DNA from: a virus
Length of the DNA stretch: 43,639 bases
IMG/VR virus record: IMGVR_UViG_3300031951_015779
Coordinates: 1 to 43,639 of that record
Strand: one strand, 5' to 3'
The notes under the pieces are model-generated. The model saw only the letters and a program-made list of their open reading frames with translations. It had not been told where the DNA came from and did not search any database. The position numbers and the translations under genes are program-made. Of this stretch, positions 1 to 43,639 are shown one piece after another (position 1 is the stretch's first letter; each line of letters starts with the position of its first letter).

Positions 1-643
1 TTTTTAGAATCTGTAATGTTTCTTCTTTAGTGGATGGATCTACTAATACTTTTTGGAATCTTCTTTCTAATGCACCATCTTTTTCAATATTTTTTCTATA
101 TTCTTCTAAAGTAGTTGCACCTATACACTGTAATTCCCCTCTTGAAAGTGCGGGTTTAAATATATTGGATGCGTCCATAGATCCCGAGGCGTTTCCGGCG
201 CCTATCATAGTGTGTATTTCATCAATAAAAATAATAATATCAGGATTAGCGTACAATTCCTCAATAATAACTTTCATTCTTTCTTCAAACTGACCCCTGT
301 ACTTTGTTCCCGCAACAATAGAAGTCATATCCAAAGAAACTATTCTTTTGTTTGCTAAATTTTGAGGGCACTCACCTTCAAATATTTTTTTTGCTAGTCC
401 CTCAACAATTGCGGTTTTACCACATCCTGGTTCACCTAATATTATCGGGTTGTTCTTTTTTCTTCTTGATAGGATCTGTGCAATTCTATTTATTTCCCCC
501 TCTCTACCAACAACTGGGTCAAGTTTTCCTTCTTCTGCTAGTTTAATCAAGTCTCTAGAAAAATTATCTAAAACTGGTGTTTTAGTTTTACCCTCACTAC
601 CTTTATTTTTAGATTTTTCTGTATCGTCATATGAATCAATCAT
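1..643 (-). CDS. ClpA/ClpB-family AAA+ unfoldase, partial (C-terminal part off the left edge)
   Basis: Reading the minus strand from the ATG at 643 gives 214 open codons that leave the window without a stop. Walker A is GEPGCGKT (about residues 70-77), Walker B is IIIFIDEIH, and ALERRF supplies the arginine finger of the first AAA+ ring. VVGREGEI and the [13 protein letters not shown] segment are typical of Clp class I chaperones, which unfold proteins with ATP for degradation or disaggregation. The AAA domain begins after about 25 low-complexity residues, so the usual Clp N-terminal substrate-binding domain (about 140 residues) is absent. The gene is divergent from a UVR-motif protein and may share its operators. 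ClpA, ClpB or ClpC cannot be told apart without the rest of the gene; family membership is secure. Confidence 0.93.
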
Positions 644-715
644 AATATTATTTTTTAATTTTTATTATTAATAGTAACCTAACATTTTTTCATAATCAAT
701 ATTTTTTGTTTAATT

Positions 716-728
716 TGACACTGTGTCA
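716..728. promoter_or_regulatory. Palindromic operator-like site 1 (TGACA-N3-TGTCA)
   Basis: TGACA CTG TGTCA is a perfect inverted repeat in the gap between the divergent Clp ATPase and UVR genes. A second copy of the same half-sites lies 32 bases downstream, centre to centre, about three helical turns. Two equally spaced palindromes suggest a dimeric repressor. No regulator gene for it is visible in the window. Confidence 0.55.
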
Positions 729-747
729 TTATTTAACAATAGTAATA

Positions 748-760
748 TGACATTTTGTCA
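748..760. promoter_or_regulatory. Palindromic operator-like site 2 (TGACA-N3-TGTCA)
   Basis: TGACA TTT TGTCA repeats the half-sites of the 716-728 palindrome with a different centre, so the symmetry is in the half-sites and not a simple duplication. It ends 6 bases before a host-type -7 box at 767-774, a position where a bound protein would block RNA polymerase. Confidence 0.55.
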
Positions 761-766
761 TGTTTT

Positions 767-774
767 TATGTTTG
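767..774 (+). promoter_or_regulatory. Host-type -7 box (TAnnTTTG) for the UVR gene
   Basis: TATGTTTG matches the Bacteroidota -7 consensus TAnnTTTG and lies 52 bases before the UVR-motif gene. No TTG is found at the expected -33 spacing, so this may depend on an activator or be weak. Confidence 0.4.
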
Positions 775-826
775 GCATTTAATTGGTGTAAAATCATACC
801 AAATAAACTTATAAAAAAATAAAATT

Positions 827-1192
827 ATGTTTAGTAGAAATTTTGAAAAATTATTTAACGAACTATGGTCATCAGATCCATTCTTTAATGGTGATAATTG
901 GGAAAGAAAAAACTATAAGTCTGAAGATGGAAGTATTTCTTTTACTTACATTACAAATAAACGTGGCGGTCTTAATAAACAAGATGAGATATCTTTACTG
1001 AAACAAAAATTAGATTTTGCTGTTGATGAACAAAATTTTGAGGAAGCGGTGGAGTTAAGAGACAAAATTAAAAATTTAAAAAAAAATAAAGAAGAACTTA
1101 CAAAACTTAATAAAGAACTAGATGAATGTGTAAAAAAACAAGATTTTGAAAATGCAATCAAAGTAAGAGATAAAATTAGAAGTTTAAAATAA
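827..1192 (+). CDS. UVR-motif protein (McsA-like), possible Clp adaptor
   Basis: This 121-residue protein has two tandem UVR motifs at about residues 56-86 and 91-121, each with the pattern LxxxLxxxVxxQ(N/D)FExAxxxRDKIxxLK. UVR motifs occur in UvrB and UvrC, in the middle domain of ClpC and in McsA, where they form helical hairpins for protein contacts. The N-terminal 45 residues have no recognised fold. There is no nuclease or helicase domain, so a repair role is unlikely. Divergence from a Clp ATPase gene makes an adaptor or regulator of that ATPase the best guess, by analogy with McsA and ClpC in Firmicutes. The motif call is firm; the partner is inferred. Confidence 0.85.
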   Translation: MFSRNFEKLFNELWSSDPFFNGDNWERKNYKSEDGSISFTYITNKRGGLNKQDEISLLKQKLDFAVDEQNFEEAVELRDKIKNLKKNKEELTKLNKELDECVKKQDFENAIKVRDKIRSLK

Positions 1193-1215
1193 AAGTGTTC
1201 TTATTTTAGTTTTTA

Positions 1216-1246
1216 AACCTGTCCGTAAGGATGGGTTTTTTTTTTT
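1216..1246 (+). terminator. Rho-independent terminator after the UVR gene
   Basis: A 9-bp stem (AACCTGTCC with GGATGGGTT, two G-T pairs) closed by a GTAA tetraloop is followed by a run of 11 T. It lies 23 bases after the stop codon. Confidence 0.85.
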
Positions 1247-1273
1247 GATTTACAACTTTTTTTTAAAAGGAAT

Positions 1274-1281
1274 ATATTTAT
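1274..1281 (+). promoter_or_regulatory. Putative late-promoter word ATATTTAT
   Basis: Exact ATATTTAT, 32 bases before the first tagged-protein gene. The same word recurs at this kind of position before most structural genes in the window. Confidence 0.6.
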
Positions 1282-1313
1282 TTGAAAAGGCAATAAAAAA
1301 ATAAAATAAAATT

Positions 1314-1931
1314 ATGAAAAGAATTGTTAGATTAACAGAATCAGATCTTACAAGAATTGTAAGACGAGTAATAAATGAGCAATATGACGATAATTGGTTT
1401 GCAGGTATACAGAGTATGGTTGCATCAGTTAACTCAAAATTACCAAAAGGATGTCCAAAATTAAAAGCAATTGGGCCGGATCCACACCCAAATTCACCAA
1501 ATTCAAGAACCGCATGGGTTACTGTGGATTTTAAAAGTTTAGGTAGTTCAACAGATGGTTTATTAATGATGTTTAGTATTTTAAGACAAAAAGACGGTGT
1601 AGTTACATCTGTTAACCCTACCTTTAGAAACCCTATAAACGACGGATCTGTTGTTTTTGGATCAATGAAAACAATTGACCCCACTACAAAAAAATTAGAA
1701 GTAGGTCCAGGTGGTCAAATAACAACAGGTACTTTATTTACGGTTGGGTCTGCATTACAAAAGACTCCTGATAAATCAGTACAACTACTTGGTTCTGTTT
1801 TAAAAGGTCAAAAAGGAAAGAACGATAAAGGACAAATAGTTTATGATTATTCTGCAATACCTACTGAAATTGTTAATTCTTTTAATTCTGTAATAAAATC
1901 ATTACATACGATGGTAAAAGCAAAGGCATAA
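1314..1931 (+). CDS. Tagged internal virion protein candidate, paralogue 1
   Basis: A 205-residue protein of unknown function. Residues 1-22 form a basic amphipathic helix (KRIVRLTESDLTRIVRRV, then I20-N21-E22) shared almost identically with the genes at 1949 and 3239. I-N-E followed by Q fits the (I/L)-x-E cleavage signature of the T4 gp21 prohead protease, and this phage encodes such a protease at 13418. T4 internal proteins carry a short N-terminal capsid-targeting sequence that ends the same way. The body is a predicted alpha/beta domain that starts with FAGIQSMVASVNSKLP and ends in a helix, diverged from its paralogues. It has no signal peptide or membrane segment. A late-promoter word lies upstream. 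The targeting role is inference; the shared tag is direct observation. Confidence 0.8.
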   Translation: MKRIVRLTESDLTRIVRRVINEQYDDNWFAGIQSMVASVNSKLPKGCPKLKAIGPDPHPNSPNSRTAWVTVDFKSLGSSTDGLLMMFSILRQKDGVVTSVNPTFRNPINDGSVVFGSMKTIDPTTKKLEVGPGGQITTGTLFTVGSALQKTPDKSVQLLGSVLKGQKGKNDKGQIVYDYSAIPTEIVNSFNSVIKSLHTMVKAKA

Positions 1932-1948
1932 TAAATAAAATAAATAAA

Positions 1949-2569
1949 ATGAAAAGAATAGTTAGATTAACAGAATCAGATCTTACAAGAATTGTAAGAA
2001 GAGTAATAAATGAGCAATATGACGATAATTGGGCATCTGCATTACAACGTATAGTTGATGATGTAAATTCAAAGCTACCGGCAAATAGTGCAAGACTTAT
2101 TGCATATCAACCTAACATTACAAAACAACCTGGTGGTACAGAACAAATCAATGCGTCTATAGGTATTGATATGAAAAATTTAGGTATGGGTGGTTCTGGT
2201 TTACTTTTCCGTTTTGGGGTTTTAAAAATGAAAGACGGAGTTGTTCAGGCCGTCTCAGTAACATTAACAAATCCTATAGGTGATAAACAAGTGGGAAGAG
2301 CTCAAAAAACTTTAGATGTACAAACTAAAAAATTAAAATATCCTGTTAGTCCGGATTTTAATTATACACCAATATATGAGATTGCTAAGGCTCTTGAGAC
2401 TAGTGGAAACCCAAAACTTACAATATTAGGTAACGCTTTATATGGAAGAAAAAGTAGAAATACTAAAACAAATGAAGTAACTGATTTTTCACAAATACCA
2501 GGAAAAATTTTAACAGGAATTAATTCGGTTAAAAAAGCAATACAGACATTTATACCTGTAAATGCATAA
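1949..2569 (+). CDS. Tagged internal virion protein candidate, paralogue 2
   Basis: A 206-residue paralogue of the preceding gene, 17 bases downstream and probably co-transcribed. The first 28 residues, up to the YDDNW stretch, are the same as in paralogue 1, with only a couple of differing bases over the first 80. Beyond that the proteins diverge, while keeping blocks such as VNSKLP, a KDGVV core, TKKL, an LG.AL.G block and a D(Y/F)S-IP block near the end. The proposed prohead-protease cut falls after I20-N21-E22. The function of the body is unknown. A T4-like role would be packaging in the capsid and delivery with the DNA. A bidirectional terminator follows. Confidence 0.8.
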   Translation: MKRIVRLTESDLTRIVRRVINEQYDDNWASALQRIVDDVNSKLPANSARLIAYQPNITKQPGGTEQINASIGIDMKNLGMGGSGLLFRFGVLKMKDGVVQAVSVTLTNPIGDKQVGRAQKTLDVQTKKLKYPVSPDFNYTPIYEIAKALETSGNPKLTILGNALYGRKSRNTKTNEVTDFSQIPGKILTGINSVKKAIQTFIPVNA

Positions 2570-2583
2570 AAAAATTAAATAAC

Positions 2584-2613
2584 AAAAAAAGGAGGATTTG
2601 ATCCTCCTTTTTT
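2584..2613. terminator. Bidirectional terminator between convergent genes
   Basis: GGAGGAT, loop TTG, ATCCTCC, flanked by an A7 run on the left and T6 on the right. It can serve both the tagged gene on plus and the exported-protein gene on minus. Confidence 0.9.
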
Positions 2614-2627
2614 ATTTTATAGTAATT

Positions 2628-3113
2628 TTAGTTTACTGGTATGTACTCAACTAAAATAGTTACATTTTCACTTTCATCATAAAAATAACGACAAGGACTT
2701 TTTGACATATCTGAGGTGTAAACAAAATTCATATCATATTCTTGAATTATTGATCCATTTTTCCACTTGTATCCTGTGTAAACAAATTTAATTAAGTTTG
2801 TTTCTTTTTTGAAATTAAATACTTGTCTTTGTAATGCTACTAAATCATTTTCATCAATAACTATAAAATCTTGATGACTTACCTCATCTATCAACACCAT
2901 TACCTTTTCGTTTTTTGGTGTTACTATTGTGTCGTAACTTTTGTTTTTAATGTTGTAAAAACTTTGTCTTCCTTTTGCTTTATACATTACTTGACCACTT
3001 GAAAGGAACTCTATTTTTAAATTCCACGGACCTTCGTCACTACTATATTCTTGTGGTTGTGAAAAAGAGATAAAACTTAAAACTGTAAGTAAGAAGATCA
3101 ATAGTGTTTTCAT
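2628..3113 (-). CDS. Small exported protein of unknown function, copy 1
   Basis: 161 residues. The N-terminus (MKTLLIFLLTVLSFISFSQ) is a clear Sec signal peptide: a short basic start, a hydrophobic core and a likely cut near S-Q. The mature part is predicted mostly beta, with SGQVMYKAKGR, a DFIVI strand, VYTGYKW, and SPCRYFYDESENVTILVEY near the end. It is a paralogue of the protein at 3873-4346, which shares the same blocks. I do not recognise the family. It has a host-type promoter (TTG, 19 bases, TATATTTG) and not the late word of its neighbours, so it may be expressed early. A role at the cell envelope is likely from the signal peptide; nothing more specific can be said. Confidence 0.8.
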   Translation of the reverse strand: MKTLLIFLLTVLSFISFSQPQEYSSDEGPWNLKIEFLSSGQVMYKAKGRQSFYNIKNKSYDTIVTPKNEKVMVLIDEVSHQDFIVIDENDLVALQRQVFNFKKETNLIKFVYTGYKWKNGSIIQEYDMNFVYTSDMSKSPCRYFYDESENVTILVEYIPVN

Positions 3114-3145
3114 GTGGTTTATTTTTTAAATTAATAATTATACTA

Positions 3146-3175
3146 CAAATATAATAATATTTTTTTAATTTACAA
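3146..3175 (-). promoter_or_regulatory. Bacteroidota vegetative promoter (TTG-N19-TATATTTG)
   Basis: On the minus strand, TTG (3175-3173), 19 bases, then TATATTTG (3153-3146) match the Bacteroidota -33/-7 consensus. The -7 box ends 32 bases before the ATG at 3113. The same -7 box recurs at the same distance before the paralogue at 4346. Confidence 0.65.
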
Positions 3176-3195
3176 ATTTTTTTTGTGTTTTTAAT

Positions 3196-3203
3196 ATATT
3201 TAT
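3196..3203 (+). promoter_or_regulatory. Putative late-promoter word ATATTTAT
   Basis: Exact ATATTTAT, 35 bases before the third tagged gene. It lies back-to-back with the host-type promoter for the divergent exported-protein gene. Confidence 0.6.
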
Positions 3204-3238
3204 TAGTTAGACATCAAATAAATAAATAAATAAGTAAA

Positions 3239-3847
3239 ATGAAAAGAATAGTTAGATTAACAGAATCAGATCTTACAAGAATTGTAAGAAGAGTATTAAA
3301 CGAACAATATAATGATAGTTATGCGGGAGCCTTAAAACAACTAGTGGATAAAGTTAATTCAATGTTACCTAAAGGTGGGTATAAGTTAGCGTTCAGTGGA
3401 CCAAATGAAAGAAAAATTAACAATTGTCCTATGGGTGCACAATATACCTCATATATAAGTGTAGTTAATTCTGCAGGACAACGTTTAGGTAAAACTTCAG
3501 TAGTTTTAGCTATGTTTACGGTGACTACTAATTGTAAAGTTGAGGGACAAGTAGGTTCATCTAGCTTTACTGTACTTGGATTAGATGGTACCCAAATCGT
3601 TAATTTAGATAAAAGGAGTGGTAAAAAAGGTGGAGTTGCAATTCCGAGTGGTATTTTTTATAACGTGGCAACAAGTTATATACAAAGTGGAGACAAAGGT
3701 TTACAACAACTTGGATATGCTCTTAGGGGTACAAAATCTACTAATGCTCAAGGAGTTAAAACGGATTATTCACAAGTACCCGTTACTTTAGTTGCCGGAC
3801 TTAATCAGGCAAAAAATTCAATAGAAGCTTTAGTAAAAACAGTATAA
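3239..3847 (+). CDS. Tagged internal virion protein candidate, paralogue 3
   Basis: A 202-residue protein with the same N-terminal basic helix as the genes at 1314 and 1949. The junction here reads V-L20-N21-E22 then Q, so the cleavage signature is kept with L in place of I. The body begins AGALKQLVDKVNSMLPKGG and shares a fold-level pattern with its paralogues, including the DYSQVP block and a C-terminal helix, but little sequence. The unit formed with the convergent exported-protein gene at 3873 repeats the arrangement 1949 plus 2628, pointing to duplication of the pair. The capsid-cargo role is inferred from the tag and from the co-encoded prohead protease. Confidence 0.8.
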   Translation: MKRIVRLTESDLTRIVRRVLNEQYNDSYAGALKQLVDKVNSMLPKGGYKLAFSGPNERKINNCPMGAQYTSYISVVNSAGQRLGKTSVVLAMFTVTTNCKVEGQVGSSSFTVLGLDGTQIVNLDKRSGKKGGVAIPSGIFYNVATSYIQSGDKGLQQLGYALRGTKSTNAQGVKTDYSQVPVTLVAGLNQAKNSIEALVKTV

Positions 3848-3874
3848 AAAAAAGGGAGTTAGACTCCCTTTTTT
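3848..3874. terminator. Bidirectional terminator between convergent genes
   Basis: A-run, GGGAGT, loop TAG, ACTCCC, T6. It follows the stop of the tagged gene directly and overlaps the stop of the convergent gene. Confidence 0.9.
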
Positions 3875-4346
3875 ATTTTACAACAATATACTCAATTAAT
3901 ATTGTTAGGTTTTCAATTTTATCGTAAAAATACTTACAAGGATTTTTAGACAAATTTTTTGTGTAAATGAAATCAACATCATATTCTTGTTTAATCAAAC
4001 CACCCTCCCATTGGTATCCTGTGTAATAGAATTTATCTTCATTTGGTTTTTGTTCAAACCCATATATTAATCTTTGTAGAACAGTTATATCATTTTCTTG
4101 AATCACAATAAAATCATTTTGAGAATATCTGTCAACTAAGATATTAATATTCTCATCAATCATTGTCACCGAACTATCAACCGAATTAGATTTTATGTCC
4201 TCAAATGATAACTTACCTTTAGCTTTATACATTATTTGACCTTTGGATTTAAATTTTAATTTGTAATCCCATATGTCTTCATTTTCTTGTGAAAGAGAAA
4301 AAGAAGAAATTAAAAAAAGAAAGATTAATTTAAAAAAGGTTTTCAT
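3873..4346 (-). CDS. Small exported protein of unknown function, copy 2
   Basis: 157 residues, a paralogue of the protein at 2628-3113. The Sec signal peptide is KTFFKLIFLFLISSFSLSQ. Shared mature-part blocks are GQIMYKAKG, NDFIVIQEND, YYTGYQWEGG, DFIYTKNLSKNPCKYFYD and NLTILIEY. The single shared cysteine near the C-terminus could matter for folding or attachment. No lipobox is seen. The TATATTTG box sits at the same distance upstream as in copy 1. Function unknown. Two exported copies paired with head-tagged proteins make this pair unusual within an otherwise structural region. Confidence 0.8.
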   Translation of the reverse strand: MKTFFKLIFLFLISSFSLSQENEDIWDYKLKFKSKGQIMYKAKGKLSFEDIKSNSVDSSVTMIDENINILVDRYSQNDFIVIQENDITVLQRLIYGFEQKPNEDKFYYTGYQWEGGLIKQEYDVDFIYTKNLSKNPCKYFYDKIENLTILIEYIVVK

Positions 4347-4378
4347 AATGTTTATTTTTTGGTTAATGACTATACTAC

Positions 4379-4386
4379 AAATATAA
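4379..4386 (-). promoter_or_regulatory. Host-type -7 box TATATTTG
   Basis: TATATTTG on the minus strand, 32 bases before the ATG at 4346, the same spacing as in the paralogous gene. The -33 element is TTT instead of TTG at the 19-base spacing, so this copy is probably weaker. Confidence 0.5.
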
Positions 4387-4439
4387 TACTTTTTATTGAT
4401 TTAAAAAACTTTTTTAATATTATTTCTAATAAAAAAGAC

Positions 4440-4688
4440 ATGGCAATTAAAAGAACAGATATTGACGGAACAAAAATTACTTGTGAAATTGAGTCAAGTA
4501 ATTTAAAAACAACTACATACGATACTGAAACAAAGAAGTTAGTTGTTGAATTTAAAAATGGCTTCAAATATGAATATGATGAAGTTCCCCATAATATCTA
4601 TGCACAATTTAGACTTTCAGAATCACAGGGCAAATTCTTTAATACTCAAATCTCAAAGACCTTCAAGTATAAAAAAATAGATAAATAA
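4440..4688 (+). CDS. KTSC-domain protein
   Basis: 82 residues from the ATG at 4440. The open frame extends upstream to 4359, but that part overlaps promoter sequence and encodes no recognisable protein, so the internal start MAIKRTD is preferred. The C-terminal 60 residues match the KTSC family: SSNLKTTTYDTETKKLVVEF, the YEYDEVP turn, and a helix ending SQGKFFNTQI. KTSC proteins are small, common in phages and sometimes fused to lysyl-tRNA synthetase-like domains. Their role is not established; RNA or nucleic-acid contact has been suggested. The terminal lysine-rich tail fits that, but no activity can be claimed. Confidence 0.75.
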   Translation: MAIKRTDIDGTKITCEIESSNLKTTTYDTETKKLVVEFKNGFKYEYDEVPHNIYAQFRLSESQGKFFNTQISKTFKYKKIDK

Positions 4689-4698
4689 ATATTACGCC

Positions 4699-4706
4699 AT
4701 ATTTAT
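4699..4706 (+). promoter_or_regulatory. Putative late-promoter word ATATTTAT
   Basis: Exact word, but only 4 bases before the nucleotidyltransferase ATG. If it works as a -10-like element, the transcript would begin at or after the start codon, so it may drive a leaderless message or be a chance match. Confidence 0.4.
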
Positions 4707-4710
4707 ATAC

Positions 4711-5463
4711 ATGGCAATTGATAAAAAAATAATCAAAAGTTTTTATTTACAGGATGAATTAAATCCCGAAGTTTGGGAAAGTTCAAAAAACACAACAAAA
4801 CCTAAATTAGATACCCAAATAAGGGATAGGTTGTTAAAGATCGCAAATTTATTTATTGATTTTTTAAACGTGGAGATTTTTGTTCACGATGTTTACTTAT
4901 TAGGATCTTTAACTGGTTATAATTGGAGTGAGTTTTCTGATTTTGATTTACATATTATTTATGATTTCAATGACGCTGGTGAAAAAAAAGAAACATACGA
5001 AGAGCTATTCAGATTAAAAAAAACAGTTTTTAATTCTTCTCATGATATTAGAATAAAAGGTTATGAGGTTGAGTTATATGTACAGGACCTTAATGAAGAA
5101 AACGAAAGTATGGGTGTATACTCTTTAATTTATGACAAGTGGTTAAAAACACCACAAAAAGAAGATTTCAAAGTCAACGAGAAAAAATTAAAAGAAAAGG
5201 CACAACAATGGATGGATATTATTGACGGTGTTTTAGAAAATGCTGAAGATGAAGATTTAGAAACCGCCACAAAACTAATTGATAAGTATAAAGAAAAAAT
5301 TAGAAAATACAGATCGTGTGGTTTAAAAAAAGAAGGTGAATTTTCTTATGAAAATTTAGTTTTTAAATACCTAAGAAGAAGTGGATATATAGGTAAACTT
5401 AACGATTATAAAAATACTATGATAGATAAAAAATTATCTTTAGAACAAGAAAATTACGAGTAG
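4711..5463 (+). CDS. Nucleotidyltransferase-fold protein (Pol beta type)
   Basis: 250 residues. The motif LLGS-x10-SDFDLHI (about residues 66-85) is the signature hG[GS]-x9-13-DhDhh of the polymerase-beta nucleotidyltransferase superfamily, with the two metal-binding aspartates in DFD. A third acidic residue is available in the strand YEVELYVQD (about residue 125). The C-terminal half is helical and charged, with a YRSCGL segment, as in many phage NTases of this type. Such enzymes transfer a nucleotide to RNA, protein or small molecules, and the substrate cannot be read from sequence. It stands alone between the KTSC gene and the virion protein at 5561. The fold call is good; the substrate is unknown. 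Confidence 0.75.
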   Translation: MAIDKKIIKSFYLQDELNPEVWESSKNTTKPKLDTQIRDRLLKIANLFIDFLNVEIFVHDVYLLGSLTGYNWSEFSDFDLHIIYDFNDAGEKKETYEELFRLKKTVFNSSHDIRIKGYEVELYVQDLNEENESMGVYSLIYDKWLKTPQKEDFKVNEKKLKEKAQQWMDIIDGVLENAEDEDLETATKLIDKYKEKIRKYRSCGLKKEGEFSYENLVFKYLRRSGYIGKLNDYKNTMIDKKLSLEQENYE

Positions 5464-5486
5464 TTTGCAAAATACAAAAAAACAAT

Positions 5487-5494
5487 ATATTTAT
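5487..5494 (+). promoter_or_regulatory. Putative late-promoter word ATATTTAT
   Basis: Exact word in the 97-base gap before the repeat-rich virion protein, leaving a leader of about 60 bases, longer than at most sites. Confidence 0.6.
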
Positions 5495-5560
5495 ATAAAA
5501 AAATGTTTTAGGATTAAACACCCTAATAATTAATGTACTAAACAATTAAAACAAATTAAA

Positions 5561-7006
5561 ATGGCAGATTTAAGACCTTTAGGTAGTGAAAAATTACAAG
5601 GTATGGATAAAATTAGACGTATCATGGAAATTGCACGATATAATGAAGTACCTAAACAAGAGATTAATGAACTTTCTACCACAAATTATACTATAACTTT
5701 ATCAGATGGTAAAACATATGGTATTGTAAAAGAAAAATTAGGTTATATAATTAAAAGTGGGTTAAATGAATCTACTTTGGATTATACAGAATCTATGAAA
5801 CATAGAAGACATTATAAATCTTATTCAGAAGCAATGAAAAGATTGAATATCATGGCCGGAGAAATTAATAGATCCACAGGTTATGAATATGGTATTCCTT
5901 TGATTGGTGAACAAGCTGAAGGAAAAAAAAAATTCGTATTAAAACAAAATAAACCAAAAACCACTGACGCCCCACCAGCGGATATGGGAGCAGGGGCACC
6001 ACCAGCGGATATGGGAGCAGGCGCACCACCAGCTGATATGGGAGCAGGTGCACCACCAGCTGATATGGGAGCAGGTGCACCACCAACAGACGCAGGAGCA
6101 CCACCAACAGACGCAGGAGCACCACCTATGGACGACATGGGAGGAGGAGCACCACCAGCGGATATGGGAGCAGGCGCACCACCAGCTGATATGGGAGCAG
6201 GTGCACCACCAACAGACGCAGGAGCACCACCTATGGACGACATGGGAGGAGGAGCACCACCAGCGGATGATATGGGAGGAGAAGGAATGGAACCACCAAT
6301 GGACGATATGGGCGAACCTGAAGATGGTGAAGAACCATCAGGACCTTCAGGATTAAAATCAATTCAAAAACTAACAGGAAGGTTAAGTCAAAAAATTAGA
6401 TCTTTTGATAAAGACAAAGGTATGGATTCTCAAGATATTAAATATGTTGTAAATTCTATATTATCGGCGATAAATTTAGAAAATTTAGATGAGGATGATA
6501 GAGATGATATTATGGCAAAATTTGACGAGGTTGATGAATATGATATGGGTGATGAAGAAATTGATATGGAGGGAAGTGACGATTTAGGAATGGAAGAACC
6601 TGATATGGGTAGTGAAATGGATATGGGTGGTGAAATGACACCTCCTGATATGGGGACATCGCCAGCACCTGAGAAAACAGAAGGTTATTCTCACATTATG
6701 GATTCATTATTTGCCGAATCTAAAGTAGAAAAAGTTTTATCTAAATATTTTGATATCAAACCTGAAGAAAAACCAATTCTTGAGGAAAAAAGAAAAAAGG
6801 ATTTTTTAAAGGAAAAATTAAAAAGAATTGAAGTTAAAAAAGAATTTATAAAACTTAGTGAAAGCCTTTCTCAATTAGAGTCAGCCAATGAATTTTATAA
6901 ATCAAATAAAAATGCAAAATTTTTAGGTAAATCAAATAAAGAAAACTTAATTTTTGTTGTTGAAAACAAACAATATAAAGTAACACCAAGAGGAAGAATT
7001 ATATGA
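5561..7006 (+). CDS. Probable virion or prohead protein with Pro/Ala/Met repeats
   Basis: 481 residues in three parts. Residues 1-135 are an ordered N-terminal domain (MADLRPLGSEKLQGMDKIRR onward, with an SGLNES site that fits the prohead-protease signature). Residues about 136-255 are tandem 9-11-residue units of the type PPADMGAGA, PPTDAGA and PPMDDMGGGA, predicted disordered. The rest is acidic and then helical, with SHIMDSLFAESKVEKVL and a lysine-rich C-terminal section ending in a short beta stretch. It opens the block that leads to the terminase and portal genes and has a late-promoter word upstream. The acidic middle and the (L/I)-x-E sites resemble T4 core proteins. It might be an additional scaffold component or a virion protein; I cannot assign a T4 counterpart. 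Confidence 0.6.
   Translation: MADLRPLGSEKLQGMDKIRRIMEIARYNEVPKQEINELSTTNYTITLSDGKTYGIVKEKLGYIIKSGLNESTLDYTESMKHRRHYKSYSEAMKRLNIMAGEINRSTGYEYGIPLIGEQAEGKKKFVLKQNKPKTTDAPPADMGAGAPPADMGAGAPPADMGAGAPPADMGAGAPPTDAGAPPTDAGAPPMDDMGGGAPPADMGAGAPPADMGAGAPPTDAGAPPMDDMGGGAPPADDMGGEGMEPPMDDMGEPEDGEEPSGPSGLKSIQKLTGRLSQKIRSFDKDKGMDSQDIKYVVNSILSAINLENLDEDDRDDIMAKFDEVDEYDMGDEEIDMEGSDDLGMEEPDMGSEMDMGGEMTPPDMGTSPAPEKTEGYSHIMDSLFAESKVEKVLSKYFDIKPEEKPILEEKRKKDFLKEKLKRIEVKKEFIKLSESLSQLESANEFYKSNKNAKFLGKSNKENLIFVVENKQYKVTPRGRII
5970..6290 (+). repeat. In-frame tandem repeats coding PPADMGAGA-type units
   Basis: Units of about 27 bases (for example CCAGCGGATATGGGAGCAGG), mixed with shorter 18-base ACAGACGCAGGAGCACC units and a longer block coding PPMDDMGGGA. 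The whole block PADMGAGAPPADMGAGAPPT...DDMGGG appears twice. Higher GC than the surroundings. Copy number is likely variable. Confidence 0.85.
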
Positions 7007-7416
7007 TTTTAGTATATGTAAACGAATTAGGACCAAACTATAAAGGAGATAATATATATGAATTTATATTTTCAGACTTGGATGATGTTTGGGGTGAAGA
7101 TTGGGATGCCGAACCAGCATCAGGAAAACCGTTACCGCCTAATGTTGATTACATAAAAAAAGTTGGGGTTTTAAAAAATTCAGAAATTGATTTAAACTTA
7201 ATTCAAAACTCTGATTTTTTTGGTGTTTATGACGCTATTGACGGTGTCATATCTTTAGCTTGGGAAAGATCAGATAGTGATGAAATTTTAATACACAAAA
7301 GAAAAAGATTAGTTTTTCAATACGGAGATACCGTAGAAACAGTAGAAAATAAATTATACGAAAGAGACATCGTATTAAAATGGGAAAAAAACTTAGTTCA
7401 AGATGAAACATATTAA
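7003..7416 (+). CDS. Conserved phage-type protein, function unknown
   Basis: 137 residues, starting in a 4-base ATGA overlap with the preceding stop, so probably translationally coupled. The protein is acidic and mixed alpha/beta, with LGPNYKGDNIYEFIFSDLDD, DVWGEDWDAEPASGKPLPP and a C-terminal block GDTVETVENKLYERD. It has no signal peptide, membrane segment, cysteine pair or known motif. The next gene overlaps its last 14 bases. The tight coupling to a virion gene and to the terminase block suggests a head-assembly or packaging accessory, but this is context only. Confidence 0.65.
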   Translation: MILVYVNELGPNYKGDNIYEFIFSDLDDVWGEDWDAEPASGKPLPPNVDYIKKVGVLKNSEIDLNLIQNSDFFGVYDAIDGVISLAWERSDSDEILIHKRKRLVFQYGDTVETVENKLYERDIVLKWEKNLVQDETY

Positions 7417-8005
7417 TCCTAAAATAGCAATCCTTTTACATGAAGGATTTTCAATTTCAACTTTAGAAAAAATGTCTAACGACCAACTTAATTTACTTTA
7501 TAGTAAAGTAATAAAAGAACAAACAGTTCCCCCAAACGAAAAAAAGACTATAACCGCAACTCAAACAACTGTACTTCCCGGTGGAAATGCAACTACCACC
7601 GCAGGTTCTAAAATTGAAAATAAAGATGGGAAAACAATTATTACAACAACAGAAACTGAATTAGGTGAGGAAGAAAAGGTTGGTAAAAATAAAGAGGTTA
7701 AAGAAAAGGCGATGTCAAAAAAACAACAACAATTTTTTGGTATTGTAAGAGGAATGCAAAAAGGAGATATTCCAAAAAAAGGTAAAGCAGGAAAAGTGGC
7801 TAAAGATATTGATCCTGAAGATGCTAAAGATTTTGCTAAAACAAAACATAAGGGATTACCGAAAAGAAAAACAAAGAAAAAATCAGATTCAAAAGAAGAC
7901 GTTAAAAAATTAGAAGAAGGAATAATGAGATTGATTGAAAGTCATTTACCTCCACATACAACAAAAGGTGAATTATTATACGCAATCAGAAGAAACAAAA
8001 GATAA
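7403..8005 (+). CDS. DUF3008-containing protein with possible head-targeting N-terminus
   Basis: 200 residues. The segment SKKQQQFFGIVRGMQKGDIP to KDFAKTKHKGLPKR (about residues 105-155) matches the small basic DUF3008 family, often seen in phages. The N-terminal region offers two prohead-protease signatures: L12-H13-E14 then G, and I37-K38-E39 then Q after a helix LNLLYSKV. This resembles the tag end in the proteins at 1314, 23002 and 24176. The middle (residues 45-90) is low-complexity and rich in T and K. The C-terminal part, EEGIMRLIESHLPPHT, is a short helix. The protein is strongly basic and could bind DNA in the head. The DUF3008 assignment is good; cargo status is a weaker inference. 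Confidence 0.7.
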   Translation: MKHINPKIAILLHEGFSISTLEKMSNDQLNLLYSKVIKEQTVPPNEKKTITATQTTVLPGGNATTTAGSKIENKDGKTIITTTETELGEEEKVGKNKEVKEKAMSKKQQQFFGIVRGMQKGDIPKKGKAGKVAKDIDPEDAKDFAKTKHKGLPKRKTKKKSDSKEDVKKLEEGIMRLIESHLPPHTTKGELLYAIRRNKR

Positions 8006-8008
8006 TGA

Positions 8009-9793
8009 ATGTCGTTAACAAAAGAACAAGCTTTATTAGAATATGCAAAATGTGTAAATGATACTCCTTACGCATTAAAAACATATCTACAAACATACGA
8101 CAATACACAATCCAAATACGTACCGTTAGAATTATTTAATGATCAAGTTACCCTTGTAAAAGATTACGACACATGTGAAGAAAATATTGCATTAAAGTAT
8201 CGTCAGGCGGGCGTGTCTACTGTGACTTCTGCGTGGGCATCAAAAAGGATGGTATTTGCTCGTAAAGAAAAACCTGAAAAAATCCTTATTATTGCCAACA
8301 AAATGGATACTGCGGTTGAAATGGCAAATAAAGTAAGATCCTTTGTAGAACAATGGCCTAAATGGTTAGGTGTCGGGTTTTCAAATGAAAAGAACTCACA
8401 AAGACATTTTAAATTAACTAATGGTTGTGAGGTTAAGGCGGTCGCAACATCAAAGGATGCCTTACGTGGTTATACACCAACAATCCTTATTTTTGATGAA
8501 GCTGCTTATATAAATGCCGATGAAGACTTTTGGTCTGCTTGTATGGCGTCCCTTTCAACAGGAGGTAAAGTAATTGTAATATCAACACCAAACGGATTTG
8601 ATCCAATCTACTATTCAATTTATAGTCAAGCGGTAAAAGGAATGAATGACTTTAAAATCACTGAAATGTATTGGTTTAGGGATCCTCGTTATTCAAAAGA
8701 TTTAAAACTAATTAAATGTGAAGATATTGTTCATTATATGTTAAATCGTGCAGAATATAATGATAATGAAATAACAGTTGATTATAGTGAAATTAAAGTA
8801 AGTGATAGGAATTTTCAAGAAATAAAAGATAAAATAGAAAATGGAGGTTACAAAGCTTATAGTTCATGGTTTGAGGCGATGGCCAAAAAATTAAAATTTG
8901 ACAAAAGAAAAATATCACAGGAACTTGAATGTAACTTTTTGGGTTCGGGGGATAACGTTATTCCACCTGAAACAATGAAATCAATAAAAGACAAACATAT
9001 AAAAGAACCTAAAGAAAAATTAATGGGAGGTGCGTTATGGGTTTGGAAAGATCCAGTACCAGGTCATAAATATATTATGGGTATGGATGTTTCTCGTGGT
9101 GATAGTGAGGATTTTACAACATTTACAATAATTGACTTTGATGAGAGAGAACAGGTTGTTGAGTACATTGGTAAAGTACCTCCTGATGTTGTTGCTGATA
9201 TTGCATATAAATGGGGAATATTGTATAGTACTTTTATTGTTACCGATATTACAGGAGGAATGGGTGTTGCAACATCAAGAAAATTACAAGAACTTGGGTA
9301 TAAAAATCTATATGTTGATGGGGTTAATCCGGCTGATAAATGGAAATGGGATCCAAAAGCTCAAGATAAAATACCCGGAATTAATTTTAATTCAAAAAGA
9401 GTTCAAATAATTGCTGCGTTTGAAGAATCATTAAGACATGGTTTTGGTGTTAGATCACAAAGATTATTTAATGAGTTAAATACGTTTGTTTATGTAAATG
9501 GAAGACCCGATCACCAAAAAGGACAACATGATGATTTAATTATGGCATTAGCTATGGCGATATATGTTGGGGAAAATTCTTTTGCTCAATTAGAAAAGGC
9601 TACCGAACATGCTAAGGCAATGTTGAATTCGTGGACCACAGAAAAAAAAGAATTTAGAGAATCTCACCAAAATTTTAATCCAGGTGTTCCTGTAAGTTAC
9701 ATGGATAGAATGAATATGGGTATGAGTAGAAGTACTTTAACTCAAAGTGATTACCAAAACTATTTATGGTTATTCGGAGGAAAAAGAGTTTAG
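8009..9793 (+). CDS. terL: Terminase large subunit (T4 gp17-like)
   Basis: 594 residues, close to the 610 of T4 gp17. It is the ATP-driven DNA-packaging motor and headful nuclease. In the ATPase domain the Walker A region reads KYRQAGVST (about residues 63-71), without the usual G-K-T/S lysine, as in other terminases with deviant P-loops where the upstream R or K is thought to serve. Walker B is TILIFDEAAY, followed by VISTPNG (coupling motif). The nuclease domain has GMDVSRGDSEDF and later GQHDDLIMALAMAI, the acidic metal-binding residues of the RNase H fold. It starts 3 bases after the preceding stop and precedes the portal gene, in T4 order. No intein or split is seen. Confidence 0.96.
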   Translation: MSLTKEQALLEYAKCVNDTPYALKTYLQTYDNTQSKYVPLELFNDQVTLVKDYDTCEENIALKYRQAGVSTVTSAWASKRMVFARKEKPEKILIIANKMDTAVEMANKVRSFVEQWPKWLGVGFSNEKNSQRHFKLTNGCEVKAVATSKDALRGYTPTILIFDEAAYINADEDFWSACMASLSTGGKVIVISTPNGFDPIYYSIYSQAVKGMNDFKITEMYWFRDPRYSKDLKLIKCEDIVHYMLNRAEYNDNEITVDYSEIKVSDRNFQEIKDKIENGGYKAYSSWFEAMAKKLKFDKRKISQELECNFLGSGDNVIPPETMKSIKDKHIKEPKEKLMGGALWVWKDPVPGHKYIMGMDVSRGDSEDFTTFTIIDFDEREQVVEYIGKVPPDVVADIAYKWGILYSTFIVTDITGGMGVATSRKLQELGYKNLYVDGVNPADKWKWDPKAQDKIPGINFNSKRVQIIAAFEESLRHGFGVRSQRLFNELNTFVYVNGRPDHQKGQHDDLIMALAMAIYVGENSFAQLEKATEHAKAMLNSWTTEKKEFRESHQNFNPGVPVSYMDRMNMGMSRSTLTQSDYQNYLWLFGGKRV

Positions 9794-9805
9794 TTTATAA
9801 ATTAT

Positions 9806-9813
9806 AGATTTAT
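9806..9813 (+). promoter_or_regulatory. Putative late-promoter word, variant AGATTTAT
   Basis: One base from ATATTTAT, in the 37-base gap between terminase and portal genes, 17 bases before the portal ATG. Confidence 0.35.
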
Positions 9814-9830
9814 TTTTAAAATAAAAAAAT

Positions 9831-11648
9831 ATGGCACAAGAAAAATATACAGTATGGCAAAGGTTAGGAAAAGTTTTCGGACCTAATGCCACCTTAGACC
9901 AACAAGCACCTGTATTTAAATTTGATAAAAAAGAATTATTAAAAACAACAGATAAAAAGGAGTTTGAAATTGAAAAGTTACAAGCACAACAATCGTTATA
10001 TATTGGACAACAATGGCAAAAGGTTGAGAGTAACTTATACCAACAAGCAGTCTATTACGAACCAACAAGAATGGCATCGTATTATGATTACGAATCAATG
10101 GAATATACTCCTGAAATTTCGGCGGCTTTAGACATTTATGCTGAAGAATCAACAACGCCAGATCAAGACGGATTAATATTAAAAGTTTATTCTGAATCAA
10201 AAAGAATAAAACAAGTTTTAACGGATCTTTTTACAAACAAATTGGATATAAATACTAACTTACCTATGTGGACAAGAAATACATGTAAGTTTGGTGATAA
10301 TTTTGTTTATCTAAAGTTAGATCCTGAAAAAGGGATAGTCGGGTGTCAACAATTACCAAATATTCAAATTGAAAGATTAGAAAAGGGTATGAGGTTTCAA
10401 CCTGACAAATACTCACAAGAAATGGAAAACGACGCTTTGAAGTTTGTTTGGAAAGAAAAAAACATGGAATTTAACACTTGGGAAGTTGGTCATTTTAGAA
10501 TTTTAGGTGACGATAGAAAACTTCCTTACGGTACATCTATGTTAGAAAAAGCAAGACGTATTTGGAAACAATTACTATTATGTGAAGACGCTATGTTAAT
10601 TTATCGTGTATCAAGAGCACCCGAAAGAAGAGTATTTAAAGTGTTTGTTGGTAACATGGACGATAAAGATGTTGACGCATATGTACAAAAAGTGGCAAAT
10701 AAATTCAAAAGAGATCAAATAGTAGATTCAAAAACAGGTAACGTTGATATGAGATACAATCAAATGGCGGTTGATCAAGACTTCTTTATACCTGTACGTG
10801 ACGCTTCGGCACCTGAACCCGTAACAACATTGGCGGGAGCATCAAACTTAGCTGAAATTGCAGATATTGAATATATTCAAAAGAAACTTGTTACTGCACT
10901 TAGAATACCAAAGGCGTATTTAGGGTTTGAAGAGGCTGTCGGGGACGGTAAAAATTTATCGTTGTTAGACATAAGATTTGCTAGAACAATTAACAGAATC
11001 CAAAAATCAATGATTGCCGAATTGAATAAAATAGCAATTATTCATTTATTTTTATTAGGGTTTGAAGACGAACTAACAAACTTTACTTTAAGTTTAAATA
11101 ACCCTTCAAAACAAGGAGAACTATTATCTTTAGAAATTTGGAAAGAAAAAATTACACTATATAAAGACGCGACCGCTGAGATTGCAAAATCATTAGCACC
11201 TGTTTCTGCTTCTTGGGCTAAAAAACACATATTAGGATTTTCTGATGAAGAAATTAGATTGGACATCCAACAACAAAGAGTTGAACGTGCGGTCTATGCT
11301 GAATTAGAAAAAACGGCTGAAGTTATCACTAAAACAGGTTTATTTGATAATATTGATAAATTATACGGTAAAAAAGAAGGTGAAGCGGCTGGCGCAGCTG
11401 GAGGTGATGCCGCGGCAGGTGGAGCACCACCGGCAGGAGGAGACATGGGTGGAGGAGCACCTCCGCCACCACCACCATCAGGCGGTGCGGAAGGAGGAGG
11501 CGTCACTCCCGAAAGATTTGTGAGAAATGACTTAGATTTAATTTTGGAAGAGACGTTATTTAACGAATCAAATAATTTAGATTTATCAAAAGGTAGAAAT
11601 TCTTTGGTGGAAATTGATCAAAAATTAAAAAATTTGATTGATAAGTAA
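9831..11648 (+). CDS. gp20: Portal protein (T4 gp20-like)
   Basis: 605 residues (T4 gp20 is 524). Portal proteins form the dodecameric ring at the packaging vertex. Recognisable blocks are YYDYESMEYTPEISAALDIY near residues 82-101, the PYGTSMLEKARRIWKQL segment, YRVSRAPERRVFKVFVGN (a hallmark of T4-type portals), and LAEIADIEYIQKKLVTALR followed by IPKAYLGFEE. A proline- and glycine-rich insert of about 45 residues near the C-terminus (GGAPPAGGDMGGGAPPPPPP) is absent from T4 and accounts for much of the extra length. It is composition-biased like the repeats at 5970. It lies directly after the terminase gene, the expected position. Confidence 0.95.
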   Translation: MAQEKYTVWQRLGKVFGPNATLDQQAPVFKFDKKELLKTTDKKEFEIEKLQAQQSLYIGQQWQKVESNLYQQAVYYEPTRMASYYDYESMEYTPEISAALDIYAEESTTPDQDGLILKVYSESKRIKQVLTDLFTNKLDINTNLPMWTRNTCKFGDNFVYLKLDPEKGIVGCQQLPNIQIERLEKGMRFQPDKYSQEMENDALKFVWKEKNMEFNTWEVGHFRILGDDRKLPYGTSMLEKARRIWKQLLLCEDAMLIYRVSRAPERRVFKVFVGNMDDKDVDAYVQKVANKFKRDQIVDSKTGNVDMRYNQMAVDQDFFIPVRDASAPEPVTTLAGASNLAEIADIEYIQKKLVTALRIPKAYLGFEEAVGDGKNLSLLDIRFARTINRIQKSMIAELNKIAIIHLFLLGFEDELTNFTLSLNNPSKQGELLSLEIWKEKITLYKDATAEIAKSLAPVSASWAKKHILGFSDEEIRLDIQQQRVERAVYAELEKTAEVITKTGLFDNIDKLYGKKEGEAAGAAGGDAAAGGAPPAGGDMGGGAPPPPPPSGGAEGGGVTPERFVRNDLDLILEETLFNESNNLDLSKGRNSLVEIDQKLKNLIDK

Positions 11649-11655
11649 TATTTAT
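11648..11655 (+). promoter_or_regulatory. Putative late-promoter word ATATTTAT
   Basis: Exact word overlapping the last base of the portal stop codon, 13 bases before the next ATG. Confidence 0.55.
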
Positions 11656-11668
11656 ATTAAAAAATAAT

Positions 11669-12400
11669 ATGAATACATTCGGTAACATTAAAACAAATAT
11701 AGAAAATACAGCTATAGGGATTGCAAAAAAACCAAGTTTTAAAAAATTCATAAAAGAATTTAATACTATAGTTTTAGAGAATAAAGATCTAGCAGAACTA
11801 TATTTTATATATGACGATCTATCATCTAACAAAGGTTTAGACATTGATTTAGCAAATGATTATATTAACGAATCAATTGAGTATTCTCAAATTTTAATTG
11901 AAAATCAAACTTCAGATATTAGAAGATTAAATAATTGGATTACTTCTTGGAACAAAACAAATAAAAATAACTATTCTGATATAGATAATGTAATTTACAC
12001 TAAAGGAATTAAAAATTTAGAATCAATATTAGAATCTAAAAAAAATATCAAAAACTTATTAATAAAAGAACCAAGCAGAAAAGAAATTTCAGAAAATTAT
12101 AATATGCCTATATCTACTATGGTAAAAATCGCTAATGAGTCTTTGAAAAAAGAAATTTCAACATTACCAATATCTGAACAAAAAGAATTAGAAAGTATCG
12201 TTTCTTTAAGTTATGATGATTTAGTTGTAGAAATGAAAAATCTTAAAAATGACGTGGTAAAAAAATTGAAGTCATCATTAAATGAATCAAAAGAAATTGA
12301 TTTGAAGGAATCAATAAATAAAACAATCAATAAAGTAATGGATTCTAAAGTTAGCCATTATGATTATTATAAACTAAAAAAACTAAGTTTGGGACTATGA
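11669..12400 (+). CDS. Helical head-region protein, function unknown
   Basis: 243 residues, rich in K, E, N and S and predicted almost wholly helical. There is no membrane segment and no known domain. Sites fitting the prohead-protease signature occur late in the protein (SLNES near residue 212, DLKES near residue 219). It sits between the portal and protease genes, where T4 places its small prohead core genes 67 and 68. A core or internal head protein processed on maturation is therefore plausible. It has its own late-promoter word, and its last 4 bases overlap the next gene (ATGA). Sequence alone does not identify it. Confidence 0.6.
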   Translation: MNTFGNIKTNIENTAIGIAKKPSFKKFIKEFNTIVLENKDLAELYFIYDDLSSNKGLDIDLANDYINESIEYSQILIENQTSDIRRLNNWITSWNKTNKNNYSDIDNVIYTKGIKNLESILESKKNIKNLLIKEPSRKEISENYNMPISTMVKIANESLKKEISTLPISEQKELESIVSLSYDDLVVEMKNLKNDVVKKLKSSLNESKEIDLKESINKTINKVMDSKVSHYDYYKLKKLSLGL

Positions 12401-12669
12401 AAAAAATTTTTAGTGGGATTGGAAGATTGTTTACAGACAGCAAGGGAAACCCTTCATCAAAAAGATTTATAGGAATCTTGTGTGGTGTTTCTCTTTGTGT
12501 AACTTTGTATGTTAACAGTTACACACATGGTGACATTAAACCGTCAGACACATTAGTGAATGCGGTTGCAATGTTAGCGTTCGGTTGTCTAGGTCTTACA
12601 TCTACAGAAAAGATTTTTGGAAAAAAATCTGAAGAGAAAAAAGAGGAAGAAACTCAAGAAGTTGTTTGA
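12397..12669 (+). CDS. Small membrane protein, holin-like
   Basis: 90 residues. A short amphipathic start (KKIFSGIGRLFTDSKGNPSSKR) leads to two membrane segments: FIGILCGVSLCVTLYV (about residues 24-40) and TLVNAVAMLAFGCLGLTS (about 53-70). A charged tail KKSEEKKEEE follows. Two transmembrane helices with a short loop and a charged C-terminus match the general plan of class II phage holins, but no family-specific motif is visible. The 4-base overlap with the upstream gene implies coupled translation. Its 3' end overlaps the convergent bS21 gene by 16 bases. The membrane call is good; a holin role is a guess. Confidence 0.7.
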   Translation: MKKIFSGIGRLFTDSKGNPSSKRFIGILCGVSLCVTLYVNSYTHGDIKPSDTLVNAVAMLAFGCLGLTSTEKIFGKKSEEKKEEETQEVV

Positions 12670-12842
12670 TTCTTCTGTTTGTATTGAGCCTTTTTAATTT
12701 GAGCCCTTCGTTTTACGGAGGGTTTTTTATATTCCTGCCTTTCTTGTAATTTTTGTATTTGTTTTGTTTTATAAATTTTAAACTTATAAGTTTTTAATGC
12801 TTGTTCTAATGAAGATGAATTTTTAACAGGTACTATAATCAT
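12654..12842 (-). CDS. rpsU: Ribosomal protein bS21
   Basis: 62 residues from the ATG at 12842. The frame stays open upstream to 12893, but the family start is MIIVPV. The block IIVPVKNSSSLEQALKTYK, then TKQIQKLQERQEYKKPSVKR and RAQIKKAQYKQ, follows Bacteroidota bS21 along its whole length. bS21 lies at the 30S platform near the 3' end of 16S rRNA. In Flavobacterium it helps hide the anti-Shine-Dalgarno sequence, so a phage copy could bias initiation toward phage messages. Phage-encoded bS21 is known in other large phages. It is the only minus-strand gene in the head cluster and has its own late-type word upstream (12861-12868), consistent with late expression. Confidence 0.9.
   Translation of the reverse strand: MIIVPVKNSSSLEQALKTYKFKIYKTKQIQKLQERQEYKKPSVKRRAQIKKAQYKQKNQTTS
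12704..12728 (+). terminator. Plus-strand terminator embedded in the bS21 gene
   Basis: CCCTTCG, loop TTTTA, CGGAGGG, then T6. It acts on plus-strand transcripts from the holin-like gene, 34 bases past its stop, while on the minus strand the same bases code the PSVKRRA stretch of bS21. Confidence 0.75.
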
Positions 12843-12860
12843 ATTTTTTTGGTTTACACT

Positions 12861-12868
12861 ATAAATAG
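12861..12868 (-). promoter_or_regulatory. Putative late-promoter word, variant CTATTTAT
   Basis: On the minus strand CTATTTAT lies 18 bases before the bS21 ATG, one base from the common word. This strand-specific placement supports both the motif and the chosen start. Confidence 0.5.
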
Positions 12869-12886
12869 TAACAAAAAAATTAAATT

Positions 12887-12915
12887 TTGACAAGAACTAA
12901 AAGTTTTACTATAAT
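12887..12915 (+). promoter_or_regulatory. Canonical sigma-70-type promoter (TTGACA-N17-TATAAT)
   Basis: TTGACA (12887-12892), exactly 17 bases, TATAAT (12910-12915): a perfect match to the proteobacterial consensus, which is unusual for Bacteroidota. It lies 32 bases before the gene at 12948. An ATTGTT-AA-AACAAT palindrome overlaps the -10 end. It may be chance in AT-rich DNA. Confidence 0.4.
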
Positions 12916-12947
12916 TGTTAAAACAATAAACTTTCAAGATATGAAAA

Positions 12948-13397
12948 ATGAAAAAAGGAAAAACATCAAAACTCAATATTTTTGGTGATGCAAAATGTCA
13001 GTATGGTACGGTAGATTCAAAAAATTTAAAATCAATTTATATAATATTACAAACTTGGATTGAACCAAACGATGACTACGAAAATTGGTCAAAATTAACA
13101 GGAGATTTAAAAAGAAATATTTTACATACACTTTTAGAAGTGATTGATAGAACAATATTTGAAAAAAAATTTATTGTGGACTTAGATTTAAGAACTAGTG
13201 GGATACAAAAAAATAAAAAAAGTTTCCTCAATTTAGAAATAACATTATTCGTTCATAAAGAAAATTTAGATTTCAAATCAATATTATTAAAAAATAAAAT
13301 AAAAAATATTTTAACTTCTGTTTATAAAGACGACCTAAAAAATTCAAAGTATTTTACATTAAGTATGACTAAAACGAAACAAACTGTAAGTATATAA
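12948..13397 (+). CDS. Conserved head-region protein, function unknown
   Basis: 149 residues, basic, mixed alpha/beta. Features are an N-terminal FGDAKCQYGTVDSKNLKSIY strand-turn, a helix NWSKLTGDLKRNILHTLLEV, an FIVDLDLRTSG strand and a C-terminal LKNKIKNILTSVYKD helix. No known motif. It sits directly upstream of the prohead protease gene, where T4 carries core gene 68, and the length (T4 gp68 is 141 residues) is compatible. The composition differs, so equivalence is only a hypothesis. The stop overlaps the late-promoter word of the protease gene. Confidence 0.6.
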   Translation: MKKGKTSKLNIFGDAKCQYGTVDSKNLKSIYIILQTWIEPNDDYENWSKLTGDLKRNILHTLLEVIDRTIFEKKFIVDLDLRTSGIQKNKKSFLNLEITLFVHKENLDFKSILLKNKIKNILTSVYKDDLKNSKYFTLSMTKTKQTVSI

Positions 13398-13404
13398 TAT
13401 TTAT
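13397..13404 (+). promoter_or_regulatory. Putative late-promoter word ATATTTAT
   Basis: Exact word, 13 bases before the prohead protease ATG, the same spacing as at 11648. Confidence 0.55.
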
Positions 13405-13417
13405 CATAAAAAAGATT

Positions 13418-14122
13418 ATGAAAATATTAGGACCTAAAGATACGGGTAAAGGAATACTTGTTGAGTGGGATGCTGGGATCATTAACCCAAATGAGTATAG
13501 AAACAGTCAAGTTTTAAAAGAATCGTATGGTCAACTAGACCACTCAAAACCATTTGTTTTTTACGCTACTTTACAAAAATATGGAGTACCAAATAGAAAT
13601 GGTAGAATTTATCCTGAAAAAATATTAAAAAGAGAAACTGAAAAGTATAAAGAAATGATCAATAGAGGGATGTCTATTTCTGAACTTAATCACCCAGAAT
13701 CTTCTCTGATTGATTTAGATAGAGTCGCTCACCTTATTACTGATGTGTGGTGGGAAGATAACGTATTGATGGGTAAAATTAAATTATTGACAACACCAGG
13801 ATTTCATGAAAGAGGGATTGTTTCATCTAAAGGTGACATTGCAGCAAACATGATGAGACAAGGTGTGACTATGGGTGTTTCTTCTCGTGGTGTAGGTTCT
13901 TTAGTAAAAAAAGGAGAACAAAATGAAGTACAGGATGATTTTGAATTAATTTGTTTTGATTTGGTTTCTTCGCCATCAACACCTGGTGCATATCTTTACC
14001 TTAATAAAGAAGATAGACCTAAATACGAAGAAAATTTAACAGAGCATCAAGAAATAGAATCAAATCCTTTGAGTAAATCTGTTGACTTAATGAAAAGATT
14101 ATCCGATTATTTGGATAAATAA
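13418..14122 (+). CDS. gp21: Prohead maturation protease (T4 gp21-like)
   Basis: 234 residues (T4 gp21 is 212). This serine protease of the herpesvirus-assemblin-like fold cuts scaffold, capsid and internal proteins inside the prohead after (L/I)-x-E. The family landmarks are NRNGRIYPEKIL near residues 59-70, SELNHPE with the catalytic His92, and TMGVSSRGVGS with the catalytic serine at 155 or 156. V-L33-K34-E35 then S is a plausible self-cleavage site. It lies in T4 order between the portal and core genes. This protease is the key to the tagged proteins elsewhere in the window, all of which end their tags with its recognition pattern. Confidence 0.94.
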   Translation: MKILGPKDTGKGILVEWDAGIINPNEYRNSQVLKESYGQLDHSKPFVFYATLQKYGVPNRNGRIYPEKILKRETEKYKEMINRGMSISELNHPESSLIDLDRVAHLITDVWWEDNVLMGKIKLLTTPGFHERGIVSSKGDIAANMMRQGVTMGVSSRGVGSLVKKGEQNEVQDDFELICFDLVSSPSTPGAYLYLNKEDRPKYEENLTEHQEIESNPLSKSVDLMKRLSDYLDK

Positions 14123-14132
14123 AAATTAAGTT

Positions 14133-14342
14133 ATGGATGAAAAGTATTTTGTTGCAAGAGTTACCACAGACATGGTAGACGAGAACACAGGGAAAGTTAA
14201 AAAAATTAAAGAAGAAAAATTAGTTAAGGCTTTTTCACCAACAGACGTAGAGGCAAAAGTCACAAAGGCGTATGAAACATACACTATGGATTGGAGAATT
14301 ACTGCTATTGTTGAAAGTAAAATTGATGAGGTTATTGAATAA
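14133..14342 (+). CDS. DUF4494-like small protein
   Basis: 69 residues. The layout VARVTTDMVDENTGKVKKIK, then EEKLVKAFSPTDVEAKVTKA and a final strand WRITAIVES, resembles DUF4494, a small single-domain family common in Bacteroidota and their phages. Its function is not known. It follows the protease gene by 10 bases, probably on the same transcript, and is closed by a terminator. In this position a role in head assembly is possible but unsupported. Confidence 0.6.
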   Translation: MDEKYFVARVTTDMVDENTGKVKKIKEEKLVKAFSPTDVEAKVTKAYETYTMDWRITAIVESKIDEVIE

Positions 14343-14368
14343 TTAATAATTTTTTATTTAAAATTTTA

Positions 14369-14399
14369 AGGGAGTTACGTTAAGTGTCTCCCTTTTTTT
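14369..14399 (+). terminator. Rho-independent terminator after the protease operon
   Basis: AGGGAG and CTCCCT arms enclose a 13-base loop (TTACGTTAAGTGT), followed by a T-run. It separates the protease transcript from the scaffold gene, which has its own promoter word. Confidence 0.75.
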
Positions 14400-14454
14400 A
14401 TTTTTTAGTTTTTTCATTATAACACAAAAAAATAAGTTTTTTTCAAACATCTAC

Positions 14455-14462
14455 ATATTTAT
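14455..14462 (+). promoter_or_regulatory. Putative late-promoter word ATATTTAT
   Basis: Exact word, 34 bases before the scaffold-protein ATG and downstream of a terminator, so this gene needs its own promoter. Confidence 0.6.
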
Positions 14463-14496
14463 TTAAAAAATAAACGCATAACATATTGTTTAAAAA

Positions 14497-16194
14497 ATGA
14501 GTATGAATGAAAAATCGGTAGTAGAAGACGCTTTATTACAAATTAAGGCTGTTGAAAATGCTATCAGTGAAAACGCAAAAGGAATACTTGCTTCTACAAT
14601 GAAGGAAGAAATCAGTGAATTAGTAAGGGAATCTCTTGGAGGTTCAAAAAAAAGAAGTCTACGTGAACAAGAAGAACAAGGCCAAGAAGTTGGTGTAGAA
14701 GACGAAGAAGTAGTAGACGTAGAAGAACCTGTTGATGGTATGGAAGGTGAAGAAGAAGTTGTTGATGACGAAACAGAGGTTGTTGATGGTGAAGAATTAC
14801 CTGTAGAACCAGAAATGGGAGATAATCAAGGAGGTGAATTACCACCATTAGATATGACGCAATCATCAATTGGTGACGTAATCAAAGTTTTTAAATTAAT
14901 GGGTGACGAAGATGGTATTATTGTTAAAAAAGACGAAAAAGGTATCCATTTATCTGACCCAAAAAATGAAACAGAATATCTAATACAAATGGATGGTGAC
15001 ACCGAAAATCCACAAAATATGATGGAAAATTCAATGATAGATGCAATTAGATCAGTCAGACCAAATCAATATGAAAATTATGGATCTGAATTTAATGAGC
15101 AAGAAGAAACCGGTTTCGGGTACGATGAGTATGGTGATGAGGGTGAAGACTACAGTGATTCCTATTTTGATGAATTAGAAGAAGAGTACGGTATGGAAGA
15201 ACAAGATTTTTCTATGGAAGAGTACGGTATGGAAGAACAAGATTTTCCTATGGAAGAGTACGGTATGGAAGAACAAGATTTTCCTATGGAAGAACAAGAT
15301 TTTCCTATGGAAGAACAAGATTTTTCTATGGAAGAGTACGGTATGGAAGAACAAGATTTTCCTATGGAAGAACAAGATTTTCCTATGGAAGAGTACGGTA
15401 TGGAGGAAAACGTTTACGAGATAGATCAAGAAGCTCTTGAGTCTGTTTTGGAATCTTTTAAAGCTAAAGGACTTGGAATGGGTAAACCAGGTAATGGTTT
15501 CTCAAAAATGTCAGTTAACGATAAAGGTTTCAAAGAAGATAGAAAAAGTGGAGGTAAAGGTTTAACAGGTAAAGGTCCTAAATTCAAATATCCTAAAATC
15601 AAACACGGAGTAACTGAAAATGAATTTGAAGAAGAAGAATTCAATGAGTGGGAAGACGAAACAAACGAAGAATTAATTGATACTAAAGAACAACCAGAAA
15701 CTACTGAAGCCTCAAGAACTTTAGGTAATGGTAAATATTGGGGTAGAAAAGGTTTACCTAAACCAAGAACCGCACCTAGACACCTTAGAGTAGAATCAGT
15801 AAACGGAGAGTTAAACTTGTTGAGAGAAAAAAATGAAGAATACAAAAAAGCGTTAGATTTCTTTAGAACAAAACTTAATGAAGTTGCGGTTTTTAATTCT
15901 AACTTAGCGTATTCTACACGTTTGTTTACAGAACACTCAACAACAAAACAAGAAAAGATTAATATTCTTAGAAGATTTGACTCAGTTGAATCATTAAAAG
16001 AATCTAAAAATCTTTATCAATCAATCAAAAGAGAACTTGACGGAAAAGGTACTCAACCTGTGGTTACTGAATCAATTCAGAGAAAAGTAACTAAAACTCC
16101 ACAATCAGGATCAGCAACAAATTTGATTGAAAGTAAAACTTATGAAAATCCACAATTTATGAGAATTAAGGATTTAATGACAAAAATAAACTAA
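14497..16194 (+). CDS. gp22: Prohead core/scaffold protein (T4 gp22 position)
   Basis: 565 residues, very acidic, between the protease and major capsid genes exactly as T4 gene 22. T4 gp22 (269 residues) forms the core around which the head assembles and is then degraded by gp21. This protein is twice as long, partly through an E/D-rich segment (residues about 50-120) and a repeat block of YGMEEQDFPMEE units at about 230-305. The N-terminal helix and the C-terminal helical region (LNLLREKNEEYKKALDFFRT onward) look like the conserved scaffold core. Several (L/I)-x-E sites are present, including IRDL-free tail segments rich in ESK. Identity rests on synteny, acidity and helical ends, not on a signature motif. 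Confidence 0.72.
   Translation: MSMNEKSVVEDALLQIKAVENAISENAKGILASTMKEEISELVRESLGGSKKRSLREQEEQGQEVGVEDEEVVDVEEPVDGMEGEEEVVDDETEVVDGEELPVEPEMGDNQGGELPPLDMTQSSIGDVIKVFKLMGDEDGIIVKKDEKGIHLSDPKNETEYLIQMDGDTENPQNMMENSMIDAIRSVRPNQYENYGSEFNEQEETGFGYDEYGDEGEDYSDSYFDELEEEYGMEEQDFSMEEYGMEEQDFPMEEYGMEEQDFPMEEQDFPMEEQDFSMEEYGMEEQDFPMEEQDFPMEEYGMEENVYEIDQEALESVLESFKAKGLGMGKPGNGFSKMSVNDKGFKEDRKSGGKGLTGKGPKFKYPKIKHGVTENEFEEEEFNEWEDETNEELIDTKEQPETTEASRTLGNGKYWGRKGLPKPRTAPRHLRVESVNGELNLLREKNEEYKKALDFFRTKLNEVAVFNSNLAYSTRLFTEHSTTKQEKINILRRFDSVESLKESKNLYQSIKRELDGKGTQPVVTESIQRKVTKTPQSGSATNLIESKTYENPQFMRIKDLMTKIN
15184..15411 (+). repeat. Tandem repeat coding acidic YGMEEQDF(P/S)MEE units
   Basis: A 21-base unit (GAAGAACAAGATTTTCCTATG) alternates irregularly with a 12-base unit (GAAGAGTACGGTATG-like, giving EEYGM). 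About eight QDF units are present, near-identical at the DNA level, which points to recent slippage or unequal exchange. Confidence 0.85.
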
Positions 16195-16219
16195 AAAATA
16201 AACTTTTTTAAAAAACTGT

Positions 16220-16227
16220 ATATTTAT
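16220..16227 (+). promoter_or_regulatory. Putative late-promoter word ATATTTAT
   Basis: Exact word inside a longer palindrome GTATATTTATATAC, 44 bases before the capsid ATG. This is the most extended copy, fitting the most highly expressed late gene. Confidence 0.65.
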
Positions 16228-16271
16228 ATACAAAATAATAAAAAAATAAACTCTAATTAAAAAAATTAAAA

Positions 16272-18080
16272 ATGGGAGCATTATTAGAATCAGGTCTTGT
16301 TGGTAACATCGGTCTTAAGCACTTGAAAGTTATCAAAGAAGATACAATTAACAAATGGGATAGATTAGGATTCCTAGACGGTCTTAAAGGACACGTTAAA
16401 GAGAACATGGCACAATTATATGAAAACCAAGCATCTCACCTAATTAACGAAGCGGCATCTACTGACAGTTCAGGTTCATTTGAAACTGTTGTATTTCCTA
16501 TCGTTAGAAGAGTATTCTCTAAATTATTAGCAAATGATTTAGTATCTGTACAAGCAATGAACTTACCAATCGGTAAATTGTTCTACTTTGTACCTAAAAT
16601 TCAAGGTTATAACTCAGCTGATACCGCACCAGGAACAAACCACTTCCAACCAATCGGTGCACCAGGTTCAACTGCAACTGTCAATTCAGGTTATAATGAC
16701 GCTAACGCATACGCTAAAAATCTTTACGATTTATTTTATGAAGGTGCTGAGGCAGCATTAGATCCTCCAGGATTATTTGACTATTCTAAAGGTACCTGGA
16801 CTGCTGTTACTGCAACTACAGTGATACAAACTTGGTCAAATGGATCTTTGATTGACTCATTAGCACCAACAGGAGTTCAAAGAAAAGTTCTTCTTAAAAT
16901 GTGTGGTTTTTATGATAATGGTGTTGGTAAATTAATCGGACCCGATGGTTCGGAAGTTGACAGTGAGACTTTCTTGTCTGATTTAAAAATTATCAAATCA
17001 ACCGGTTTAGCAATTGCTGAAGATAGTGCTTGTTCTGTTGCCGATGCAACTCCATTGTTATTTAGAGTCGTTACTCAACAATACGGTAAAGGTATCGTTT
17101 CTCCTACATCTACACAAACACCAACAACATTCCCTAACGGAAATGGTGGGTCTTATGACAATATTTGTTCACAAGATGGTTGTATATATTTAGAAGTTGA
17201 TTTATCTTGTCCAGTATGTACTGGATGTGATGCAACATCTTTAGATGGATATACAGGTGCTACTATCACTTCAGGAGCGTCAGGTACTTCGTTTGTGGCA
17301 GTATTTAGAAGATACGAAGAACTTGAATTTGAAGATAAAATCGGTGAGGTTTCTTTTGACTTAGAATCAGTAACTGTTTCTGTAACTGAAAGAAAACTAA
17401 GAGCACAATGGTCACCTGAATTGGCACAAGATGTTTCAGCGTTCCATAACATTGATGCTGAGGCTGAATTAACGGCTTTATTGTCTGAGCAAGTGGCGGC
17501 AGAAATTGATAGAGAAATCTTGAGAGACCTTAGAAAAGGTGCGGCTTGGAACCTAAGATGGGATTACAACGGATGGAGAAGAATTCCTGGAAACATGACT
17601 TATACTCAAAAAGATTGGAATCAAACATTGATCACTGCAATTAACCAATTGTCTGCACAAATCCACAAATCTACATTGAGAGGTGGAGCTAACTGGATTG
17701 TTGTATCTTCTGAAGTTTCAGCTATCTTTGATGACCTTGAGTACTTCCACGTATCTAACGCATCTCCTGAGCAAGACCAATACAACATGGGTATTGAAAG
17801 AGTTGGTACATTAGCAGGTCGTTACCAAGTGTATAGAGACCCATACTTCCCGGCTAACCAAGTTCTTATCGGACACAAAGGTTCTTCTTTGTTAGATACA
17901 GGATACGTTTACGCTCCGTATGTACCTCTACAATTAACACCTACAATGTATAACCCATTCAACTTTACACCTATCAAAGGTATCATGACTAGATACGCTA
18001 AGAAAATGGTTAACAACCGTTTCTATGGTAGAATCACAGTTGATGGAGTTAGAACATTTGACTTACAAGAATTGAGATAA
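16272..18080 (+). CDS. gp23: Major capsid protein (T4 gp23-like)
   Basis: 602 residues (T4 gp23 is 521). The N-terminal segment ends HLINE60 then AASTD, matching the T4 pattern where gp21 removes the first 65 residues after an (I/L)-x-E. The following block FPIVRRVFSKLLANDLVSVQ is the gp23 hallmark. The second half keeps LRAQWSPELAQDVSAFHNID, the AEIDREILRDLR helix and the C-terminal YAPYVPLQLTPTMYNPFNFT to MVNNRFYGRI. An insertion at about residues 285-325 is cysteine-rich (CSQDGC, later CPVCTGC). Codon use is richer in C-ending codons than in its neighbours, as expected for very high expression. It has a late-promoter word and a strong terminator of its own. Confidence 0.96.
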   Translation: MGALLESGLVGNIGLKHLKVIKEDTINKWDRLGFLDGLKGHVKENMAQLYENQASHLINEAASTDSSGSFETVVFPIVRRVFSKLLANDLVSVQAMNLPIGKLFYFVPKIQGYNSADTAPGTNHFQPIGAPGSTATVNSGYNDANAYAKNLYDLFYEGAEAALDPPGLFDYSKGTWTAVTATTVIQTWSNGSLIDSLAPTGVQRKVLLKMCGFYDNGVGKLIGPDGSEVDSETFLSDLKIIKSTGLAIAEDSACSVADATPLLFRVVTQQYGKGIVSPTSTQTPTTFPNGNGGSYDNICSQDGCIYLEVDLSCPVCTGCDATSLDGYTGATITSGASGTSFVAVFRRYEELEFEDKIGEVSFDLESVTVSVTERKLRAQWSPELAQDVSAFHNIDAEAELTALLSEQVAAEIDREILRDLRKGAAWNLRWDYNGWRRIPGNMTYTQKDWNQTLITAINQLSAQIHKSTLRGGANWIVVSSEVSAIFDDLEYFHVSNASPEQDQYNMGIERVGTLAGRYQVYRDPYFPANQVLIGHKGSSLLDTGYVYAPYVPLQLTPTMYNPFNFTPIKGIMTRYAKKMVNNRFYGRITVDGVRTFDLQELR

Positions 18081-18103
18081 TCAATATCTTAACTGAATAA
18101 GAG

Positions 18104-18132
18104 AAAGGAGACAAGAAATTGTCTCCTTTTTT
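18104..18132 (+). terminator. Strong terminator after the capsid gene
   Basis: An 11-bp perfect stem (AAAGGAGACAA with TTGTCTCCTTT) is closed by a GAAA tetraloop and followed by a T-run. It is the strongest terminator in the window. Confidence 0.92.
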
Positions 18133-18191
18133 GTTTTTATAAAAATTAGTTTTTATTACGTATATGTGTACGTATTTTCACACATACAATA

Positions 18192-18232
18192 TTAGTACCC
18201 ATGTTGTAAATTGATTGTTTAGGGGGTACTAA
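18192..18232. promoter_or_regulatory. Inverted repeats upstream of the subtilase gene
   Basis: TTAGTACCC (18192-18200) and GGGTACTAA (18224-18232) form perfect 9-bp arms around a 23-base loop. A second inverted repeat, TATGTGT and ACACATA, lies at 18163-18186. Together they fill the 160 bases between the capsid terminator and the subtilase gene. They could be operators, a transcript structure or the edge of an acquired segment. No exact late word or TAnnTTTG box was found here. Confidence 0.45.
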
Positions 18233-18295
18233 AAACGGGTTTTTCTTTCTATATAAGAGTATCTATTGGTGTAAATAAAAACAAAACCAATAGAA

Positions 18296-19750
18296 ATGAA
18301 AAACTTAAAAACAACAATTACAACACTACTAATCAGTTTAATAACTATAGTATCTTTTGGACAAAAAAGTTCTGTATGGGCAACCGTAGAAAATGTAGAT
18401 CAATTAGAAAGAAACGCACAATTTATTTCAATACTTACAGATTTACATACTGATTTAACTTATTACAAAGCATTTCCATCTTCAAAACAAGAATCATTAC
18501 AAAATGTATTTGAATTTACATGTGATGGTTGTGATGTGACTGATTTATACGTAGCATTAAGTAGAGTAAATGGTTTAAAAGGTGTGGAGTACGGACCAAC
18601 ATACGAAACATTAGAAGTACCAAATGACTATAGTTTAGTTTCAACAACAAATTGGGCTTTAGATTTAATTGGGGCTCAAACAGCATGGAATTTTACACAC
18701 GGTGATGCATCAATTAAAGTAGCGGTATCTGATCAAAACTTTTACACAAACCACGAAGAATTAACAGGTAAAATAAATTATTATGACAACACAAACACAG
18801 CAACACGTACACATGGTACGGCCGTGGCAACAATAGTTGCAGGAAACACAAACAACTCAATCGGTTTATCATCAATTGGTTACAACACAACACTTAGTCT
18901 TTATAGAATGAATTATAACGATATGTTAATTGCTTCTTATGCGGGTGCTAAAGTTATTAACTTATCTTGGGCATCAGGATGTAACTATAATACATACGCT
19001 CAAATGGTAATAGATGAGGTTTATAATAACGGAACATTTATTGTTGCATCGGCAGGAAACGGAACAACATGCGGAGGACCAAACTCATTAGTGTATCCGG
19101 CTTCTTACAATCACGTATTTGCGGTAACAAGTGTTGGTTCACAAGATAATATTGAAAAAACTATCGGTAATCCAAACACAAGACATCAAACAAATTCAAG
19201 TGTAGATATTTGTGCACCTGGTCACAACGTACCTTTAACCGCAGCACCGGGATGGTACTTAAATTCTTCAGGTACGTCATTTGCCGCTCCTTACGTGACG
19301 GGAACAGTTGCACTTATGTTAGCGGTTAAACCTGACTTAACAAATCAAGAAATAGATTCAATTTTAAGATTAACCGCAACTAATATAGACATTTTAAATC
19401 CAAATTATGTAGGAAAAATCGGATCAGGAAGATTAAACTCCGGATTGGCAGTACAAACAGTATGGAACATGATTCAAGTAGTAGAAGACGGAAATAACGG
19501 TCACGGAAACGACGCTGACGGTGTAGATGATTCTAACCCTGGTCAAGGTGGTGGAAATAACGGAAATCAAGGAGGAAACGGTAATCATTTTGGGTGGGAC
19601 AAAAACGATAAAATCACTTTAGGTGAAGACTTATCAAATATGTTAGTAATTGATATCAACGGTAGAACAACAAATTTAGATAACACACTTCCTGGATATT
19701 ACTTTGTAGTAAATAACGGAATTATAACCAAAAAAATATACAAAAACTAA
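18296..19750 (+). CDS. Secreted subtilisin-like protease (S8) with T9SS sorting domain
   Basis: 484 residues. The signal peptide is about residues 1-22 (TTITTLLISLITIVSFGQ). The S8 catalytic residues are D in VAVSDQNF (the usual D-S/T-G is altered to D-Q-N), H in RTHGTAVATIVAG, the oxyanion N in VASAGNGT, and S in SSGTSFAAPYVTGTVALML. After about residue 400 comes a Gly/Asn linker, then a final segment MLVIDINGRTT to LPGYYFVVNNGIITKKIYKN in the pattern of type A T9SS C-terminal domains (short strand, NGR turn, GxYxV, KKI near the end). The protein should therefore leave the host cell through the host T9SS. A bacterial-type secreted protease beside the capsid gene is unusual and suggests acquisition from a host. 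Confidence 0.9.
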   Translation: MKNLKTTITTLLISLITIVSFGQKSSVWATVENVDQLERNAQFISILTDLHTDLTYYKAFPSSKQESLQNVFEFTCDGCDVTDLYVALSRVNGLKGVEYGPTYETLEVPNDYSLVSTTNWALDLIGAQTAWNFTHGDASIKVAVSDQNFYTNHEELTGKINYYDNTNTATRTHGTAVATIVAGNTNNSIGLSSIGYNTTLSLYRMNYNDMLIASYAGAKVINLSWASGCNYNTYAQMVIDEVYNNGTFIVASAGNGTTCGGPNSLVYPASYNHVFAVTSVGSQDNIEKTIGNPNTRHQTNSSVDICAPGHNVPLTAAPGWYLNSSGTSFAAPYVTGTVALMLAVKPDLTNQEIDSILRLTATNIDILNPNYVGKIGSGRLNSGLAVQTVWNMIQVVEDGNNGHGNDADGVDDSNPGQGGGNNGNQGGNGNHFGWDKNDKITLGEDLSNMLVIDINGRTTNLDNTLPGYYFVVNNGIITKKIYKN

Positions 19751-19751
19751 T

Positions 19752-19850
19752 ATGAAAAAAAACTTAGATAATATAAAATTATTCTCATTAATCTTTATAA
19801 CAATGTTTTCAATAACAGCAGTATTAAAAATAATCATCATAGGCGTGTAG
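19752..19850 (+). CDS. Small hydrophobic peptide, 32 residues
   Basis: An ATG 1 base after the subtilase stop opens a 32-residue frame: a basic start (KKNLDNIKL), then one hydrophobic stretch FSLIFITMFSITAVLKIIII and a stop. It could be a single-pass membrane peptide translated with the subtilase. There is no homology evidence, and small frames like this arise by chance in AT-rich DNA. Confidence 0.35.
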   Translation: MKKNLDNIKLFSLIFITMFSITAVLKIIIIGV

Positions 19851-19910
19851 ATATAAAAGATTTCCCCAAAAATATTCATTTACACATCAAAATGGTTGAT
19901 CAATCAGGAG

Positions 19911-19947
19911 TTCCCCTATATTTATTTATAGGGGAAATCTTATTTTT
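19911..19947. terminator. Hairpin TTCCCCTATA/TATAGGGGAA with T-rich tail
   Basis: Perfect 10-bp arms around a 6-base loop, followed by ATCTTATTTTT. It probably ends the subtilase transcript. The late-promoter word overlaps its left arm and loop, so terminator and promoter are superimposed. Confidence 0.65.
19918..19925 (+). promoter_or_regulatory. Putative late-promoter word ATATTTAT within a hairpin
   Basis: Exact word 35 bases before the ATG at 19961, the same spacing as before the capsid-region genes, but here within the apex of the hairpin. Confidence 0.5.
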
Positions 19948-19960
19948 AAAAAAAAATTAT

Positions 19961-22543
19961 ATGAAAAAACTTTTTTTATTTTTGACAATTTTTATGTCAT
20001 TCTTTTCATCTGCTCAAGTTTCTAGTCTTTATTCATTTTCTGAAACCACAGGAACTTATACTGAAATTGTTGGTGGTACACAATTAGTTACAACAACTGG
20101 GGGTGCAACAACATATGACACAGATGGTAGTTATTTTACAATACCAGGCGGTTCACAGTTTCAATTTAATAACACAACAATAACATCTGTGAATATGACG
20201 GCAGATGGTGCTTTGTTCTTAAATCCGGGAACAACAACAACAGGAAACGGTATAACAGGTCCTATATCTTCTACCGGAACGGCAGCAGGTGTAATTGCCG
20301 GTTTAGGTATGGATTTAAGAAGTACGGCAATCGCATCACAAGTTTATGAAAGAAGATGGCAAGATGTTGGTACAGAAGTGGTTTTTCAATGGAAAAATGC
20401 TGCAAGATATTTACAGAGTAGTTCAGAAAGATTTTCTTTTCAAATTAGAATTAATAAATCAAATGGACAAATAAGAATTGTTTATGGTAATATGACAACC
20501 ATAACAACGAGTACAACTTATCAACCAATGGTTGGTTTAAGAGGTACTGCAAACACAGACTATAATAATAGAAGATTGACAAACTCAGTACCCGACGCAA
20601 CACCTAACTGGGGAGCACCAAATGGAACAACTGCCGGTACATCAAACGCTCATACAGTAAGATTTACATCAAACGGATCTTGTGTCCCTACTAGTGGATT
20701 AACTTTTATTTGGACCGTACAGTCTTGTATTGGTCCTACATTACCTACAATATCGTATACATCGTCAGCAAATGCTAACCTTTCTTGGACAGCACCTGGT
20801 TCTCCACCATCTAATGGTTATAATTGGGAACTAAGGTCATCAGGTGCGGGAGGAAGTGGTGCTACGGGACTAGCAGCTTCAGGTTCTGTTGCAACAGGAA
20901 CAACATCTGCAACCGCAAACGGATTGACCCAACAAACTTCATATACTTTATATGTACAAAGTAATTGTGGGGGATTAACTAGTTCTTGGGTTGCATCAAC
21001 CGCAAGTTTGAGCCCACCAACAAATAATGATTGTTCTAACGCAACATCTGTTACAGTAAACGGGGCATCAATATGTACGTCCACAACTACTGCTAGTAGT
21101 GTGGGTGCAACACAATCCTCAGTGGCATGTGCGGGTACAGGGGCTGACGATGATGTTTGGTTTTCTTTTGTTGCTACATATACATCACATGTAATAACAG
21201 TTACACCAGGATCAATGTCAGATGTCGTATTCCAAGTTTTTAGTGGTTCTTGTTTAGGGTTATCATCATTATCATGTATAGATGCCACTTCAGGTGCCAG
21301 TGTTGAAACAACAACGGTTAATAGTCTTACTATAGGTAACACTTATTACATCAGAGTTCACAGTTACGCATCCACAAATGGTACTAGAGGAACTTTTACT
21401 GTTTGTGTGACTACACCTTGTACAACACCAACAACCGCCGGAACACTATCATCCAACAAAACATCCACAGTCGTAAATGATGCGGTAACATTCTCAATTG
21501 CGGGTAATGGCGGTAGTGTCACATTATTTGAATGGTCATTTGATAATTTTGGTACAGTTGCCGGCTCCACAACAAATCCAACTATGCCATATACGTTACA
21601 ATTGAATGTTACACAAACTTTAATGTATTTTAGAGCAACTTCCGTGAATGGGTCATGTCCTGCTGGAGTAACATCACCAATTTCAGTTAGTTTAGAATTA
21701 GCACCACCATACACTTATGGTGTAAGTGACGGGGATTATATTTCAAACGTAACATTTAGTGATATAAATAATACGTCTACCAATGATGGTGACGCATATT
21801 CAGATTTTCAATCAATTTTTGGTAATGTAGATGCAGGTGGGACTTATACAATATCAGTATCAGGCACACTCACATTCAGTTCATACCCTGGATATGCAGC
21901 ATGGATTGATTGGAATCAAGACGGTGTGTTCCAAACTTCAGAAAACGTTTTATTATCAGCTCCTGGAGCAACAGGCACCGTATCAGTTACAGTACCAAAT
22001 GATGTCACGGTTGGTACAGTCAAAATGAGAGTATTGTCTGTTTGGAATGCAACACCAACAAACGACGCTTATTATTCAACAGGATATGGTTATGGTGAAA
22101 TAGAAGAATATAGTATTATTATGTCAGTACCTTTACCTGTTGAATTAACCCAATTTGAAGCAACCCCTTATCCACAATGGAATGTTGTAAAATGGACTAC
22201 TGATTCTGAACAAAACTCAAGTCACTTTGATTTAGAAATGAGCACTGATGGTGAAGAGTGGAGAAAAATAACAACCAAACAGGCGGCAGGTAATTCTACA
22301 GAAGAAATAAAATATTCTTACATCGATTATAACTTAAATTCTGTAACATACTACAGATTACAACAATTTGATATTGATGGTCAATTTAAAACTTATGGGC
22401 CAATTTTAGTAACAAAAACAATTACTGAGAAAAAAATTGTCAAATACATAAATTTGATGGGTCAAGAAATTAATCCTGAAAATACAACAGGTGTTGTAAT
22501 TGAAATTTATGACGATGGAACTATGAGAAAAATGATTAGGTAA
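19961..22543 (+). CDS. Large secreted multi-domain protein with GEVED and T9SS sorting domains
   Basis: 860 residues from the ATG at 19961. The open frame begins at 19892, but the internal start gives a clean signal peptide (KKLFLFLTIFMSFFSSAQ). In order: an N-terminal beta domain (to about 250), a fibronectin-III-like domain (about 260-350), a PPC-like domain starting NNDCSNATSV, an Ig-like domain, a GEVED domain (YAAWIDWNQDGVFQ and GYGEIEEYSI), a stretch LPVELTQFEATPYPQWNVVK common before sorting signals in Bacteroidota, and a terminal YINLMGQEIN to DGTMRKMIR in the type A T9SS pattern. The plan is that of a Bacteroidota surface adhesin. On a phage it might alter the host surface, bind receptors or polysaccharide, or aid exclusion. 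The specific ligand is unknown. Confidence 0.88.
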   Translation: MKKLFLFLTIFMSFFSSAQVSSLYSFSETTGTYTEIVGGTQLVTTTGGATTYDTDGSYFTIPGGSQFQFNNTTITSVNMTADGALFLNPGTTTTGNGITGPISSTGTAAGVIAGLGMDLRSTAIASQVYERRWQDVGTEVVFQWKNAARYLQSSSERFSFQIRINKSNGQIRIVYGNMTTITTSTTYQPMVGLRGTANTDYNNRRLTNSVPDATPNWGAPNGTTAGTSNAHTVRFTSNGSCVPTSGLTFIWTVQSCIGPTLPTISYTSSANANLSWTAPGSPPSNGYNWELRSSGAGGSGATGLAASGSVATGTTSATANGLTQQTSYTLYVQSNCGGLTSSWVASTASLSPPTNNDCSNATSVTVNGASICTSTTTASSVGATQSSVACAGTGADDDVWFSFVATYTSHVITVTPGSMSDVVFQVFSGSCLGLSSLSCIDATSGASVETTTVNSLTIGNTYYIRVHSYASTNGTRGTFTVCVTTPCTTPTTAGTLSSNKTSTVVNDAVTFSIAGNGGSVTLFEWSFDNFGTVAGSTTNPTMPYTLQLNVTQTLMYFRATSVNGSCPAGVTSPISVSLELAPPYTYGVSDGDYISNVTFSDINNTSTNDGDAYSDFQSIFGNVDAGGTYTISVSGTLTFSSYPGYAAWIDWNQDGVFQTSENVLLSAPGATGTVSVTVPNDVTVGTVKMRVLSVWNATPTNDAYYSTGYGYGEIEEYSIIMSVPLPVELTQFEATPYPQWNVVKWTTDSEQNSSHFDLEMSTDGEEWRKITTKQAAGNSTEEIKYSYIDYNLNSVTYYRLQQFDIDGQFKTYGPILVTKTITEKKIVKYINLMGQEINPENTTGVVIEIYDDGTMRKMIR

Positions 22544-22998
22544 ATGAATAGATGGGATATGTTTGAAAGGTTGTTCGCATCCGTTTTAGCGGCTGTACAA
22601 CCTTTCATCATTTATTTCCTATACGGTGACAACCACGCGATATCTAGATGTTGGGACACGACACTCCAACCACTTTTTATAATCACAAACGCACTTGTTA
22701 GTTTTTTTTTTTTAAAATACCAAAATGGAGAGTACCTGCAACACTTCTTTTACTTTTAACTTCATTTTCAGTAACTGACCATTTTGTTTTACATAATATT
22801 TTTGCAATACTATTTTTTATTTTTTCTGCAGTGTCATTATGGGGTATTAAAAAATTCAGATATTATTTTTTTATATTTTTATTATCTGCTTTTTTTCTTT
22901 TTGATGGGTTATTTTGGGCAGAAACTTGGGGTATAATAACTTTAGTATTTTATCACACACATTTAACAATATACAGATATTTATTAGATAGAAGATAA
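22544..22998 (+). CDS. Multi-pass membrane protein, interrupted by a frameshift at T12
   Basis: The ATG follows the preceding TAA directly. Frame 1 (22544-22759) gives two hydrophobic segments and then diverges after a run of 12 T at 22702-22713. Shifting back one base in that run opens a second frame of about 95 codons, starting FKIPKWRVPATLLLLLTSF and ending YHTHLTIYRYLLDRR at 22998, three bases before the next gene. The joined protein would have about 151 residues and about five membrane helices. Either the run is miscounted, or the full product is made by slippage or -1 frameshifting, or the gene is broken. I do not recognise the family; the position suggests a partner of the exported proteins. 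Confidence 0.65.
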
Positions 22999-23001
22999 GA
23001 A

Positions 23002-23718
23002 ATGAATATTAATTTAATTGTTAAAAACATATTGAAAGAGGCTAATTCGGATAGATATGCCGGTTATTATAATGGACCATTAACTATGGGAGAAATTGAT
23101 TGGGAAGGATCGGCTTTGGGTCCATTTAAAAATAAAGTATCTAAATTTTTTAATGCAGATTTAGAATATGATAGTTATGATGGTAGTTTAGACTCACACA
23201 AAAAAGACAGAAAAAAGTTGGAGTCTAAATCACGTAAAATTTCTAAATACAATAAAAAACACCACGAACAAAATGATGAAGACGGAGGAATCATAAATCA
23301 AACACCAGGCAAAGGTAAAAGAATCGTTCCTGTTAACGAGTGGGTTGAATTAGATAAGATACCATTAAATGAAGATTTGGCGGTTTGGTTTGGAAAAAAG
23401 AAAAAACCAAAAGGGTCATCACAACCAAAAGGGCCGTGGGTGGATATATGTAGAAAAGTTGATGGTAAACACCCTCCTTGTGGTAGAAGTGACACTAGTA
23501 AAGGTGCATATCCTAAATGTAGAGCCGCTGGTGTTGCTGGAAAAATGTCTGATTCACAAAAAAGATCCGCGTGTCAACAAAAAAGAAGAGCGGAAAAAAA
23601 TGACCCACAATCAGGAAAAGGACAAAAACCTGTCATGACATCATACAAACCAAAAAAGAAAAGGACCCAAAATGAGTCCTTAGAAATTATTGTTAGAAAT
23701 ATTTTATTTAGTCTTTAG
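23002..23718 (+). CDS. Tagged basic protein with phage Cys domain (DUF5872-like)
   Basis: 238 residues. Residues 1-13 (MNINLIVKNILKE, then A) form a short amphipathic helix ending L-K-E, matching the prohead-protease signature and the second half of the tags at 1314, 1949 and 3239. A second site, IPLNE then DLAVWFG, precedes the recognised domain: FGKKKKPKGSSQPKGPWVDI, CRKVDGKHPPCGR, SKGAYPKCRAAGVAGKMSD, rich in Cys and Lys and widespread in marine phages. Its function is unknown; DNA binding by the basic Cys module is plausible. The C-terminus, SLEIIVRNILFSL, mimics the N-terminal helix, an odd feature. It ends overlapping a convergent gene by 4 bases without a visible terminator. Confidence 0.75.
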   Translation: MNINLIVKNILKEANSDRYAGYYNGPLTMGEIDWEGSALGPFKNKVSKFFNADLEYDSYDGSLDSHKKDRKKLESKSRKISKYNKKHHEQNDEDGGIINQTPGKGKRIVPVNEWVELDKIPLNEDLAVWFGKKKKPKGSSQPKGPWVDICRKVDGKHPPCGRSDTSKGAYPKCRAAGVAGKMSDSQKRSACQQKRRAEKNDPQSGKGQKPVMTSYKPKKKRTQNESLEIIVRNILFSL

Positions 23719-24176
23719 CAATATGGTGGTGAACATCTTTTCTTACCATCAAGACCTTTAACTTTCCCTTTACATACTTGAATTGCGTGTCCGTTTGCGT
23801 ATGCGCTTGGGTAAACGTCATATTTTGACTTAGCAGACGCTTTACCTCTAGCACAAAGTTTTGTTCCTGTTTTTTTACGACCCTCCTCAACCATTTCTTT
23901 ATCGTCCATGTTCATTGACATTTGCATACCATGTCTTTTAGTTTCGTTCATTAAAAAATCAAAAACTTGATCCATATTGTTTTTTGCTTCAGAAATGTGA
24001 TCTTGTGCCCAATCATGACCGTTATCTAATATTTCTTCTAACATCGACTCATCTAAATCTAACAACATGTCACATTGTCTTCTCATTTGTTGTAGATTTG
24101 AAAAAAACATATATCTACTTGAATGTTTTTTTTCTTCTTCTTTCAACACTTTACGTATAATATAATTGATATTCAT
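23715..24176 (-). CDS. Tagged basic protein with C-terminal phage Cys domain
   Basis: 153 residues. The N-terminus MNINYIIRKVLKE, then E, is the same kind of tag as in the convergent gene at 23002, with L11-K12-E13 before the proposed cut. A helical middle (RYMFFSNLQQMRRQCDMLLD onward) is acidic. The C-terminal 50 residues, KTGTKLCARGKASAKSKYDV, YPSAYANGHAIQVCKGKVKG and RCSPPYC, match a small Lys/Cys-rich module recurrent in marine phages. Function unknown. The two facing genes with similar tags and different Cys modules look like a set of head cargo proteins. It starts 3 bases after the stop of the tail-repeat gene, so it is probably the last gene of that late operon. Confidence 0.72.
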   Translation of the reverse strand: MNINYIIRKVLKEEEKKHSSRYMFFSNLQQMRRQCDMLLDLDESMLEEILDNGHDWAQDHISEAKNNMDQVFDFLMNETKRHGMQMSMNMDDKEMVEEGRKKTGTKLCARGKASAKSKYDVYPSAYANGHAIQVCKGKVKGLDGKKRCSPPYC

Positions 24177-24179
24177 AAC

Positions 24180-25973
24180 TTATGCGTTTAATCCGTTAGT
24201 TCCTCCAAGTACAACCATGTTTAATTGCATTATTGGGTTATTATATCCGTCAGTATAAATTGGATGTGGTGTTGATACTGAGTTTACTGTACTACCAGTT
24301 GATCCGCATTCACAACATATAACACATGTGTTATACTCTGTGTTAGCACTTGTAATAATTTGATCAGGACAATACTGACAACTAAAATAAAAATAAACCG
24401 CCAACATACTTTCAGTTGAAGCAGAACTAGGTAAAGGACATACACTTGTAATTGTGTAACAATTTTGTCTTTGATCTCTTATTGTGTAGTTAGGTAAAGT
24501 GAATCCATTTCCAATAATTGAAAGATAATTACTTAAACTTATTGTGACATAACTATCTTCGTCTGTGTCACAGTTAATTAAACCGACAACAATATTTGAA
24601 GAACTAATACATGTTGTGCAACCATCATATAATTGTGTATTTCCTAAACTATCTTTTTTGGTGTCATACCATGTTGCGCTGTCTGTACCTAATACAATAC
24701 TATCTAATTGAACGCAAACGTATTCATTTGAACCCCACATTGCTTTTACAACGTTTCCTGCAGTTAATCCTTCAGATGAAACTGTTGTTACATAAATGTT
24801 TTGACCCGTTTCACAAATTGTTCCATACCATAATTCAAAATTTGAGGTTTCATTACAATTTGTACATCCGTCAAATGTTGTAACACTATATAAAGTGTAG
24901 TCACCTCCCGTTGTGATATTACCTAAAGTTGCGCAAGTTTGTTGATATGGATCATAATAAGTTGTACCCGATGGTAAATATTGATACAAATAAACGGTTC
25001 CTGCGGTTGGTTCTTCATTACATGTACTATATTCATATGCAACACCATTACATTCAATACAAGGATCACAACCAGGAGATGGTTGAAAGTTTAAAAAATA
25101 ATTGTTAGTAACATCATCTTCAGTTGGTCCAATTATTCTAAAACAACCATCCTCTGTTGAAAGGTGTGAATATTCACCAATACCAAATAAATTTGAAGAC
25201 CAAACTACTAATATATTGTTTGGATCCGTACAACTTTCAAGTAAAACTTTTTGATTAGATGTTGCTAAACAATCATCACAAAAATTACCACCTTCACCAG
25301 GTGTACCATAATCAGAAACAAAAAACCAACTTGTTTCTGCAAACGCTTCTGCAACTAAAACACCACAGTAAATATCTGTACCATCTGTGTATGAAATTGT
25401 ATTACCTAATTCTACACTACCACCAAGTAATAATATATAATCAGTATTCCCTTCTAAACATCTTTCAACCTGATAAGTTACTAAATTATTTTGATAACAA
25501 TCTGAACAATTTGATTTAGAATTGTTATAAACATCACCGAGTGTAACAATTGATGATAATTCTAATTTATTATAATCTTCGGTTGTTGGTGTTGAATAAC
25601 TTTGTATTTGCCAACATCCGGTAATTCTTTGAACAATTCCTTTAGAAAGAACGTCGATTGAGGCATAAATTACACCACCAACATTAATTACGTATCCTAA
25701 ATCTGAAATCGGTACAACAATTTTATTACCTCCATTACAATTTCCTAAACCAACGACTCCGTTATTGTTGTTATAACAATCATAACAATCGGTGTATAGA
25801 GTTTGTGCGTTATTTGTTGATATTGGATCATCAACATCGACAATAGTTGCACATCCTCTACCGGCATCACCATCGTCCCAAAAAACAACATCACCAGGTG
25901 ATAAAATTAAATCGTTATAATTAATATTTAATGTGGTTCCTGAGTTGCCGCAGGTATAAGCGTTATCTGCCAT
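24180..25973 (-). CDS. Virion protein with seven Cys-containing tandem modules
   Basis: 597 residues. C-x2-C pairs occur at about residues 63, 156, 232, 302, 370, 452 and 532. Six of the seven are followed by a third Cys 16-17 residues after the first and a fourth about 45-57 after it. This defines modules of 70-93 residues with the pattern C-x2-C-x12-13-C-x28-40-C, each predicted beta-rich (YTDCYDCYNNNNGVVGLGNC, DGCTNCNETSNFELWYGTIC). The C-terminus ends CVICCECGSTGS and a hydrophobic tail. No signal peptide. It is downstream of baseplate genes in one minus-strand operon, so a tail-fibre or baseplate appendage is the best guess. The four Cys per module could bind zinc or form disulfides. Confidence 0.7.
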   Translation of the reverse strand: MADNAYTCGNSGTTLNINYNDLILSPGDVVFWDDGDAGRGCATIVDVDDPISTNNAQTLYTDCYDCYNNNNGVVGLGNCNGGNKIVVPISDLGYVINVGGVIYASIDVLSKGIVQRITGCWQIQSYSTPTTEDYNKLELSSIVTLGDVYNNSKSNCSDCYQNNLVTYQVERCLEGNTDYILLLGGSVELGNTISYTDGTDIYCGVLVAEAFAETSWFFVSDYGTPGEGGNFCDDCLATSNQKVLLESCTDPNNILVVWSSNLFGIGEYSHLSTEDGCFRIIGPTEDDVTNNYFLNFQPSPGCDPCIECNGVAYEYSTCNEEPTAGTVYLYQYLPSGTTYYDPYQQTCATLGNITTGGDYTLYSVTTFDGCTNCNETSNFELWYGTICETGQNIYVTTVSSEGLTAGNVVKAMWGSNEYVCVQLDSIVLGTDSATWYDTKKDSLGNTQLYDGCTTCISSSNIVVGLINCDTDEDSYVTISLSNYLSIIGNGFTLPNYTIRDQRQNCYTITSVCPLPSSASTESMLAVYFYFSCQYCPDQIITSANTEYNTCVICCECGSTGSTVNSVSTPHPIYTDGYNNPIMQLNMVVLGGTNGLNA

Positions 25974-25985
25974 ATTTTTTAATTT

Positions 25986-27446
25986 TTATAATTTATTTAC
26001 TATTTGAAATTGTAGTTCTCTTTTATAAGTATCTACATTTTTATCAGTTATCACTTTTATGTCAACAAAATATTCATTTGGTATTTTATCAGTTGTATCA
26101 AAAACAAAATAATAACCATCCGGCGTTTTATTAACTCTTGTCCAATCTTGGACTTGTACTTCTGTATTTGCACCTTCTCTAACATAAATTCTATAATAAC
26201 ACTCTACTGGGTTTAAAACTGAATTTGATGAGTAGGCTTGTTTAATTGTTAAATTAACCTTTCTAATGTCTGTATTTAATATTTTTTCATTTTGTTTTAT
26301 ACCACTTACAGAAAATCCAAAAATTTTAGGGTTACTTGTTGTTGTTCCTATTTGATAATTTCCTGCGGTTTGAAGTACGGCAAACTCATTTTCAACATTA
26401 GATAAGGATGTTCCATTTATTGAAATACCTTTCCATACATCTGAAAATAAACAAGGTATAGAATTAGAGGTTAAACCTGATATTGTCACTTTGTAAACCC
26501 CCTTTGTTACTAGACAAGTCGTAAGAGCAGTAAACCCAACAACAGGATCGCCATTAGAATCTAAAATATCTACTGTTGGTAATGTGTCTAAATTAATTGG
26601 GTTACCATTTTCATATACATATAGGTACAAATTATTATTTACACCTGCATAAAAATTATTTCTATCATCATCTATTAAGTCATTATATGAAGTTTCTAAA
26701 AATGGTTCATAAAATGTTTGTGTGTGAGGAGAAAAGAAACCTACAGAATAATTTTCAGTAAGTCCAGAGATATTTTCTACTTGAGGTAAAAAGGCAATTC
26801 CATAACCGGTAACTCCCGTAGTACCACCACTTAAAATTGAGTTTATTTCATTGGACATATTAAACTCTATATCTTCATTTCCAAATTCAAAATGTTGAGT
26901 ATCAATAATTGTTAATCCAGTATAATTCACACCTGTACCTGTGACAGAATTTGTGTTACTGTAAATGCCAGGGGTCGTCCAACCACTTATAGTTAATGTC
27001 TCAAACCAATTTGAAGGTCTTTGTGAAAATGACCTATCATTTAAATTTGTTATTCCAAAATCATAATAGTCATATCCAACACCACTATCCCATGGCTGAT
27101 TCTGAGGAATTCTAAATAAAATTAGATCAAATGAAGTTGCTCTTCTTCTCCCTTGTGATGTAGTATCATTAATTAAATCCTTATCAAAAAATGAAGTATT
27201 TTTCATTTTCAATGTATGTGTAATATTATTAAAATTGGTACACCCAGTTGATATTATATAATCTTCAAATCTTTTTGTAAGGTCTTGTAAATCTATATTA
27301 AATATATAACGACTAAACCCTATTGGTTGTGCTAAATTATTAACTCTACCATAAAATAATTCAACAATGGGATTTCTTGCCGTATTGGTATACGAATTAT
27401 ATATTAACGTGTTTGATTTATCAAAATAAGAACGGTAAATTGACAT
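25986..27446 (-). CDS. Tail/baseplate structural protein, possible DNRLRE-type region
   Basis: 486 residues, predicted mostly beta, no signal peptide. The middle block YSVGFFSPHTQTFYEPFLET to SYNDLIDDDRNNFYAG resembles the DNRLRE-like beta-sandwich found in surface and phage structural proteins. Further on, LYLYVYENGNPINL and VDILDSNGDPVVGF look like an Ig-type domain. The C-terminal part (NLTIKQAYSSNSVLN, DWTRVNKTPDGYYFVFDTT) is another beta domain. It lies between the hub gene and the Cys-module gene and has its own late-promoter word on the minus strand. A baseplate or fibre component is likely from context; no T4 homologue is recognised. Confidence 0.62.
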   Translation of the reverse strand: MSIYRSYFDKSNTLIYNSYTNTARNPIVELFYGRVNNLAQPIGFSRYIFNIDLQDLTKRFEDYIISTGCTNFNNITHTLKMKNTSFFDKDLINDTTSQGRRRATSFDLILFRIPQNQPWDSGVGYDYYDFGITNLNDRSFSQRPSNWFETLTISGWTTPGIYSNTNSVTGTGVNYTGLTIIDTQHFEFGNEDIEFNMSNEINSILSGGTTGVTGYGIAFLPQVENISGLTENYSVGFFSPHTQTFYEPFLETSYNDLIDDDRNNFYAGVNNNLYLYVYENGNPINLDTLPTVDILDSNGDPVVGFTALTTCLVTKGVYKVTISGLTSNSIPCLFSDVWKGISINGTSLSNVENEFAVLQTAGNYQIGTTTSNPKIFGFSVSGIKQNEKILNTDIRKVNLTIKQAYSSNSVLNPVECYYRIYVREGANTEVQVQDWTRVNKTPDGYYFVFDTTDKIPNEYFVDIKVITDKNVDTYKRELQFQIVNKL

Positions 27447-27461
27447 TAAAGTATTTTTATA

Positions 27462-27469
27462 ATAAATAC
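27462..27469 (-). promoter_or_regulatory. Putative late-promoter word, variant GTATTTAT
   Basis: On the minus strand GTATTTAT lies 15 bases before the ATG at 27446. It begins one base after the hub gene's last base, so it splits the tail cluster into two transcripts. Confidence 0.5.
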
Positions 27470-29065
27470 TTAGTTAATCCGAATATTACTATTTAAAACT
27501 TTTTGATATGCTTCTTGCATTTTTACTAATACGTCATTTGTACTGATTAGTGACGCCCTTGATACGGATGTTGGTGGTAACATGGGGTATGGGTGGTCAT
27601 GAGTAATTAAAAAATTAACAATCAATTGCAATAATTCTAAAAGTGGCTCCCCTCTAACCATAGACGTTGTGTTAGGTTCAATAACATCAAAAATAGTGTC
27701 TGCTGTAATTCCATATATTGTATTATTTAAATCTATTTTACTTTTACCTTGTACTTCAGAATCATGACTTAAAAGATACAATTTATTTGCTCCCATTATA
27801 CCAACAGTATTGTCTAAAACTGATGTTGTAACAGGAGTGACTTCTTCTGTTGTTACTGTAAAAGGTGGTTGAATTTTAAAATCTTTATAAATTAATCCGT
27901 AACCTGGTTTTATTTGTGTTGAGTAAACTTTTACTAAATTTACTAATTGCGACATATTTGTTAAAGAAACTATATCCACATTTTCAGATAGATTAGAAAG
28001 AGTGTTCCTAATTGAATCGTCAGGTCTATAAAAAAATGGAAATTGTTGATTTCTTTCTACCTCACAAAAAGCAGATGGACCATCATGAAAATTTCTGATA
28101 GTTTGACTAATTAATTTAGCAAATTCTTCTAAAGGTAACGGGTCACTTACAGGGGGACCAATAGTAAAATCATAAACTAAAGGATATGAACTTTTACCGG
28201 TTAAAACAGTATCGTAATCTAAAACATTTGATTGTGTTAGATAACTGTTTTCTTCAGGTAATTTATAAATATAAATTCCACCTGAGAATAAATTAACAGA
28301 ACTGTTTGGTGTTGAACATCTATACTCTACTAAAAATTTTACAGGTTCATTTTTATCTACAAATTTTTGAATTTTTTCAGCAGTTCCTGTCTCTTTTTTC
28401 AAACCTAATTTGCTTAATTGTAAAAACGCCCTATTTGGGTTTGGTGTTGGTACTTCCGCTCTTTGAAACGGAAAATGTTTTCCTGCTCTTAATAAAACCT
28501 CATTATCTTTTATAATAACATCTGCAGAATCCCTACCATTTAAAGTAATATCCACAGGTTCAACAAACACTCCTGATTTTGCAGGGTCTTTATATGTGCC
28601 ATCATTGTTTTTTATGTTTGGTAAACTAACTAATGAATTTTGATATCCGTCATCTAAATGAGTTCTTGATGAGTTATAGTCCTCTTTTTTTATTGTCATT
28701 GGAGATGAGTACGGGGCTAACATGTAAAACTTGTTTCTACCTGTTGTTCTTTTTCTATCAAAATAGAAAATCATAACCCTTTCACCTATTTGAGGTATTT
28801 GATTTATAAAATATGGAAGAAACGATAAATGAATCAATGGGTCTTTATCTGACCACGGCCCATTCTTTTCAGGTGTTTTGCTTGTTTCACTAAAACCTTT
28901 TTTTTCTGCTGATTTTAAAATTTGATCAATATTTTTAACTAGTGGTCTAACCCTAACCCTACCTAACATTAATGGGTCGCTGTTGTCAACACATTCACCC
29001 CAATAGAAATTTTGTGACATTTCTTGTGGTACATCCCCTAATCCTATTCTTTCAATTTTAGACAT
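27470..29065 (-). CDS. Baseplate central hub protein with gp5-type OB domain
   Basis: 531 residues. The N-terminal FYWGECVDNSDPLMLGRVRV (about residues 20-40) is the hallmark of the gp5/VgrG OB fold: an aromatic strand, a D-P-L-x-L-G-R-V-R-V turn, later IGERVMIFYFDR. T4 gp5 forms the cell-puncturing hub and carries a lysozyme domain and a beta-helix. Here no lysozyme motif is seen, so cell-wall cleavage must come from elsewhere. Middle segments (VDITLNGRDSADVIIKDNEV) are beta, and the tail ends THDHPYPMLPPTSVSR, a turn common in hub proteins. It overlaps the next upstream gene by 8 bases. The OB call is good; gp5 equivalence is likely but not certain. Confidence 0.8.
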   Translation of the reverse strand: MSKIERIGLGDVPQEMSQNFYWGECVDNSDPLMLGRVRVRPLVKNIDQILKSAEKKGFSETSKTPEKNGPWSDKDPLIHLSFLPYFINQIPQIGERVMIFYFDRKRTTGRNKFYMLAPYSSPMTIKKEDYNSSRTHLDDGYQNSLVSLPNIKNNDGTYKDPAKSGVFVEPVDITLNGRDSADVIIKDNEVLLRAGKHFPFQRAEVPTPNPNRAFLQLSKLGLKKETGTAEKIQKFVDKNEPVKFLVEYRCSTPNSSVNLFSGGIYIYKLPEENSYLTQSNVLDYDTVLTGKSSYPLVYDFTIGPPVSDPLPLEEFAKLISQTIRNFHDGPSAFCEVERNQQFPFFYRPDDSIRNTLSNLSENVDIVSLTNMSQLVNLVKVYSTQIKPGYGLIYKDFKIQPPFTVTTEEVTPVTTSVLDNTVGIMGANKLYLLSHDSEVQGKSKIDLNNTIYGITADTIFDVIEPNTTSMVRGEPLLELLQLIVNFLITHDHPYPMLPPTSVSRASLISTNDVLVKMQEAYQKVLNSNIRIN

Positions 29066-29261
29066 TTTTTGTTCTGTTATTAACTTCTTCTAATATTTTA
29101 TTATACGCGTCTTCAGTACTATCTAAATGGTAAGTTAGTTTTAATATAATGTCCTTAGTTTTATCAAAATCTTCTTTTAAGAAATCCAACACATTCATCA
29201 AATCTTTGTTACTACTATTTTTGTAGTTTTTAATAATATCTAAAACTTCTTCATTTTTCAT
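29058..29261 (-). CDS. Small coiled-coil protein in the baseplate operon
   Basis: 67 residues from the ATG at 29261. The frame is open to 29357, but that part overlaps the neighbouring gene, and the internal ATG lies 1 base after the neighbour's stop codon. The sequence MKNEEVLDIIKNYKNSSNKD to TYHLDSTEDAYNKILEEV is acidic and wholly helical with heptad spacing, probably a coiled coil. The 3' end overlaps the hub gene by 8 bases, indicating coupled translation. Function unknown; a chaperone or small baseplate subunit would fit. Confidence 0.65.
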   Translation of the reverse strand: MKNEEVLDIIKNYKNSSNKDLMNVLDFLKEDFDKTKDIILKLTYHLDSTEDAYNKILEEVNNRTKNV

Positions 29262-29262
29262 A

Positions 29263-29553
29263 TTAATACGATTTTCCGTAGGCTTTAGTTGGTGCAGTAA
29301 AACCGGCAGGTGTAACAACAAGTGGTCGTACAAAAATTTCAGTTTTTCCATTTTCAAACCATTCTTCGTTTAATCCTTCAATAAGATTAAAAAATGCTAA
29401 ATTCATTAAGTTTGCAGATCCATCTGCGTTATCGTCTGTTGGTAGACCTGCTTCTTGTAGTTTTTCAATAACTTTTGCGAAGGCTCTTGTGTTAGAAACA
29501 CCACTTAAAAGTTTAGAACCTCCAAGTGCAAATGCTGGTAATCCTGTTGGCAT
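29263..29553 (-). CDS. Conserved-looking tail-operon protein, function unknown
   Basis: 96 residues. The start, MPTGLPAFALGGSKLLSGVS, is flexible and Gly/Ala-rich. A helix AFAKVIEKLQEAGLP follows, then NLMNLAFFNLIEGLNEEWFE and a C-terminal beta hairpin EIFVRPLVVTPAGF. No known motif, signal peptide or membrane helix. It has tight spacing (2 bases) to its upstream gene. Because it is in the middle of a hub/baseplate operon, it is probably a virion or assembly protein. I do not recognise a T4 counterpart. Confidence 0.6.
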   Translation of the reverse strand: MPTGLPAFALGGSKLLSGVSNTRAFAKVIEKLQEAGLPTDDNADGSANLMNLAFFNLIEGLNEEWFENGKTEIFVRPLVVTPAGFTAPTKAYGKSY

Positions 29554-29555
29554 AA

Positions 29556-31343
29556 CTAAATAATTAAATTTAATAACTTCAATATATCATCAATTACTGG
29601 CTTACATTCCCTATAATCTAAAAATCCTTGTCCGGTGATTAATAGAGCTTCAATAATTGTTACATACATTTTAGTTTGTTTATCTAAAAGTTCGTCTTTT
29701 ATGTCTTGTAAAACAGATCTTACTAACTGTTTTATATTTTTTTTTATTTGTGTTGCGAGTTCTTCAATAAAAATTGCAATAATATTTCTTGTAAATCTAG
29801 TAACAAACTTTTTAAACTTAATTAAAAAATCGGACAAATCTTCAAAATCTAAAGTATTAGTAATTAAAGATTTTATCATAACTAAAAAACCCAACAAAAC
29901 TTTTGGTGAAAGTATCGCTCTAAATAAAGCAATAGGTAAATTTTTTATTATGTCTAAATTTAAAGATAAATTTAATTCTAAACCAAAACCCGCAGATTGC
30001 CAATTTTGATCTGAAGTTAAATCCTCAATTCCTGCAAAAAATAAATTTATTTGTGAAACCGCATTATTTTCATTTATAACGTTATTAACAACTGTGGCGG
30101 TTGCTTGAGAATTGACAGGTAAATTTACAGTATCACAACCCTCAAATGTTACAAGTCCATTGATTTTTCTATTAACCGTTTGTTCAATATTAACTTCTTC
30201 TAAATTTGAAACATCAAAAAAACTATTATCCAATAAATCTAAATCACTTAATTTTCCTGTCCCACTAACATCTATTTTTTGAGTAGGGTCCGTACATACC
30301 CCCATTAATCTTTTAACTACTTTTTGAAATTTAGTTAAAGCTTTAATCTCTTCTTCTGAGCTTTTGATTCCAATACTTAAACCCCCAAAAATTTGAGATA
30401 GTGAAATGTTCATAACTGAGGGTAAATTAAATACATCTATACTTTCAAAATAATCATTTAAAAAATCACTAACTTTAGTTTTATTGTTTAACTGACTCTT
30501 TAACGTTACTTTGAAGAAGTCACCAAACTGTTGAGTATTATTTTGATCAATGTAATTATCAACATATTGAATATCAAAAAGTTCTTGTCCGGACGCACCT
30601 ATAAATGATTGCCCATATTGTTGTGAAAAAGACTGGTAAGATGAAAGTCTATTAAAAAGTTCTCTATTCATTGAATAGGGTGTCGTTCCGTTTGGTGTAA
30701 TTTCTTTTTCGTAATTTAATTTACCATATTCATCATCTGGTGAATTTTTTAAAATATTAAAAAGATCAATATTTTTTACTTTTATGTATATAGGTGTGTT
30801 TACCATATTATCATAAGATTGTTCTTCTGAACATCCGATAGTGGATATGATATCTTCTATTAAAAGGTTTTTAATTTTTGCCTTTGTATTTTGTATTGAT
30901 AAAAATAAAATGTTGGCTAAACCTCTGTATGTGTCTGTTGTTTTAAAATAACTATAGTTACTTTGAATTTTTTTACTTAATGTATCTCCTGATGTTGGAT
31001 CTAGTTTTTTAATGAAATTTTTTCTAGATTCTTTTCTTCTATTTTTAAAGTCATCTTTCTTCTTGTTAAATTCTTTTTTTGTGTCTTTGTATGCGTCTTG
31101 TACATCTTCTTTAGTCTGAGCAAATATCTCTATTAAGTCTTCAAATAAATCGGCCCTCTGTTTTTTTACCTCTTTTTCAAATTGTTTTAATTGTTTAATT
31201 GCCTCTTCTTTTTTTGTATCTGCTTGTTGTAAAAATTTTTTCTTTTTATTTTTGCGTTGCTGATCCTTATCTTTTTTAACTGTTTTGATAGCATTAATCT
31301 TTGATTTGATTTTTTTCAAACTTTCACTGTTGTCTATCGCCAT
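29556..31343 (-). CDS. Large helical baseplate-region protein
   Basis: 595 residues. The first 120 residues are an extremely lysine-rich predicted coiled coil (SKINAIKTVKKDKDQQRKNK onward), followed by a mixed domain with IYIKVKNIDLFNILKNSPDD. The C-terminal 180 residues hold long hydrophobic helices (LPIALFRAILSPKVLLGFLV and FIEELATQIKKNIKQLVRSV), ending in a short Leu/Ile tail. The hydrophobic helices may be membrane-active or buried in a large assembly. It is coupled to neighbours by spacings of 2-3 bases. Candidates are a tape-measure-like or baseplate wedge protein, but there are no diagnostic repeats and the length is short for a myovirus tape measure. Unassigned. Confidence 0.6.
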   Translation of the reverse strand: MAIDNSESLKKIKSKINAIKTVKKDKDQQRKNKKKKFLQQADTKKEEAIKQLKQFEKEVKKQRADLFEDLIEIFAQTKEDVQDAYKDTKKEFNKKKDDFKNRRKESRKNFIKKLDPTSGDTLSKKIQSNYSYFKTTDTYRGLANILFLSIQNTKAKIKNLLIEDIISTIGCSEEQSYDNMVNTPIYIKVKNIDLFNILKNSPDDEYGKLNYEKEITPNGTTPYSMNRELFNRLSSYQSFSQQYGQSFIGASGQELFDIQYVDNYIDQNNTQQFGDFFKVTLKSQLNNKTKVSDFLNDYFESIDVFNLPSVMNISLSQIFGGLSIGIKSSEEEIKALTKFQKVVKRLMGVCTDPTQKIDVSGTGKLSDLDLLDNSFFDVSNLEEVNIEQTVNRKINGLVTFEGCDTVNLPVNSQATATVVNNVINENNAVSQINLFFAGIEDLTSDQNWQSAGFGLELNLSLNLDIIKNLPIALFRAILSPKVLLGFLVMIKSLITNTLDFEDLSDFLIKFKKFVTRFTRNIIAIFIEELATQIKKNIKQLVRSVLQDIKDELLDKQTKMYVTIIEALLITGQGFLDYRECKPVIDDILKLLNLII

Positions 31344-31346
31344 AAG

Positions 31347-31715
31347 TTATAATTTGTAATTTTGATTATTACTATTGTCCACGTCTTTTTTTATTAATGA
31401 CTGTAATAAATCGTCATCTACATCAGATAAACTAAAATCACTTTCTTTAGAATTATTACTTTTTTCCCAAATTGTTGACTGTAATTTAGAAAGAGAAAGT
31501 TTTTTTTCTATAGTGTCATTAATAATTTTTTGTTGTTCTTTTATAATGGGACCAATTAATGTCATGTCTTCAGCGTCTTTTAACATAGACAACATCTTAT
31601 TTTGGATTCTGATTGCGGTTGCTCTTTGTTCTACAAGTTCGTTGTAAATTTCTTGCATCAAACCTAAAACTGAATCTTTGTTAAGTGATATTTCTTTTTT
31701 TCTGTTCCTATTCAT
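31347..31715 (-). CDS. Small helical protein, first gene of the baseplate operon
   Basis: 122 residues. The helix-rich N-terminal part EIYNELVEQRATAIRIQNKM, LSMLKDAEDMTLIGPIIKEQ and a following helix form a likely coiled coil. The C-terminus (SLSDVDDDLLQSLIKKDVDN) is acidic. No known domain. It opens the minus-strand structural operon and has an exact late-promoter word 5 bases before its ATG. Small coiled-coil proteins of this size at this place could be baseplate assembly factors, but the function is unknown. Confidence 0.6.
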   Translation of the reverse strand: MNRNRKKEISLNKDSVLGLMQEIYNELVEQRATAIRIQNKMLSMLKDAEDMTLIGPIIKEQQKIINDTIEKKLSLSKLQSTIWEKSNNSKESDFSLSDVDDDLLQSLIKKDVDNSNNQNYKL

Positions 31716-31720
31716 AATAT

Positions 31721-31728
31721 ATAAATAT
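31721..31728 (-). promoter_or_regulatory. Putative late-promoter word ATATTTAT (minus strand)
   Basis: Exact word on the minus strand, 5 bases before the first structural gene of this strand and directly downstream of the sigma-factor gene. The site marks the border between the sigma/sugar genes and the late structural genes. Confidence 0.6.
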
Positions 31729-31739
31729 TACAACTTAAA

Positions 31740-32483
31740 TTATTCACTAAACATTCTTTTTGTGGTTTCAATGTAAAGATTTTTATATTTTTTTAAATAA
31801 ATTCTAATTTCTTTAGTATTCATGTTTGTCATTTCTCTCAATGACAGTAAAACTATATTCTTATTAAATTTATTATTATCGTTACCAATAAAAATGTTTC
31901 CATAGTTTTCAAAAAGTTCTATTAGCGCATATCCTAATTTTGATTCGTTATCATTGAGATTACTTTCTAAAACATATTTTTTTAGATCTTGCTTAAATAC
32001 CTCAATTATTTTTTGAGCGTCAATACTTTCAAATTCCATATAGTAAACCATGTCAGGCCTATTTTCTAATGTAGATGATATATCTTCGTATGAAATTTTT
32101 CTATTAAAATCTTTTTGTTCCTTTTGTATTTGGCCCATTAAATAATTTTTACAAATTGTTCCAAAATAAGAATATGCTTTTTTATTTTTATCGGGTTTAA
32201 ATTTATCAACTTTAGTCATCAGAAAAGAATGTGTATCATTATGAACGTCTTCATAATTCATATCTTTTCTATATAGTTTATATCTCCTTATGATAGATTC
32301 AATCATCTTATCTAAGGGTTCTTTTAGGAAATTGTTATATATATCCTCTTTTTCTTCTTTAGAATTGGAGGTGATAAATAATTTCACCGCCTCTTCTTCA
32401 CGAGTATCAAAATAATTGTTAGTCTTTATTTTTTTACTCGTCTTATTCTTTAATTCGTTTTTTTCTTCATTTGATAAATCCAT
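31740..32483 (-). CDS. Late sigma factor, T4 gp55-like
   Basis: 247 residues (T4 gp55 is 185). The middle part has sigma-70 region 2 character: YEDVHNDTHSFLMTKVDKFK followed by KAYSYFGTICKNYLMGQIQK, with the aromatic/basic face used for -10 recognition and core binding. The C-terminal MTNMNTKEIRIYLKKYKNLY looks like a small helix-turn-helix in region-4 position, but shorter than a full region 4. T4 gp55 is a minimal sigma that lets host RNA polymerase read late promoters. The repeated ATATTTAT words before structural genes are the obvious candidate target. No such word precedes this gene, as expected for an earlier expression class. It overlaps its upstream neighbour by 1 base. Confidence 0.8.
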   Translation of the reverse strand: MDLSNEEKNELKNKTSKKIKTNNYFDTREEEAVKLFITSNSKEEKEDIYNNFLKEPLDKMIESIIRRYKLYRKDMNYEDVHNDTHSFLMTKVDKFKPDKNKKAYSYFGTICKNYLMGQIQKEQKDFNRKISYEDISSTLENRPDMVYYMEFESIDAQKIIEVFKQDLKKYVLESNLNDNESKLGYALIELFENYGNIFIGNDNNKFNKNIVLLSLREMTNMNTKEIRIYLKKYKNLYIETTKRMFSE

Positions 32484-33295
32484 TAAACAATTTGAGGCTC
32501 ATATTTTATTTCTCGGTCTGCGGTGAAAAAGTGTTCTTTTTTTGCTGCTTCTAACCAAAAAGTCACCTCATTGTCTGAAATTTTTTCTTCACCAAATTTA
32601 TAATTCCAAAATATAGAACCTTGTCTCAAATTAGTATGTTTGTAACCAATTCTAGGTATTGTCATTATTTTAACTGAATTATACGTCAACCTTAAAAAAT
32701 ATTCATAAACAAAGGTAAGTTTAAATGAAGGTTTAAATCCACCATTATTTTCAAATACTGATTTTTTAATTACCATACCACTTGATTGAAAATTTTGATA
32801 CCCTAAAAGTACGTCATTAGATAATATCCCAATCTCACTGTTTAAACTAACAGCAAAAGATGCTTCGTTTGTAAATCCGGCAAATACTCCTTTATCGTCT
32901 GTGTCCACAACCAATGGTAAAAATGCATCCATATCCTCATATGCCTTAGAATACTCATCAACATTTTTAAACCATATAGAAGAATATTCGTCATCAAATT
33001 CTAAAATAGAAACCCATTTACTTTTTGCGTTTTTAACACCCAAATTAACCTGTGTTGCAAAATCTTTAGATCCCGTATTTTCAACCATATTAACAGTTAA
33101 CCCACTAAAATCAAAAGAATTTAATTTTAATTTCAAAGGTTCCTCACTTGTGTGTACAATTACCAATTCATTAATTTGAGTTGACTGATTGTTTATTGAT
33201 TTAATCGCTCTACCCAAAAGTTCATCAAAATCTACGTGCTTCGCTGAGTCCAATGGTAATACCACCGAAACATCAAAAATGTTTTTTTCTTCCAT
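32483..33295 (-). CDS. Family 2 glycosyltransferase
   Basis: 270 residues. GT-A layout: VSVVLPLDSAKHVDFDELLG at the N-terminus, AIKSINNQSTQINELVIVHT, and the nucleotide-sugar/metal site ILEFDDEYSS (about residue 100). The acceptor half contains FEYFLRL-like YEYFLRLTYNSVKIMTIPRI. These enzymes transfer a sugar from a nucleotide donor to a glycan or protein. The following short C-terminal region is not membrane-associated. It lies directly upstream of the sigma gene and downstream of a GT4 enzyme, as part of a surface-sugar cluster. The substrate cannot be told. Confidence 0.82.
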   Translation of the reverse strand: MEEKNIFDVSVVLPLDSAKHVDFDELLGRAIKSINNQSTQINELVIVHTSEEPLKLKLNSFDFSGLTVNMVENTGSKDFATQVNLGVKNAKSKWVSILEFDDEYSSIWFKNVDEYSKAYEDMDAFLPLVVDTDDKGVFAGFTNEASFAVSLNSEIGILSNDVLLGYQNFQSSGMVIKKSVFENNGGFKPSFKLTFVYEYFLRLTYNSVKIMTIPRIGYKHTNLRQGSIFWNYKFGEEKISDNEVTFWLEAAKKEHFFTADREIKYEPQIV

Positions 33296-33300
33296 AATTA

Positions 33301-34368
33301 TTAATTTTGTGTTGTTGTTTCTTTTATTTTTTCTAATTGTTCCTCTAAAGACAATTTTCTTTTTTCAATATAACCATCAAATGTTGATAAAACATCAGAC
33401 TCATAAGTACTATTAACTGAATAAATGTCAGATGTTGTTTTCATGTTATCGTATAACGATTCAGAAATGTTATCCTCTAACCAATTTTGTGTGAAGTTTG
33501 CAATAATATCTACAATTTCATTGAACTCATAAGTCCAAACGCCATTGTTTTCGTCCATCCATTCAGGTTTTAATGAAGGTACTTTTCCAATAACCGGAGT
33601 ACCACACGCCATAGATTCTAAAGGAAATGTACCAAATCCTGACTCCAAATCAACCCAAACAGAAACATAAGATTCTTTTAAAAATTTTGCAAAATCTTCT
33701 AATTTTATCCCTCTCATATCTCTGAAAGTGATCCACCTATATTGTGGGTATTTAAGATAAAATGTTTTAATAATTTTTGCAGTTTCTCTTGGTTCTCTTG
33801 TGTGTATTGATATGATTGGTTTTGATGGTTTTTCTTTTTTTGAAAAAGAATCATCTATTTTAGGTGTTATAATATCAAAACTACAACCTCTCATTATATT
33901 TGACAAATATTTTTTTTGGTTTTCTGACGTTGTTATAACTTTTAAAAATCCATATTGGGCCCAAGAAACTCCAGGTGCTAATGTTTCTAACATGTGATCA
34001 TATGCCTGACAAAGGACAATTTTTCCACAAGGAAAATTTTTAAGTTGTTCCATTACGTGTCCATAAATTTCAGGGATAACAATAAAGTCTTCAGGTGAAA
34101 TTGCAAGATTTTGACCCTCAATAGACTGATGCGGGATTTCTTGATATCTTTCGTCTAACCATTCACCAACACCTTTATAATCATTTGACTCATGTATTAT
34201 AATACTATTATAACCATTATTTTTTAAAATAAGAGCAGTATCATAAATGTATTTTACAGACGCCTTAGGATTACCTTTAGTGTCCTGTACTAAAAAATAA
34301 ATTCTTACATTTTTATTTTTTAAATTTTCAACAGACCTTTCAATTTTTTCAATTTTTTCTAATTCCAT
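33301..34368 (-). CDS. Family 4-type glycosyltransferase (GT-B)
   Basis: 355 residues. The C-terminal half has the GT4 donor site pattern ESGFGTFPLESMACGTPVIG, the E-x7-E motif that binds the nucleotide sugar, preceded by SVWVDL. The N-terminal Rossmann half includes NVRIYFLVQDTKGNPKASVK and AYDHMLETLAPGVSWAQYGF. The likely reaction is a retaining sugar transfer, with donor unknown. It is followed in the same direction by the GT2 gene after 5 bases. A short coiled tail (RKLSLEEQLEKIKETTTQ) is unusual. Confidence 0.82.
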   Translation of the reverse strand: MELEKIEKIERSVENLKNKNVRIYFLVQDTKGNPKASVKYIYDTALILKNNGYNSIIIHESNDYKGVGEWLDERYQEIPHQSIEGQNLAISPEDFIVIPEIYGHVMEQLKNFPCGKIVLCQAYDHMLETLAPGVSWAQYGFLKVITTSENQKKYLSNIMRGCSFDIITPKIDDSFSKKEKPSKPIISIHTREPRETAKIIKTFYLKYPQYRWITFRDMRGIKLEDFAKFLKESYVSVWVDLESGFGTFPLESMACGTPVIGKVPSLKPEWMDENNGVWTYEFNEIVDIIANFTQNWLEDNISESLYDNMKTTSDIYSVNSTYESDVLSTFDGYIEKRKLSLEEQLEKIKETTTQN

Positions 34369-34371
34369 TTC

Positions 34372-34662
34372 TTAAAGTTTTTTTAGTATTTTGTTTATTA
34401 ATAGTGTATTGAAAGAAATTTTAAATGGGATTGTTAAATTTTTTGCCCCATGTATTCCTAAATCTTCATCTAATTCTTCACGTTCTGTAAGTATAACCTC
34501 AATTAAACTTTTAAATGTCTCAAATCTTGTGACACTGATTTGTTGTTCAGGATTCTCTGTTGACGCAGATGTTGACAAAGGTAAAATTGAACTTTCATAA
34601 CTTACTTGTTTTTCTAATTCATTTATGTCTAAATAATAGTTTTCCCCTAAAAATTCTAACAT
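34372..34662 (-). CDS. Small protein of unknown function
   Basis: 96 residues. The sequence LEFLGENYYLDINELEKQVS, then a Ser/Thr/Pro linker, then TRFETFKSLIEVILTEREEL and DLGIHGAKNLTIPFKISFNT, contains no motif I recognise. It overlaps the end of its upstream gene by 7 bases and is 3 bases from the GT4 gene, so it belongs to the operon. Its composition is ordinary and there is no signal peptide or membrane helix. Confidence 0.55.
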   Translation of the reverse strand: MLEFLGENYYLDINELEKQVSYESSILPLSTSASTENPEQQISVTRFETFKSLIEVILTEREELDEDLGIHGAKNLTIPFKISFNTLLINKILKKL

Positions 34663-35306
34663 GTTAATATTTGTTTTAAAGTTTCGTCAAATTCTTTCAA
34701 TGAGGTTATTTCATATTCGCAACTGACATTTTTATTATAGTTCGTATTATATTTAACTACGATTTTATCTTTTGGTTTTTCTAATATTAGTTGAGGATTA
34801 GACGTAAGTAAAACGTCAACTTCATTCCACATTGAATTTATTGTTACATTTGAGTAAAATTTTACTTTTTCAAGTTGACAACCGAACTTAGAAAGAAAAA
34901 ATAAAGAAGCGGGTTTTGATTTACCCATCTCATCGGAAACAATTAACAATTCATTTTCTTCTCTATATTTTAAATAAATTTCATTTAAGTCATTAAAGGT
35001 AAATGTTTCTGTAGAACCAGCATGACCAAAAATTTGCATAGCAAAATCTTCATACATAAATTCGTACAATTCGTTTTCATCATTAAATTTAAAATGTTCT
35101 ATTAAATTAAGAGTAGTGACCTCACTTAAAATTTCATATTCAAATTCTTCTGGTGAAACTAACTCTTCGGTGTTTCCAGACATGTCTAACTCAAATGTTT
35201 TACTGTCATCATTTTTTTCTTCAATCATATGTTTTTCATATAATTGAGTAAATTTACCTATAGTGTCTCTAAGCACTCCGTTAATTTCAATCCCTATTCT
35301 CTTCAT
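34656..35306 (-). CDS. HAD-fold protein lacking catalytic aspartates
   Basis: 216 residues. The start MKRIGIEINGVLRDT is HAD motif I (normally DxDGxxxD), but both key acids are changed, to E and N. Motif II Ser remains in LLIVSDEMG, the motif III Lys remains in KSKPASLFFLSKFG, and motif IV reads DVLLTSNPQLI where active enzymes have DD. The fold resembles the phage 5'(3')-nucleotidase-like HAD proteins, with an extended cap (FEYEILSEVTTLNLIEHFKF). Substitution of the nucleophile and the motif IV acids implies no phosphatase activity, so a structural, binding or regulatory role is more likely. The C-terminal 60 residues beyond motif IV are not part of the usual HAD core. Confidence 0.72.
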   Translation of the reverse strand: MKRIGIEINGVLRDTIGKFTQLYEKHMIEEKNDDSKTFELDMSGNTEELVSPEEFEYEILSEVTTLNLIEHFKFNDENELYEFMYEDFAMQIFGHAGSTETFTFNDLNEIYLKYREENELLIVSDEMGKSKPASLFFLSKFGCQLEKVKFYSNVTINSMWNEVDVLLTSNPQLILEKPKDKIVVKYNTNYNKNVSCEYEITSLKEFDETLKQILTC

Positions 35307-36018
35307 ACTTTTTTAATAATTTACTAATAAGTGGGTTTCTAACAACATCCCCATCACCAAATTCAAACACACCAATATCGGAAACATCATTAAACTTTTT
35401 AATTGCGTCATAAAGACCTGATTGTTTTTTGTCTCTATAACGGTCAGTCTGTTCAATATCTCCTGATATAAAGAATTTACTATTGAAACCGATTCTTGTC
35501 AATAGTAATTTCATTTGATTTGGGCTTGAGTTTTGTGCCTCTTCAAATATTAAAATTGTATTATCTATATTCATACCTCTCATATATGCTAATGCAAAAA
35601 CTTCAATTACTTCAGCATCTTTTAATCTTTCACGAGCATCTTTACCTATAATTTTATTTAATAGATAATAAGATGGAAAAATATAAGGGTCTAATTTTTC
35701 TTCTAAGTTACCAGGTAGGGAACCAAGTTTTTCTTCCGCTTCAACCGCCGGTCTAACAATAACTAACTTTTCATAAGAATTAGTTGGGTCCATTAATAAA
35801 TCAACGGCAGCTTTCATTGCGATATAAGATTTACCAACACCTGCCGGGCCAGAACAAATAGTAATTTGATTGTTTCTTAAAAGATTGTAATAATGTTCTT
35901 GACTTTCAGTAAGGAATTTGTTTTTAATTTTTTTCTTTATTACCGAATTAATAAAGTCTTTTTTAGAAAAAGGTTTGGATTCTTGATCTTCGGTTGGCGG
36001 ATGCTTTTTTCTTGTCAT
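35287..36018 (-). CDS. phoH: PhoH-like ATPase
   Basis: 243 residues, P-loop NTPase of the PhoH family. Walker A is ICSGPAGVGKSYIA (about residues 54-67), with the family block VIVRPAVEAEEKLGSLPGNL after it. Walker B is NTILIFEEAQNSSPNQMKLL, and sensor-like segments are FISGDIEQTD and GLYDAIKKF. PhoH is a frequent phage marker gene of uncertain role, associated with RNA metabolism; the link to phosphate is weak outside E. coli. It overlaps the HAD-like gene by 20 bases and lies 1 base from the GDP-fucose synthase gene. The N-terminal 25 residues are basic and variable. Confidence 0.9.
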   Translation of the reverse strand: MTRKKHPPTEDQESKPFSKKDFINSVIKKKIKNKFLTESQEHYYNLLRNNQITICSGPAGVGKSYIAMKAAVDLLMDPTNSYEKLVIVRPAVEAEEKLGSLPGNLEEKLDPYIFPSYYLLNKIIGKDARERLKDAEVIEVFALAYMRGMNIDNTILIFEEAQNSSPNQMKLLLTRIGFNSKFFISGDIEQTDRYRDKKQSGLYDAIKKFNDVSDIGVFEFGDGDVVRNPLISKLLKKYEENRD

Positions 36019-36019
36019 A

Positions 36020-36931
36020 TTATTTTCTTATAATATTATAGTTGTTTTCAAAATACTCAATAGTTTCTTTCATTCCTTCGTAAAGAGGTGTAAATTTAAA
36101 ATCAGGTAAATATTTTTTTATTTTTGAGTTGTCACTAGGTTTTCTATACTGACCATCTGGTTTTGTTTTATCCCAAACAACATTACCTTTATAATTCATT
36201 AATTCTACTATTATATCAACAACATCTTTTATAGATATTTCATCTGAAGTTGAAAGAATAATTGGTTCATCTTCTTCGTAATTTTCTAAAACCCATTCTG
36301 TAAGATTTACAATGTCTTTACTAAATATAAATTCCCTTAATGGTTTTCCTGTACCCCATATTGTAAAATCGGTTTTATTTTCCCTAGCTAAATAACATTT
36401 ATGTATTAATGAAGGTATTACATGACCATTTTTTATATTGTAATTGTCATTAGGTCCGTAAATGTTTGTAGGGATAACCGACTTATAACTTAAACCATAC
36501 TGTTCTTTGTAAGATCTTAATTGTATATCGACCATTCTTTTAGCATATGCGTATGCGTCATTTGTGTAATGGGGGGGACCTAAGTGTATTTTTGATTCTG
36601 TTAATGGGTAGTCAATATTATCGGGAAATACACATGTTGATAAAAATGATACGAGTTTTTTTATCTTGTGTTTTCTGGCCGACTCAATAATGTTGGTGTT
36701 AATCATTACATTATCGTAAAAGTATTCTCCTTTATATTTCATGTTTGCCGCAACACCACCAACTTTTCCTGCACAATGAATTAAACCTTCAAAAAAATTT
36801 TCTTTTAATAATTTGTCAACGTCAATAGGATTTCTAAGATCAGTTTCTTTTGATGATAATCTGTAATATTTTTCATTTTTAAATTCCGAACCAACCAAAC
36901 CATAACCACCTGTTACTAATATTTTATTCAT
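36020..36931 (-). CDS. fcl: GDP-L-fucose synthase
   Basis: 303 residues, a short-chain dehydrogenase/reductase (epimerase subfamily). NADPH binding is at ILVTGGYGLVGSEF. The catalytic residues are S in FLSTCVFP and the Y-x3-K in DAYAYAKRMVDIQ. The substrate region has HVIPSLIHKCYLA and the family block GTGKPLREFIFSKDIV. It turns GDP-4-keto-6-deoxy-D-mannose into GDP-L-fucose by epimerisation and reduction. The neighbouring Gmd makes that substrate, and the GT11 enzyme at 40744 can use the product. The operon thus contains a full GDP-fucose route from GDP-mannose plus a fucosyltransferase. Confidence 0.93.
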   Translation of the reverse strand: MNKILVTGGYGLVGSEFKNEKYYRLSSKETDLRNPIDVDKLLKENFFEGLIHCAGKVGGVAANMKYKGEYFYDNVMINTNIIESARKHKIKKLVSFLSTCVFPDNIDYPLTESKIHLGPPHYTNDAYAYAKRMVDIQLRSYKEQYGLSYKSVIPTNIYGPNDNYNIKNGHVIPSLIHKCYLARENKTDFTIWGTGKPLREFIFSKDIVNLTEWVLENYEEDEPIILSTSDEISIKDVVDIIVELMNYKGNVVWDKTKPDGQYRKPSDNSKIKKYLPDFKFTPLYEGMKETIEYFENNYNIIRK

Positions 36932-36937
36932 ATTTTA

Positions 36938-37912
36938 TTATTTTTTATAATAATCAAACCAATAGTCAATCATTTCGTCAAGCATTGTTTCAAACGTGTA
37001 TTCAGGTTTCCAACCTAATTTTTCTCTTATTTTGGTTGAATCTCCTTTTAAATAGTCAAGTTCTTCTGGTCTTATAAATTTGTTATTCTGTACGACAAAT
37101 TTATTAAAATCTAAATTTAACTTATTAAAAACATATTGCACCATTTCTCTAACAGAGTGAGTTACCATAGTCGAAACTACAAAATCATCTGGTTCGTCAT
37201 GATTTATAATTAAATGCATAGCCTTTACATAGTCTTTAGAGTGACCCCAATCTCTATATGAATCTAAGTTACCCAATTCTAATTTATTTTTTAATCCTAA
37301 TTTAATTTCTACTGCGGTTTTAACAACTTTGTTTGTAACAAAATTTGAACCCCTACGAGGTGACTCATGATTAAAAAGAATTCCGTTACATGCGTGAAGT
37401 TTATATGCATTTCTGTAGTTTCTAACAATATTGTAACCAAAAACTTTTGAACACCCATATGGAGATACCGGAGTCATAACTGTAGTCTCTCTTTGGAACC
37501 CATCTCCATCAACAGAACTACCAAACATTTCGGAAGAACTGGCTTGGTAAAACTTAGATTTTGGACAACTTCTTCTATATGCTTCTAGTATGTTTAGTAC
37601 CCCTATAGAATTTGTTTGTACGGTAAATTGAGGAATGTCATAACTAACTCTTACGTGTGACTGGGCGGCTAAATTATATATCTCATCTGGTTGTATGTCA
37701 CTTAATAATCTTTCTAAGCTACCCTGATCTAATAAGTCACCATAGTAAACAAATATTTTATCTCTTATACCTTCAATTCTACTTTGTTGGTTTTCTGCAA
37801 CTGAATTTCTTCTAATAATACCGTGTACCTCATAACCTAGTTCTAGTAAATATTCAGCCAAATAAGACCCATCCTGACCACCAATTCCTGTAATAAACGC
37901 TTTTTTATTCAT
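36938..37912 (-). CDS. gmd: GDP-mannose 4,6-dehydratase
   Basis: 324 residues, close to the usual 350-370. The coenzyme site is AFITGIGGQDGSYLAEYLL. The block EVHGIIRRNSVAENQ, the YGDLLDQGSLERLL strand, the SSSEMFGSS motif with catalytic Ser/Glu, the YGCSK catalytic pair and HESPRRG are all present. It dehydrates GDP-mannose to GDP-4-keto-6-deoxy-mannose, the branch point for fucose, rhamnose and perosamine. It overlaps the short DegT gene by 8 bases and is followed by the GDP-fucose synthase gene 6 bases later. The phage may use both branches. Confidence 0.94.
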   Translation of the reverse strand: MNKKAFITGIGGQDGSYLAEYLLELGYEVHGIIRRNSVAENQQSRIEGIRDKIFVYYGDLLDQGSLERLLSDIQPDEIYNLAAQSHVRVSYDIPQFTVQTNSIGVLNILEAYRRSCPKSKFYQASSSEMFGSSVDGDGFQRETTVMTPVSPYGCSKVFGYNIVRNYRNAYKLHACNGILFNHESPRRGSNFVTNKVVKTAVEIKLGLKNKLELGNLDSYRDWGHSKDYVKAMHLIINHDEPDDFVVSTMVTHSVREMVQYVFNKLNLDFNKFVVQNNKFIRPEELDYLKGDSTKIREKLGWKPEYTFETMLDEMIDYWFDYYKK

Positions 37913-38510
37913 ATTTTTTAAAAATTTTCATTTTAGTTAAATCAGGCCAATCTGTAACCACCCATTTTTTTGGTGTCTGATTAATGGCTGATTGTAATTT
38001 ATTTAAACCAAGTTGTGCAACTTCTGGAGTCATATAATAATGATAACCAATAGTATCAATATTTTGATCTCTCCAAGGAATGTTAGGTACTCTACCATCA
38101 TATGACATCTTCTTCAATTTAACATAATCGTTTTCATTGTCAAGTAAAATCATACCACCGCGACCAATCGAAAGGTGTTTTTGATATTGAAAACTTAAAC
38201 ACATAAAAGTGTTAGGAATGTAACTACCCTTCCTCCAAAGTACTGCAGCATCGATTATTCTTTTATTCCCATAGTTTAAAGTGTAATAATCTTCCCACTC
38301 TTCATCTCTCCAACTCCTTTCTATTCCTAACTTTTCAGCCAAAAATGGAACTGATAGGTATGTCCTTTTAGGGACATTAATTTTTTTTTCATTAGTATGT
38401 CTTAAACACAACTCAATACCATGAGTACAACTATCCACTGCAACCGCAAATGGAGAACCAAAAAACTCAGATATTTTTTTTTCAAATTCTAAAACAACTT
38501 CAAAACTCAT
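37905..38510 (-). CDS. Short DegT/DnrJ/EryC1-type aminotransferase (large domain only)
   Basis: 201 residues, against about 370-400 for the family. It starts at the opening helix (FEKKISEFFGSPFAVAVDSC, THGIELCL), runs through the PLP-lysine motif (MCLSFQYQKHLSIGRGGMIL), and ends soon after GYHYYMTPEVAQLGLNKLQS. The C-terminal small domain is missing and there is no downstream frame for it, so this is a compact form, not a visible frameshift. The neighbours fit GDP-perosamine synthesis: Gmd makes the 4-keto-sugar, this enzyme could aminate it, and the acetyltransferase at 38500 could acylate the amine. Whether the truncated form is active is open. Confidence 0.75.
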   Translation of the reverse strand: MSFEVVLEFEKKISEFFGSPFAVAVDSCTHGIELCLRHTNEKKINVPKRTYLSVPFLAEKLGIERSWRDEEWEDYYTLNYGNKRIIDAAVLWRKGSYIPNTFMCLSFQYQKHLSIGRGGMILLDNENDYVKLKKMSYDGRVPNIPWRDQNIDTIGYHYYMTPEVAQLGLNKLQSAINQTPKKWVVTDWPDLTKMKIFKKYE

Positions 38511-39009
38511 AACCTAAAATTTTTGCATTATATAAAATTTTATTTGGGTTTATTTTCTTTACTAATTTTGCAGGATTCCCTTTATAAACTCCCCACTCTT
38601 CCGTGTCCCCAACCAATAAACTACCCGCGGCAAGAAGAACACCTCTACGAAGTGTAGACCCCGGTAAGACAATAGAATTTGTACCTATATTAGAAAACTC
38701 TTCCATTATTACCGGCTTAATTATTTGCGTTCCTTTAAGTTCTTTTGGTATCATCGCCCCGAATAACCCGGTGTCATCAAATCTGTCAGAACCACAAATA
38801 ATTCTGGCGCCAGCCATTATGTTATTAAATCCTTTACATTCAAAAATAGAATTTTTACCTCCTATTATTGTTACGTATGGTGAAATGTGGGTATAACTAC
38901 CAATTTTTATTTGAGTTGTGCAGTAAACACCTTTATCTACTGCTATATGATCCCCTAAAATCGGATCGACCTTAAACTCAACGTCTTTATGTATAAAAAC
39001 ATCATTCAT
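38500..39009 (-). CDS. Left-handed beta-helix acyltransferase (hexapeptide repeat)
   Basis: 169 residues. Repeated short turns such as IGSYTHISPYVTIIGGKNSI, IGTNSIVLPGSTLRRGVLLA and AAGSLLVGD follow the [LIV]-G-x4 hexapeptide pattern that forms a left-handed beta-helix. KGNPAKLVKK near the end is the usual C-terminal signature of sugar O- and N-acetyltransferases (YKGNPAKLV). The donor is probably acetyl-CoA. In context, it may acetylate the amino group made by the short aminotransferase. It overlaps its neighbours by 8-11 bases. Confidence 0.85.
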   Translation of the reverse strand: MNDVFIHKDVEFKVDPILGDHIAVDKGVYCTTQIKIGSYTHISPYVTIIGGKNSIFECKGFNNIMAGARIICGSDRFDDTGLFGAMIPKELKGTQIIKPVIMEEFSNIGTNSIVLPGSTLRRGVLLAAGSLLVGDTEEWGVYKGNPAKLVKKINPNKILYNAKILGYEF

Positions 39010-39418
39010 TCAAAAAAACTTTATCAAACTCTTGCCCCTCATAAGGGCCTGTTTTAAATTCATATACTAATGTTTCATCTTCTAGTATTTCATAGTTGTG
39101 ACCCCCCTCAAAAGTAAAAGAACAATCGCCTTCTTTTATAATATGGGTTTCTAATATTTTATCATCTAAATCATAAAAAAAACATTTTACCGATCCTTTT
39201 ATACACACCCAACTTTCCTGTGCAATCACATCTGTACTTCTTTTTTTCCATATATGTTTATGAGGTCTAAATGTTTTACCCTTATCCATTTTGAGTGATG
39301 CACACTGTAAAAAATGAGACTGATCAACAATATCATTTCTTCCATTTGTAAAATCTGATTTTCGATAAATAACGTGAAGTAATTTATTAGGGTGTAATTT
39401 TGAATTAATTTTTTCCAT
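39002..39418 (-). CDS. Cupin-fold sugar-modifying enzyme candidate
   Basis: 138 residues from the ATG at 39418 (MEKINSKLHP). A start at 39439 would lengthen the overlap with the methyltransferase gene. The cupin core has FRPHKHIWKKRSTDVIAQES with the H-x-H metal pair, a strand VCIKGSVKCFFYDLDDK, then EGDCSFTFEGGHNYEILEDE with a third His. Cupins in sugar clusters include ketoisomerases (FdtA type) and epimerases, but WbuC-like proteins of unknown activity are also frequent. The metal ligands are visible; the reaction is not. Confidence 0.75.
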   Translation of the reverse strand: MEKINSKLHPNKLLHVIYRKSDFTNGRNDIVDQSHFLQCASLKMDKGKTFRPHKHIWKKRSTDVIAQESWVCIKGSVKCFFYDLDDKILETHIIKEGDCSFTFEGGHNYEILEDETLVYEFKTGPYEGQEFDKVFLNE

Positions 39419-40049
39419 CTTCAATTTTTTTAGCAACACAAATCATAAAATGTTTTGGAGATATATCTTCTGATATTTCATGAGTTTCATAATTTTGGTA
39501 ATAAAAGTTCTCCACCTCAAAATAAGGTTTCATTAGATTTATAATTTTTTCTTCTTTGATGTAAAAAGTTTTGTGAAATTTCATTGAGTTTACACTTTGC
39601 TCTTGGTCGTATGGTGTTGAAAATATTAACCTCCCTGAGTCCTTTAGACTCTTATTGAAAATTTCAAATATTTTTGTAATGTCCGACTCCACAAAATGCT
39701 CAATAGTCTCAAATGAAATAATTTTATCAAATTCTTTGTTTATTTTCAAATCTAACAAATCTTTTTGTTCAAAAATAACATTTTTATATGATGAATATCT
39801 ATTTGTTATTTCATTTATAGTGTTTTCACATATGTCCACACCTAAAATTTTATCACACAGTTCGGACATCATCATAGTTCCATAACCACTACCACAAGCT
39901 AAGTCTGCAACTATATCTTGTTTATTAATAATTTTTTTAACAAATTCGTATCTTTTAAAGTGAGATTTTTGATACATATCAAAACTTTCGTAGTTCATAC
40001 TATGAAAGTTTATGTCCATTCTTTCTCCACCATTTTCTAAATTTATCAT
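39405..40049 (-). CDS. SAM-dependent methyltransferase, class I
   Basis: 214 residues. Motif I is VADLACGSGYGTMMM (about residues 47-61), the acidic end of strand 2 is LGVDICENTI, and motif II lies in FDKIISFETIEHFVESD. LIFSTPYDQEQSVNSM follows. The fold is Rossmann-like and lacks substrate-specific motifs. The start at 40049 forms an ATGA overlap with the preceding stop; an internal Met at residue 11 is an alternative. In this cluster it may methylate a sugar or glycan. Confidence 0.85.
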   Translation of the reverse strand: MINLENGGERMDINFHSMNYESFDMYQKSHFKRYEFVKKIINKQDIVADLACGSGYGTMMMSELCDKILGVDICENTINEITNRYSSYKNVIFEQKDLLDLKINKEFDKIISFETIEHFVESDITKIFEIFNKSLKDSGRLIFSTPYDQEQSVNSMKFHKTFYIKEEKIINLMKPYFEVENFYYQNYETHEISEDISPKHFMICVAKKIEDGKN

Positions 40050-40759
40050 ACTTTATGTTTATTTTTTACGTAGTTAATTTCTTTTGGAAGATTATTGTGA
40101 TCATATAATGTGCTTATTTGATGTTCATGAAATCTTCCTGTTATTAAACAGTCTTCTAAAAATAAAGGTAAACCAAATTTTTTATAAAGGGAATAGTAAT
40201 ACTCACAATCCATTAACATCACAAGGTTTTCATCAAAAAATAAATCAACTTCTTTTTTAAAACTTAAAACTGATGGTGAACTAATTGTATTAACCCCAAT
40301 TAAAATGTTTTCATTCCATTTTGGTATCATTTGCTGAAAGTATGTTTTTCCTGAGTCTTTAGTATGATTACACCCATTTACCAACCAAATACAATCATTT
40401 ATAACAAAATTGTGATTTATAATTTCTAACGCTTTTTGGTCATAAAAAAAATCATCTTGAAACATTATTTTAATAATTTCACCGTCGGCATTTTTTATGC
40501 AGTTATTTGTATTTGCCGGTCCGTTACCTAAATCTTTTTTATTTTTTACATAAATTATATCAAATTTATTAGAAAAGGTTTCACATAAGTTTTTAATTTC
40601 ATCATTTAAACTTTGATCTGAAACAACAACGTTATAATTTTTATAAGTTTGGGACTCTATTGAAACAAAAAGTTGCTCCAAAAAACTAGCACCTTTTCCG
40701 TGTTGCTCCCATGTTGGTATGCAAATGGAAATCTTTTTTGAGTTTACATTCTTATCCAT
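40046..40759 (-). CDS. Family 2 glycosyltransferase
   Basis: 237 residues. The N-terminal block KISICIPTWEQHGKGASFLE, followed by SIESQTYKNYNVVVSDQS, is typical GT-A GT2. The donor/metal motif is IKIMFQDDFFYDQKALEII (QDDF). LVNGCNHTKDSG and MLMDCEYYYSLYKKFGLPLF fit the acceptor half. It overlaps the fucosyltransferase gene by 16 bases. The donor sugar is unknown. Confidence 0.85.
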   Translation of the reverse strand: MDKNVNSKKISICIPTWEQHGKGASFLEQLFVSIESQTYKNYNVVVSDQSLNDEIKNLCETFSNKFDIIYVKNKKDLGNGPANTNNCIKNADGEIIKIMFQDDFFYDQKALEIINHNFVINDCIWLVNGCNHTKDSGKTYFQQMIPKWNENILIGVNTISSPSVLSFKKEVDLFFDENLVMLMDCEYYYSLYKKFGLPLFLEDCLITGRFHEHQISTLYDHNNLPKEINYVKNKHKV

Positions 40760-41529
40760 TCTTCGGGTATTAAATCGCTAGTGTTATGATAAGATAGATT
40801 AGGCCCAAACCACTTCAGTGGCGATATTATTTTTTTATCTTTTTTTGTGTTTAAATATGACCCCCACCAACCAAAAGTACTATTAGAAATTATGTGGTGT
40901 TGACATAAACTAATGGCGTATAAATCTAAATAATCTTCACCTAGATTGGTAAAAGTTTTTTTTGGTAAAAAATCAAAAGCCATCTTAACATAATCAAGAT
41001 CGTCACTAAAAATAATAAAGTGATTGTCTCTACCAAAAAAATCAATAGCGTCTGTGTAATATTTCATATCTTGTTGTGGATGAAAATTGGGTAAATTTAA
41101 ATAATCACCTCTTCTAACATGTATAGATATATAATTTTCTATTTTTGGTATTTTTTCTTTAATGTGATTTATTATTTCTTTTGTTGGCTCAAATAAATTT
41201 AAAATTACATCTTTATTATTTTTAAAATATTTTTCGCTTTGGTAATAACCCGACAATAGTAAATTGGTTCCAATAGTATAGTTAATTTCATTGTATGAAA
41301 AATTAGGTTCATTATATGTGATGTATGTTTCTGGCAAAACATCTATAAAATCAACATTTCTTAAAATGTTGGTTTTATATCTTTCATAATCAGGATCGTA
41401 ACCCCACCTTATAAACTCTTTAGAAAAAATGTAATCAACCTTATTATCTATTGCTAAACTTATAGTTGCTGATAATTTGAATAATACGTTACATAGCCCT
41501 CCTTGATGATTCGTTGTAATATAATTCAT
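40744..41529 (-). CDS. Alpha-1,2-fucosyltransferase (GT11)
   Basis: 261 residues. The motif ISIHVRRGDYLNLPNFHP is GT11 motif I (HxRRGDY), which binds GDP-fucose. GGLCNVLFKLSATISLAI at the N-terminus is the family's G-x-G/N-x-L/M-F block, and HHIISNSTFGWWGSYLN is the conserved C-terminal motif. It transfers L-fucose in alpha-1,2 linkage. With Gmd and fucose synthase in the same cluster, the donor supply is encoded by the phage itself. The acceptor is not known. Confidence 0.92.
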   Translation of the reverse strand: MNYITTNHQGGLCNVLFKLSATISLAIDNKVDYIFSKEFIRWGYDPDYERYKTNILRNVDFIDVLPETYITYNEPNFSYNEINYTIGTNLLLSGYYQSEKYFKNNKDVILNLFEPTKEIINHIKEKIPKIENYISIHVRRGDYLNLPNFHPQQDMKYYTDAIDFFGRDNHFIIFSDDLDYVKMAFDFLPKKTFTNLGEDYLDLYAISLCQHHIISNSTFGWWGSYLNTKKDKKIISPLKWFGPNLSYHNTSDLIPEEWIRM

Positions 41530-41530
41530 T

Positions 41531-42388
41531 TTATAATGTTTTATTTAAAATATCTATAAAGAATTTCATTCGTTCATAGAATGTATGATTTTTTATTACA
41601 TGGTTGTATCCGCTCTCGGCAATATTATTTCTTTCGATTGGGTTATTTAAATAATAAGATATTTTATCCATCAAATCGACGGGAGATTCGTAAGTAACTA
41701 AATGTTTACCCAAATCAAAAAGTTCACTGAGACCAGGAGTTTCATTAGTAATTAAAAATGTTTTACATCCCAAAGTTTCAAAAGTTCTATAATTTAAATC
41801 ATCTGAAATGTTTCTATTAAAATGTATTTTATAACTGTTGATAGAATTGACCATATCTTGCCCAATAACGAATTCATCAATTTTTAAATTATGATTATTG
41901 GAAATTTGATTTAACCAATGACCTCTATTATTTATATTACCACAAAAACCGACATCATATTTTTTTTCTATATCAAGGGGGTAAATTAAATCATCGGGGT
42001 ATGCGTTTGGAAAAAAATATGTTTTTTGATTAGTGAAGAATTTTTCGTGACCATAAACCGAATTTAAAACAATATCTATTTTGTTATTTACACAAATATT
42101 TAAATGAAGATTTAGTGCAACATGCGAATCAATAGACCAAAATAATTTTAATTTTTTAGACTTGGATAAATCTGGAACCCAATTATCTACAGGGTAATTT
42201 TCTAATAGTAAAATTACATCATGATTTTTTTCTAATTCTTCAAAAGGAGTTTTATAATTGTCATACCCTAAACCCCACACAGTAGATTCATAACCTAATT
42301 TAGTTAGTGACCTTTGTATGTTTAGAGATTCCCTGAATCTCCAGTTTTTTTCATGTCTTCCCTTTTCTTGAATGATTAAAATTTTCAA
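41531..42388 (-). CDS. CgeB-like glycosyltransferase (GT-B)
   Basis: 285 residues. The N-terminal MKILIIQEKGRHEKNWRFRE, DVILLLENYPVDNW and FWSIDSHVALNL resemble CgeB/DUF3880 proteins. The C-terminal half matches the Glyco_trans_1_2 pattern: YDVGFCGNINNRGHW, IHFNRNISDDLNYRTFETLG, then CKTFLITNETPGLSELFDLG and YNHVIKNHTFYERM. The likely job is a GT4-like sugar transfer. It lies 1 base from the fucosyltransferase gene, in the same operon. Confidence 0.85.
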   Translation of the reverse strand: MKILIIQEKGRHEKNWRFRESLNIQRSLTKLGYESTVWGLGYDNYKTPFEELEKNHDVILLLENYPVDNWVPDLSKSKKLKLFWSIDSHVALNLHLNICVNNKIDIVLNSVYGHEKFFTNQKTYFFPNAYPDDLIYPLDIEKKYDVGFCGNINNRGHWLNQISNNHNLKIDEFVIGQDMVNSINSYKIHFNRNISDDLNYRTFETLGCKTFLITNETPGLSELFDLGKHLVTYESPVDLMDKISYYLNNPIERNNIAESGYNHVIKNHTFYERMKFFIDILNKTL

Positions 42389-42389
42389 T

Positions 42390-42998
42390 TTAATTTTTTT
42401 TATAAAATTTATTACCTGTGGTTACATGTATTAGTGAGTATCCAAAATTCGATAAAATTTCTTCAGAAGAATGATCAATATTTTCAATACAAAATAAATC
42501 AATTTCAACATCGTCAAAGTTAATCCCGTTTATAATTTTTGAATCGTAACCTTCAGTATCGATACTAATAAAATCTATTTTTTTTAATGAATGTTTTTTA
42601 AACAAATCCGATGTTTTTATAAGATTAATTTTATCTTCAACAAATTCACACCCAAAATATTCTTTACATGACAAATATTGTTCTTCATGAAATGTGGATA
42701 TTTGTTCAAATTCGTCATTTTTATCTATGTAAAATGTTGCATCATTTATGGATTCGTTAGAGCATCCACAATTTTCAATGATAATATTTTTATTTTCTAA
42801 ATATAATGAACAAAGTTTTTCATAATTTTTTTTATTTGGTTCAACTAAAACCCCAACCCAACCGTTTTCCAAAAGGTATCTTGAATTAGAATTGTTTATA
42901 CCGTCAGCAGCACCAATATCTACCAAAACCTTATTTTTATTTTCGGCAAAATAGTTTATTAAGAATTCTTGTTCTTGGTATTGTGAGTAATCTTTCAT
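42390..42998 (-). CDS. FkbM family methyltransferase
   Basis: 202 residues. VLVDIGAADGINNSNSRYLL is the SAM motif. GWVGVLVEPNKKNYEKLCSL, ENKNIIIENCGCSNES and KIDFISIDTEGYDSKIINGI are hallmark FkbM blocks. FkbM enzymes O-methylate glycans or small molecules. It stands 1 base before the CgeB-like gene. The gene upstream is a second FkbM protein, not closely similar, so they likely act on different positions. Confidence 0.9.
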   Translation of the reverse strand: MKDYSQYQEQEFLINYFAENKNKVLVDIGAADGINNSNSRYLLENGWVGVLVEPNKKNYEKLCSLYLENKNIIIENCGCSNESINDATFYIDKNDEFEQISTFHEEQYLSCKEYFGCEFVEDKINLIKTSDLFKKHSLKKIDFISIDTEGYDSKIINGINFDDVEIDLFCIENIDHSSEEILSNFGYSLIHVTTGNKFYKKN

Positions 42999-43024
42999 TT
43001 TTTAGTTTTTAATATTATTTAGTT

Positions 43025-43639
43025 TTATAAAAAAATTATTTTTTTTGTTACACCATTTTCTAAATTATGGTTTAAATCATTACTACTTAACAAAGGACTT
43101 ACATTATTTGTTAATTCAAATATGTTTATATAATCTTTATGTACACAAACATGGTCCGATGGATACGTGTAATCTAAAAAATAAACTTCATAATTTAAAG
43201 ATTTTATTAATTTAAATAGTTCTGCCGACCCATACCCAAATTTGTTTAATTGAAATTCTTCAAATTCAACAACCATTATTGGTTTGTGTTTTTTTATTGT
43301 TTCTATACCTCCTTCTATAATAAATTTTTCATACCCTTGGACATCAATTTTTATCAAGTCAACTTTTTCTAAATTTATTGAATCTAGTGTTGTTACATTT
43401 ACTTCCTCACCTCCATGCCCAATACTTAAATCACCAATATTTACACCATTCATATTATAATCTATAGGTGACATTTCTTTAGTTGATTCAACATTACCAA
43501 GTGCTTGTTTATATAGAATACAATTTTCTATTTTATTTTCTTCTATGCTTAATTTTTGTATTTCATACATCAGTGTTTGAGGTTCAAAACTAAAAACTTT
43601 ATCACATAACTTAGCGGCAATTATAGAATGCCAACCATA
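43025..43639 (-). CDS. FkbM family methyltransferase, partial (N-terminus off the right edge)
   Basis: 205 open codons to the window edge. The frame continues upstream of the ATG at 43570 as GWHSIIAAKLCDKVFSFEPQ followed by TL, which is the FkbM motif I region, so that ATG is internal and the gene is cut at the edge. Further blocks are YKQALGNVEST, VDLIKIDVQGYEKFIIEGGI and KPIMVVEFEEFQL. A role in sugar O-methylation fits the cluster. A 26-base gap separates it from the next gene. Confidence 0.9.
   Translation of the reverse strand, partial: YGWHSIIAAKLCDKVFSFEPQTLMYEIQKLSIEENKIENCILYKQALGNVESTKEMSPIDYNMNGVNIGDLSIGHGGEEVNVTTLDSINLEKVDLIKIDVQGYEKFIIEGGIETIKKHKPIMVVEFEEFQLNKFGYGSAELFKLIKSLNYEVYFLDYTYPSDHVCVHKDYINIFELTNNVSPLLSSNDLNHNLENGVTKKIIFL

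Follow-up and report, generated by a model that had tools for sequence, protein, structure and literature searches.

Short T9SS-type signals on predicted secreted proteins encoded in a variable slot behind the capsid gene of putative Bacteroidota phages

Introduction

Why should the genes that directly follow a phage capsid gene encode a protease and an adhesin-like protein, both resembling cargo of a bacterial type IX secretion system (T9SS)? This question is raised by IMG/VR record IMGVR_UViG_3300031951_015779, the whole 43,639 nucleotides of which are called the window here. The virus appears to belong to aquatic Bacteroidota, and the tails of the two proteins, together with the kinship of the subtilase, point to a host that possesses a T9SS. 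No near-identical annotated phages were found, and an Rfam scan of the window gave no match.

Layout of the locus

The preliminary description had placed both cargo genes behind the capsid gene, and this arrangement holds: ORFs 18296-19750 and 19892-22543 follow the gene at 16272-18080, which matches PHROG 138. The left part of the locus contains the following features:

16272..18080, plus strand: major head (capsid) protein gene (PHROG 138, E 3.2e-66), the left border of the cargo slot
18101..18132, plus strand: intrinsic terminator 3' of the capsid gene, a 14-pair stem with a T run
18141..18295, plus strand: intergenic region 5' of the subtilase, conserved among subtilase-bearing relatives and without the late-promoter word

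The late-promoter word TATTTAT is located 51 bases 5' of the capsid gene, and sequence comparison found the same terminator hairpin 3' of the capsid gene of several relatives as well. The intergenic region 18141..18295 presumably provides separate control of the subtilase.

The subtilase

18296..19750, plus strand: subtilase (S8), 484 aa, predicted secreted (Pfam Peptidase_S8, E 5.5e-30)
18296..18364, plus strand: Sec-type signal peptide ending in ..VSFGQ, called from the sequence by a simple rule of our own
18365..18619, plus strand: presumed propeptide region, aa 24-108, conserved with cellular orthologues (low-confidence alpha/beta model)
18620..19480, plus strand: catalytic domain, about aa 109-395 (Pfam match 139-364)
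19481..19615, plus strand: Gly/Asn/Asp-rich linker preceding the tail signal, strongly conserved in sequence
19616..19747, plus strand: short T9SS-type C-terminal signal (LVIDINGRTTNLDNTLPGYYFVVNNGIITKKIYKN), by profile match to host type A C-terminal domains (CTDs)

The first gene encodes a predicted protease, which matches subtilisin-like proteases of the PDB (E 1e-19) and carries the S8 domain with the Asp-His-Ser triad of Peptidase family S8. The residues D146, H173, S328 and N255 are invariant across nine phage orthologues. Low dN/dS values in the catalytic part (0.08-0.14) and in the linker (0.02-0.06) demonstrate, at the level of sequence, purifying selection. A structure model built from nine sequences was poor (mean pLDDT 39), and the strand count of the tail could not be read from it.

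The subtilase is, judging by its relatives, of cellular descent. Its best relatives among cellular proteins come from the Fluviicola family and reach 54% identity; cellular orthologues align to it from aa 14 onward, and a full type A domain is present in 23 of the 24 closed cellular relatives. One phage orthologue, L039, retains the S8 domain, SprB repeats and PF18962 (3.1e-11). The tail of the window protein, with a signal of 36-44 residues, matches the host type A profile at E 6.4e-6 in a profile-to-profile comparison, in which none of 200 column shuffles scored as well. It shows motifs B (NGR), D (GYY) and E (KK), and G23, G34 and K47 are invariant in its alignment.

The GEVED protein and its late-promoter word

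19911..19936, plus strand: hairpin overlapping the late-promoter word TATTTAT (at 19919 and 19923), 38-42 bases 5' of the GEVED gene
19961..22543, plus strand: GEVED-domain adhesin-like protein, 860 aa from the likely start (Pfam domains; relatives' starts)
19961..20017, plus strand: Sec-type signal peptide MKKLFLFLTIFMSFFSSAQ, called from the sequence by the same rule
20744..20974, plus strand: fibronectin type III-like passenger domain (Pfam fn3, 1.2e-4, just under the cut-off)
21020..21388, plus strand: GBD_T9SS_assoc, a galactose-binding-like passenger domain (Pfam PF23759, 1.3e-7)
21893..22117, plus strand: GEVED passenger domain (Pfam PF20009, 1.1e-15)
22133..22540, plus strand: conserved delivery module, an fn3-like domain with the short T9SS-type signal (18 phage sequences; model pLDDT 89)
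22415..22540, plus strand: short T9SS-type C-terminal signal (KKIVKYINLMGQEINPENTTGVVIEIYDDGTMRKMIR), by host-only HMM and with three strands modelled

ORF calling yields 19892-22543 as the second gene. Its true start is very probably 19961, giving 860 aa beginning with MKKLFLFLTIFMSFFSSAQ, because the 69 preceding bases carry the hairpin and the late-promoter word and because relatives begin at the equivalent Met. The arrangement of an fn3-like domain followed by a short signal in the delivery module is also seen in cellular proteins.

A late-promoter word had been proposed for one of the two cargo genes, and TATTTAT indeed precedes the GEVED gene, while the subtilase is without it. Of the 16 plus-strand copies of TATTTAT in the window, 12 precede a plus-strand gene by at most 90 bases (P about 3e-14), and the word is present in 23 of 25 upstream regions of the relatives' cargo genes (shuffled mean 3.9). 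It was absent from all nine subtilase upstream regions. The T4 late word TATAAATA was also considered as the late word of the window and was rejected, since it was not enriched (11 found vs 10.3 expected).

A short class of T9SS signal

Both window proteins, and all complete relatives, possess a signal peptide according to our simple rule, in agreement with the Sec signals originally noted for the subtilase and the GEVED protein. At the other terminus, the preliminary description had recognised T9SS signals of the type A pattern. The T9SS assignment stands, given the profile match of the subtilase tail and the match of the GEVED tail (E=2.3e-11) to a short-signal HMM built solely from cellular Bacteroidota proteins, but the type A label does not, as both signals are short CTDs of about 36-42 residues and not the canonical domain. 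The HMM search suggested at that time was accordingly negative with the standard type A (PF18962) and type B (PF13585) models and positive for the GEVED tail with the host-only model: PF18962 and NCBIfam gave no T9SS match at either C-terminus, and no type B CHU_C domain was found in the window. The shortness of the signal explains why PF18962 misses these tails.

Among 3072 phage-contig ORFs, all matches of the host-only HMM were to signal-peptide proteins and lay at the C-terminus, finishing 0-4 residues from the end. In the model of the delivery module (mean pLDDT 89), the tail forms strands at 102-106, 121-126 and 131-135; that is, three strands in about 40 residues, where the canonical type A seven-stranded sandwich of ~70-80 residues is absent. 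G16 and G26 are invariant among GEVED tails, and nearly all rows have a basic residue close to the C-terminus. Compared alone with type A, the GEVED-type tail gave a marginal result (9 of 200 shuffles as good), while for mixed short-tail profiles 0 of 60 shuffles scored as well. A search with the GEVED tail model against solved structures returned no match at E <=0.001, only generic fn3/Ig-like folds. The same short tail, together with a signal peptide, occurs in cellular proteins of the Fluviicola/Crocinitomicaceae line, whose genomes with short-tail proteins also hold at least 100 canonical CTDs each.

The export slot in related phages

Comparison of 44 distinct capsid loci revealed a hypervariable slot for exported-type proteins in the stretch 3' of the capsid gene. 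Signal peptides were found in 39 of 196 slot ORFs vs 4 of 516 ORFs elsewhere, and T9SS tails numbered 27 in the slot vs none elsewhere in the same sets. A protein with both a signal peptide and a T9SS tail is present in the slot of 20 of the 44 loci; about half of the related loci have no such protein, and the function is therefore not essential to the group. In records of 229 kb and 296 kb, the short tail is likewise confined to the slot. Other slots carry a TonB-dependent receptor, an M54 metalloprotease or a nuclease, each with a signal peptide.

The sequences indicate that passengers are exchanged in the slot while the delivery tail is retained. Between the window and locus L004 the passenger is about 20% identical, the tail 80% and the capsid 88%; towards L021-L025 the passenger is mostly 80-93% identical.

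The resemblance of the subtilase and the adhesin to host cargo could also suggest a misassembled host piece or chimera, which would have undermined the original reading. This explanation was ruled out, and we regard its probability as negligible: the subtilase occurs on 20 independent viral contigs, nearly always immediately 3' of the capsid gene, and phage copies are 66-99% identical to each other, while no cellular gene exceeded 54% in the 100 Fluviicola-family genomes searched.

Proposed export and its purpose

Both proteins are very likely exported by the T9SS of the host. As first proposed, the best-supported reading has the phage direct its protease and its adhesin-like protein out of the cell via the host's own system, given the signal peptides, the tails, the type A orthologues, the short tails of cellular proteins and the exclusion of an assembly artefact. 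The products of these two late-region genes would be taken across the inner membrane by Sec and fold in the periplasm; their short C-terminal signals would then be recognised, and the outer membrane would be crossed via the host T9SS (translocon SprA, shuttle PorV), after which the proteins may be set free or become anchored to the surface of the infected cell. Short CTDs of Prevotella intermedia are predicted to enter the barrel of PorV. Export, the use of PorV and surface anchoring are here inferred. Because a protease and an adhesin-like protein carry host secretion tags, the infected cell probably displays viral proteins on its surface. The genes lie in a recombination-prone "export slot" 3' of the capsid gene, where passengers are exchanged and the delivery tail is kept.

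As to purpose, we tentatively favour remodelling of the infected-cell surface, which would prevent adsorption of other phages or of the phage's own offspring. Surface proteins would be trimmed by an active protease, and adhesin-like proteins would cover the surface. With somewhat less assurance still, a widespread line of large phages of Bacteroidota may have evolved a dedicated and modular export island 3' of the capsid gene, whose swappable passengers (proteases, nuclease, adhesins and an outer-membrane receptor), many with minimal T9SS tags, would together with type B cargo encoded elsewhere re-coat or strip the cell and control which phages adsorb. The same export might instead act on extracellular matrix and debris, which the proteins would clear or bind to let progeny leave aggregates and biofilm after lysis. 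The predicted protease, the secreted-type nuclease and second protease class of other slots, the T9SS-tailed endoglucanase and GH39 of Cryophage and the late word 5' of the GEVED gene all agree with this, but adhesin-like proteins and a TonB-dependent receptor fit less well and the subtilase has no late word; we consider it rather unlikely.

Protease, nuclease and TonB-dependent receptor are also nutrient-acquisition kinds, and the cellular relatives of the subtilase are ordinary T9SS-tailed enzymes, so that exported hydrolases could provide amino acids and nucleotides to the infected cell in the manner of auxiliary metabolic genes. The commonest passenger, however, is adhesin-like and no enzyme, and fast passenger exchange beside the capsid gene suggests conflict more than metabolism, which makes a nutritional role improbable. 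Even less probable is a structural role in the virion, as decoration or fibre proteins with leftover tails. Virions often display Ig-like and carbohydrate-binding domains and the genes adjoin the capsid gene, but every complete member retains a Sec signal peptide, the tails are held at the extreme C-terminus despite passenger turnover, and the cellular relatives of the subtilase are secreted-type enzymes. Both the virion and the nutrient readings are thus less likely than surface remodelling.

Comparison with known systems

Phage T9SS cargo as such is already known; the novelty lies in a slot dedicated to it and in the occurrence of short tags in phages. Cryophage, a Bacteroidetes phage with a 76-kb circular genome, has several variable genes with T9SS type A sorting domains, with endoglucanase, GH39 and PA14 passengers, and roles in superinfection exclusion and competition had already been suggested for this cargo (Bellas et al. 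2020, PMC7468147). The present phages similarly carry T9SS signals on Bacteroidota phage genes, but they belong to a PHROG 138 capsid line with records up to 296 kb, and their tails are short, borne by subtilase and GEVED passengers, and concentrated in one slot 3' of the capsid gene. In crAss-like BACON phages, T9SS sorting domains were noted in ORFs near head genes (PMC6949934); unlike the present work, this concerned gut phages and BACON domains, without slot or short-tail analysis. What was a lone earlier report of phage T9SS cargo thereby becomes a system that recurs at a fixed position and has clear parts, and its purpose is therefore testable by reporter fusions in a laboratory Flavobacterium.

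Type B T9SS cargo (CHU_C, PF13585), which uses SprF-like shuttles (PMC12618676), is another tail class, absent from the window and borne by larger relatives outside the slot. A search for PorP/SprF shuttles in the phages gave no match, and neither did its control.

Similar to T9SS type A cargo (TIGR04183/PF18962) of the Fluviicola family, the window subtilase combines signal peptide, subtilase and C-terminal signal, and the proteins are related; the family's subtilases have the full 70-80 residue domain and, where scanned, SprB repeats, while the window subtilase has neither. In Prevotella intermedia, stated as the sole species observed with them, short CTDs were described that span 43-55 aa and have three strands as well as motifs B, D and E; cleavage and glycosylation of their proteins were demonstrated (Ye et al. 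2025, PMC11969387). The window signals share the three strands (GEVED tail model), the Gly of motifs B and D, the basic motif E and the occurrence in signal-peptide proteins, but are slightly shorter. Those of P. intermedia belong to host proteins of another class, while the present ones are found in phages and also, as a minority kind, in Flavobacteriales. The reported range of short T9SS signals, previously a single species, thus comes to include Flavobacteriales and their phages, whose tails may be regarded as naturally minimised T9SS tags. During infection, surface proteins of aquatic Bacteroidota and proteases secreted into water could accordingly be viral.

Cargo genes and the slot behind the capsid gene

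In the 43,639-base IMG/VR virus record, the two cargo genes are accompanied by terminase, portal, head protease and major head protein genes. The protein identities given in the preliminary description were borne out by Pfam, with the subtilase matching S8 (5.5e-30) and the second protein matching the GEVED domain (1.1e-15) together with GBD_T9SS_assoc (1.3e-7). The start of the GEVED gene should be relocated to 19961, because a hairpin and the late word TATTTAT occupy the 69 bases upstream and orthologues begin at the equivalent methionine.

Features of the cargo region and of the distal part of the window
18296-19750, plus strand: subtilase (484 aa)
19481-19615: linker NNGHGNDADGVDDSNPG.. 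joining subtilase to tail, strongly conserved (dN/dS 0.02-0.06), with a DxDG motif of the calcium-binding type
19752-19850: tiny ORF (32 aa, MKKNLDNIKLFSLIFITMFSITAVLKIIIIGV) of membrane-peptide character, separating the two cargo genes; its terminal part is also present in viral loci L004 and L012
19911-19936: hairpin holding the late word, upstream of the GEVED gene
19961-22543, plus strand: GEVED protein, adhesin-like
22544-22759: hydrophobic ORF (71 aa), beginning immediately past the GEVED stop codon
32483-43570, minus strand: glycan-making gene cluster of the phage, with nucleotide-sugar epimerases, several glycosyltransferases, a hexapeptide transferase and a short DegT-type aminotransferase ORF

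The subtilase was found on 20 viral contigs, nearly always directly behind the capsid gene, and this recurrence rules out a misassembled or chimeric segment. Across 44 distinct loci, on contigs that are metagenomic fragments, the slot is limited by the capsid gene on one side and conserved minus-strand genes downstream, and it measures 1.7-9 kb. By the simple rule used for calling signal peptides, 39 of 196 ORFs inside the slot carried one, against 4 of 516 outside, while T9SS tails numbered 27 inside and 0 outside. Moreover, the short tail is confined to the slot in the 229-kb and 296-kb records, and a signal-peptide scan of the two largest contigs found exported proteins to be scarce outside it, with five consecutive ones in the slot of record G001.

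TATTTAT is the probable late word of the phage: 12 of its 16 plus-strand copies, which include sites at 16221, 19919 and 22978, have a plus-strand gene starting no more than 90 bases downstream. The word stands before the capsid gene and before 23 of 25 GEVED-type cargo genes. The late-promoter word proposed earlier for one of the two genes holds for the GEVED gene; the subtilase lacks it, is preceded by a terminator and has a separate conserved upstream region. As read on the coding strand, TATTTAT matches a portion of T4's TATAAATA in reverse complement.

Short C-terminal signals

The standard type A model matched neither tail of the window, each being about 40 residues long, or half a type A domain. 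The claim of T9SS signals at both C-termini was nevertheless upheld in a short form, by a host-only HMM for the GEVED protein and by profile comparison for the subtilase. The HMM, trained exclusively on cellular Bacteroidota proteins (11, mostly Flavobacteriales), matched the GEVED protein (E=2.3e-11). Run against the 3072 ORFs of the fetched phage contigs, it picked out 25 distinct phage C-termini; every match ended within 4 residues of the protein end, and all matched proteins with a complete N-terminus had a signal peptide. The subtilase tail matched 36 host type A domains (probability 85%, E=6.4e-6), beating 200 of 200 column shuffles, and the two tails matched each other (E=8e-4), a score that none of 200 shuffles equalled. 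The GEVED tail alone was marginal against type A, with 9 of 200 shuffles equally good, and the short-tail profiles with host members added outscored 60 of 60. In addition, an AlphaFold model of the GEVED tail together with its fn3-like domain, computed from 18 sequences (pLDDT 89), shows the tail as three-stranded.

The phage tails fit the short CTDs described for Prevotella intermedia, which have 43-55 residues in a single three-stranded sheet, the counterpart of long-CTD strands 3, 6 and 7, retain motifs B, D and E, and undergo cleavage and glycosylation as long CTDs do (Ye et al. 2025, PMC11969387). Secretion in P. gingivalis depends on a glycine in the loop between strands 3 and 4 and on the C-terminal strand (PMC11285876), and the positions needed there are retained in the phage tails (..DINGR..GYYFV..KKIYKN and ..NLMGQ..GVVIEI..RKMIR).

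Cellular counterparts and passenger exchange

In Bacteroidota genomes most proteins with the fn3-like domain continue into a full type A CTD. A minority, mainly from Flavobacteriales, have the phage-type short tail instead, again with a signal peptide wherever the start is visible. In one Fluviicola genome the short tail was counted 7 times and the canonical one at least 150 times.

The catalytic triad is invariant among phage orthologues of the subtilase; dN/dS is 0.08-0.14 for the catalytic part, and for the tail 0.1-0.5. The nearest cellular relatives in 100 Fluviicola-family genomes reach at most 54% identity, and the alignment with them starts in the propeptide region; 23 of 24 closed cellular relatives end in a canonical CTD, and the two scanned have the order S8, SprB repeats, Por_Secre_tail. 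This host-like order is retained in one phage orthologue, at locus L039 (PF18962, 3.1e-11), and the short-tailed phage subtilases form one supported group (96/99) nested in the cellular radiation. The most likely ancestor of the phage gene is therefore a T9SS enzyme, its tail shortened rather than lost.

Judged by alignment, slot passengers are exchanged. The GEVED proteins of the window and L004, whose capsid proteins are 88% identical, share about 20% identity across their first 500 residues but 80% across the last 170. Compared with loci L021-L025, the passenger is mostly 80-93% identical and the last block 61-72%. Proteins in the slots of other relatives, all with a signal peptide, are as follows.

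Further passengers of the slot
L059:12900-15602: TonB-dependent receptor (Plug 1e-10, CarbopepD_reg_2)
L097:14993-15595: M54 metalloprotease (2.5e-9)
L110:9367-9960: DNA/RNA non-specific endonuclease (1.7e-24)
L110:9994-12318: second, divergent subtilase

Probable export route and possible function

On the strength of the phage tails and of studies of host proteins (PMC11969387, PMC12618676), the cargo probably follows a Sec-to-T9SS route in its presumed host: it would cross by Sec export and fold in the periplasm, where its short tail would be recognised, and the T9SS would then move it out for release or for anchoring on the infected cell. As for purpose, surface remodelling against adsorption is tentatively favoured, matrix clearing seems rather unlikely, and a nutritional role is improbable. 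Cryophage has three variable genes for T9SS type A cargo, for which its authors proposed superinfection exclusion or competition (PMC7468147). A sorting domain was noted in crAss-like phages in 2019 (PMC6949934), and a viral structure library holds related phage proteins, one bearing the name 'Secretion system C-terminal sorting domain'. Within the open literature searched, what is new is that the slot keeps a fixed place behind the capsid gene, that short tails are prevalent in phages and also occur in Flavobacteriales, the descent of the subtilase, and the co-occurring type B cargo.

Type B cargo and huge phages

The type B signal CHU_C was present away from the slot in all 3 records larger than 200 kb as well as two smaller records, and a version of about 188 aa is repeated across several related records.

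Type B cargo (CHU_C, E to 3e-14)
L252:6775-8985
L243:1876-2439
Records G006, G003 and G015

Near the end of the 229-kb phage contig L252, two GAF/PAS/histidine-kinase-type ATPase proteins (9090-12277) adjoin the type B cargo gene; the pair is either an uncommon phage feature or a fragment of host DNA. As well, huge phages of 462-642 kb (L208, L209 and L210) contain ORFs ending in short or full T9SS-type tails, most of them with a signal peptide.
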